Of a stretch of DNA of 47,373 nucleotides, positions 1 through 47,373 are shown in pieces. Position 1 is the stretch's first letter; each line of letters begins with the position of its first letter. A model generated the notes under the pieces. It ran no database searches and was not told where the DNA came from. It saw only the letters and a list, made by a program, of their open reading frames with translations. The position numbers and the translations under genes were made by a program. This DNA is from Sedimenticola sp. (GTDB taxonomy: Bacteria > Pseudomonadota > Gammaproteobacteria > Chromatiales > Chromatiaceae), in assembly GCA_026984735.1 (NCBI GenBank), contig JALSRN010000057.1, positions 1 to 47,373 on the forward strand, read 5' to 3'.

Positions 1-43
1 CCGCTTAGGAGGCGGTTGCTCTATCCGGCTGAGCTACGAGGGC
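1..43 (-). tRNA. tRNA-Arg(CCU), partial (5' half)
   Basis: Read on the minus strand from 43, the acceptor strand GCCCTCG is followed by TA, a GCTC D-stem, a D-loop and an anticodon stem CCGC/GCGG around the seven-base loop CTCCTAA, giving anticodon CCT at 9-7. The variable region, T-arm and 3' end lie outside the window to the left. The sequence closely resembles gammaproteobacterial tRNA-Arg(CCU). Confidence 0.93.
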
Positions 44-345
44 GGGGCGGAGATTATACTCGCAGAACCTTTACCGAAGCCACATCGGGCCGCGGCTCGC
101 GGTCTGCGGCCACCCGTGCGACGTTCCCACACGCACAGCGCTGCGCATTCTCCGCGAAAATATGACAAAGTAACGACGGTTAGCTGGAAAGCCCGTTGAA
201 GTGATTTTTCACGGACGGGCGCGTCGAAAGAATCGAGGCGTCCTCTTCGCACAGGGACGCGGGGCGAGATCGTTGACTTCGAAGACCAGGCAAAATCGCA
301 ATTTTTTCGAGATCCCCAGCATTCATCGAACCACCGCACCACTCC
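44..345. other. Intergenic region between tRNA-Arg and arsS with one hairpin
   Basis: About 300 bases without a convincing gene; short open frames here lack ribosome binding sites and family resemblance. It contains the divergent tRNA promoter on the left and, at 191-220, a two-part hairpin: outer stem GCCCGT/ACGGGC and inner stem GTGA/TCAC with a TTTT loop. The hairpin lacks a following T-run, so it is not a typical terminator. It could belong to an arsS leader, but no known riboswitch was recognised. Confidence 0.35.
53..58 (-). promoter_or_regulatory. -10 box of the tRNA-Arg promoter
   Basis: The minus strand reads a perfect TATAAT here, ending ten bases upstream of the mature tRNA-Arg 5' end, which would place transcription start only a few bases before the tRNA. 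The -35 region (around 76-81) has no good match, so only the -10 element is supported. Confidence 0.5.
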
Positions 346-1308
346 ATGCTCGATACCGCACCTTTGTTATTGCCCGGCGATTTTCCCGCCATCCACCGAG
401 TTCGACCCACTACCCTCCAGGTGAATCTGGGTTACCGCTGCAACCAGAGCTGTCGGCACTGCCACGTGGGCGCCGGGCCCGGCAGGAAAGAGACGATGTC
501 CCGACAGACGGCGGAGGAGGTGATCGGCGCTCTCGGTCGCGGAGGATTCGAACGCCTCGACCTCACCGGGGGCGCTCCGGAACTCAATCCCAATTTCCGT
601 CGTCTCGTGGCCGCTGCGGTGGAGCTGGGGCTAGAGGTGGTGGACCGCTGCAACCTCACCGTGCTGCTCGAAGCGGGACAGGAGAATCTGGCCTCCTTTC
701 TCGCTGATTGGGGAGTCCACCTCGTCTCCAGCCTCCCCTGCTATCTGGAAGAGAACGTGGATCGCCAGCGTGGCAAAGGGGTCTTCCGCAAGAGCATCGA
801 GGCGTTGCGGCGGCTCAATGAAATGGGTTACGGCCATGAGGGTTCGGGGCTGGAGCTGGATCTGGTGTTCAATCCGGCGGGCGCGGAGCTGCCGGCGCCG
901 CAGGCGGAGCTGGAGCGCGCCTATCGAGAGCGCCTCCTTCAAGAGTGGGACATCCGCTTCAATCACCTTCTGACTCTCGCCAACATGCCCATTCGTCGAT
1001 TCGGCAGCACGCTCCTCTCCAGGGGAGAGTTTCACGACTATCTCGCCCGCCTCAAAGCGGCCCATTTCGACCAGAACCTCGACCAGGTGATGTGTCGCTC
1101 GTTGGTGAGCGTCGATTGGCGGGGGTGGCTCTACGACTGCGATTTCAACCAGATGCTGGCGCTGCCTCTTCGGCTCGGGAAAAAGGGGCGACTGCACGTC
1201 CGCGACCTGGTTCCCCAGCGTCTCGACGGCAACCCCATCCAGGTGGGCGACCATTGCTACGGCTGCACCGCCGGGCAGGGCAGCAGCTGCGGTGGAGCGC
1301 TACGGTGA
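346..1308 (+). CDS. arsS: ArsS-family radical SAM protein (arsenosugar biosynthesis), Cys form
   Basis: A 320-residue radical SAM enzyme. The SAM/[4Fe-4S] motif is CNQSCRHC with cysteines 32, 36 and 39. The C-terminal DUF3641-type region ends with Cys304-Tyr-Gly-Cys307-Thr-Ala-Gly-Gln-Gly-Ser-Ser-Cys315, a signature of the ArsS family. In many relatives the last of these cysteines is selenocysteine; here the codon is TGC, so this is the cysteine form. Characterised relatives join 5'-deoxyadenosyl from SAM to dimethylarsinous acid during arsenosugar synthesis. The GTG of the next gene overlaps the stop codon, which implies an operon with the two transferases. The usual partner methyltransferase ArsM is not in the window, so the substrate is inferred from the family. 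Confidence 0.88.
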   Translation: MLDTAPLLLPGDFPAIHRVRPTTLQVNLGYRCNQSCRHCHVGAGPGRKETMSRQTAEEVIGALGRGGFERLDLTGGAPELNPNFRRLVAAAVELGLEVVDRCNLTVLLEAGQENLASFLADWGVHLVSSLPCYLEENVDRQRGKGVFRKSIEALRRLNEMGYGHEGSGLELDLVFNPAGAELPAPQAELERAYRERLLQEWDIRFNHLLTLANMPIRRFGSTLLSRGEFHDYLARLKAAHFDQNLDQVMCRSLVSVDWRGWLYDCDFNQMLALPLRLGKKGRLHVRDLVPQRLDGNPIQVGDHCYGCTAGQGSSCGGALR

Positions 1309-2006
1309 GGCCGCGAATCTCCATCATCGTGCCCACCCTCGACGAAGGGGCGCTCATCGGACGACTGCTGGAGCAGCTCCAAGAGGCGCGCGGCTCGGGC
1401 CATGAAGTGGTCCTGGTGGATGGAGGGAGCCGCGACGACACCAAGCGGCTGGCGGCGCCGGCCGTGGATCTGTTGCTGGAGAGTCGTCCAGGCCGCGGCG
1501 GCCAGCTCAACCGCGGCGCCCGGGCCAGCCGTGGGCGCTGGCTCTGGTTTCTGCACGCCGACTCCCTGCTCCCCGACGGTTGGCTCGGGCACCTGGAAAG
1601 GGCCTGCGAAGAGGCGGATGGCTGGGGCTTCTTTCAGGTGCGGCTGGCGGGGCGCCGTTGGTCCTACCGATTGATCGAGACCTCGATGAATCTGCGTTCC
1701 TGCCTCACGCGCATGGCCACCGGCGATCAAGGGATCTTCGTGGAACGTTCGCTCTTTTTCGCGGCCGGCTGCTTCCCCGACATTCCCATCATGGAGGATC
1801 TGGTGCTGAGCAGAAGGCTGCGGCGGCGCCCGCCCTACTGCATCCGCAGCCCCATCCTCACCTCCGCCCGCCGCTGGGAACGCCATGGGATCCTGCGGAC
1901 CGTACTGCGGATGTGGACCTTGCGTTTCGCCTTCTGGCTGGGCGTGCCGCCGCGGCGGCTGGCGCGCCACTATCGACCGTGCAGTTCCCCCGACACCGAA
2001 TCCTGA
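1305..2006 (+). CDS. Family 2-like glycosyltransferase of the ArsS cassette (TIGR04283 type)
   Basis: A 233-residue GT-A-fold transferase. It opens with RISIIVPTLDE, has a nucleotide-binding segment DGGSRDDT at residues 39-46, and a DXD-like LHAD segment near residue 90. Members of this family (transferase 2, associated with radical SAM/selenodomain proteins) occur beside ArsS-like genes, which is exactly the context here. The start is a GTG at 1305 that overlaps the arsS stop codon (GTGA), giving translational coupling; longer in-frame extensions run back through arsS and are not credible. The sugar donor and acceptor are unknown. The gene overlaps the next one by 28 bases. Confidence 0.82.
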   Translation: MRPRISIIVPTLDEGALIGRLLEQLQEARGSGHEVVLVDGGSRDDTKRLAAPAVDLLLESRPGRGGQLNRGARASRGRWLWFLHADSLLPDGWLGHLERACEEADGWGFFQVRLAGRRWSYRLIETSMNLRSCLTRMATGDQGIFVERSLFFAAGCFPDIPIMEDLVLSRRLRRRPPYCIRSPILTSARRWERHGILRTVLRMWTLRFAFWLGVPPRRLARHYRPCSSPDTES

Positions 2007-2596
2007 TCTTCGCCCGCGCCCCGGTTCCGGGTCGATGCAAGAGACGACTGGCGCCGGCCCTGGGAAGGGAAGGGGCGGCGCGGCTCGCCCGCAACTTGTT
2101 GGCGCACACCCTCGCCCGCGTGGAGGCGGCCCGGTTGGCGCCGGCGATTCTTTGTTGCCATCCCCACGCCGGGCATCCGCAGTTTCGGCAGTGGGAGTTG
2201 GAGAAGTGGTCCCAAGAGGGGTCGGATCTGGGCGAACGGATGTGGCGCGCCGCCGCGCGGGCCCTGGAGACGGCGGAAGGGGTGGTGATCGTGGGAAGCG
2301 ACTGTCCCGCTTGCGATGCCGCCTACCTGGAGACGGCTCTCAAAGAATTGCGAAGGAACGAAGTGGTGATCGGCCCCGCGGAAGATGGCGGCTACGTTTT
2401 GATCGGGCTGCAACGGGCGGAACGGCGACTGTTCGAAGAGATTTCCTGGGGCGGCGCGGATGTGCTGGAAAAGACCCTGCGGCGGGCGGAACGCCTCGGT
2501 CTCGGTGTGAAACGGCTGGCCACGCGGTGGGACGTGGACCGGCCGGAGGATCTGGCCCGATTGCGGCGCTCCTTTCCGGCTATCGTTTCAGAATGA
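1979..2596 (+). CDS. CofC-like nucleotidyl/glycosyl transferase of the ArsS cassette (DUF2064, TIGR04282 type)
   Basis: A 205-residue protein starting with GTG inside the end of the preceding gene. It has the CofC-like opening ILIFARAPVPGRCKRRL (consensus PGxxKxRL), then GSDCP and GPAEDGGYVLIGL, which are the strongly conserved blocks of the DUF2064 family (transferase 1, radical SAM/selenodomain-associated). The three-gene order ArsS, transferase 2, transferase 1 and their overlaps indicate a single pathway. The exact reaction is not known. Its 3' end overlaps by 17 bases the end of the convergent membrane-protein gene. Confidence 0.82.
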   Translation: MQFPRHRILIFARAPVPGRCKRRLAPALGREGAARLARNLLAHTLARVEAARLAPAILCCHPHAGHPQFRQWELEKWSQEGSDLGERMWRAAARALETAEGVVIVGSDCPACDAAYLETALKELRRNEVVIGPAEDGGYVLIGLQRAERRLFEEISWGGADVLEKTLRRAERLGLGVKRLATRWDVDRPEDLARLRRSFPAIVSE

Positions 2597-3389
2597 GTTC
2601 CAACACTGCTTTGCTACCGAAATAGGCGAGGGCGAGCATAACGAATCCCGACAGGGTCCAGCGGATGGCGGTTCGCCCACGCCAGCCGAAGCGGTGACGG
2701 CCCCACAGCAGCACAGCGAAGACCACCCAGGCGAGAATGGAGAGGATGGTCTTGTGCACCAGGTGCTGGGCGAACATGTCTTCCAAGAAGAGAAAGCCGC
2801 TGGCCAGCGCCAGGGTCAGCAGGACGAAGCCGATGGCGATCATCTCGAACATCAGCCCCTCCATGGTCTGCAGAGGGGGAAGGGCGCGGATGAAGCCGCC
2901 GGGGTGGTGGCTGCGAAGATGTCGGTCTTGAATGGCCAGCAGGATCGCCTGCACCGCCGCCATGGCCAGCACGCTGTAGGCCAGGATGGAGATGACCACA
3001 TGAGCGCGCAGCGCCCAGTTGGCGTGAGGCGAGAGCAGGCGCACGCCGGGAAAGAAATATTCCAGCAGCAGGGTGAAAGCGGCCAGCGGAAGCAGGATCA
3101 TGCCGAGCGATTCCACCGGCTTGGTGAGCGCGGTGAGCAGATAGAGGAGACAGATCACCCAGGCGGCGAAAGAGACTGCGTTGAAGAAACTGAAATTGAG
3201 TCCGTTCAGCGTGTAGAGCTTGAGGTAGAGGATGGCGCCGTGAAAAAGGAGGGCGCCGGCGCCGAGCAGCAGGCCGAGCGTTCGGGAAGGGCGCTTTTCC
3301 TCTTTTTGCCGGAACAACCGGAGGGCGAAAAGGGTGCCGGACGCCAGATAGAGCGCCACCGCCGGCAAGAGCAGCAGGGTGGTATTCAT
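2580..3389 (-). CDS. YpjD/CcsA-like cytochrome c assembly family membrane protein
   Basis: A 269-residue integral membrane protein with about eight hydrophobic segments. The C-terminal stretch HKTILSILAWVVFAVLLWG followed by GWRGRTAIRWTL is characteristic of the E. coli YpjD branch of the CcsA/CcmC superfamily. I see no tryptophan-rich WWD haem-handling motif as in true CcsA, so a haem-export role should not be assumed. I chose the ATG at 3389 (MNTTLLLLPAVALY), which places the first membrane helix at the N terminus; an in-frame ATG at 3407 would add six residues. It lies 27 bases after the NosD-like gene on the same strand, probably in one operon, and not in its usual neighbourhood beside ffh. 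Confidence 0.8.
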   Translation of the reverse strand: MNTTLLLLPAVALYLASGTLFALRLFRQKEEKRPSRTLGLLLGAGALLFHGAILYLKLYTLNGLNFSFFNAVSFAAWVICLLYLLTALTKPVESLGMILLPLAAFTLLLEYFFPGVRLLSPHANWALRAHVVISILAYSVLAMAAVQAILLAIQDRHLRSHHPGGFIRALPPLQTMEGLMFEMIAIGFVLLTLALASGFLFLEDMFAQHLVHKTILSILAWVVFAVLLWGRHRFGWRGRTAIRWTLSGFVMLALAYFGSKAVLELILKR

Positions 3390-3416
3390 GGCCGCCAATG
3401 ATGGCACAACCGACCC

Positions 3417-4703
3417 TCAATCTGAAGGGGGCGGCTTCATCAGAGGAACGGGGTCTTCGTAGATGAGATCGGGTTTTGAGGAGGGCAGCAGACGTTCCAT
3501 GAAGTCCACCAGCGATAGCGCCACGCTGCCGCGGAAAAAGCGGGCCATGGAACGTGCCATCCAGATGCGGTCGGCGTAGAGCCACACCCGGTAGGGCTGG
3601 TCGCCCACGCCGTCGCCGTCGCGGTCGAAGCCGGGATAGCGGTCCCAGTAGTTGCCTTCCCAATGGTTCAACAGGGTGGGGGGCGGCGCGCTGCCCATGA
3701 CGTCCACGAAATTGCCCACGAACTGGTTGGCGTGGATGGCGTGTCCTCCTCTTTCGCCGTAGAAATAGGTGGCGACATCGTTGTAGGTGAAAAGGTTGTG
3801 CTCGATGTGGAGGATGTTCTCGGGCTGCAGCGGCGCGGTGGCCAGCAGCCCGATGGCGCAATGGGCGATCCGGTTGTGGGCGATGGAGATGTTGTAGCTC
3901 TCCTTCACCGAGATTCCGGAGCCGGTCAGTTTGCGCAGATGGGCGATGCGGTTGTCGCGAATGTCGACGGACTGAGAGTAGATGACGGTGATTCCCGTGA
4001 CGTTGTGCTCCAGATCGTTGCCATGCACTTCGTTGTCGGGGGAATAGACGAACTCCATGCTGATCCGGCTGTCGTGGATGTGGTTGCCAATCACGCGGTT
4101 ATCGGAGGCGTTGGAGAAGACCAGGTCGCGCACGCCCTCGATCTCGTTTCCCTCGATCAGGTTGCCATGGCTGTACCAGACGCGGATGCCGTCGCCACGG
4201 ATGCTGATGTCGCGGTCGGACAGGGAACTGATCCGGTTGTTGCGGATGATGTTGTCGTTGGCGTTGCTCAGATGGATGCCGAACAGGGTCTGGTCGATGC
4301 GGTTGTTTTCGATGGTGACGCCATCCGCCTTGACCAGGATGCCGGCATCCACCGCGTCGTGCGAGGTTCCGGAGCGGGTCAGGTGCAGGCCGCGCACCTG
4401 CACCTTGTCGGCGGTGATGGTGAGCACGGTTCCCTCTCCACCGCCGTCGACGGTCACTTTGCCGCCGCCGTCGATGGTGATGGGCTTGTCGATCACCACC
4501 GGCCCGGAATAGGTGCCCGGCTCCGGTTTGAGGGTGCCGCCCGAGGGGGTGAGCGCCACATAGAGCTGCAGGGGGGGCGCCGCCAGCGCGACGCTCCCGA
4601 ACAACCACGACAACAGTGGCAACAGAGCTCCGCTCACCAGCACGACCCAGGGCGAAATGGAATCGCCCAAGCGTGCTCCAACCCGAATACTGCGCCAGAC
4701 CAC
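3417..4703 (-). CDS. NosD-like right-handed beta-helix protein, exported
   Basis: The body is a long series of parallel beta-helix rungs (for example DGVTIENNRIDQTLFGIHLS and NDNIIRNNRISSLSDR), ending in the NosD-type block GNYWDRYPGFDRDGDGVGDQPYR. NosD proteins are periplasmic and assist copper-site assembly in nitrous oxide reductase. The frame stays open to an ATG at 4847, but that extension is highly charged, looks non-coding, and would put about 67 residues before the hydrophobic segment. I prefer the GTG at 4703, preceded by GCGGAA, which gives a conventional signal peptide: basic start, hydrophobic core LVSGALLPLLSWLF, and VALAA cleavage region. GTG at 4643 is another option. NosZ, NosF and NosY are absent, so copper delivery is only a family-based suggestion. 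Confidence 0.78.
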   Translation of the reverse strand: MVWRSIRVGARLGDSISPWVVLVSGALLPLLSWLFGSVALAAPPLQLYVALTPSGGTLKPEPGTYSGPVVIDKPITIDGGGKVTVDGGGEGTVLTITADKVQVRGLHLTRSGTSHDAVDAGILVKADGVTIENNRIDQTLFGIHLSNANDNIIRNNRISSLSDRDISIRGDGIRVWYSHGNLIEGNEIEGVRDLVFSNASDNRVIGNHIHDSRISMEFVYSPDNEVHGNDLEHNVTGITVIYSQSVDIRDNRIAHLRKLTGSGISVKESYNISIAHNRIAHCAIGLLATAPLQPENILHIEHNLFTYNDVATYFYGERGGHAIHANQFVGNFVDVMGSAPPPTLLNHWEGNYWDRYPGFDRDGDGVGDQPYRVWLYADRIWMARSMARFFRGSVALSLVDFMERLLPSSKPDLIYEDPVPLMKPPPSD

Positions 4704-4954
4704 TTGAATTTCCGCTGTTTCGTTTGCTTGTTGAACGGCTTGTCGTCGTTTCTCCGCGGCTGCGCTGCGCAGGGGCCGCGTGATCCGATCTTTCCCGGAA
4801 TCTTTTCGCCCGGCCTTGCTCGAACCGGCTGCAAGCCGATGAGCCACTTCGACTTTTACCGGTTCGAACGACCCTGAACTCGGCCCCGGCCGAAAAATTC
4901 CGGGTTCCGGCGCAATATTCGGGGGGAAGAGCGCCTATTCGGCATTGACTCTCG

Positions 4955-5293
4955 TCAAAGGAGTTCGATCTCCGTGCGGCCGTCGGGGGGATGGATGCGG
5001 AGGATCACTTCGCAACATTCGGTGACCGGGTCGATGGGCGTGGGGTCGTCGGCGCAGCTACAGCCGGCGGTGATGCCCTGGTAGAAGATGGCCGCCTTGA
5101 GTCTGAGGTGGTCAGCCTCTTCCCGTGCGCTCAGAAGCACGAACTCCACCCCTTCGTCCAAGGCGTGAGTGCTGTGGGAGAGCCCTTGCTGGAGCGGCAG
5201 CCGCTCAGGGTCGATGGCCGCGGTCTCCTCCTTGAAGATCTGTTCGAAGCGGGGCTGCTTCCAGTTGGCGAGGGTGCGCGGCAAGCGGATCAT
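4955..5293 (-). CDS. Small conserved protein with a C-x-C / C-C cysteine set, function unknown
   Basis: A 112-residue protein without a signal peptide or membrane segment. The opening MIRLPRTLANWKQPRFEQIF and the segment ITAGCSCADDPTP resemble a family of uncharacterised proteobacterial proteins I recognise by pattern only. Cys78, Cys80, Cys93 and Cys94 lie close together in the C-terminal half and could bind a metal or form disulfides. The start is the ATG at 5293; the Shine-Dalgarno match is poor (AGGG about 13 bases away). It lies downstream of sodB on the same strand, but a strong sodB terminator stands between them, so it may have little shared transcription. Confidence 0.7.
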   Translation of the reverse strand: MIRLPRTLANWKQPRFEQIFKEETAAIDPERLPLQQGLSHSTHALDEGVEFVLLSAREEADHLRLKAAIFYQGITAGCSCADDPTPIDPVTECCEVILRIHPPDGRTEIELL

Positions 5294-5318
5294 GGAACGA
5301 TGATCGCCCTTTTTGGGG

Positions 5319-5347
5319 CAAAAGAAAACCCGGCGCGGGGGCCGGGT
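5319..5347 (-). terminator. Intrinsic terminator of sodB
   Basis: On the minus strand a seven-base GC-rich stem (ACCCGGC/GCCGGGT, six-base loop) is followed by TTTTCTTTT, about 24 bases after the sodB stop codon. This is a standard rho-independent terminator. Confidence 0.85.
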
Positions 5348-5370
5348 CTTGGAAGCGAAGCCGGGGCGGA

Positions 5371-5949
5371 TCAACCGAAGTTGGAGGCCACGAAGTCCCA
5401 GTTCACCAGATTCCAGAAGTCGGCGACATAGGCGGGGCGGGCGTTGCGCTTGTCGATATAGTAGGCGTGCTCCCAAACGTCGATGGTGAGCAGCGGCGTC
5501 TTGCCGTCGCGCAAGGGATTGCCGGCGCCACTGGTGTTGACGATCTCCAGGGAGCCGTCGTCGTTCTTCACCAGCCAGGTCCAGCCGCAGCCGAAGTTGG
5601 TGGCGGCCGATGCGGAGAACTTCTCCTTGAACTCCTCGAAGGAGCCGAAGGCACTGTTGATGGCTTCGGCGAGGGCGCCCGAGGGCTCGCCGCCGGCGTC
5701 GGGCGCCATGCAATTGAAATAGAACGTGTGGTTCCACACTTGGGCGCCGTTGTTGAAGATGCCGCCGCTGGCTCTCTTGATGATCTCTTCCAGGCTGGCG
5801 TTTTCGAACTCGGTGCCCGGCACCAGGTTGTTCAGATTGGTGACGTAGGCGGCGTGGTGCTTGTCGTGGTGAAACTCCAACGTCTCGGCCGAGATGTAGG
5901 GTTCCAGAGCGTCCTTGGCGTAGGGAAGGTCGGGCAATGTATGGGTCAT
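5371..5949 (-). CDS. sodB: Superoxide dismutase, iron type
   Basis: A 192-residue cytosolic Fe/Mn-family superoxide dismutase, the normal length. Metal ligands are visible as His27 (in FHHDKHHAAYV), His74 (VWNHTFYF) and the Asp and His of DVWEHAYY. The active-site Gln70 lies in FNNGAQVWNH in the N-terminal half, which is the iron-enzyme arrangement. The start is the ATG at 5949 (MTHTLPDLPYA), preceded by GAGGAG at good spacing; an upstream in-frame ATG at 5991 lies in the promoter region and is unlikely. It dismutates superoxide to oxygen and hydrogen peroxide. An imperfect dyad upstream may be an operator. Confidence 0.96.
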   Translation of the reverse strand: MTHTLPDLPYAKDALEPYISAETLEFHHDKHHAAYVTNLNNLVPGTEFENASLEEIIKRASGGIFNNGAQVWNHTFYFNCMAPDAGGEPSGALAEAINSAFGSFEEFKEKFSASAATNFGCGWTWLVKNDDGSLEIVNTSGAGNPLRDGKTPLLTIDVWEHAYYIDKRNARPAYVADFWNLVNWDFVASNFG

Positions 5950-5975
5950 GGATGTCTCCTCGATGCTCTCGTGAA

Positions 5976-5998
5976 ATACTGAGTAAAACACTTGGTAT
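5976..5998. promoter_or_regulatory. Imperfect dyad upstream of sodB (possible Rrf2/IscR-type operator)
   Basis: The left arm ATACTGAG and right arm CTTGGTAT form an inverted repeat with six of eight positions matching, separated by TAAAACA. It sits 27-49 bases before the sodB start, where a promoter or operator would be expected. It loosely resembles IscR type-1 sites (ATAC...GACT...AGTC...GTAT) but is two bases shorter and not a full match. Confidence 0.3.
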
Positions 5999-6071
5999 TA
6001 TGGGCTGCAAAGCGTATTCCGTTCCGGGGTAAAATGCAACCTCCGCGGCGCAGCCGTCCCTGTCTAAGTTC

Positions 6072-7655
6072 ATGGAAGCGGTCTCCACACATTACGACCC
6101 CGTCACCCTGAATCTCTTTTCCAGCCGCCTGGCCGCGGTCTGCGACGAGATGGGGGCCATTCTGCGCAACGCCGCCTTTTCTCCCAACATCCGCGACCGT
6201 CTCGACTTCTCCTGCGCCATCTTCGATGCGCAAGGAGGGCTGTGCGCCCAGGCGGCGCACATTCCGGTCCATCTGGGCAGCATGGCCTTCGCCATGGGGG
6301 GGATCGTGAAGCGCCTCGAGTGGCGTCCCGGCGACCAAGTGATCCTCAACGATCCGTTCCTGGGAGGCACCCATCTTCCCGACGTGACGCTCATCTCGCC
6401 GCTTTTCGTCGAAGGACGCCTGCTGGGGTTCGTGGCCAATCGCGCCCATCATGCGGACATCGGAGGCGCCACCCCCGGCTCCATGCCGCTCTCGTCCTCG
6501 CTGGAGGAGGAGGGGTTGGTGATCGAGCCGGTGCACATCGTGCGCGGGGGAAGGCGTGAAGAGGGCATCTGGAACTGGATCCTCGGCGCAACGGGGAACC
6601 GGCGGTCGGCGGAAGGGGACTTGTCGGCGCAGCTGAGCGCCAATCTCGCGGGCGTGGAGCGCCTCGGGCAGTTGGTGAAGCAGCGGGGCGTCGAAGAGTA
6701 CCAGGCGGGGCTGGATGCGCTGAACGATTACGCCGAGCGTTTGTCGGCGGGGGTGTTGGCCGCCATGCCCGAGGGCGAGTACCGCTTTCGAGACTGGCTG
6801 GACGACGACGGCCAGGGCAGAACGGACATTCCCATCGAAGTCTGTCTCCACCTCTCCGGCGAAAAGGCGGTGGTGGATTTCTCGGGGACGGCGGAACAGG
6901 TCGCGGGCAACGTCAACTGTCCGCTGCCGGTGACGGCGGCGGCGGTCTATTACGTGTTCCGCTGCCTCATGCCGCCGCAGACGCCGGCTTGCGCCGGCGC
7001 TTTCCGCAACATCGTCGTCCAGGCACCCGAAGGGTCGTTGCTGAACGCCCGGTTTCCCGCGGCGGTGGCGGCCGGCAACGTGGAGACCAGCAGCCGGGTG
7101 GTGGACGTGGTCATGGGGGCGCTGGCCCGGGCGCTTCCCGACCGCTTGGCCGCGGCGAGCCAGGGCACCATGAACAACCTCGCCATGGGACGGTCCGGAA
7201 CGGGAGGCTGGGACTATTACGAGACCATGGGAGGGGGAATGGGCGCCAGCTGTCGCGGTGACGGACCCGGCGCGGTGCAGAGTCACATGACCAATACGCT
7301 CAACACCCCCGTGGAAGTGCTGGAACGGCAGTTTCCGGTGCGGGTTCTCCGCTACGCCCTGCGCCGGGGAACGGGAGGCGCCGGCTTGCATCGGGGTGGT
7401 GACGGGCTGGTGCGGGAGTTCGAGTTTCTGCAAGAGGCCGAGTTCACCCTGCTCACCGAACGGCGGCGCCATCGACCCTGGGGGCTTGCGGAAGGCGGTG
7501 CAGGGGCTCCGGGCGTCAATCGGCTCAACGGCAAGGTCCTGCCTCCCAAATGCCACTGTCATGTGAGCGCCGGCGACCGCCTGCGCGTGGAGACGCCGGG
7601 CGGAGGCGGATACGGCCGGCCATTGGAAGAGAGTCATGTGCGGCATCTGCGGTGA
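6072..7655 (+). CDS. Hydantoinase B/oxoprolinase (HyuB) family protein
   Basis: A 527-residue protein that matches the hydantoinase B family over its full length: DRLDFSCAIFDAQGGLCAQA near the start, the GDQVILNDPFLGGTHLPDV block around residue 95, AGNVETSSRVVDV in the middle, and PGGGGYG at the C terminus. Relatives work with a HyuA ATPase subunit in ATP-dependent hydantoin, 5-oxoproline or acetone-type reactions. No HyuA gene adjoins it here, which is unusual. The ATG at 6072 lacks a strong ribosome binding site; a TAAAAT -10-like box lies at 6030. Its last 20 bases overlap the start of the next gene, suggesting coupled translation. The substrate cannot be told from sequence. Confidence 0.88.
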   Translation: MEAVSTHYDPVTLNLFSSRLAAVCDEMGAILRNAAFSPNIRDRLDFSCAIFDAQGGLCAQAAHIPVHLGSMAFAMGGIVKRLEWRPGDQVILNDPFLGGTHLPDVTLISPLFVEGRLLGFVANRAHHADIGGATPGSMPLSSSLEEEGLVIEPVHIVRGGRREEGIWNWILGATGNRRSAEGDLSAQLSANLAGVERLGQLVKQRGVEEYQAGLDALNDYAERLSAGVLAAMPEGEYRFRDWLDDDGQGRTDIPIEVCLHLSGEKAVVDFSGTAEQVAGNVNCPLPVTAAAVYYVFRCLMPPQTPACAGAFRNIVVQAPEGSLLNARFPAAVAAGNVETSSRVVDVVMGALARALPDRLAAASQGTMNNLAMGRSGTGGWDYYETMGGGMGASCRGDGPGAVQSHMTNTLNTPVEVLERQFPVRVLRYALRRGTGGAGLHRGGDGLVREFEFLQEAEFTLLTERRRHRPWGLAEGGAGAPGVNRLNGKVLPPKCHCHVSAGDRLRVETPGGGGYGRPLEESHVRHLR

Positions 7656-9417
7656 ACTGAGATTCGATGGCGCGCCGGCCGATCTGGCGGCCGTCGCCCG
7701 CATGACCGAAAGGTTGCGGCCGAGAGGGCCGGACCATGGCGGCAGCTACAGCGACGGCATCCTCGGCTTCGGTCATCGGCGTCTCTCCATCATCGACCTC
7801 TCGGAACGCGCCAATCAGCCCATGGTGGATCAGGAACTGGGGCTGGCGCTGGTCTTCAACGGCACCCTCTACAATTACCCGGAACTTCGTGCCCAACTGC
7901 GGAAAAAAGGGTATCGCTTCTTCTCGGAAGGAGATTCGGAGGTGATCCTCAAGGCCTACCGCGAATGGGGAGAGGCGGCGCCGGAGCGATTCCACGGCAT
8001 GTTCGCCTTCGCCATCTGGGACATGCGGGAACGGACGCTGTTCATGGCGCGCGACCGTTTCGGCATCAAGCCGCTCTACTGGACCCGGAACGGCGATCGT
8101 TTTCGATTCGCCTCCACGGTGCAGGCGTTGCTGGCGGGCGGCGGTGTGGATCCGAGTCTGGATGCAGAGGCGCTGCACTTCCAGTTCACCCTCCATGGGG
8201 TGGTGCCCGCGCCCAAAACGGTGCTGCGCGGCGTGCGCAAGCTGGAACCCGGCCGCTGGATGCGCATCGACGCGCAAGGGCGGGAGCAGAGCGCCCCCTA
8301 TTGGCGACTCGATCTCGAGCCCGCCCAACCGCGCAGCGAGGAGGAGTGGGTGGAAGCGGTGCACGAAGTGCTGCGCAGAGCGGTCCGCCGGCGCAACGAG
8401 ATCGCCGACGTGCCGGTGGGAGTGCTGCTCTCCGGCGGGCTCGACTCCAGCCTGCTGGTGGCCCTTTTGGCGGAACTGGGCAAGGAGAATCTGCACACCT
8501 TCACCATCGGTTTCGAGGATCAGCCGGAAGAGCCTGGAAACGAGTTCGAATATTCCGACCAGGTGGTGGAGCGCTACCGCCCCCTTCACCACAAGTTCCT
8601 GGTTCCCAACAGCGAAGTGCTGACGCGTTTGCCGGAAGCGGTGGACGCCATGGCGGAACCCATGTTCGGGCAGGACGCCGTGGCCTTCTATCTGCTCGCC
8701 GAGCAGGTCTCCAAGGAGATCAAGGTGGTGCAGTCGGGGCAGGGCGCGGACGAGGTGTTCGGAGGCTATTTCTGGTATCCGAGGATCATGGAGGACGGGC
8801 GGGGCAGTTGCGCGGAACGGCTGCGCCGCCACTATTTCGACCGCGAACACCGGGAGTTCCTGAGGATGGTGACCCCGTCGTATCGGGGCGAGGACTACAC
8901 CTACCGCTATGTCGCCAGGCGACTGGAGGAGTTCGACGGCGCGCAATGCATCGATTCGGTGCTGGCGCTGGACGTGACCACCTTCATCGTGGACGATCCC
9001 GTGAAGCGGGTGGACAACATGACCATGGCCTGGGGGTTGGAGGCGCGGGTCCCTTTTCTGGATCACGAACTGGTGGAACTGGCCGCCCGGTGCCCTGCGG
9101 AGATCAAGTTCGAATCGGGCGGCAAGCACCTGCTGAAAAGGGTGGCGCGCGGAAGGGTGCCCGACGCGGTGATCGACCGGCCGAAAGGGTATTTCCCCAT
9201 GCCGGCCTTGAAATATGTCCGCGGGCCTTTTCTGGAGTTCATGCGGGAGGTTCTCGAGTCCCGGGCCTGCAGGGAGCGGGGGCTGTTCGAGCGGGACTAC
9301 ATCGACATGCTGTTGAGCGCGCCGGACATGCACCATACACGCATCCAGGGAAGCAAACTGTGGCAGCTGGCGCTGATGGAGCTGTGGCTGCAACGCAATG
9401 TGGATGGGAATGTGTGA
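7636..9417 (+). CDS. Asparagine synthetase-family amidotransferase, N-acetylglutaminylglutamine amide (NAGGN) type
   Basis: A 593-residue class II glutamine amidotransferase. The N-terminal glutaminase domain starts with the nucleophile Cys2 (MCGICGELRFDG) and contains RGPDHGG, GHRRLSIIDLS and GDSEVILKAY. The synthetase domain has the PP-loop SGGLDSS near residue 267. The segment AVAFYLLAEQVSKEIKVVQS with GQGADEVFGGY and the overall length match the TIGR03104 branch, which amidates N-acetylglutaminylglutamine to the osmoprotectant NAGGN, better than ordinary AsnB. The start ATG lies within the end of the HyuB gene, preceded by GGAAGAG. The usual partner, NAGGN synthase (acetyltransferase/ligase fusion), is not adjacent. 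General asparagine synthesis remains possible. Confidence 0.85.
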   Translation: MCGICGELRFDGAPADLAAVARMTERLRPRGPDHGGSYSDGILGFGHRRLSIIDLSERANQPMVDQELGLALVFNGTLYNYPELRAQLRKKGYRFFSEGDSEVILKAYREWGEAAPERFHGMFAFAIWDMRERTLFMARDRFGIKPLYWTRNGDRFRFASTVQALLAGGGVDPSLDAEALHFQFTLHGVVPAPKTVLRGVRKLEPGRWMRIDAQGREQSAPYWRLDLEPAQPRSEEEWVEAVHEVLRRAVRRRNEIADVPVGVLLSGGLDSSLLVALLAELGKENLHTFTIGFEDQPEEPGNEFEYSDQVVERYRPLHHKFLVPNSEVLTRLPEAVDAMAEPMFGQDAVAFYLLAEQVSKEIKVVQSGQGADEVFGGYFWYPRIMEDGRGSCAERLRRHYFDREHREFLRMVTPSYRGEDYTYRYVARRLEEFDGAQCIDSVLALDVTTFIVDDPVKRVDNMTMAWGLEARVPFLDHELVELAARCPAEIKFESGGKHLLKRVARGRVPDAVIDRPKGYFPMPALKYVRGPFLEFMREVLESRACRERGLFERDYIDMLLSAPDMHHTRIQGSKLWQLALMELWLQRNVDGNV

Positions 9418-9454
9418 ATCGAGAGAAAAGAGCTTCGTTGTAAAAATGTGACAG

Positions 9455-9466
9455 AGTTCATGAACT
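9455..9466. promoter_or_regulatory. 12-bp perfect palindrome upstream of the OmpA-family gene
   Basis: AGTTCATGAACT is a perfect 12-base palindrome lying just upstream of the proposed -35 box. Its position suits a regulator site, but the binding protein is unknown and a 12-base palindrome can occur by chance. Confidence 0.3.
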
Positions 9467-9469
9467 GCT

Positions 9470-9497
9470 TTGTTTTTGCAAATGGGTTGGATATAAT
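9470..9497 (+). promoter_or_regulatory. Sigma-70-type promoter of the OmpA-family gene
   Basis: A perfect TATAAT lies at 9492-9497 with TTGTTT at 9470-9475 and a 16-base spacer, in a locally AT-rich stretch. Transcription would begin near 9504 and leave a leader of about 120 bases before the ATG at 9623. Confidence 0.55.
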
Positions 9498-9622
9498 CGC
9501 GAGTCAAGCATGTTTGTATAGGTGGGGTCTGCGAGAGCGTCAACCGGCAGTCCTCAGAGTGCGCGGAACATCCAACGGGTGCTTCAATCAGGAAACCAAC
9601 GGTAAATTGCAGGAGACAATTG

Positions 9623-10285
9623 ATGAAAAAAGGTAACAAGAACTTCATTCCCATGGTGGCTGCCGCTGCTTTGATCCTGGGTAGCAGTGCAGCCATGGCG
9701 GGCAACATGGGATACGCTGCCGACAGCGTGAAAGACGTGGTCATGAGCGGCGCCGGCGAGTGCTGGAGAAGTGTGGACGGACCCATGATGCCACCCGTGG
9801 AGAAGTGTGGCGATGCCATGCCGAAGGCCGAAGAGCAGAAGATGACGGATGGTGACGACGACAACGACGGCGTGCCCAACAGCCGCGACGCTTGCCCCAA
9901 CACCCGGGCTGGTGCCACGGTTGATTCGGACGGCTGCGAGATCGTCGAGAACCTCACCATCAACCTGGTGGTGGACGAATTCGACTTCGACAGCGCCAAG
10001 CTCAAGCCCGAGATGAAACAGGCGTTGCGTGACCTGGCCGAAAAGATCAAGGCCAGCCCCGGCCACGAGAAACTCACCATCATCGGCTACACCGACAGCA
10101 CCGGCCCGGCCGAGTACAACCAGAAACTCTCCAAGCGCCGGGCCGAGGCGGCGGCCGAGTACCTGCGGTCGCTGGGCATCGACGACATCACCACCGAAGG
10201 TCGTGGCGAGTCGGATCCCATCGCCGACAACAGCACGCGCGAGGGCCGCGCCAAGAACCGTCGCATCGAAGTGCGCACGCACTGA
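9623..10285 (+). CDS. OmpA-family protein with TSP3-type calcium-binding repeat
   Basis: A 220-residue exported protein. It has a signal peptide (MKKGNKNFIPMVAAAALILG, cleavage after AMA), a short linker with two cysteines, an Asp-rich thrombospondin-3-like calcium loop (DGDDDNDGVPNSRDACPNT), and a C-terminal OmpA-like peptidoglycan-binding domain from about residue 110 (DSAKLKP, GYTDSTGPAEYNQKLSKRRA, GRGESDPIADN, RRIEV). No eight-stranded barrel precedes it, so it is a periplasmic or outer-membrane-associated cell-wall anchor, not a porin. The start is the ATG at 9623, preceded by AGGAGA. A separate promoter and a strong terminator make it a single-gene transcript. Confidence 0.92.
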   Translation: MKKGNKNFIPMVAAAALILGSSAAMAGNMGYAADSVKDVVMSGAGECWRSVDGPMMPPVEKCGDAMPKAEEQKMTDGDDDNDGVPNSRDACPNTRAGATVDSDGCEIVENLTINLVVDEFDFDSAKLKPEMKQALRDLAEKIKASPGHEKLTIIGYTDSTGPAEYNQKLSKRRAEAAAEYLRSLGIDDITTEGRGESDPIADNSTREGRAKNRRIEVRTH

Positions 10286-10323
10286 TTCGGCGTTTCGGAG
10301 AAGCCTTCCAAAGGAAGGCGGAG

Positions 10324-10349
10324 AAACCGGCGCTTCGGCGCCGGTTTTT
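10324..10349 (+). terminator. Intrinsic terminator of the OmpA-family gene
   Basis: The stem ACCGGCGC/GCGCCGGT closed by a stable TTCG tetraloop is followed by TTTT. A smaller hairpin, GCCTTCC/GGAAGGC with an AAA loop, precedes it at 10303-10319. Confidence 0.9.
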
Positions 10350-10357
10350 CATATTTC

Positions 10358-10405
10358 TTGTCTGAAAAGCGCGGATCGGCTAAAAGGCGGCCAACCCGGT
10401 AGAAT
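10358..10405 (+). promoter_or_regulatory. Possible thrS promoter region
   Basis: TTGTCT at 10358-10363 and TAAAAG at 10381-10386 are 17 bases apart, a moderate sigma-70 match. A second -10-like TAGAAT lies at 10400-10405 but has no clear -35. One of these probably starts the thrS transcript. Confidence 0.35.
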
Positions 10406-10461
10406 ACGCGCCCACAGGAATTCACGTGGCCTTTGGTAGCGGCCACCACTGAGGAGTCATC

Positions 10462-12372
10462 ATGCCCACCATCACTCTTCCCGACGGTTCCCACCGCAGT
10501 TACGATCACCCCGTCACCCCGGCCGAGATCGCCGCGGACATCGGTCCGGGCTTGGCGCGTGCCATGTTGGCCGCCAAAGTCGACGGCCGGCTGGTGGATG
10601 CCGACCGCCCCATCGACCACGATGCCCAGGTGGCCATCGTCACCGATCGGGACGAGGAGGCGCTGGAGCTGATCCGCCACGATGCCGCCCACGTCATGGC
10701 GCAGGCGGTGCAGGAGCTCTATCCCGGCACCCAGGTAACCATCGGTCCCGCCATCGAGGACGGTTTCTATTACGACTTTGCGAGGGACGAACCTTTCACT
10801 CCCGAGGATTTGCAGAAGATCGAGGAGCGCATGCGCGAGATCGTCGGCCGCGACCTGCCCATTCGGCGGGAAGTGTGGGGCCGCGAAGAGGCGAAGAAGG
10901 TCTTTTCGGAACTGGGCGAGCACTACAAGGTGGAGATCATCGACTCCATTCCCGAGGACGAGCCCATCACCATCTATCGCCAGGGCGACTGGTTCGACGT
11001 CTGCCGCGGACCGCATCTGCCGAGCACCGGCAAGCTGCCCAAGGCCTTCAAGTTGACGAAACTGGCTGGCGCCTATTGGCGGGGCGACTCCAACAACGAA
11101 ATGCTGCAGCGGATCTACGGCACCGCCTGGCGCAACAAAAAGGAGCTCAAGGCCTATCTGCATCGTCTGCAAGAGGCTGAGAAGCGCGACCATCGCAAGA
11201 TCGGCAAGGCGCTGGATCTCTTCCACACCCAGGAAGAGGCGCCAGGGATGGTCTTCTGGCACGACAAAGGGTGGCGGATCTACCTCGCCGTGCAGGAGTA
11301 TGTGCGCTCCAAGCTGCGCGAACACGGCTATCAGGAGGTGCACACGCCGGAGATCATCGATCGTACGCTCTGGGAGAAGTCGGGCCATTGGGAGAAGTTC
11401 GGCGACATGATCTTCACCACCCACTCGGAGAACCGGGATTACGCCATCAAGCCGATGAACTGCCCCGCCCACGTGCAGATCTACAATCGCGGGCTGCGCA
11501 GCTACCGCGACCTGCCGTTGCGTCTTGCCGAATTCGGCTCCTGCCATCGCAACGAGCCCTCGGGCACCTTGCACGGGCTGATGCGGGTGCGCAACTTCGT
11601 CCAGGACGATGCCCACATCTTCTGCACCGAAGAGCAGATCCTCGGCGAGGTCTCCGCCTTCATCGACTTGCTCTTCGAGGTGTACCGCGACTTCGGTTTC
11701 GACGAGGTGCTCATCAAGCTCTCCACCCGTCCCGAACAGCGGGTGGGCAGCGATGCTCTTTGGGACAAGGCCGAGAAGGCGTTGGCCGACGCGCTGGACC
11801 ACAAAGGGCTGGAGTGGGAGCTGCAGCCGGGAGAGGGCGCGTTCTATGGCCCCAAGATCGAGTTTTCCCTCAAAGACTGCCTGGGCCGGGTCTGGCAGCT
11901 CGGCACCATCCAGCTCGACTTCTCCATGCCGGAGCGCCTCGGGGCTCACTACGTCGCCGAGGACAACAGCAAGCAGGTGCCGGTGATGCTGCACCGTGCC
12001 GTTCTCGGTTCCCTGGAGCGTTTCATCGGCATTCTTCTCGAGCACTATGCCGGCGCTCTTCCGGTGTGGCTCTCTCCGGTGCAGGCGGTGGTGATGAACA
12101 TCACCGACAAACAGGCTTCCTATGCGCGGGAAGTGGTCGAAAAGCTGGAAAAACAGGGCTTTCGCGTGCAAGCCGACTTGAGAAACGAAAAGATCGGCTT
12201 TAAAATCCGCGAGCACACTCTGCAGCGCGTTCCCTACCTTTTGGTGGTCGGGGACCGCGAGGTGGCGGAGAGGACCGTCGCCGTGCGCACCCGCGGCGGC
12301 GACGATCTTGGAGCCTTGTCCCTGGACGCGTTCACCGAACGTTTGGAAAGCGACTTGGCGGAACGCAAATGA
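10462..12372 (+). CDS. thrS: Threonine--tRNA ligase
   Basis: A 636-residue class II synthetase of normal length. An N-terminal TGS domain (about residues 1-60) is followed by the editing domain with [12 protein letters not shown] and the [12 protein letters not shown] block, the catalytic core with the zinc-ligand Cys334 in KPMNCPAH, motif 2 ([20 protein letters not shown]), and a C-terminal anticodon-binding domain ([10 protein letters not shown] onwards). It charges tRNA-Thr. ATG at 10462 is preceded by GAGGAG. It heads the classical thrS-infC-rpmI-rplT-pheST-ihfA block. E. coli thrS represses its own translation through a leader structure; I did not identify an equivalent here. Confidence 0.98.
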
Positions 12373-12382
12373 TCCCTCGCAG

Positions 12383-12402
12383 CTTCCAGCCGTGGCTGGA
12401 AG
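12383..12402 (+). other. Perfect hairpin between thrS and infC
   Basis: CTTCCAGCC and GGCTGGAAG form a nine-base perfect stem with a two-base GT turn, 11 bases after the thrS stop. It is not followed by a T-run, so it does not look like a terminator. It may protect or process the mRNA. Confidence 0.5.
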
Positions 12403-12440
12403 GCGGGGGGTCGTTATCGTAAAAGAAGAGGAATCCCGAC

Positions 12441-12962
12441 ATAGCCAAACAAGAGAAAAGGAACCGCCTGAACGATGAGATCACCGCTCCCCAGGTGCGG
12501 CTCATCGGCGAAGATGGTCAACAAGTGGGAATCGTCTCCCTGGAGGAGGCGCAGGCGGTGGCCGACGAGGCCGATCTCGATCTGGTGGAGATCGTGCCCA
12601 ATGCCGAGCCGCCGGTCTGCCGCATCATGGACTACGGCAAGTTCGTCTTCGAACAGAAGAAGCAGAAACAGGCGGCGCGCAAGAAGCAGAAGCAGGTGCA
12701 GGTGAAGGAGGTCAAGTTCCGGCCCCACACCGACGTCGGCGACTACAACATCAAATTGCGCAATTTGCGAAGATTCCTCGAAAACGGCGACAAGGCGAAG
12801 GTGACCATGCGCTTCCGTGGGCGGGAGCATGCCCACCGCGAGCTGGGCCTGGCGGTGTTGGAGCGCATCGAAAAGGATCTCGAGGAGATCGCCCAGGTGG
12901 AGCAGCGTCCGGCGATGGAAGGTCGCCAGATGGTGATGGTGCTGGCACCGAAAAAGAAGTGA
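12441..12962 (+). CDS. infC: Translation initiation factor IF-3, probable ATA start codon
   Basis: IF-3 of 173 residues if it begins at ATA 12441. The expected N-terminal domain is [19 protein letters not shown], followed by the basic linker [15 protein letters not shown] and the C-terminal domain ([17 protein letters not shown]). No ATG, TTG or CTG offers a full-length start: an in-frame TAA lies at 12420 and the first standard initiator, GTG 12495, would delete the conserved NRLNDEI segment. AAGAGGAA at 12426-12433 is well spaced for ATA. infC genes commonly use AUU or other non-standard codons because IF-3 discriminates against them, which gives autoregulation; an AUA start fits that logic. 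Prevents premature subunit joining and checks initiator codons. Confidence 0.93.
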
Positions 12963-13040
12963 TTTATCGCGAGCGGCCGGGCCGAAGGCATTGCCTGGGT
13001 CGCTCTTTCATCCATCCTAGAGTTCGATCGGGAGAGAAAA

Positions 13041-13235
13041 ATGCCGAAGATCAAAACCAATCGGGGCGCGGCCAAGCGGTTCAAGAAGACCGCCGGCGGC
13101 TTCAAGCGCAACCAGTCCCACCGTCGTCACATCCTGACGAAGAAGAGTCCCAAACGGAAGCGCCAGCTGCGCACGCCGGCCATGCTGCACAAGGCCGACG
13201 TGAAGGCGGCCCGCCGCATGATTCCGTATGCCTGA
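13041..13235 (+). CDS. rpmI: 50S ribosomal protein L35
   Basis: A 64-residue basic protein of exactly the family length, starting [17 protein letters not shown] and containing [23 protein letters not shown] 13041 is preceded by GGGAGAG. It is the middle gene of the infC-rpmI-rplT operon; in E. coli L20 represses rpmI and rplT translation, which may apply here. Confidence 0.98.
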
Positions 13236-13262
13236 TTCGAACTTCGTCGGAGGAGAAAAGCC

Positions 13263-13622
13263 ATGCCCCGAGTGAAACGTGGAGTGACGGCGCACAAGCG
13301 CCACAAGAAGGTTCTCAAACAGGCCAAGGGCTACTACGGCGCCCGCAGCAAGGTCTATCGCGTCGCCAAGCAGGCGGTGATCAAGGCGGGCCAGTACGCC
13401 TATCGCGACCGCCGCCAGCGCAAGCGCCAGTTCCGCGCCCTATGGATCCAACGCATCAACGCGGCGGCGCGGATGAACGATCTCTCCTACAGCCGGTTCA
13501 TGAACGGCCTGAAGAAGGCGGGGATCGAGATCGACCGCAAGATGCTGGCGGACCTCGCGGTACACGACATGCCGACCTTTAGCCAGCTCGCAGAAAAGGC
13601 CAAGGCCGCTCTCGCGAGTTGA
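13263..13622 (+). CDS. rplT: 50S ribosomal protein L20
   Basis: A 119-residue primary 23S rRNA-binding protein with the typical opening [19 protein letters not shown] and the [11 protein letters not shown] and [16 protein letters not shown] blocks. The start is preceded by GGAGGAG. It assembles early in the large subunit and, in E. coli, is the autogenous repressor of its operon. A terminator-like hairpin follows before pheS. Confidence 0.98.
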
Positions 13623-13670
13623 TCGGAGGCCGTCTTCGGACGGTTGCTGAACAGGGCGCCCGGCCCGTGA

Positions 13671-14753
<1,083 letters not shown>

Positions 14754-14855
14754 CTGGAGAACGCCAAGGCGCTGGCGGCGGGGGCGCCGCTCGGCTCGAA
14801 GGCGCGGCTTCTCGCGCCCGTGCGACCTAAACGAACAGAAACAAGGAACAACGAC

Positions 14856-17234
14856 ATGCAATTCAGTGAAGCCTGGCTGCGCGATTGGGTGGATCCCGGC
14901 GTGCCCGTGAACGAGCTGGCCGACGCCTTGAGCATGGCCGGTCTGGAGGTGGACGGCGTGGAGCCCGCGGCTCCCGCTTTCAGCGGCGTGGTGGTGGGCG
15001 AGGTGCTCTCCTGCGAGCGTCATCCCGACGCCGACAAGCTCTCCGTATGCCGAGTGAATCTGGGCGAGAAGGAAGCGGTGCAGATCGTCTGCGGCGCGAA
15101 GAACGTGGCCGGCGGTATGAAGGTGCCGGTGGCCCGTGTGGGCGCCGTGCTGCCGGGGGACTTCAAGATCAAGAAGGCGAAGCTGCGTGGGGTGGAGTCC
15201 TTCGGCATGATCTGTTCGGCCGCGGAGCTGGGGTTGGCCGAGAGCTCCGATGGCATCATGCCGCTGCCCGCCGACGCGCCGGTGGGAGAGGATTTTCGCC
15301 GCTGGCTGCAGCTCGACGACCACATCATCGACCTGGACCTCACCCCTGACCGGGGAGACTGCCTCAGCATCGCCGGCATCGCCCGCGAGGTTGGGGTGAT
15401 CTTTCGCAAGCCGGTCACCCAGTGGCGGATCGAGGCCGTGCCGGCTGCCGTCGGGGCGCGGGTGGAGGTGAAACTGGAAAGTCCCGAAGCCTGTCCGCGG
15501 TACGCCTGCCGGGTGGTGAAGGGGATCGATCCGTCCGCGGAAACGCCCTTGTGGATGAAGGAACGGCTGCGGCGCAGCGGCCTGCGGTCCATCAGCCCGG
15601 TGGTGGATGTCACCAATTTCGTCATGCTGGAGCTGGGACAGCCCATGCACGGTTTCGATCTGGAGAAGATCGAGGGGGGAATCCAGGTGCGCATGGCGGA
15701 GCCCGGCGAGAGGCTGGAGCTGCTGGATGGCGGGGAGGTGGAGTTGCGAGCCGACACGCTCGTCATCGCCGACGACGCCCGGCCCCTGGCGCTGGCCGGG
15801 ATCATGGGCGGCCAGGCGTCCGCGGTGACGGAGCGGACGCGCCATATCCTCTTCGAGTCGGCCTTCTTTCAACCCACCGCCATCATCGGCCGGGCGCGGG
15901 CCTACGGCCTGCACACCGACTCCTCCCACCGCTTCGAGCGGGGCGTGGATCCCCAGCTCGCGGCGACCGCGCTGGAGCGGGCCACCGAACTGCTGATCTC
16001 CATCGCCGGCGGCGAGGCGGGGCCGGTGGTGGACGTGGTGGACCAGAACCACCTGCCGCGACCGCCCCGCGTGGTTTTGCGCCGGGAGCGGGTCTCCCGG
16101 CTGTTGGGGGTGGAGATCGCTCCGCAGGAGATCGAAGAGATCCTGGAGCGTCTCGGCATGGAGGTGGAAGAGACCGGCGGTGGCTGGTCGGTGACGCCCC
16201 CCAGCGCCCGTTTCGACATCGCCATCGAGGCGGACCTGATCGAAGAGGTCGGGCGCATCTACGGCTATGCCCGGATCCCCGAGAACCGCTCATTGGCACC
16301 GGTGAGCGTGCAGGCAAGGCCGGAAGCGGCTTTCCGCCTAGAGCGGGCCAAAGCCCTGCTGGTGGATCTGGGGCTGCACGAAGCGATCACCTACAGCTTC
16401 ATCAGCCCCGCTCTGGCTTCTCTCTTGACGCCGGAGGAGATCCCCATCCGCCTGGCCAATCCCATCTCCGAGGAGATGTCGGTGATGCGCGCCAGCCTCT
16501 GGCCCGGCCTGCTCTCCACCCTGCGCTACAATCTCGCCCGGCAGCAGGATCGGGTGAGGCTCTTCGAAGCGGGGCAGGTGTTCCGTCGGCGGGGCGACGA
16601 GATCGAGCAGCCGGCCATGCTCGGCGGCCTGCTCTATGGCGGCAATCTGCCCGAGCAGTGGGCGGAGAAGCCGCGCAAACTCGATTTCTACGATCTGAAG
16701 GGCGTGGTGGAGGCGGTGCTCGCGCTGGTGGACGAAAGAGAGTCTTTCGCTTTCAGGCCGGTGGAGGATCCAGCGTTGCATCCCGGCCAGGCGGCGGTGG
16801 TTCTGCGCCACGGGCGGGAGGTGGGGCGGCTCGGTCTGCTCCATCCGGCGCGGCAGAAGGAACTCGACGTTCCCGGCGACGTGTGGTTGTTCCAGCTCGA
16901 GCTGGCGGCGCTCGAGAAGGGGCGGTTGCCGGCGTTCCGGCCCGTCTCCCGCTTTCCCTCCATCCGCCGGGATCTGGCGCTGTTGGTGGATCGCGAGATC
17001 AGCTGGTCCGAGGTGGAAGCGTGCGCCCGGGCGGCGGCGCCGGAAATCGTGCGGGAAATCCGCCTCTTCGACGTCTATACTGGGGAAAATATAGACGCAG
17101 GTCTAAAAAGCCTTGCTTTGAGCTTGATTTTACAGGACTATTCCCACACTCTTACGGACGAAGAGACGGAACGGGCGGTGGAGGCGGTGCGCAAGGCACT
17201 GGAAACCGGATTGTCGGCCAAGTTACGGGATTGA
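14856..17234 (+). CDS. pheT: Phenylalanine--tRNA ligase beta subunit
   Basis: A 792-residue subunit with all family domains in order: N-terminal domain (MQFSEAWLRDWVDP), the OB-fold tRNA-binding domain (VGEVLSCERHPDADKLSVC), B3/4 editing domain (YACRVVKGIDPS, then DSSHRFERGVDP), B5, the catalytic-like fold (HEAITYSFISPAL) and a C-terminal FDX-ACB domain (FRPVSRFPSIRRDLALLVD). ATG at 14856 gives the expected N terminus and is preceded by AAGGA; an in-frame start at 14820 is less likely. It lies about 100 bases after pheS and is followed directly by ihfA. Confidence 0.98.
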   Translation: MQFSEAWLRDWVDPGVPVNELADALSMAGLEVDGVEPAAPAFSGVVVGEVLSCERHPDADKLSVCRVNLGEKEAVQIVCGAKNVAGGMKVPVARVGAVLPGDFKIKKAKLRGVESFGMICSAAELGLAESSDGIMPLPADAPVGEDFRRWLQLDDHIIDLDLTPDRGDCLSIAGIAREVGVIFRKPVTQWRIEAVPAAVGARVEVKLESPEACPRYACRVVKGIDPSAETPLWMKERLRRSGLRSISPVVDVTNFVMLELGQPMHGFDLEKIEGGIQVRMAEPGERLELLDGGEVELRADTLVIADDARPLALAGIMGGQASAVTERTRHILFESAFFQPTAIIGRARAYGLHTDSSHRFERGVDPQLAATALERATELLISIAGGEAGPVVDVVDQNHLPRPPRVVLRRERVSRLLGVEIAPQEIEEILERLGMEVEETGGGWSVTPPSARFDIAIEADLIEEVGRIYGYARIPENRSLAPVSVQARPEAAFRLERAKALLVDLGLHEAITYSFISPALASLLTPEEIPIRLANPISEEMSVMRASLWPGLLSTLRYNLARQQDRVRLFEAGQVFRRRGDEIEQPAMLGGLLYGGNLPEQWAEKPRKLDFYDLKGVVEAVLALVDERESFAFRPVEDPALHPGQAAVVLRHGREVGRLGLLHPARQKELDVPGDVWLFQLELAALEKGRLPAFRPVSRFPSIRRDLALLVDREISWSEVEACARAAAPEIVREIRLFDVYTGENIDAGLKSLALSLILQDYSHTLTDEETERAVEAVRKALETGLSAKLRD

Positions 17235-17240
17235 GTGAAG

Positions 17241-17543
17241 ATGTCACTGACCAAGGCGAAGTTGGCGGAAGCCCTGTTCGAGGAGCTGGGGTTGAACAAG
17301 CGCGAGGCGAAGGAGCTGGTGGAGCTCTTTTTCGAGGAGATTCGCGGGGCGTTGGAGAACGGCCAGCAGGTGAAACTCTCGGGATTCGGCAATTTCGACC
17401 TGCGCGAGAAGAACGCCCGGCCGGGAAGGAACCCGAAAACGGGCGAAGAGATCATGGTGAGTGCGCGGCGTGTCGTCACTTTCCGTCCCGGACAAAAACT
17501 CAAATCGAGGGTGGAGACCTATGCTGGACCCGAACAGCAGTAA
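17241..17543 (+). CDS. ihfA: Integration host factor alpha subunit
   Basis: A 100-residue HU/IHF-family DNA-bending protein. The segment [19 protein letters not shown], the beta-arm [20 protein letters not shown] with the intercalating proline, and [13 protein letters not shown] identify the alpha subunit. ATG 17241 is six bases after the pheT stop region; a GTG at 17235 would add two residues but does not match the family start. The pheT-ihfA arrangement is the normal gammaproteobacterial one. It acts with IHF-beta in nucleoid structure, recombination and transcription. Confidence 0.97.
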
Positions 17544-17877
17544 CGTGGAACTGCCGCCCATTCCCGGCAAACGCTATTTCACCATCGGCGAGGTGAGCGA
17601 GCTGTGTCAGGTGAAGCCCCATGTTCTGCGCTATTGGGAGCAGGAGTTTCCTCAGCTCAAGCCGGTGAAGCGGCGGGGCAACCGCCGCTACTACCAACGC
17701 CATGACGTGATCATGATCCGGCAGATCCGCAGCCTGCTCTATGAGCAGGGCTTCACCATACACGGGGCCCGCCAGAAGTTGGAAGGGGAGGATGCCCAGC
17801 AGGACAAGACGCAGACCCAGCAGCTCATCCGTCAGCTGGTGACGGAGCTGGAAGAGGTGGCGCGGATTCTCCGGTGA
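17521..17877 (+). CDS. MerR-family transcriptional regulator
   Basis: A 118-residue protein with an N-terminal MerR helix-turn-helix and wing ([20 protein letters not shown], then [18 protein letters not shown]), followed by a short helical C-terminal tail. No effector-binding cysteines or sensory domain are visible. The ATG at 17521 overlaps the end of ihfA by 23 bases. This small MerR gene downstream of ihfA is a recurrent gammaproteobacterial pairing of unknown target. Confidence 0.93.
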
Positions 17878-17918
17878 TTGACAAGCGCCCGCCTTGCGCC
17901 TAACATTCCGGCTCCTTT

Positions 17919-17995
17919 CGGAGCGTAGCGCAGCCTGGTAGCGCACCACAATGGGGTTGTGGGGGTCGGAGGTTCGAATCCTCTCGCTCCGACCA
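17919..17995 (+). tRNA. tRNA-Pro(GGG)
   Basis: A complete 77-base tRNA with encoded CCA. The acceptor CGGAGCG pairs with CGCTCCG, the D-arm is GCGCAGCCTGGTAGCGC, the anticodon stem CCACA/TGTGG encloses loop ATGGGGT with anticodon GGG at 17953-17955, and the T-arm contains GGTTCGAATCC. Confidence 0.98.
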
Positions 17996-18005
17996 AGACT
18001 TTCGA

Positions 18006-18035
18006 GGCCCGCCGGCGATCGCCGCGGGCCTTTTT
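18006..18035 (+). terminator. Intrinsic terminator after tRNA-Pro
   Basis: A seven-base stem GGCCCGC/GCGGGCC surrounds an eleven-base loop that can pair partly, followed by TTTTT. It ends the tRNA transcript and possibly readthrough from ihfA-merR. Confidence 0.88.
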
Positions 18036-18165
18036 CTTGACGCCGCCCGCGGCTTTCTCCTCCATTTCGGCGCGTGTCGAGTCGGCGCGGGGCGTTCGCC
18101 TTTTTCCGGGCGCTTGGCTATCATCGGCTCTCCCTTCAATCGAATCGAAACACAAGGAGTGAACC

Positions 18166-19062
18166 ATGGCAGGAGAAGCCGCTCAAAACGCTTCCCAACC
18201 AGTGGATGTGGTGGGCCAGGTGGCCGACTTGGTGGATCCCGACAAATCCGCGCAATTGCTCGCGCAGGCCAAGGCGTGGTTGCTTGCGTACGGTCCCAAG
18301 GTGGTGGCGGCCATCGTCATCTTTTACGTGGGCAAATGGGCCGCCAAGTGGGCACGCGGCCTGGCGGTCCGCATGATGAAGAAGGCCGATGTGGATCCAT
18401 TGATCATCGGCTTCACCAGCAGCCTGATCTACATCGGCCTGATGGTCTTCGTGGCCCTGGCGGCGCTGGGACAACTCGGCATCCAAACCACCTCTTTCAT
18501 CGCCGTGTTGGGCGCCGCCGGCTTGGCCATCGGCTTGGCGCTGCAAGGGTCCCTGGCCAACTTCGCCGCCGGCTTCCTGCTCATCGTCTTCCGCCCTTTC
18601 AAGGTGGGCGACGTGATCGAGGCGGCGGGAGTCACGGGCAAGGTGGAAGCGATGCACATCTTCACCACCACGCTGCTCACCGGCGACAACAAGACCATCA
18701 TCGTTCCCAACGCCAAGCTGGGCAACGACAACATCGTCAACTATTCCGCGCAGGAGATCCGCCGGATCGACATCACCGTGGGCGTCTCCTACGACTCGGA
18801 TCTCAAAGAGGTGCGCCGGGTGTTGGAGTCGTTGGTGGCCGAAGACGACCGCATCCTCGAGGATCCGGCGCCCCTGGTGGCGGTACAGGCGCTGGGCGAC
18901 AGCAGCGTGGATTTCCTCGTCAGGGGATGGGTGAAGAGCGGTGACTATTGGACGGTGCTGTTCGACACCAACGAAGCGATCAAGAACCGCCTCGACGAAG
19001 CGGGCATCGAGATTCCCTATCCCACCATGGACGTGAATCTGCGCAAAGTGGAACAGGGCTGA
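18166..19062 (+). CDS. Small-conductance mechanosensitive channel (MscS family)
   Basis: A 298-residue channel of the short MscS type. Three membrane segments are visible (around residues 40-65, 80-108 and 112-145). The pore helix region AGLAIGLALQGSLANFAAGF is followed by FRPFKVGDVIEAAG at the start of the cytoplasmic beta domain, and by the alpha/beta cage. It releases solutes during hypo-osmotic shock. The ATG at 18166 follows AAGGAG. The Gly/Ala packing pattern of the pore helix is conserved. The gene is followed after eight bases by cardiolipin synthase, so membrane functions are paired. Confidence 0.95.
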   Translation: MAGEAAQNASQPVDVVGQVADLVDPDKSAQLLAQAKAWLLAYGPKVVAAIVIFYVGKWAAKWARGLAVRMMKKADVDPLIIGFTSSLIYIGLMVFVALAALGQLGIQTTSFIAVLGAAGLAIGLALQGSLANFAAGFLLIVFRPFKVGDVIEAAGVTGKVEAMHIFTTTLLTGDNKTIIVPNAKLGNDNIVNYSAQEIRRIDITVGVSYDSDLKEVRRVLESLVAEDDRILEDPAPLVAVQALGDSSVDFLVRGWVKSGDYWTVLFDTNEAIKNRLDEAGIEIPYPTMDVNLRKVEQG

Positions 19063-19070
19063 GGCGGGCG

Positions 19071-20507
19071 GTGTGGGTCGGCGTCCTCACCGTCGTCTAT
19101 CTGCTGTTCCAGGTGACTGGACTGGCCACCTCGGTGCATGCCATCCTCAATACCCGTACCGCTCAGGGAGCCATCGCCTGGGTGGTCAGCCTGAATGCCA
19201 TGCCGCTCATCGCCGTGCCCGTCTACTGGGTATTCGGGCGCAGCCGCTTCGAGGGGTATGTCAACGCGCTCAAGGATCACGACCTGCTGCTGGCGGAAAA
19301 GCGCCAGGAGGCCCATGACGCCTTCGCCCCTTTCGTGGTGGAGGGCCCCGAACACTTTCCCGAATACCGTGCCATACGCCGGCTCTCCCTGACCCCTTTC
19401 CTGCGGGGCAACCAAGTCGAGCTGCTGGTGGACGGGAAGCGGACCTATGGCAGTCTGGAGGAGGGGCTGAGGCGCGCGCACTCCTACATCCTTTTTCAGT
19501 TCTACATCCTGCGGTCGGACGCGAGCGGCACCCGCTTCATGGATCTGCTGGCGCAGCGGGCCGGAGAAGGGGTGGAGGTGTACGTCCTCTATGACGAGAT
19601 CGGCAGCCACGATCTCTCCGCAAATTGGCTGCAACGCTACCGGGATGCGGGGGTGCGGGTGATCCCTTTCGGCACCACTCGGGGTTCGGGCAACCGTTTC
19701 CAGGTCAACTTTCGCAACCACCGGAAGATCGTGGTGGTGGACGGTCGCGAGAGCTGGATCGGCGGGCTCAACATCGGCGACGAGTATCTGGGGGCAGATT
19801 CCAGGCTCACGCCCTGGCGGGACACTCACCTTCATCTGGAAGGTCCCGCCGCCCTGGCGGCGCAGTCGATCTTCTGGTCCGACTGGTACTGGGCCGACGG
19901 CACCTTGCTGCGGAACCTGGTCTGGAGGCCGCAACCGGCCGCGCAGGCTGCGGGGACGGGGCAGGATGTGCTGGTGCTGGGGTCGGGTCCGGCGGACGAT
20001 CTGGAGACCGCCAGTCTCTTTTTCACCACCGTGATCAACGCCGCCCGCCGGCGCATCTGGATCGCCACTCCCTATTTCGTTCCTGACGAAGCCACCCAGG
20101 TCTCCCTTTCGCTGGCGCTGCTGCGGGGAGTGGAGGTGCGCATCATCACGCCGCGCCTCAACGACAACTGGTTCGTGCGGCACGCGGCCAATGTCTATCT
20201 GTCGCAGTTTCATCGGCTCGGCGCCCACATTCACTTCTACGAAGAGGGGTTCATGCACCAGAAGGTGGTGCTGGTGGACGACAACCTCTCCCTGGTGGGC
20301 ACGGTCAATTTCGACAACCGCTCTTTCCGTCTGAATTTCGAGGTGACGGCGGCCGTGGCGGACCGGCAGTTCGCTCAAGAGGTGGAGCGGATGCTCTCTG
20401 CCGATCTCTCCCGCAGTACCGAGTTGGAGCGTTTCGACTTGCGACAAGCCCCGTTCCTGGAGCGGCTCAAGGCGCGCGGCAGCGTTCTGCTGGCGCCGGT
20501 GCTCTGA
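19071..20507 (+). CDS. cls: Cardiolipin synthase (phospholipase D family)
   Basis: A 478-residue protein with two N-terminal membrane helices (WVGVLTVVYLLFQVTGLATS and IAWVVSLNAMPLIAVPVYW) and two HKD catalytic motifs: His217-x-Lys219-x4-Asp224 in HRKIVVVDG and His396-x-Lys398-x4-Asp403 in HQKVVLVDD. It condenses two phosphatidylglycerols to cardiolipin. The start is taken as GTG 19071 with GAGG six bases upstream, giving the usual ClsA length and topology; the frame is open further upstream inside mscS. Probably co-transcribed with the MscS channel gene. Confidence 0.93.
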   Translation: MWVGVLTVVYLLFQVTGLATSVHAILNTRTAQGAIAWVVSLNAMPLIAVPVYWVFGRSRFEGYVNALKDHDLLLAEKRQEAHDAFAPFVVEGPEHFPEYRAIRRLSLTPFLRGNQVELLVDGKRTYGSLEEGLRRAHSYILFQFYILRSDASGTRFMDLLAQRAGEGVEVYVLYDEIGSHDLSANWLQRYRDAGVRVIPFGTTRGSGNRFQVNFRNHRKIVVVDGRESWIGGLNIGDEYLGADSRLTPWRDTHLHLEGPAALAAQSIFWSDWYWADGTLLRNLVWRPQPAAQAAGTGQDVLVLGSGPADDLETASLFFTTVINAARRRIWIATPYFVPDEATQVSLSLALLRGVEVRIITPRLNDNWFVRHAANVYLSQFHRLGAHIHFYEEGFMHQKVVLVDDNLSLVGTVNFDNRSFRLNFEVTAAVADRQFAQEVERMLSADLSRSTELERFDLRQAPFLERLKARGSVLLAPVL

Positions 20508-20674
20508 AGGGGTCGCGCGGCTCTATGCGCCTCCCGGCAACGACCGGAATGCCTTCATGGCGCGGCCGCCATCCTCGTCGTCCGGAGATTCTGGAAGAGT
20601 AGCCGCATGTGGGCTTTTCGAGAAAGTTGGAAATCTTCTCGGCGCCGGTTACCCATCGAATCGCAGATGGGATC

Positions 20675-20693
20675 CCCCTCCCGGAGGGAGGGG
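20675..20693 (-). terminator. Stable hairpin beyond the FKBP gene, possible terminator
   Basis: CCCCTCCC and GGGAGGGG form an eight-base stem with a three-base loop, ten bases after the FKBP stop codon on the minus strand. There is no T-run, so termination is only suggested. Confidence 0.4.
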
Positions 20694-20702
20694 CAAACAG
20701 GA

Positions 20703-21167
20703 TCAGTGGACGTGACCGTGAGCGATCTCTTCCGGTGTGGCTTCGCGCACCGAGTCGACGGTGACGTCGAAATGGAGAACCTGTCCGGCCAGCGGATGGT
20801 TGGCGTCGATGACGACGGTGTCGTCGTTCACTTCGCGCACCACCACGTGGTGCACATTGCCGGCGCCGTCGTCCGCCTGCAGGGTCATGCCGGGGGCCAG
20901 GTTGTCGATGCCGGCCACGGCGCTGCGCGGAATGGTCTGGATCATGCCGGGATCGATCTCGCCGTAGGCCTCCGTCGGCTGTATGGTGACTTCGAGGTGA
21001 TCTCCCGCGGCCTTGCCCTCCAGTGCCTGTTCGAGGCCCGGAATGATGCTTTGGTGACCGTGTAGATAGTTCAAAGGGGGTTGTCCTTCGGAGGAGTCGA
21101 TGACCTCCCCCGCGTCGTTGGTGAGTTTGTAATGGATGGAAACGACGCGGTCTTTTTCGATGTTCAT
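20703..21167 (-). CDS. FKBP-type peptidyl-prolyl cis-trans isomerase, SlyD-like
   Basis: A 154-residue cytosolic protein. It has the bacterial SlyD architecture: an FKBP half-domain (VVSIHYKLTNDAGEVIDSS, PLNYLHGHQSIIPGLEQALEG), an inserted IF chaperone flap (about residues 70-125), then the second FKBP strand (DANHPLAGQVLHFDVTV). The C terminus EEIAHGHVH is short and lacks the long His/Cys metal tail of E. coli SlyD. The start is the ATG at 21167 (MNIEKDRVVSI), preceded by AGGAA; an in-frame start at 21275 gives an atypical basic extension. Confidence 0.93.
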   Translation of the reverse strand: MNIEKDRVVSIHYKLTNDAGEVIDSSEGQPPLNYLHGHQSIIPGLEQALEGKAAGDHLEVTIQPTEAYGEIDPGMIQTIPRSAVAGIDNLAPGMTLQADDGAGNVHHVVVREVNDDTVVIDANHPLAGQVLHFDVTVDSVREATPEEIAHGHVH

Positions 21168-21270
21168 GCTCTGTTCCTGTCTCTCTTGCTTGGGAAGTGG
21201 CCCTTTCCAAGGGTTTGGAGGCGGGCGCCGACGGCGATCCTCGATTCCGAATCCTTCAGGGCGTTTCGAC

Positions 21271-21310
21271 GCCATTCGATGGCGACACGATACGCGGGCC
21301 GACGGCCCGC
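21271..21310. other. Two adjacent hairpins between purB and the FKBP gene
   Basis: GCCAT/ATGGC with a TCG loop (21271-21283) and GCGGGCC/GGCCCGC with a GAC loop (21294-21310) lie in the 246-base gap between purB and the FKBP gene, both on the minus strand. Neither is followed by a T-run. No gene or clear promoter was seen in the rest of this gap. Confidence 0.4.
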
Positions 21311-21413
21311 ATGACGCATCATACAGGAATCGGGGAGCGGAGATCGTCCCAAAATCGCCGCTTCCAGAGCGATCTTTCGAACCGGACTTCGAAGCGTTTC
21401 GGTGCGGTTCTTT

Positions 21414-22805
<1,392 letters not shown>

Positions 22806-23981
22806 TCAGACTGCGGCGATGCGATCCAGCGCCTTTTCCAGGTTCTCCATGCTGGTGGCGATGGAGAGGCGCATGTGGCCGTGCATGCCGAAAGCGGTGC
22901 CGGGCACCACCGCCACTCCCGCTTTTTCGATGAGGTGTTCCGCCAGCTGCAGATCGTCGTACACGCCTTCGAGGCGTTCGATCATCCCTTTCACCGAAGG
23001 GAAGACGTAGAAGGTGCCGTCGGTGGGCAGACAGGTGATGCCGTCGATGGCGTTGAGCCGCTCCACCACATAATCGTGCCGCTTGCGGAACTCCACCAGC
23101 ATCGCCTGGATGCACTCCTGGGGGCCGTCCAGAGCCGCCTCGGCGGCGTACTGAGAGATGGAGCAGGGGTTGGAGGTGCTCTGCGACTGCACCTTCTTCA
23201 TGGCCTGGATGATCTCCGCCGGACCGCCGGCATAGCCGATGCGCCAGCCGGTCATGGAGTAGGCCTTGGAGACGCCGTTGAGGACCAGGGTGCGGTCGTA
23301 GAGGTCGGGGCAGGCGTTGAGGATGTTGACGAAACTCCCTTGCCAGCGAATGTGCTCGTACATGTCGTCGGTGGCGATGAGAATGCGCGGATGTTCGCGC
23401 AGCACCTCCCCCAGGGCCGCCAGCTCCTCTTCCGAGTACGCCATGCCGGTGGGGTTGGAGGGGCTGTTGATGACGAACAGGCGCGTTCTGTCGGTGATCG
23501 CGCCTTCGAGCTGGGCCGGGGTGATCTTGAAACGGTGCGCCGCTTCGGCGTGGATCAGCACCGGCGCGCCGCCGGCCAAGAGCACCATGTCGGGATAGGA
23601 GACCCAATAGGGGGCGGGGATGATCACTTCGTCGCCGGGGTCGAGCAGCGCCTGGGCCAGGTTGAAGAAGCTCTGCTTGCCGCCGGAGGAGACCAGAATC
23701 TGCTCGGGGGTGTATTCCAGGCCGTTGTCGCGGCGGAACTTCTCGATCACCGCCCGCTTCAAAGAAGGGGTGCCGTCCACCGGCGTGTATTTGGTGTGGC
23801 CGGCGTCGATGGCCCGCTTGGCCGCCTCCTTGATGTGCCGCGGCGTGTCGAAATCGGGTTCGCCCGCGCCGAGGCCGATGACGTCCCGACCGGCGGCGCG
23901 CAGTTCCGCGGCGCGAGCGGTGATGGCCAGGGTGGGCGAGGGCTTCACCGCCTGCACCCGGCTGGAGAGTTTCCTGTGCAT
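22806..23981 (-). CDS. Pyridoxal-phosphate aminotransferase, class I (aspartate aminotransferase-like)
   Basis: A 391-residue fold-type I aminotransferase. Conserved blocks include IGLGAGEPDFDTP, GGKQSFFNLAQALLDPGDEV, the NSPSNPTG segment, and the PLP lysine in NGVSKAYSMTGWRIGYAGG. The C terminus has HMRLSIATSMENLEKALDRI with the carboxylate-binding Arg. This is the class Ib type common in bacteria for aspartate; some members also accept prephenate or other substrates. The start is ATG 23981 (MHRKLSSRVQAVKPSPT); an in-frame ATG at 24035 would run into the divergent uvrB promoter region. Confidence 0.92.
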   Translation of the reverse strand: MHRKLSSRVQAVKPSPTLAITARAAELRAAGRDVIGLGAGEPDFDTPRHIKEAAKRAIDAGHTKYTPVDGTPSLKRAVIEKFRRDNGLEYTPEQILVSSGGKQSFFNLAQALLDPGDEVIIPAPYWVSYPDMVLLAGGAPVLIHAEAAHRFKITPAQLEGAITDRTRLFVINSPSNPTGMAYSEEELAALGEVLREHPRILIATDDMYEHIRWQGSFVNILNACPDLYDRTLVLNGVSKAYSMTGWRIGYAGGPAEIIQAMKKVQSQSTSNPCSISQYAAEAALDGPQECIQAMLVEFRKRHDYVVERLNAIDGITCLPTDGTFYVFPSVKGMIERLEGVYDDLQLAEHLIEKAGVAVVPGTAFGMHGHMRLSIATSMENLEKALDRIAAV

Positions 23982-24052
23982 TGACGACTGTTGTCCGGTT
24001 GTTGTTCGGTTCCTTGTTATCATAGCCCAAGCCAATCCCCGTAAAAATCCCC

Positions 24053-26059
24053 ATGAGCAGAGAATTTCAGCTCGTCTCCGATTTCGAACCCGGCGGCGAC
24101 CAACCCGAAGCGATCCGCCGGCTGGTGGAGGGAGTGCGCGACGGCGAGGCGGGCATGACGCTGCTGGGCGTCACCGGTTCGGGCAAGACCTTCACCATCG
24201 CCAACCTCATTCACCAGTTGCAGCGGCCCACCTTGGTGCTGGCCCCCAACAAGACCCTTGCGGCCCAGCTCTATGGGGAGTTCCGGGAGTTCTTTCCCCA
24301 CAACGCAGTGGAGTATTTCGTCTCCTATTACGACTATTACCAGCCGGAAGCCTACGTGCCCGCTTCGGACACCTACATCGAGAAGGACGCCTCCATCAAC
24401 GAGCATGTGGAACAGATGCGGCTCTCCGCCACCAAGGCGATCCTGGAGCGCCATGACACCATCATCGTGGCCACCGTCTCCTCCATCTACGGGTTGGGGG
24501 ATCCGCGCCAGTACATGTCCATGCTGCTGCATCTGCGGCGCGGCGACACCATGGACCAGCGCGCCATTCTGCGGCGGTTGTCGGAACTGCAGTACAAGCG
24601 CAACGACCTCGAGCTTCAGCGCGGCACCTTTCGGGTGCGCGGAGACGTCATCGACATCCATCCCGCGGAGTCGGACGACGAAGCGGTGCGGGTGGAGCTC
24701 TTCGACGAGGAGATCGACTCCATCAGTCTGTTCGATCCCCTCACCGGCGAGGTGCGGGGGCGGGTGGCGCGCTACACCGTCTATCCCAAGACGCACTACG
24801 TCACTCCCCGCCAGACCATTCTGGAGGCGGTGGAAGGGATCAAATCGGAGCTCGAGGAACGGCTCGCCCAGCTTCGAGCCGCCAACCGGCTGGTGGAGGC
24901 GCAGCGGCTGGAGCAGCGCACCCGCTTCGATCTGGAGATGATGCTGGAGCTGGGCTACTGCTCCGGCATCGAGAACTATTCGCGCTATCTCTCCGGCCGG
25001 GCTCCGGGCGAGCCGCCGCCCACGCTGTTCGACTATCTGCCCGATGACGCCTTGCTGGTGGTGGACGAGTCCCATGTGACCATTCCTCAGCTCGGCGCCA
25101 TGTACAAGGGGGATCGCTCGCGCAAGGAGACCCTGGTGGAGTACGGTTTCCGCCTCCCCTCGGCGCTCGACAACCGCCCCTTGCGTTTCGAGGAGTTCGA
25201 GGCGCGCTCTCCCCAGACCATCTATGTGTCGGCCACGCCGGCCGAGTACGAGATCGCCCACTCGGGGGCCGTGGTGGAGCAGGTGGTGCGTCCCACCGGC
25301 TTGGTGGACCCCGAGGTGGAGGTGCGCCCCGCCGCCGCCCAGGTGGACGATCTGCTTTCCGAGATCAATCTGCGGGTGGCGGAGGGCGACCGGGTACTGG
25401 TCACCACTCTCACCAAGAAGATGGCCGAAGACCTCACCGACTATCTCATGGAGCACGGCGTGCGGGTGCGGTATCTCCATTCCGACATCGACACCGTGGA
25501 GCGGGTGGAGATCATCCGCGATCTGCGCCTGGGAGAGTTCGACGTGCTGGTGGGCATCAACCTCCTGCGGGAGGGCCTGGACATGCCCGAGGTCTCGCTG
25601 GTGGCCATTCTCGACGCCGACAAGGAGGGGTTTCTGCGCTCCACCCGGTCGCTCATCCAGACCATCGGCCGGGCCGCCCGCAACGCCCGCGGCAAGGCCA
25701 TTCTCTACGCGGACGAGATCACCGGCTCCATGCAACAGGCCATCGACGAGACCAACCGCCGCAGGGCGAAGCAGATCGCCTTCAACGAAGCGCACGGCAT
25801 CACCCCCAAGACGGTGCGCAAGAAGGTCGCCGACATCATGGAGGCCGGTCCCGCCGCCGCTCCCGCCGGCTCGGAGCGGTTGAGGCGGGTGGCGGAAGAG
25901 GCGGCCGACTATCTCACTCTCACGCCCCAGCAACTGGCGAAAAAACTTCAGGCGCTGGAGGAGCAGATGTACGAGCACGCCCGCAACCTGGAGTTCGAAG
26001 AGGCGGCCCGGATCCGCGACCGCATCCGCGAGCTGCGCGAGTTGGGGCTGGTGGCATGA
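24053..26059 (+). CDS. uvrB: Excinuclease ABC subunit B
   Basis: A 668-residue DNA damage-recognition helicase. It contains Walker A GVTGSGKT (about residues 39-46), the beta-hairpin [12 protein letters not shown] that clamps DNA, the DESH box ([11 protein letters not shown]), helicase motifs ending in [12 protein letters not shown], and a C-terminal UVR domain ([21 protein letters not shown] in two parts) for UvrC contact. Length is normal. ATG 24053 is preceded by a 71-base divergent spacer shared with the aminotransferase. A TATCAT -10-like box is at 24018 but no good -35 was found; no LexA box was recognised. Confidence 0.98.
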
Positions 26060-26166
26060 TGGCACCGCTTCCGTCGAAAGAATCTTTCGAGATTCTGGTT
26101 TCAGGGAGGGCAGGCAGGGTAAACTTGCGCTTTGGTTTTTTCCGTCCTTTCTTGTTTTTCGGTGAA

Positions 26167-28653
<2,487 letters not shown>

Positions 28654-28654
<1 letters not shown>

Positions 28655-29685
28655 TGAAACGATACTGGATACTGGGAATGTGCCTGCTGGCTTCCGCGGT
28701 AGGGGCCGCGCCCGACGGCAAGGCGCTCTACGAAGCCAATTGCAGCGCCTGCCATCAGAGTGAAGGCAAAGGCGGCATTGGTCTGCCGCTCACCGAAGAG
28801 ATCCTCTCTCAGTTGAGCGACGACTACATCGCCAAGACCATCCGTAACGGCCGGCCGGGACGCATCATGCCCTCTTTCGTGGCGTTGAGCGATGCCCAGG
28901 TGAAGGCCATCCTGAACTACATTCGTGGCTGGAGCTCCAAGCCGGCGCCGGTCTTTCCCAAGTTGACTTTGAAAGGGGATCCGGCGCGCGGCAAGCCGAT
29001 CTACCAGAAGCGTTGCGTGCGTTGCCACGGCAAGGACGGCAGCGGCGAGGGGTCGGGGACCGGCGTCACCCTCTCGCGCGAACGCAAGTTCATGGTGATG
29101 CCGGCGGCGCTCAACAATCCCGGCTTTCAGCGCTCGGCCTCGGACGCCATGATCGCCGACATCATCCGGCGCGGGCGCCGCATCGGCCACATGCCCTCCT
29201 TCCGCAACAAGCTCACCGAACAGCAGATCGTGGACGTGGTGGCTTATCTGCGAACCTTGAAACCACCGCCGGCGATCCACGGCATGCCCGAATGGGCCGG
29301 CAAGCCGGTCTACGTCATGGAGTCGCCCTACGGCTTCGAAGAGACGGTCAAGGCGCTCAAGGAGGCGCTCACCGGCGCCAATTTCCGCATCTTTCCGGCC
29401 CGCTATCTGGAGCAGGGGCTGGCGGACGAGTTCAGCGTCAACAAACGCCAGCTTGCCATCCGTTTCTGCAATTTCAAGGAGCTCTATCACCTGCTCAACA
29501 TCGATCCGCGGCTGGGGACCGTGCTGCCCTGTCGCATCAACGTGATCGAGCGCAACGGCAAGGTGCTGCTTATCTCGCCCAACGTGGTGGAAGTGGCCAA
29601 ACTGTTCAACAACCGTGAGCTGCTGGAAGTGGCGGTGGTCATGGAAGAGGTCATCCTTGGGGTGATGGAGGAGGCGACGCTGTGA
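28654..29685 (+). CDS. Periplasmic diheme cytochrome c fused to a DUF302 domain
   Basis: A 343-residue exported protein. A signal peptide (MKRYWILGMCLLASAVGA) leads to cytochrome c domain 1 with Cys30-Ser-Ala-Cys33-His34 and Met72 in RIMPSF, then domain 2 with Cys121-Val-Arg-Cys124-His125 and a Met in GHMPSF. From about residue 225 the protein becomes a DUF302 domain (VMESPYGFEETVKALKEAL, FCNFKELYHLLNIDPRLGTV, LPCRINVIE). Thus two haem c groups are coupled to a small ligand- or cofactor-binding fold of unknown function. Its ATG overlaps the parE stop and its stop overlaps the GTG of a second DUF302 gene. An electron-transfer role is inferred from the haem sites. Confidence 0.9.
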
Positions 29686-30140
29686 AGAGAATGCTGTTTC
29701 TGATGGTGGTCTTCGTGCTCGCCTTGCCGGCGCGGGCGGAACAGGCGCTGCTTATGGTGCGGGTGAACATGAAGGCCGCCGACACCATGGACGTGCTCAA
29801 GGAGACGGTGCGCGAATACGGCTATGAGGTGGCCCACGTGCAGCGCTGTGACGGCGGCATGGCCCAGTTCCACTACAAGACCGACTACTACCGCGTGCTC
29901 TTTTTCGGCAAGCTGGCGGAGGTGCGCGGCATTCTCCACAGCTATCCCGAGATGGCCCCCTTCCTGCCGCTGAAGATCGCCGTGATCGCGGAGAAGAATC
30001 AGACGGTTTTGGCCGCGGTGGATCCCCTGGCGCTCACCCGGCTCTACGGCAATCATCCTGTTCTCTCGGTGCAGTTCGCCCGCTGGCACAACGATCTGCA
30101 GGCGATGCTCGAGGAGATGCGCGACTACCGCAAGCCCTGA
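29682..30140 (+). CDS. Exported stand-alone DUF302-like protein
   Basis: A 152-residue protein with a signal peptide ([19 protein letters not shown]) and a DUF302-like domain: [40 protein letters not shown] and [20 protein letters not shown]. The start is the GTG at 29682, preceded by GGAGGAGG and overlapping the stop of the cytochrome-DUF302 gene. The TGA overlaps the parC ATG. It probably partners the preceding fusion protein in the periplasm; no catalytic residues can be named. Only one cysteine is visible in the mature part. Confidence 0.85.
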
Positions 30141-32413
30141 TGGCCGGCTCCCAGCACTACTCCGCCGAGGGGATCGAACGGATCCCCCTGGCTGAATTCA
30201 CCGAGCGGGCGTATCTGGACTACTCCATGTACGTCATCCTCGACCGCGCCTTGCCCCATGTGGGCGACGGCCTCAAGCCGGTGCAGAGGCGCATCGTCTA
30301 CGCCATGTCCGAACTGGGGCTCTCGGCTTCGAGCAAGCACAAGAAGTCGGCGCGTACCGTGGGCGATGTTCTCGGCAAGTTCCATCCCCACGGCGACAGC
30401 GCCTGCTACGAGGCGATGGTGCTCATGGCCCAGGAGTTCTCCTACCGCTATCCGCTCATCGACGGCCAGGGGAACTGGGGCTCGCCCGACGATCCCAAGT
30501 CCTTCGCCGCCATGCGCTACACCGAAGCGCGTCTCACCGCCTATGCCAAGGTGCTGTTGCGCGAGTTGGGACAGGGGACGGTGGAGTGGGTGCCCAACTT
30601 CGACGGCACCCTCAAAGAGCCGGCCCTGCTGCCGGCGCGGCTGCCCAACGTGCTGCTCAACGGTGCCACCGGCATCGCCGTGGGCATGGCCACCGACATT
30701 CCGCCGCACAACCTGCGCGAGGTGGCCGGCGCCTGCATCCGCCTACTCGAATCGTCGCGGGCTTCCTTGGAAGAGTTGTGCGAACACATTCAGGGTCCCG
30801 ACTTTCCCACCGAGGCGGAGATCGTCACCCCGCGCGCGGAGCTGTTGAAGATCTATGCCACCGGGCGGGGGAGCGTGCGCGCCCGTGCCCGTTGGGAGAG
30901 GGAGAACGGCAACTTGGTGATCACCGCCTTGCCCTACCAGGTTTCGGGAGCGCGCATCCTCGAGCAGATCGCCGGTCAGATGCGCGCCAGGAAGCTCCCT
31001 TGGATCGAGGATCTCCGCGACGAATCGGACCACGAGAACCCCACCCGCCTGGTGATCGTTCCGCGTTCCCGCCGGGTGGATCCGGAGCGGCTCATGTCGC
31101 ATCTGTTCGCCACCACCGATCTGGAGCGCAGCTACCGCGTCAATCTCAATCTCATCGGCCTCGACGGTCGCCCACGGGTGAAGAACCTCAAGGAGATCCT
31201 CCAGGAGTGGCTCCGGTTCCGGCTGGCCACCGTGCGCCGCCGCCTCCAGCACCGTCTCAACCAGGTGCTCGACCGGCTCCATCTGCTGGAAGGGCTGATG
31301 GTGGTCTATCTCAATCTGGACGAGGTGATCCGCATCATCCGTAGCGAGGACGAGCCCAAGCCGGTGCTCATGGCCCGTTTCGATCTCACCGAAGTGCAGG
31401 CCGACTACATCCTCGACACCCGTCTGCGGCAACTCGCCCGTCTCGAGGAGATGAAGATCCGGGCCGAGCAGGAGAGCCTGGAGGAGGAGCGCAAGGAGTT
31501 GGAGAAGATTCTCGGCTCCGAACGGCGCCTCAAGACGCTGGTGAAGAGGGAAATCGCCGCCGATGCCGAGGAGTTCGGCGATGGCCGGCGCTCGCCGCTG
31601 GTGGAACGCCCCTCGGCGGAAGCGCTGGACGAGAGCGAGTTGGCCCCCAGCGAGCCGGTCACCGTGGTGCTTTCGCAGAAGGGGTGGGTGCGGGCCGCCA
31701 AGGGGCACGAGATCGACCCCACCGGCCTGAACTACAAGGCGGGCGACGGCTATCTGGACGCGCTGCGGCTGCGCTCCAACCAGCCGGTGGTGTTTCTCGA
31801 CTCCACCGGCCGCAGCTACTCCCTGGCTGCGCACACCCTGCCGTCGGCCCGGGGGCAGGGTGAGCCGCTCACCGGCCGCTTCTCCCCGCCCGCCGGCGCC
31901 GAATACGTCACCCTGCTGGGCGGCGATCCGGAAAGCCGCTGGCTGCTCGCTTCGGATGCCGGCTACGGTTTCGTGGCCCGGTTGAAGGATCTGCTGGCCA
32001 ACAAGAAGGGGGGCAAGGCGGTGCTCACCCTTCCCAAGGGGGCGGCCGTGCTGCCGGCCTGGCCGGTGACCGATCCAGCCACCGACCGGGTAGTGGCGGT
32101 GACCAGCACGGGGCGGATGCTGGTGATCCCGGTGAGCGATCTTCCCGAGATGGCGCGGGGCAAGGGGAGCCGCATCATCGCCATTCCCGGCAAGCGCGTG
32201 GAGGCTCGGGAAGAGTTCGTCAGCGCCATCGCCGTGGTGCCGGAGGGCGCGCGCCTGAAGCTGCTCTCCGGCCGACGTCACCTCAATCTCAAGGCCGCCG
32301 ATCTCAACGCCTACGAAGGGGAGCGGGGCAAGCGGGGAACGAAACTGCCGCGCGGATTCCAGAAGGTGGACGGCCTGTTGCCGGTCGGTCAGGAGTTCAA
32401 GGCTTCTCGATAG
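30140..32413 (+). CDS. parC: DNA topoisomerase IV subunit A
   Basis: A 757-residue type IIA topoisomerase breakage-reunion subunit. The quinolone region is recognisable ([20 protein letters not shown], then [20 protein letters not shown]) with the catalytic Tyr in [11 protein letters not shown]. The C-terminal part is a beta-pinwheel with degenerate GyrA-box-like blades ([12 protein letters not shown] onwards). ATG 30140 overlaps the stop of the DUF302 gene. The last 25 bases overlap the 3' end of the convergent phosphoribulokinase-like gene. Forms ParC2ParE2. Confidence 0.97.
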
Positions 32414-33351
32414 CTTCGCACGATCCGGTGCACCAGCGGAGCGCAGATGACGCGGATGGCGTGTTCCAGCTGACCTCCCGGAATCACCAGCGTGTTGCGC
32501 CGGGACATCCACGACCCCTTGATGCGCTTGAGAAAGTGGGGAAAGTCGTGCCCTCTGGGGTCGCGGAAGCGAATCACCACGATGCTCTCGTCCAGCGAGG
32601 GGATCTCGCGCAACACGAAGGGGTTGGAGGTGTCGGTCAAGGGTACGCGCTGGAAATTGATGTCGGTGAGCGAGAACTGGGGAACGATATATTTGATGTA
32701 GTCGGGCAGGCGTCGCTGGATGGTCTGGATGGTGCTTTCCGCCGGCTTGTTCTTGTGGTGCGCGTCCCGGTAGATCTTCTGGATCCACTCCAGGTTGATG
32801 ACCGGGACCACGCCGATGAGCAGATCCACCCAGCGGGCGATGTCCAGTTCGGGCGTTTCGCACAGCGCCACCTCCAGGCGGCGGCGCACCACTTCGGGGT
32901 TGTGGGAGGGAGAGGTGTCGCGTTGGCTCCAGGGCCTTTCCGAATAGCCGCCGTGGAGGCCGTCGTAGACCAGCACCTCGGTGCCGCCCGGAATCTCCTC
33001 CCAGGGCGTGAACGAGCCCACCGGTCGGTCGTAGATCTCCGCCAGCTCCTCGTTCTCCACATAGCGGCGACAAAGGCCGGTGCCGGTGCGCGAGTACTCG
33101 CGGAACAACCCCTCCAACCGCTCCAGATAGTTGGCCTCCGGCGAAAAGTGGCTCAGGCAGTAGCCCTGTTGGCGGCACCGCTCCACCATGTACCTCATGG
33201 CCTTGCGGTCGTAGCGGCGAAAGGCGTTGCCATCCACTCGGAAACGGGTGATCCCTTCCTCCTTGAGCAGTCGGTCGAACACCTTTCGAAAGGTGGTGGT
33301 GCCGGCGCCCGAAGAGCCGGTGAACGCGATGATGGGATGCTTGACGGACAT
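32389..33351 (-). CDS. Phosphoribulokinase-family protein with altered catalytic positions
   Basis: A 320-residue P-loop kinase matching bacterial phosphoribulokinase over its length: P-loop [10 protein letters not shown] (residues 11-20), [15 protein letters not shown] (129-135), [17 protein letters not shown] (180-196) and [20 protein letters not shown]. However, the segment aligned with Rhodobacter VEGDAFHR reads VDGNAFRR: the catalytic Asp42 is Asn (codon AAC), His45 is Arg, and the conserved acidic residue of YEGLHG is Asp. Lys192 and Asp196, equivalent to Lys165 and Asp169, remain. About 25 extra residues (137-174) lie between GLHGG and VDLLIGVVP. No RuBisCO gene adjoins. Ordinary Calvin-cycle activity is therefore doubtful; a paralogue with another substrate or regulatory role is possible. 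Confidence 0.85.
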
Positions 33352-33445
33352 GGTTCACCACGAAGGTTTCGGGGTGCAAGCAAGTGTTTTTTATATCACA
33401 AAGACCAAAAACCTTATAATATGAAAGGAAAGTAGCCGAGCTCCC

Positions 33446-35014
33446 TCACCAGGGGCGCGGCTCCCGCAGCGGTGCGGTGCGGGAGTTGACGGCCCGCTGT
33501 TCGTCGAGCAGAAACTGGTTCCTCAGCAGGTAGGCGGGGTTGCCTTCGGCCTGCTCCAGCCACTGTTCCATCAGGCCCATGGCGCCGCGACCGGGAGCCG
33601 CGGCCGGCTTGTTGGCCAGCCCCTCTTCCTGCCCCTCTTTTTGGCTCTTTTCGGTGCTCTGGGCGCCAAGCTGGTCGAATTTTTCCACGGCGCCCTGTTC
33701 CCTGCTCGCCTCTTCCGCATTGAAGGTTTCGGTTTCGCCGGCGGGGCCTCGGCGCCTTCGCGCCGGCGGCCGCTTTTCGGAGGGGCGGGGCCGTCGCTCG
33801 TGCTCCGGGCCCTCCCCGGGCGTTCGAGGCGTTGCCTGCGGCCGCTTCTCGCCTTTTCCCGTGGCGTTCTCCTTTTCGCTCTTTCTCCAACCGCCTTTCT
33901 CGCCTCGCTCCTCTTGAGCGCTGCTCGCCCCTTCGGTCGCGGAGGGCTCCGGCGGTTGCTCTTCGGTGCCTTTCGCCTCGGTGCGGCGTTGCTCCTCTCC
34001 GCCTTCGCCCTCTTTTTTTCGCTTCTCACGGCCGCCGGCTTCACTCTCTTTTTGCTTTTCTTCGCCTTTTTCACCGGAAGAGGTGGGATTGGTTTCCTTC
34101 TCTTTGCCGGACCGCTCGGAAGCCTTTTTCGATCCCTCTCCTTCTTTCTCTTCCTGGGAAGACTCTTCGGCCCCTTGCGGCTCCTGAGTTTGCGACCGGC
34201 TGCCACCTCGGTTCTTCTCGGAAGCGGATTCTCCCTCCGTTTGGGTCTCTTCTTGTCGCCCCTCTTGCTGCTGTTGTCCCGACTGCTGACCCTGCGAGGA
34301 CTGTTGGGATTGCTGTTGCTGCTGGCCGGCTTGCTGTTGGGACTGCTGCTGGGACTGCTGCTGCTGGGACTGCTGTTGCTGGGACTGCTGTTGCTGGGAC
34401 TGCTGTTGCTGGGACTGCTGTTGCTGGGACTGCTGCTGCTGGGACTGCTGTTGCTGGGACTGCTGTTGCTGGGACTGCTGTTGCTGGGACTGCTGTTGCT
34501 GGGACTGCTGTTGCTGGGACTGCTGCTGTTGGGACTGCTGCCGGGGCCGTTGGCGGCGCTCTCGTTCTTTCTTCTTCTGCTGCTCGCGCTCCTTCCGCTT
34601 CTTCTCTTCCTTCTCCTTGCGCTGGGCTTCCACCTTTGCAAGGAGGGCGTTGACCAGAGAGAGGTTGTAGCGGGCGTCTTCGTGATCGGGCCGATGCTCG
34701 AGCGCCTGGCGATAGCTCTGGGCGGCCGCCTTCAGATCGCCCATGCGGAACTGGCTGTTGCCCAGGTTGTAAAGGGCGTCGGCCAGGCGTCGCCGGTCCT
34801 TCACTTTGGCGAACGCCTCCGCCGCTTTGGCGAAGCGCCCGGCGCGATACCACGCCATGCCCTGGCGGAAAGGCGTTCGAAAAGTCTCTGCGGCGGCCGG
34901 GTAGTCGCCCTGGCGATAATATTCCCAACCCTTCTGTTCCGCGTTCAGAAAGAGATCCGCGTGCACGCCCAGCGGCAGCGAGGAGAGCAGGCCAAGGAGC
35001 AGCAACCGTTTCAT
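33446..35014 (-). CDS. BatC-like TPR protein with (Gln4-Ser)12 tract and charged low-complexity tail
   Basis: A 522-residue exported protein. A signal peptide (MKRLLLLGLLSSLPLGVHA) precedes tetratricopeptide repeats to about residue 125 (DALYNLGNSQFRMGDLKAAA is clear). A basic coiled-coil-like stretch follows, then twelve perfect QQQQS repeats (residues 162-221), and a long Glu/Lys/Ser-rich disordered region. The C terminus (MGLMEQWLEQAEGNPAYLLR) is well folded and typical of Bat TPR proteins. The ATG at 35014 overlaps the BatB stop (ATGA) and follows GAGGTG. It is the last Bat gene here; relatives act with VWA proteins in the periplasm in stress tolerance or protein-complex assembly. Confidence 0.88.
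   Translation of the reverse strand: MKRLLLLGLLSSLPLGVHADLFLNAEQKGWEYYRQGDYPAAAETFRTPFRQGMAWYRAGRFAKAAEAFAKVKDRRRLADALYNLGNSQFRMGDLKAAAQSYRQALEHRPDHEDARYNLSLVNALLAKVEAQRKEKEEKKRKEREQQKKKERERRQRPRQQSQQQQSQQQQSQQQQSQQQQSQQQQSQQQQSQQQQSQQQQSQQQQSQQQQSQQQQSQQQQSQQQSQQQAGQQQQQSQQSSQGQQSGQQQQEGRQEETQTEGESASEKNRGGSRSQTQEPQGAEESSQEEKEGEGSKKASERSGKEKETNPTSSGEKGEEKQKESEAGGREKRKKEGEGGEEQRRTEAKGTEEQPPEPSATEGASSAQEERGEKGGWRKSEKENATGKGEKRPQATPRTPGEGPEHERRPRPSEKRPPARRRRGPAGETETFNAEEASREQGAVEKFDQLGAQSTEKSQKEGQEEGLANKPAAAPGRGAMGLMEQWLEQAEGNPAYLLRNQFLLDEQRAVNSRTAPLREPRPW
34352..34531. repeat. 15-bp minisatellite, 12 copies, coding for QQQQS
   Basis: Twelve uninterrupted 15-base units encode the pentapeptide Gln-Gln-Gln-Gln-Ser in the minus-strand TPR gene; partial units flank it (34340-34540 in all). 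Units differ only by CAG/CAA choice at one or two positions. As each unit is a multiple of three bases, copy-number change would alter protein length without breaking the frame. Confidence 0.97.
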
Positions 35015-36027
35015 GAGGCACCTCTGGCATAGCGCGAACGGGGTCCGAAGAGCCACAGCGCCAACAGCACCACCGGAAAGAGGAAGAGGTAGAAACGTTC
35101 GTTCCAGATGCGGGTGGGGCGACCCTTGACCCGCTGCTTGTCGGCGTCCGCGAGCACCGCGTCGAGAATGGCCCGCACGTCCCGATCCTGGTAATCGGCC
35201 AGTTCGAAGCGCCCGCCGCCCAGTTTCGCCAGGCGGCGCAGCTCATCGGGGCGCAAGCGGGAGATCACCGCCCGGCCGTCCGCCGCCGTGATGTAGGGTA
35301 CCGGCCCTCCGCCTTCGGTGCCCACGCCCAGCACATGGAGGCGGATGCCCTCTTGCCGCAGTCGCCGGACCTTCTCGTCGAGGTCGGGCTCGTCGAAATC
35401 GCCATCGGTGATGAGCAGGATGTGGTGGCTGATGCGCTTTTTTCCTTCCGCGGGCGTGAACAGCAGAGCGGCTTTGTCGAGCGCATTGCCCAGCCGGCTG
35501 CCGGGCAGATGGACCAGATCGGTGGAGAGGCTGGGAAGCACATGGCGCAGAGTCTCCAGGTCCTCGGTCAGCGGCGCGATCACATGGGCGACGGTGGCGA
35601 AGGCGATCAGGCCGACGCGGATGCCGGGATCGAGGCGGATCAGATCCTGGATCTCCTGTTTGGCGCGCGCCAGCCGGGAAGGACGCACGTCCCGGATCTT
35701 CATGGAAGCGGAGATGTCCAGCAGGATCACCAGCTCGGCGGCGGGCTGGAAGGCGGCGATGCGGTGATAGTCCCAGCGGGGGCCGGCCATGGCGGTGACC
35801 GAGAGCGCCCAGGCGAGACTCCAACCGGCCACCACCTTCCAATCACGCCCTTTCGCGGTCCGCGTCTCGCCGGTGAGGTGAGGCATCAGTTCCGCGTCGG
35901 CGTAGAGGTATTCCCGGCCTCGTTGTCGCCGGGGGCGGCTCAGCCGCAGCCAGCCGACGACCAACGGGAGCGCCAGCAGCAGCCACAGCCACATCGGTTG
36001 GGCGAAATGGAAGCCGCTCTCAGTCAT
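35011..36027 (-). CDS. batB: BatB-like VWA-domain membrane protein
   Basis: A 338-residue protein with an N-terminal membrane helix pair (PMWLWLLLALPLVVGWL and around residues 65-82), a von Willebrand A domain and a C-terminal helix (FYLFLFPVVLLALWLFGP). The MIDAS metal site is intact: Asp104-Ile-Ser106-Ala-Ser108, with later Thr and Asp residues (ITDGDFDEPD). The VWA domain faces the periplasm. Starts overlap BatA by eight bases and its stop overlaps the TPR gene. Part of the MoxR-DUF58-DUF4381-BatA-BatB-TPR cassette. Confidence 0.92.
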   Translation of the reverse strand: MTESGFHFAQPMWLWLLLALPLVVGWLRLSRPRRQRGREYLYADAELMPHLTGETRTAKGRDWKVVAGWSLAWALSVTAMAGPRWDYHRIAAFQPAAELVILLDISASMKIRDVRPSRLARAKQEIQDLIRLDPGIRVGLIAFATVAHVIAPLTEDLETLRHVLPSLSTDLVHLPGSRLGNALDKAALLFTPAEGKKRISHHILLITDGDFDEPDLDEKVRRLRQEGIRLHVLGVGTEGGGPVPYITAADGRAVISRLRPDELRRLAKLGGGRFELADYQDRDVRAILDAVLADADKQRVKGRPTRIWNERFYLFLFPVVLLALWLFGPRSRYARGAS

Positions 36028-37057
36028 GGAGACTCTCCACCGGCAGCCGCCACCGTCCTCCCGGGAAGAGGCCCAGAAGCAGCAGGCTCAGCAGGGCGAC
36101 GGCCAACGGCCAGCGAAACAGGGGATGGGGCACCCAGACGGTGCGGGATTCCGCTTTGCTCTTCTCCAGCTCGTTGATCCGCCGCGAGATCTCCTCGAGG
36201 GCGTTGGCGTCGCTCGCGCGGAAATAGGCGCCTCCCGTGGTCTCGGCGATCTTGCGCATGGTGGCCTCGTCGAAACCGAGGTCGGAGCGGTAGACCAGCC
36301 GCCCCTCTTCGATGATGGGTACCTCTTTCTGGTGGCTGCCCACTCCGATGGTGTAGATCCGCACCCCCTCGGCGGCCGCCAGCCGGGCCGCCTCGAGCGG
36401 GGGGATGGTGCCCGCGGTGTTCTCGCCATCGGCCACGAGGATCAGCACCCTGGAGCCGGGAGGCCGCTCGCGGAGCTTTTTGATGCCCAAGCCGATGGCG
36501 TCGCCGATGGCGGTGCCGTCCCCGGCGATGCGCGGCACCAGATTGTCGAGCAGTTGGCGGACCATGCGGCGGTCGAGGGTGAGAGGGGAGAGCACGAACG
36601 CCTGGTTGCCGAAGATGATGAGCCCCACGCGGTCTCCCTTGCGCTGCTCGATGAAGCGCCCCATCACCCCTTTGACCACCTGCATGCGGCTCACCTGGCG
36701 GCCGTTGACGGTGAAATCGAGAGCCTCCATGGAATGGGAGGCGTCAACCGCCAGCATCAGGTCGTAGCCGGCCACCTTCTCGTCGGTGAAGGGTTGCAGC
36801 CATTGGGGACGCATGAGGGCCAGCGTCAGCCCCAGCCACAACAGGACCACCAGGATGCGTTGAACGAGAGAACCCCGACTCAGGCCGGGTCGGTGCCCCT
36901 GGAAGGCCGACTGCAACCGTTGTAGGGAAGGATAGAGCAGGGTGGTGCGGCGCTGACGATACTCCTCCAGGGCGTCGAGGCGCCGGCGGGTCATGAGCCA
37001 CTGCGCCAGCGGCAGCACCAGGAGCAGAACCATCCACGGCCACTCGAACCGGATCAT
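36020..37057 (-). CDS. batA: BatA-like VWA-domain membrane protein
   Basis: A 345-residue protein of the same plan as BatB: N-terminal helices (PWMVLLLVLPLAQWLM and ILVVLLWLGLTLALM), a VWA domain with MIDAS Asp105-Ala-Ser107-His-Ser109 and the later VADGENTAG, and a C-terminal helix (LAVALLSLLLLGLFPGG). ATG 37057 (MIRFEWPWMVL) is the only sensible start; upstream frame extension has no family match. It overlaps the end of the DUF4381 gene by four bases. It should interact with metal through the MIDAS and with the MoxR ATPase system. Confidence 0.92.
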   Translation of the reverse strand: MIRFEWPWMVLLLVLPLAQWLMTRRRLDALEEYRQRRTTLLYPSLQRLQSAFQGHRPGLSRGSLVQRILVVLLWLGLTLALMRPQWLQPFTDEKVAGYDLMLAVDASHSMEALDFTVNGRQVSRMQVVKGVMGRFIEQRKGDRVGLIIFGNQAFVLSPLTLDRRMVRQLLDNLVPRIAGDGTAIGDAIGLGIKKLRERPPGSRVLILVADGENTAGTIPPLEAARLAAAEGVRIYTIGVGSHQKEVPIIEEGRLVYRSDLGFDEATMRKIAETTGGAYFRASDANALEEISRRINELEKSKAESRTVWVPHPLFRWPLAVALLSLLLLGLFPGGRWRLPVESLHD

Positions 37058-37545
37058 CGCGGGTGTCTCCGGGCCCACACCAGGGCCGCCTGAATGAGGC
37101 GTTCCACCTGTTCCCGGCTCACCGGGCACTTCCCGGGCGGGGCGTAGGCGGAGGTGATCAGGGCTTTTCCCTCCCGCCGCCAGGGAAACCGTTCCGGATC
37201 TTTCTGTTCCAGCCACTCCAGCCAGGCTTCTCCGTTCAGCCCCGCCGCCGCTTCCCGCCCCGCCCGCGCCACGGCGATGCGGCGCATCAGTTCCGAAAGC
37301 TCGCGCACGGCCTGTTCGGGAGTGAGTTGGCTGCTGAGTCGGCGCAGCGCCAGCAGCTGGTTGCGGGCGTCGCGGTGCCAACTCCCCGGCGGATAGCGGC
37401 GCAGACTGCGGATCGCCAGCCACAGCAGGGCCGCCGCCAGCAGGCCGCCCAAAAGCAGCAGCCACCAGCCCAGGGCGGGCGGCCACCAGGAGGGGGGCGG
37501 CAGCTCGTGGATGTCGCGCATGCGCGCCACCAGGGCGTCGTTCAC
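37054..37545 (-). CDS. DUF4381 family membrane protein
   Basis: A 163-residue protein with a single membrane helix (ALGWWLLLLGGLLAAALLWLA) and a soluble domain containing RRIAVARAGREAAAGLNGEAWLEWLE, a pattern typical of DUF4381 proteins in MoxR/Bat cassettes. The start is GTG 37545, preceded by GAGG at eight bases and overlapping the DUF58 stop. An ATG at 37617 lies inside the DUF58 gene and gives an atypical basic leader. Function unknown; the context predicts a membrane component of the VWA complex. Confidence 0.88.
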   Translation of the reverse strand: MNDALVARMRDIHELPPPSWWPPALGWWLLLLGGLLAAALLWLAIRSLRRYPPGSWHRDARNQLLALRRLSSQLTPEQAVRELSELMRRIAVARAGREAAAGLNGEAWLEWLEQKDPERFPWRREGKALITSAYAPPGKCPVSREQVERLIQAALVWARRHPR

Positions 37546-38468
37546 AAATAGGCCCTCGCTCGCAGCCGGCGCTCCAGGCCACGCATCAGCGCGCCGTGCA
37601 CCTCTTCGTGGGTCCACACCGGAATCACCGCCACGCCCAAGCTGTTGGCCAGTTGGATCAGGCGCCGGCGGCGGCTCTCCCAGGCTTCACGGTAGCGTTC
37701 CCGCGCCCCGGCGTCCGAGGTGTCCACCTCCAGGAGCCCGCCGTCGGGGCTGTGGAACAGCACCGTTCCCATGTCCGGCAGTTCGCGCTCGGCGGGATCG
37801 TCGATGGGGACCAGCACCGCCGAGTGACGCTGGCAGAGCTGCGAAAGCGGCTGCTTCAGCACGGTGGGGTCGAGGTTGAAATCGGCGATGACGAACACCA
37901 GCCCGCCGGTGCCGATCCCCTGGCTGGCCTTGCGCAGGATCTCCGGCAGGCTGCCCGAGCCGTGTTCGGTCTCGCACTGTTCCGGAACCGTGGTCAGCCC
38001 GTGGAGCAGGCGCCACAACGCCTGCCGGTCTTTGGTGGCGCGGAAATAGCGGTCTTCGCAACGCGGATCGCCGAAGAGGACGCCGCCCACCCGGTCGTGA
38101 AGATGGTTGGCCGCCCAGCCGAGCAGGGCGGCGGCTTTGGCCGCCTGGATCGACTTGAAGGTGCCACGCGTGCCGAAATCCATGTGGGGGCCTTTGTCCA
38201 CGCAGAGCATCACGCTGCGCTCCCGTTCCTCGCGAAACACCTTGAGATGGGGTTCGCCGGTGCGCGCGGTCACCTTCCAATCCATGTTGCGGATGTCGTC
38301 TCCTTCGTGGTATTCGCGCACCTCTTCGAAGTTGAGCCCCTGCCCGCGAAAGACCGAGGCGTAGAGGCCGGCGAAAGAGGAGTTGACCAGGTGATGCGAA
38401 GCCATGCCCAGGGCATGGGCCTGGTGACGCAGTTCCAGGAGGTCGTCGAGTACCGGTTGCAGGCTCAC
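37542..38468 (-). CDS. DUF58 domain protein
   Basis: A 308-residue protein with the DUF58 core: GQGLNFEEVREYHEGDDIRN, MDWKVTARTGEPHLKVFREE and a VWA-like second half (VMLCVDKGPHMDFG...VIADFNLDP). The DKGPHM motif replaces the usual DxSxS of a full MIDAS. GTG at 38468 is the start, with a weak ribosome binding site; MoxR ends 12 bases upstream. It follows moxR in the usual order for these ATPase-chaperone cassettes. Confidence 0.92.
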   Translation of the reverse strand: MSLQPVLDDLLELRHQAHALGMASHHLVNSSFAGLYASVFRGQGLNFEEVREYHEGDDIRNMDWKVTARTGEPHLKVFREERERSVMLCVDKGPHMDFGTRGTFKSIQAAKAAALLGWAANHLHDRVGGVLFGDPRCEDRYFRATKDRQALWRLLHGLTTVPEQCETEHGSGSLPEILRKASQGIGTGGLVFVIADFNLDPTVLKQPLSQLCQRHSAVLVPIDDPAERELPDMGTVLFHSPDGGLLEVDTSDAGARERYREAWESRRRRLIQLANSLGVAVIPVWTHEEVHGALMRGLERRLRARAYL

Positions 38469-38479
38469 GGACGGGAGGC

Positions 38480-39436
38480 TCAGGGAATGGCCACCAATGA
38501 AAGCAGCTTTTCGATCACGTCGTCGGCGGTGATCCCCTCGGCTTCCGCCTCGAAGCTGAGGAGCACCCGGTGGCGCAGGATGTCGGGGGCGATCTTCTGG
38601 ACGTGGCCGGGCGAGACGAACTCTTCGTCGTCCAGCCAGGCGCGGGCGCGGGCGCAGCGGGCCAGCGCCAAGGAGGCCCGCGGCGAAGCGCCGAAGCGGA
38701 TCCAGCGGGCCATCTCCTTGTCGTAGAGGCCGGGGTTGCGGGTGGCCTGGACCAGGTCCACGATGTAGCGGTTGAGCTTGGGGTCCAGATAGACTTCGGC
38801 CACCGATTTGCGCATGGCGAACAGGGCCGACTGGGGCAGCGGCTCGGGCGGAGGGGCCTCCACCGCCTGCTGCCGGTTGTGGTCCAGTTCGAGAATCTCC
38901 AACTCCTCCTCGTGGCTGGGATAGTCCACCACCACCTGCATCAGAAACCGGTCGAGCTGGGCCTCGGGGAGCTGATAGGTGCCCTCCTGTTCCACGGGGT
39001 TCTGGGTGGCGAGCACCATGAAGAGATCGGGCAGGTGGTAGGTCTTCTGGCCCACGGTGATCTGCCGCTCGCCCATGGCCTCGAGCAGAGCCGCCTGCAC
39101 CTTGGCGGGCGCCCGGTTCACTTCGTCGGCCAGCAGGATGTTGTGGAACAAGGGGCCGGGGCGGAATTCGAACTCGGCCTTCTCGTGGCGGTAGATGTCG
39201 GTGCCCACGAGGTCCGAAGGGAGAAGGTCCGGAGTGAACTGGACACGGTGAAAGTCGCCTTCGAGTCCTTCGGAAAGGGCGTTCACGGCGGTGGTCTTGG
39301 CCAGCCCCGGCATGCCTTCCACCAGGAGGTGGCCGTCCGCCAGAAGACAGATGAGCATGCCGTCCACCAGATTCTGCTGGCCGATGACGCGGGTATGGAT
39401 GTGCTTGCGCAGAGGGTCGAGTGCTTGGGGAGTCAT
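38480..39436 (-). CDS. MoxR-family AAA+ ATPase
   Basis: A 318-residue ATPase with Walker A GMPGLAKT (residues 41-48), Walker B ILLADEVNRAP, sensor region FMVLATQNPVEQEGTYQLPE and a C-terminal helical lid domain ending DVIEKLLSLVAIP. MoxR proteins act as chaperones for VWA-domain partners. It is the first gene of the minus-strand cassette that reaches 33446. A promoter for it was not identified: TATAAC at 39468-39463 on this strand lacks a -35. Confidence 0.95.
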   Translation of the reverse strand: MTPQALDPLRKHIHTRVIGQQNLVDGMLICLLADGHLLVEGMPGLAKTTAVNALSEGLEGDFHRVQFTPDLLPSDLVGTDIYRHEKAEFEFRPGPLFHNILLADEVNRAPAKVQAALLEAMGERQITVGQKTYHLPDLFMVLATQNPVEQEGTYQLPEAQLDRFLMQVVVDYPSHEEELEILELDHNRQQAVEAPPPEPLPQSALFAMRKSVAEVYLDPKLNRYIVDLVQATRNPGLYDKEMARWIRFGASPRASLALARCARARAWLDDEEFVSPGHVQKIAPDILRHRVLLSFEAEAEGITADDVIEKLLSLVAIP

Positions 39437-39475
39437 GCGGTGCTGCGGTTTCCTGTGATTTCGTTATAATCCGTG

Positions 39476-39496
39476 CCCTCTCCGATGGGGAGAGGG
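39476..39496. other. Hairpin in the moxR-tpiA divergent gap
   Basis: CCCTCTCC and GGAGAGGG form a perfect eight-base stem with a five-base loop. A T-run (TTTTTTT, 39514-39520) lies 18 bases further along the plus strand, too far for a classical terminator. Its role is unknown. Confidence 0.4.
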
Positions 39497-39552
39497 TCCG
39501 TCAATCCTGCGCCTTTTTTTGGACAGGTGCAAGGTGGGGGCCGATCCGTAAA

Positions 39553-39586
39553 TTTCAATTGAAAAAATCCTTCCCCCTGGTACACT
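39553..39586 (+). promoter_or_regulatory. tpiA promoter with overlapping palindrome
   Basis: -35 TTGAAA (39559-39564), a 16-base spacer and -10 TACACT (39581-39586) form a reasonable sigma-70 promoter about 30 bases before the tpiA ATG. The palindrome TTTCAATTGAAA (39553-39564) covers the -35 box and could be a repressor site. Confidence 0.55.
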
Positions 39587-39614
39587 ACGCGGCTCGATTT
39601 TACGGGAGCTGGAC

Positions 39615-40370
39615 ATGCGACAACCTCTGGTAGCCGGTAACTGGAAGATGAACGGGTCGCTCGCGGGCGTGCGCGAACTGCTTGCGGGCATCAAGGCTGG
39701 AGTCGACGAGGTCGAGACGGCCGAAGTGGCCGTCTGTCCGCCTTTCGTCTACATTCCCGAGGCGCAGGCGCAGCTCGCCGGCACCGCCGTCGCCTGGGGC
39801 GGGCAGGATCTTTCGGTTCACGAATCCGGCGCCTACACCGGCGAGGTGGCCGGCTCCATGCTGCGGGATTTCGATTGCAAATACGTCATCATCGGCCACT
39901 CCGAACGGCGCACTTACCACAACGAGTCGGACGAACTGGTGGCGCAGAAGTTCACCGCGGCGCACAAGGCGGGGCTGGTGCCCATCTTCTGCATCGGCGA
40001 GACCCTCGAGGAGCGCGAGTCGGGAATTACCGAAGAGGTGGTGGCCCGACAGGTGGACGCGGTCATCGACCACTGCGGCGTGGAGACGTTGGGCGAGGGC
40101 GTCATCGCCTATGAGCCGGTCTGGGCCATCGGCACCGGCAAGACCGCCACGCCGGAACAGGCGCAGGAGGTGCACGCCTTCATCCGCGGCCGCGTCGCCG
40201 CCAAGAGCCCACAGGTGGCCGAGGGGCTGCGCATCCTCTATGGAGGCAGCATGAAGCCGGGCAACGCCGCCGAGCTGCTGGCCAAACCCGACATCGACGG
40301 CGGCCTCATCGGTGGCGCCTCCCTCGATGCGGGGGACTTTCTCGCCATCTGCAAGGCGGCCAACGGCTGA
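39615..40370 (+). CDS. tpiA: Triosephosphate isomerase
   Basis: A 251-residue TIM-barrel enzyme of normal length. The active-site Lys is in [10 protein letters not shown], the electrophilic His in [11 protein letters not shown], the catalytic Glu in [14 protein letters not shown], and the phosphate loop is [10 protein letters not shown]. It interconverts dihydroxyacetone phosphate and glyceraldehyde-3-phosphate in glycolysis and the Calvin cycle. ATG 39615 follows GGGAG. The tpiA-secG pairing is widespread in bacteria. Confidence 0.98.
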
Positions 40371-40377
40371 GGGACCC

Positions 40378-40797
40378 ATGCACACGATTCTGGTCGTCGT
40401 TCATCTCTTTCTCTCCATCGGCCTCATCGCGCTGATCCTCATTCAGCATGGCAAGGGGGCCGATGCCGGGGCCGCTTTCGGCAGCGGAGCCTCGGGCACG
40501 GTGTTCGGCGCCAAGGGGTCGGCCAACTTCCTCAGCCGCACCACGGCGGTGCTGGCCGCTCTCTTCTTCATCACCAGCCTGGCGTTGGCCTGGATGGTGA
40601 TGAACCAGGCCCGCGAAGCGGGTATCATGGTATCCGCGCCGCAAACGAAGGAGATTCCGGCGCCGGTGGAGACGTCGGACCTCCCCCCGGTGGCGCCGAA
40701 AAAGGAGTCGGGCGATCTGCCGCCCGTGCCGGCGGGAACCCCGGCGGCGGCCGAAAAGTCTCAGAAGGCAGCGCCCGCGGGAGAGAAGACGAAGTAA
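40378..40797 (+). CDS. secG: Preprotein translocase subunit SecG
   Basis: A 139-residue inner-membrane protein with two helices (ILVVVHLFLSIGLIALILI and AVLAALFFITSLALAWMVM) joined by the conserved loop QHGKGADAGAAFGSGASGTV, FGAKGSANFL. The C-terminal 50 residues are Pro/Ala/Lys-rich, a longer tail than in E. coli SecG. ATG 40378 is seven bases after the tpiA stop. It assists SecYEG export. A tRNA-Leu follows, as in E. coli. Confidence 0.95.
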   Translation: MHTILVVVHLFLSIGLIALILIQHGKGADAGAAFGSGASGTVFGAKGSANFLSRTTAVLAALFFITSLALAWMVMNQAREAGIMVSAPQTKEIPAPVETSDLPPVAPKKESGDLPPVPAGTPAAAEKSQKAAPAGEKTK

Positions 40798-40808
40798 CCG
40801 AGTTTCTA

Positions 40809-40893
40809 GCCGAAGTGGTGGAATTGGTAGACACGCTGTCTTGAGGGGGCAGTGGCGCAAGCCGTGCCGGTTCAAGTCCGGCCTTCGGCACCA
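40809..40893 (+). tRNA. tRNA-Leu(GAG)
   Basis: An 85-base class II tRNA with encoded CCA. Acceptor GCCGAAG/CTTCGGC, D-arm GGTGGAATTGGTAGACAC, anticodon stem CTGTC/GGCAG around loop TTGAGGG (anticodon GAG at 40843-40845), a long variable arm (TGGCGCAAGCCG) and T-loop TTCAAGT. Its place after secG matches leuU in E. coli. Confidence 0.98.
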
Positions 40894-40899
40894 ACATCG

Positions 40900-40933
40900 A
40901 AACGGTATCCGGATTTTCCGATACCGTTTTTTT
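40900..40933 (+). terminator. Intrinsic terminator after tRNA-Leu
   Basis: CGGTAT/ATACCG and CGGA/TCCG stack into a ten-pair stem with a single bulged C and a TTT loop, followed by seven T residues. It ends the tpiA-secG-tRNA-Leu transcript before nuoA. Confidence 0.92.
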
Positions 40934-40942
40934 ATGAGCGGA

Positions 40943-41022
40943 AAAATAATTATTTTCCCTTAAAAAACAATTACTTGTATATTTTGTTCCGGTTGACAGT
41001 GGCAATTGGGCTGAAATAGACT
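40943..41022 (+). promoter_or_regulatory. nuo operon promoter with AT-rich upstream palindrome
   Basis: A consensus -35 TTGACA (40993-40998), an 18-base spacer and TAGACT (41017-41022) lie about 60 bases before nuoA. Upstream the sequence is strongly AT-rich and includes the perfect palindrome AAAATAATTATTTT (40943-40956). It may be an UP element or a regulator site. Confidence 0.6.
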
Positions 41023-41082
41023 TAACCGCTGTTGTGACGGATCCGAAGCGGGATTCGAGGTAGCGAAAGGGGGCGGCACCGC

Positions 41083-41439
41083 GTGCTGGAGAACTATCTT
41101 CCCATCCTGATCTTCATTCTCATCGGCATCGCCGTTGGTGGGGCCTTCCTGGTGATCGGCTTCGTGCTCTCGCCGCACAAGCCGGACGCGGAGAAGGGAT
41201 CTCCCTACGAGTGCGGCTTCGAGGCTTTCGAGAACGCGCGCATGAAATTCGACGTGCGCTTCTATCTGGTGGCCATCCTCTTCATCCTTTTCGACCTGGA
41301 GATCGCCTTCTTCTTTCCCTGGGCGGTGGTCCTGGACCGCGTGGGTCCGGTGGGATTCTGGGCGATGATGCTCTTTCTCGGCATCCTGGTCATCGGCTTC
41401 GTCTACGAGTGGAAGAAGGGGGCGCTGGAATGGGAATAG
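41083..41439 (+). CDS. nuoA: NADH-quinone oxidoreductase subunit A
   Basis: A 118-residue membrane subunit with three helices. Conserved loop [20 protein letters not shown] (the regulated cysteine loop between helices 1 and 2) and [13 protein letters not shown] are present. Start is GTG 41083 with GAAAGGGGG upstream. First gene of the complex I operon, overlapping nuoB by ten bases. Confidence 0.97.
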
Positions 41440-41927
41440 AGGGCGTACTGGAGGAGGGTTTCGTCACCACTTCGCTGGACACGGTCATCAACTGGGCGCG
41501 TACCGGTTCGCTCTGGCCCATGACCTTCGGTCTGGCCTGCTGCGCGGTGGAAATGATGCATGCCGGCGCCTCGCGCTACGACCTGGACCGCTTCGGCATC
41601 ATCTTCCGGCCGAGCCCGCGCCAGTCGGACGTGATGATCGTGGCCGGCACCCTGGTGAACAAGATGGCGCCCGCTCTGCGCAAGGTGTATGACCAGATGC
41701 CCGAGCCGCGCTGGGTCATCTCCATGGGCTCCTGCGCCAACGGCGGCGGTTACTACCACTACTCCTATTCGGTGGTGCGCGGCTGCGACCGGGTGGTGCC
41801 GGTGGACGTCTACGTTCCCGGCTGCCCCCCCACCGCCGAGGCGCTGCTTTACGGCATCGTCCAATTGCAGAAGAAGATCCGGCGCGAGACCACCATCGCC
41901 CGCACCGGCAGCGAGGCGGCGGCATGA
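41430..41927 (+). CDS. nuoB: NADH-quinone oxidoreductase subunit B
   Basis: A 165-residue peripheral subunit that holds cluster N2, next to the quinone site. Ligands are visible as the adjacent cysteines in [10 protein letters not shown], then [11 protein letters not shown] and VPGCPPT. The ATG at 41430 lies inside the end of nuoA. The C terminus is short and ends with the overlap to nuoC. Confidence 0.97.
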
Positions 41928-42640
41928 GCTTGGAAGAGCGTCTCGACGATCTCGAAGAGCGGATCGAAGAGCATATCCTCGATGAGCTGTGCGAAGAGTG
42001 CGCCCTGGTGCGCGAACGCGACGAGCTCACCCTCACCGTACCCCGCGATCGGCTGCTGGAGGTGATGGGGCTGCTGCGCCGCAAGGCGGCCCTGGGATTC
42101 GATCAGTGCATCGACGTCTGCGGGGTGGACTATGCCGCCTGGAAGCGGAGCGAATGGCAGGTGGAGGAAGCGCCCAACACGGGATTCAGTCGTGGCGCCG
42201 AGCGGGACGAGCCGCTGTCGCCGAAGCCCCAGAGCCGTTTCGCCGTGGTCTATCACCTGCTCTCCCTCACCAACAACTGGCGGCTGCGGGTCAAGACCTT
42301 TCTCGACGAGGAGTTCCCCGCGGTGGATTCGGTGGTGGGCTTGTGGAAGAGCGCCGATTGGTTCGAGCGCGAAGCCTTCGACCTGTTCGGCATTCTTTTC
42401 AAGGGGCATCCCGACCTGCGCCGCATCCTCACCGACTACGGCTTCGTCGGCCATCCGTTGCGCAAGGATTTTCCGCTCATCGGCCAGGTGGAGATGCGCT
42501 ACGACCAGGAGCTGGGCCGGGTGGTCTATGAGCCGGTGAGCATCGAACCCCGCGTCAATATCCCGCGTGTGGTGCGCGACGACTGCCGCTACACCGATGG
42601 CGTGGCGCCGCGGGCGGAAGAGGAGGAGGCCGATGGCTGA
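41924..42640 (+). CDS. nuoC: NADH-quinone oxidoreductase subunit C
   Basis: A 238-residue 30-kDa subunit. The family core is [39 protein letters not shown] and [21 protein letters not shown] segment near residues 75-105 ([20 protein letters not shown]) is a longer insertion than in some relatives. It is a separate gene from nuoD, unlike the fused NuoCD of E. coli. Overlaps nuoB (ATGA) and nuoD. Confidence 0.96.
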
Positions 42641-43886
42641 GATCCGCAACTTCACCATCAACTTCGGTCCCCAGCATCCGGCCGCCCACGGCGTGTTGCG
42701 CCTGGTGCTGGAGATGGACGGCGAGGTGATCGAACGTGCCGATCCCCACGTGGGGCTGCTCCACCGGGGCACCGAGAAGCTGGCCGAGGCCAAGCCCTGG
42801 AACCAGTCCATCGGCTACATGGACCGTCTCGACTACGTCTCCATGATGTGCAACGAGCACGGCTACGTGGGGGCCATCGAGAAGCTGCTGGGAATCGAGC
42901 CGCCTCTCCGGGCCCGCTACATCCGGGTGATGTTCGACGAGATCACCCGCATCCTCAACCATCTTCTCTGGCTCGGCTCCCACGCCCTGGACGTGGGCGC
43001 CATGACCGTCTTTCTCTACTGCTTCCGCGAGCGCGAGGATCTGATGGACTGCTACGAAGCGGTCTCGGGCGCGCGCATGCACGCCACCTACTACCGCCCC
43101 GGCGGGGTCTATCGCGATCTTCCGGACCAGATGACGCGCTACGAGAAGGAGCATCTGGGGAGCGAACGGGAGCTGCTCTACCGCAACCGGGCGCGGGGCG
43201 GTTCGCTGCTCGACTTCATCGAGGATTTCACCGAGCGCTTCCCCAAGCTGGTGGACGAGTACGAGACCCTTCTCACCGACAACCGCATCTGGAAGCAACG
43301 GCTGGTGGGCATCGGCGTGGTGCCGCCCGAGCGGGCGCGCCAACTCGGCTTCTCGGGCCCCATGCTGCGCGGTTCCGGCATCGCCTGGGATCTGCGCAAG
43401 AAGCAGCCCTACGCCGTCTACGACCAGGTGGACTTCGACATTCCGGTGGGCACCAACGGCGACTGCTACGACCGCTATCTGGTGCGCATCGAAGAGATGC
43501 GCCAGTCCAACCGCATCATCCGTCAGTGCGTGGAGTGGCTGCGCGCCAACCCCGGCCCGGTGATGATCGACGACCACAAGATCGCGCCGCCGCCCCGGGC
43601 GAAGATGAAAGAGGACATGGAGGCGCTGATCCACCACTTCAAGCTCTTCACCGAGGGCTACAGCACGCCCGAGGGAGAGGTCTATTTCGCGGTGGAGGCG
43701 CCCAAGGGCGAGTTCGGCTGCTACATCGTCTCCGACGGCGCCAACAAGCCCTACCGGCTGAAGATCCGGGCTCCCGGCTTCGCCCATCTCTCCGCCATGG
43801 ACGAGATGGCGAAGGGGCACATGCTGGCCGACGTGGTGGCCATCATCGGCACCATGGACATCGTATTTGGGGAGATCGACCGCTGA
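42633..43886 (+). CDS. nuoD: NADH-quinone oxidoreductase subunit D
   Basis: A 417-residue 49-kDa subunit that builds the quinone cavity with NuoB. Its N terminus [32 protein letters not shown] and the C-terminal [10 protein letters not shown] end are typical. The ATG at 42633 overlaps the nuoC stop; the longer open frame lies inside nuoC. The stop overlaps nuoE (TGATG). Confidence 0.97.
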
Positions 43887-44431
43887 TGAGTCTTCGTTGC
43901 GAACCCTGGAGCCGCGCCGACAAGCGCACCGACAAGGAGAATCTTCTTTCGCCGGAGATCCGCGCCGAGATCGACGCCTGGGTGGCCAAGTATCCCGCCG
44001 AATGGAAGCAGTCGGCGGTGATGGCGGCGCTGCGCATCGTCCAGGAGCACAACGGCGGCTGGATCAGCCGCGAGCTCATGGATCAGGTGGCCGACTATCT
44101 CGACATGCCACCCATCGCCGTCTACGAGGTGGCCACCTTCTACTCCATGTACGAGACCGAGCCGGTGGGACGGCACAAGATCTGCGTCTGCACCAACGTC
44201 TCCTGCATGATCCGCGGTTCCGACCGCATCGTGGAGCATCTGGAAAAGCGTCTCGGCATCAAGATGGGCGAGACCACCGAGGACGGCCGTTTCACCCTCA
44301 AAGAGGTGGAGTGCCTGGGCGCTTGCGGCGGCGCTCCCATGTTCCAGATCGGCAAGCAGTACTACGAGAACCTCACTCCCGAACTGGTGGACTCCATTCT
44401 CGAGAATCTGGAGGCGGACGATGGCCAATGA
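43886..44431 (+). CDS. nuoE: NADH-quinone oxidoreductase subunit E
   Basis: A 181-residue thioredoxin-fold subunit with a [2Fe-2S] cluster (N1a). Ligands: CTNVSC and [10 protein letters not shown]. The helical N-terminal part includes [18 protein letters not shown]. Its ATG overlaps the nuoD stop and its end overlaps nuoF by eleven bases. It transfers electrons near FMN. Confidence 0.97.
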
Positions 44432-45695
44432 AGTCTGCCTGAGAACCCTCCATCTCGACCGCCCCTGGCTCCTCTCCAGCTACGAATCCGAGGGCGGCTA
44501 CGAGGCGCTGCGCCGCATTCTGAAGGAGAAGACCGATCCCCAGGCCATCATCGAGGAGGTGAAGACCTCGGGTCTGCGCGGCCGCGGCGGCGCCGGCTTC
44601 CCCACCGGCATGAAGTGGAGCTTCATCAACCGCAGCGCCCCCGGACCCAAATACATCGTCTGCAATTCGGACGAGGGCGAGCCCGGCACCTTCAAGGACC
44701 GCGACATCCTCCGCTACAACCCCCACGCGCTGGTGGAGGGGATGATCATCGCCGGCTACGCCATCGGCGCCACCGCCGGCTACAACTACATCCGCGGCGA
44801 GTTCTGGGAGCCCTACGAACGGTTCGAGGCGGCCCTGGCCGAGGCGCGCGAGGCGGGGCTGCTGGGCGAGAACATCCTCGGCTCCGGCTTCAGCTTCGAC
44901 ATCCATACCCATCTGGGGGCCGGCGCCTACATCTGCGGCGAGGAGACGGCGTTGCTCGAATCCATCGAGGGGAAGAAGGGGCAACCCCGCTTCAAGCCGC
45001 CGTTTCCCGCCCTGTTCGGCCTCTACGGTCGCCCCACGGTGATCAACAACACCGAGACCCTGGCCTCCATTCCCGACATCCTGCGTCGCGGCGGCGAATG
45101 GTTCCGCGACCTCGGCGTGGAGAACAGCGGCGGTTCCAAACTCTTCTCCATCTCCGGCAACATCAAGAAGCCGGGGGTGTACGAGATTCCCATGGGCACC
45201 CCCTTCAGCGAGCTGCTGGAGATGGCCGGCGGCATGCTGGACGGATACGAGCTGAAGGCGGTGATCCCCGGCGGTTCCTCGGCGCCCGTGCTGCCCGGCG
45301 AGGTGATGATGGACCTCACCATGGACTACGACAGCATCGCCCAGGCCGGCTCCATGCTCGGCTCCGGCGCGGTCATCGTCATCGACCACAAGCAGTGCAT
45401 GGTGCGGCTGCTCGACCGCATCTCCTACTTCTACCATGAAGAGTCCTGCGGCCAGTGCACTCCCTGCCGCGAAGGCACCGGTTGGATGCACCGGGTGATC
45501 CACCGCATCGAGAGCGGTCAGGGCCGCCCCGAGGATCTGGATCTGCTGGACGACGTGGCCGCGCGCATCCAAGGGCGGACCATCTGCGCCCTGGGAGACG
45601 CGGCCGCCATGCCGGTGGCCAGCTTCATCCAGCACTTCCGGGAGGAGTTCCAATACCACATCGATTACAAGCGCTGCATGGTAGGGGAGAGCTGA
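44421..45695 (+). CDS. nuoF: NADH-quinone oxidoreductase subunit F
   Basis: A 424-residue flavoprotein subunit. The FMN/NADH-binding segment is [16 protein letters not shown] with [15 protein letters not shown] and [19 protein letters not shown]; the N3 cluster ligands lie in [16 protein letters not shown] and a later Cys ([10 protein letters not shown]). It takes hydride from NADH. Starts inside nuoE. Confidence 0.98.
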
Positions 45696-45697
45696 GG

Positions 45698-47373
45698 ATG
45701 GCGGAACAGCAGACCATCACCATCGAGGTGGACGGCAAGAAGCTCCAGGCGCGTGCCGGCCAGATGCTCATCGAGGTGACCGACGCCAACGGCATCGCCA
45801 TTCCCCGCTTCTGCTACCACAAGAAGCTCTCGGTCGCCGCCAACTGCCGCATGTGCCTGGTGGAGGTGGAGAACGCGCCCAAGCCGCTGCCGGCCTGCGC
45901 CACCCCGGTGGCCGACGGCATGAAGGTGTGGACCTGCTCGCCCCTGGCCCGCGAGGCGCAGAAGGGGACCATGGAGTTCCTGCTCATCAACCATCCCCTC
46001 GACTGTCCCATCTGCGACCAGGGGGGCGAGTGCGAGCTGCAGGATCTCTCCATGGGCTACGGTCGCGGCGTCTCCCGCTTCGTGGAAGGCAAGCGGGTGG
46101 TGGCCGACAAGAACATCGGTCCGCTGGTGGCCACCGAGATGACCCGCTGCATCCATTGCACCCGCTGTGTCCGCTTCGGCGAGGAGATCGCCGGCATGCG
46201 CGAGCTGGGCGCGGTGGGGCGCGGCGAGCACACCGAGATCGGCACCTACATCGAGAAGAGCATGGCTTCCGAGCTCTCGGGCAACGTCATCGATCTCTGC
46301 CCGGTGGGCGCGCTCACCTCCAAGCCTTTCCGTTTCCGCGCCCGCGCCTGGGAGATGGAGCAGCACGACGGCGTCGCCTGGCACGACGGCGTGGGTTCAA
46401 ACATCCATCTCCACACCCGCCGCGGCGAAGTGATGCGGGTGGTGCCCCGTGAAAACGAGGCGGTGAACGAGACCTGGATCTCGGACCGCGACCGCTTCAG
46501 CTACCAGGGGCTCCGCAGCGACGACCGGCTGTCGCAGCCGATGGCGCGGGTGGACGGCGAACTGAAACCGGTGGAGTGGCAGCAGGCGCTCATGGCGGCG
46601 GCGAAGTTGCTCAAAGAGAGCCCCGCCGACGGCCTGGGCGCTCTGGTCTCTCCGAACGCCACGCTGGAAGAGATGTATCTGCTGCGCCGCCTGCTCGAGG
46701 GGCTGGGCTCGGCCAGCCTCGACCACCGCCTGCGCCGCAGCGATTTTCGCGGGCCGGAGCCGGCGCGCCCGTGGCTGGGGTTGCGCTTCGAAGAGCTGGA
46801 GGAGCTGGACGCGGCACTGCTGGTGGGGTCCTGGCTGCGCAAGGAGCAGCCGCTGCTCAACCATCGGCTGCGCAAGTCGGCGCTGGCCGGCGGCGCGGTG
46901 ATGGCCATCAATCCGGTGGACCACCTCTTCAACTACGAGCTGGCGGAGAAAATCCTCTGCGCCCCCTCCGAGATGGTGGCCGAACTGGCGGCGGTGGCCG
47001 CCGCCCTGGGCGCCGACACGGCCGGATTGAAGGTGGAGGCGGCGGCGCGCCACCGGGCCGTCGCCCAGCGGTTGAAGTCGGCGGAGCGTCCCTTCGTGCT
47101 GCTGGGTTCCCTGGCCCAGATGCATCCCGACTATACGCTGCTGCGGCGCCTGGCTCAGGCCGTCGCCGCCGTGGCCGGCGGTCGTTATGGCACGGTGGGA
47201 GAGGGCGCCAACAGCACCGGCGCCGCGCTGGCCGGCGTCGTGCCGGAAGAGGGCGGCCGCTCCTTCGGGGCCATGCTGGAAGAGGGGCTGGAGACGCTGC
47301 TGCTGTTCAATCTGGAGCCTGAATTCGACACCGCCGATCCAGCCGCCATGGCGGCGTTGATGGAAAAGGCCAG
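45698..47373 (+). CDS. nuoG: NADH-quinone oxidoreductase subunit G, partial (3' end outside window)
   Basis: The first 558 codons. The N-terminal ferredoxin domain has the N1b ligands (FCYHKKLSVAANCRMCLVE), then the His/Cys N5 site (HPLDCPICDQGGECELQD), the N4 site (RCIHCTRCVRFGEE) and the last Cys in VIDLCPVGALTSKP. The molybdopterin-oxidoreductase-like domain starts near residue 225 (WHDGVGSNIHLHTRRGEVMR) and runs off the window. I see no CxxCxxxC site for the extra N7 cluster, so it is the mitochondria-like form so far as visible. ATG 45698 follows GAGG and the nuoF stop. Confidence 0.96.
   Translation, partial: MAEQQTITIEVDGKKLQARAGQMLIEVTDANGIAIPRFCYHKKLSVAANCRMCLVEVENAPKPLPACATPVADGMKVWTCSPLAREAQKGTMEFLLINHPLDCPICDQGGECELQDLSMGYGRGVSRFVEGKRVVADKNIGPLVATEMTRCIHCTRCVRFGEEIAGMRELGAVGRGEHTEIGTYIEKSMASELSGNVIDLCPVGALTSKPFRFRARAWEMEQHDGVAWHDGVGSNIHLHTRRGEVMRVVPRENEAVNETWISDRDRFSYQGLRSDDRLSQPMARVDGELKPVEWQQALMAAAKLLKESPADGLGALVSPNATLEEMYLLRRLLEGLGSASLDHRLRRSDFRGPEPARPWLGLRFEELEELDAALLVGSWLRKEQPLLNHRLRKSALAGGAVMAINPVDHLFNYELAEKILCAPSEMVAELAAVAAALGADTAGLKVEAAARHRAVAQRLKSAERPFVLLGSLAQMHPDYTLLRRLAQAVAAVAGGRYGTVGEGANSTGAALAGVVPEEGGRSFGAMLEEGLETLLLFNLEPEFDTADPAAMAALMEKA

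Follow-up and report, generated by a model that had tools for sequence, protein, structure and literature searches.

A young in-frame QQQQS minisatellite in the fast-evolving linker of a Bat-type TPR protein of Sedimenticola sp.

What does an uninterrupted series of twelve QQQQS units do in a TPR protein that is predicted to be secreted, and how did it get there? The question is raised by a stretch of 47,373 nucleotides (hereafter the window; contig JALSRN010000057.1, assembly GCA_026984735.1) from Sedimenticola sp., whose nearest named relative, the only one returned by a scan of named genomes, is a MAG also labelled Sedimenticola sp. (JALWGP010000139.1). The gene concerned (33446..35014, minus strand) encodes a stand-alone TPR protein of 522 aa, assigned from its translation, its TPR Pfam matches and its start context. 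The array, evident from the sequence and from TRF, occupies 34352..34531 on the minus strand, precisely where the original prediction had placed it. It corresponds to residues 162-221, that is 12.0 in-frame units of 15 bp; TRF delimits it slightly more generously (34343-34540, period 15, 13.2 copies, 97% match).

The TPR gene is the last of a MoxR-DUF58-DUF4381-VWA-VWA-TPR run on the minus strand, after which comes a phosphoribulokinase gene. The run comprises a MoxR AAA+ ATPase (38480..39436; PF07726, PF17863), a DUF58 protein (37542..38468; PF01882), a DUF4381 protein (37054..37617; PF14316), a BatA-like VWA protein (36020..37057; PF00092; start at 37057 deduced from an ATGA overlap) and a BatB-like VWA protein carrying the Pfam BatA N-terminal region (35011..36027; PF00092, PF07584), the end of which is overlapped by the TPR gene start, again as ATGA. 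The closest NCBIfam model to the BatA-like protein is VWA_BatA_Lepto, with a score below the model cut-off. These Pfam matches, which bring MoxR ATPase, DUF58, VWA and TPR proteins together in a single run, agree with the earlier assignment to a Bat cassette. An identical order was found in four other genomes examined (L041, L076, L077 and L078, the contig of the last stopping after DUF4381). No BatD gene adjoins the TPR gene: on its 3′ side, 32389-33446 encodes the phosphoribulokinase, which is its neighbour wherever this can be seen (window, L041, L077). In the window genome, BatD matches are confined to two other contigs, C93 and C94, and contig C57, that of the window, has none; on C94 BatD adjoins a VWA-TPR fusion paralogue. 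In 12 chosen relatives, a BatD match was found near the stand-alone TPR gene in G024, G021 and G033 (below the family cut-off in G033) and not near it in G016; in seven genus members the matches were on other contigs, some of them short, or far from the TPR gene, and G012 gave no match. BatD seems to be missing from the cluster in the window's genus, and because none lies beside the TPR gene we speak of a Bat-type cluster and not of a complete Bat cluster.

A comparable arrangement is described in Leptospira, which has BatB and BatC in fused as well as separate form; for Bat proteins a periplasmic complex has been proposed (PMC3557215, in the part consulted). As in the window, VWA proteins are clustered there with a TPR protein, which may stand alone or be joined to a VWA protein. 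Unlike the Leptospira cluster, the window has no BatD at this place, and no linker such as the one considered here is described for BatC in the part of that source consulted. The window TPR protein scored 50.7 bits against the NCBIfam model of Leptospira BatC (NF047507), compared with a curated cut-off of 175.

The protein begins with a hydrophobic leader (34958..35014, minus strand, as are all segments below), a presumed signal peptide lacking a lipobox Cys; its hydropathy maximum is 1.7, in windows starting at residues 4-5. On the strength of this leader the TPR protein is predicted to be secreted, in line with the periplasmic location first proposed. The TPR domain follows (residues 20-123, 34646..34957; delimited by Pfam, AlphaFold2 and dN/dS), with a TPR_1 match at residues 78-111 (E 1.3e-14) and AlphaFold2 pLDDT of 97-99 from residue 31 onward. 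Next comes a K/E/R-rich extension (residues 124-161, 34532..34645), recognised as a predicted helix continuing out of the TPR domain and as a charged stretch in the aligned orthologues. It separates the TPR domain from the array, which had been thought to lie between that domain and a charged region: the array does follow the TPR domain, but the charged stretch comes first. Beyond the array, the remaining low-complexity linker (residues 222-474, 33593..34351) is mostly predicted to be disordered, with pLDDT mostly below 50 and helix or strand absent except at 433-436. It contains a short conserved motif, AVExFDQLG (residues 442-450, 33665..33691), in which A442 and Q448 are invariant and D447 and G450 near-invariant in a 17-sequence alignment.

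The C-terminus is formed by a conserved element (33449..33592) with two predicted helices, 477-489 and 493-511. Its last 48 residues are conserved among the 17 sequences, with E483, Q484, L486, G491, P493, L496, Q500, F501, E505 and W522 invariant, and the protein ends in EPRPW. An E-x-R-P-W end is present in 16/17 orthologues, L022 ending differently. This element takes the place of the C-terminal membrane anchor that had been suggested: the maximum 19-residue Kyte-Doolittle mean after residue 40 is 0.15, there is no hydrophobic segment after the leader, and the C-terminus is soluble. In the AlphaFold2 model the first helix has pLDDT of ~50-60 and the second 68-78, and the same two helices are modelled in a VWA-TPR fusion paralogue (~41-44 and 75-81). 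None of 16 members has a Pfam match to the element, and a Foldseek search with the AlphaFold2 model returned, among the 50 matches listed, TPR-type matches only, none attributable to the C-terminal element. A profile of the element matched 39 of 274 genomes of the class at E 0.001 or better, stand-alone proteins strongly and VWA-TPR fusions weakly. In the window genome the fusion paralogue L003 has the C-terminus WLRRIPDDPGGLLRRKF, and L002 has a divergent form. Among the fusions with a related C-terminus, 14/20 end in W.

As a protein sequence the array is perfect, as was claimed for its DNA as well. The DNA, however, consists of nine copies of CAGCAACAGCAGTCC, two of CAGCAGCAGCAGTCC and one of CAACAGCAGCAGTCC, every difference being a synonymous CAA/CAG exchange, so that nine units are identical and three are synonymous variants. 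The distinguishable variants sit at units 1, 7 and 12. At least one step of its growth appears to have been the duplication of a five-unit block, beyond single-unit slippage, because units 3-7 and 8-12 share a variant pattern inside an exact 89-base repeat with an offset of 75; such a duplication would fit unequal exchange. As ssDNA, the CTG-rich array strand has a folding energy of -27.9 kcal/mol (z -8.9), compared with -8.8 (z -3.8) for the coding strand. It could form a mismatched hairpin, in keeping with growth by slippage. A chance origin of the array is excluded: the window linker has a tandem score of 61, whereas 300 whole-linker shuffles gave at most 7, and a further 300, confined to 30-residue blocks so that the local Q-richness is preserved, at most 31. 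Phase variation by frameshift was rejected, as a 15-bp unit preserves the frame, and the antisense ORFs over the array (a 463-aa plus-strand ORF and others) were taken as a mechanical consequence of the stop-free repeat.

The linker was compared with those of related proteins. The TPR part was matched in 44/55 genomes, the window's own included. Twenty loci (L001, L012-L030) have the stand-alone form or a truncated counterpart of it. Contig ends interrupt three of them (L016, L018, L030), and the analysis used the other 17, the window's included. All 17 have a low-complexity linker of 260-440 aa, mostly Q/E/S/G-rich. Tandem repetition exceeded all 300 whole-linker shuffles in 15/17 linkers, the window's among them. 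Whole-linker shuffling destroys local composition; shuffling within 30-residue blocks retains it and lowers the count to 13/17, removing L012 and L013. At least three tandem copies together with success in both controls were found in 10/17 linkers. Their units are QQQQS (window), 10-aa units (two linkers), 11-aa units (five linkers, 3 to 22 copies), a 12-aa unit and a 22-aa unit, so that repeats occur at the same place in many orthologues and differ from lineage to lineage, as had been anticipated. The remaining linkers have 1.3 to 2.3 copies, and L012, L013, L014 and L026 fail the block-shuffle control. In the window's own branch repetition is sporadic, because no clear array stands out under this control in L012, L013 and L014, its closest relatives (8, 135 and 215 of 300 block shuffles, respectively, reach the observed score). 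The motif QSG[E/D/Q] exceeded all 500 shuffles in 11/17 linkers, the window's not among them; judging from these sequences, the window array may have locally supplanted an older region of QSGE type. The net charge of the window linker (33593-34639, residues 126-474) is +1, and those of the other 16 range from -15 to -96. Twelve E-to-K/R changes are specific to the window linker relative to two close relatives, in an uncertain alignment.

The VWA-TPR fusion paralogues, such as L003 and L002, resemble the window protein in having a TPR domain, a low-complexity linker and a related C-terminus. In contrast, their linkers are 91-170 aa long and carry no tandem arrays, 0/20 passing either shuffle control. 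This set of 20 aligned fusions includes L003 and leaves out L002 (divergent), L032, L033 and L038 (cut, or lacking the C-terminus in the locus), L036 (a stand-alone form), and L056, L060, L062, L067 and L068. Arrays are nevertheless not confined to the window's orthologue group, because in L038, a VWA-TPR paralogue truncated by a contig end, an (NQQ)n run extends to that end, and L036, a stand-alone form of another family, has ~9 copies of KDKQD. A screen for arrays in L043-L053 (mostly stand-alone forms of other families), carried out without shuffles, revealed arrays in L043, L048, L049 and L050; L044, L046, L047, L051, L052 and L053 yielded no linker suitable for the screen.

The array is young, because the doubled DNA unit is present in none of 54 relatives: a search of 55 genomes with a DNA pattern in which the TCC and CAG/CAR codons were fixed found it in the window's own genome only. 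Likewise, QQQQSQQQQS occurs in 1/17 orthologous linkers. Both results bear out the recent in-frame expansion that was first proposed; a stable element would have shown identical copy number and codon pattern, and our comparison, made between species, found no such identity. Relative to the sister L012, dN and dS are 0.10 and 1.12 for the TPR domain (dN/dS 0.09), 0.06 and 0.58 for the C-terminus (dN/dS 0.10), and 0.52 and 2.0 for the linker, the alignment of which is uncertain. The array arose long after the split from L012, because dS between the sisters is near saturation, the array holds only three variant units and L012 has no clean array. From these substitution rates, the TPR domain and the C-terminus are under purifying selection, and the linker between them changes fast.

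We consider it probable that the array is a young in-frame minisatellite within a long, fast-evolving linker, or tether, of a secreted Bat-type TPR protein, and that this linker has been repeatedly rebuilt by in-frame minisatellites. The TPR domain would be followed by a charged, probably helical extension, then by the linker, and finally by the conserved helical element with its E-x-R-P-W end, which would dock elsewhere in the Bat-type envelope complex. What would be kept is not the sequence but a mostly Q/E/S/G-rich composition and a length of about 340 residues. Now and then, an in-frame tandem duplication would replace older, decayed repeats, and the window species would have used QQQQS for this; its copy number may vary within the species. 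The docking is putative, and the low confidence of the first helix of the C-terminal model counts against it. More tentatively, and with rather more doubt than belief, we suggest that stand-alone Bat TPR proteins hold a hot spot of repeat renewal, where recurrent same-place in-frame minisatellites would keep a periplasmic tether of ~340 residues near constant length during sequence turnover, presenting a previously undescribed E-x-R-P-W C-terminal element to an envelope partner.

The alternative that survives best, possible though still somewhat unlikely, is that the array is a neutral by-product: neither length nor composition would be required, and repeats would come and go by slippage without selection. 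The high dN of the linker, the different units of each lineage, their lack in some close relatives and the minisatellites found elsewhere in a 272-kb sample of the window genome all agree with this. However, linker length is 343 +/- 49 aa in the 17 orthologues, a CV of only 0.14, and the mostly Q/E/S/G-rich composition persists, with 16/17 linkers acidic (not the window's own). Moreover, the related fusion proteins hold a length of their own, shorter and free of arrays in all 20 tested.

That linker length is held also bears on adaptive tuning, according to which copy number would often change within populations and adjust the reach of the TPR module, as do the repeats of E. coli tolA. The unit is a multiple of three, the array is young and tolA offers a precedent (PMC3477136, consulted in part). 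In three genus members with a common 11-aa unit, ~9, 13 and 22 copies go with linkers of 340, 397 and 435 aa. Total linker length, on the other hand, is not predicted by array span across the 17 orthologues (Spearman 0.16, p 0.55; phylogenetically linked sequences taken without tree correction, arrays counted from three copies), and this flat relation speaks against simple tuning, which we regard as unlikely. On a short time scale length would seem to follow copy number, while across the family it stays near 340. The negative correlation of array span with the remainder of the linker (rho -0.73), which might look like compensation, was discarded, since a part set against its own remainder is biased towards negative values.

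Equally improbable in our estimation is a rigid rod, in which the charged extension and the array would form one long helix holding the C-terminal part at a distance. AlphaFold2 does predict a single helix from residue 112 to 210, over the end of the TPR domain, the charged extension and most of the array, so part of the array may be a rod, a point that counts against our preferred reading; the charged stretch after the TPR domain in orthologues agrees with this. However, confidence drops steadily through the array (pLDDT stays above 90 as far as about residue 160, declines from 88 to 74 by residue 200 and is 58 over 201-210), most other orthologue units contain G (SGDQESEQQQ type), which disfavours a helix, and the remaining linker is predicted to be disordered. 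Structure prediction often overestimates helix where a sequence is charged or rich in Q.

That the assembler produced the copy number, or the array itself, is very improbable: related contigs do end at or inside the linker in 3/20 stand-alone loci, but the array has three distinguishable variants, in the relative G007, assembled in 3 contigs, the corresponding place holds an array of 22 copies of a different unit, and the frame stays intact through the array to the conserved C-terminus. The number twelve depends on the assembly and is provisional, as in all draft assemblies, because the window genome is a draft of 101 contigs and the array contains the 89-base internal repeat.

Returning to the tether that we favour, two known systems offer a comparison. 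The consulted part of Zhou, Michiels and Aertsen (2012; PMC3477136) reports in-frame 15/18-bp repeats in the periplasmic connector of E. coli TolA, with 8-16 copies in 234 isolates and 13 imperfect copies in MG1655; stress tolerance differs among constructed variants of 2-39 copies, and the array can contract, in a RecA-dependent manner, at 6.9e-5. Going by these parts of the paper, the window protein shares with TolA repeats of 15 (or 18) bp, a multiple of three, in the connector of a (predicted) secreted protein of an envelope complex, the frame being kept. Unlike the window protein, TolA is membrane anchored and its repeat segment is Lys/Ala-rich in a long helical domain; strain variation and phenotype are demonstrated for TolA, and no homology is claimed. 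FtsZ likewise combines a folded domain, a hypervariable disordered linker and a short conserved C-terminal binding element (PMC12607630, in the part consulted), a layout that the window protein reproduces with its conserved ends and unconserved low-complexity middle. In contrast, FtsZ is cytoplasmic, its linker has ~50 residues in E. coli, and tandem arrays are not mentioned in that part of the source. By analogy with TolA and the FtsZ linker, the window protein would belong to an already-known kind of variable envelope protein and would not constitute a new system. The Bat TPR linker is not among the cases covered in the consulted part of a review of prokaryotic low-complexity regions (PMC6821194), and we recognised no literature on repeats in Bat TPR linkers, as judged by titles and the beginnings of abstracts.

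Two results are worth keeping: that the C-terminus with its RPW end is conserved, and that arrays recur within a single protein family. This C-terminus, which lacks a Pfam match, gives a practical starting point in the search for a partner of the TPR protein, the function of the Bat cluster being unsettled. The family also provides a natural set of linkers alike in length, of which some are made of unrelated repeats and others have none; with it one could ask whether selection acts on the length or on the sequence of a bacterial disordered tether. As to repeats outside the TPR gene, the minisatellites observed elsewhere in the window genome (L080 3855-4016, L089 14929-15049 and L092 5343-5460) have a TCATTCC core in common and look like a dispersed repeat family.
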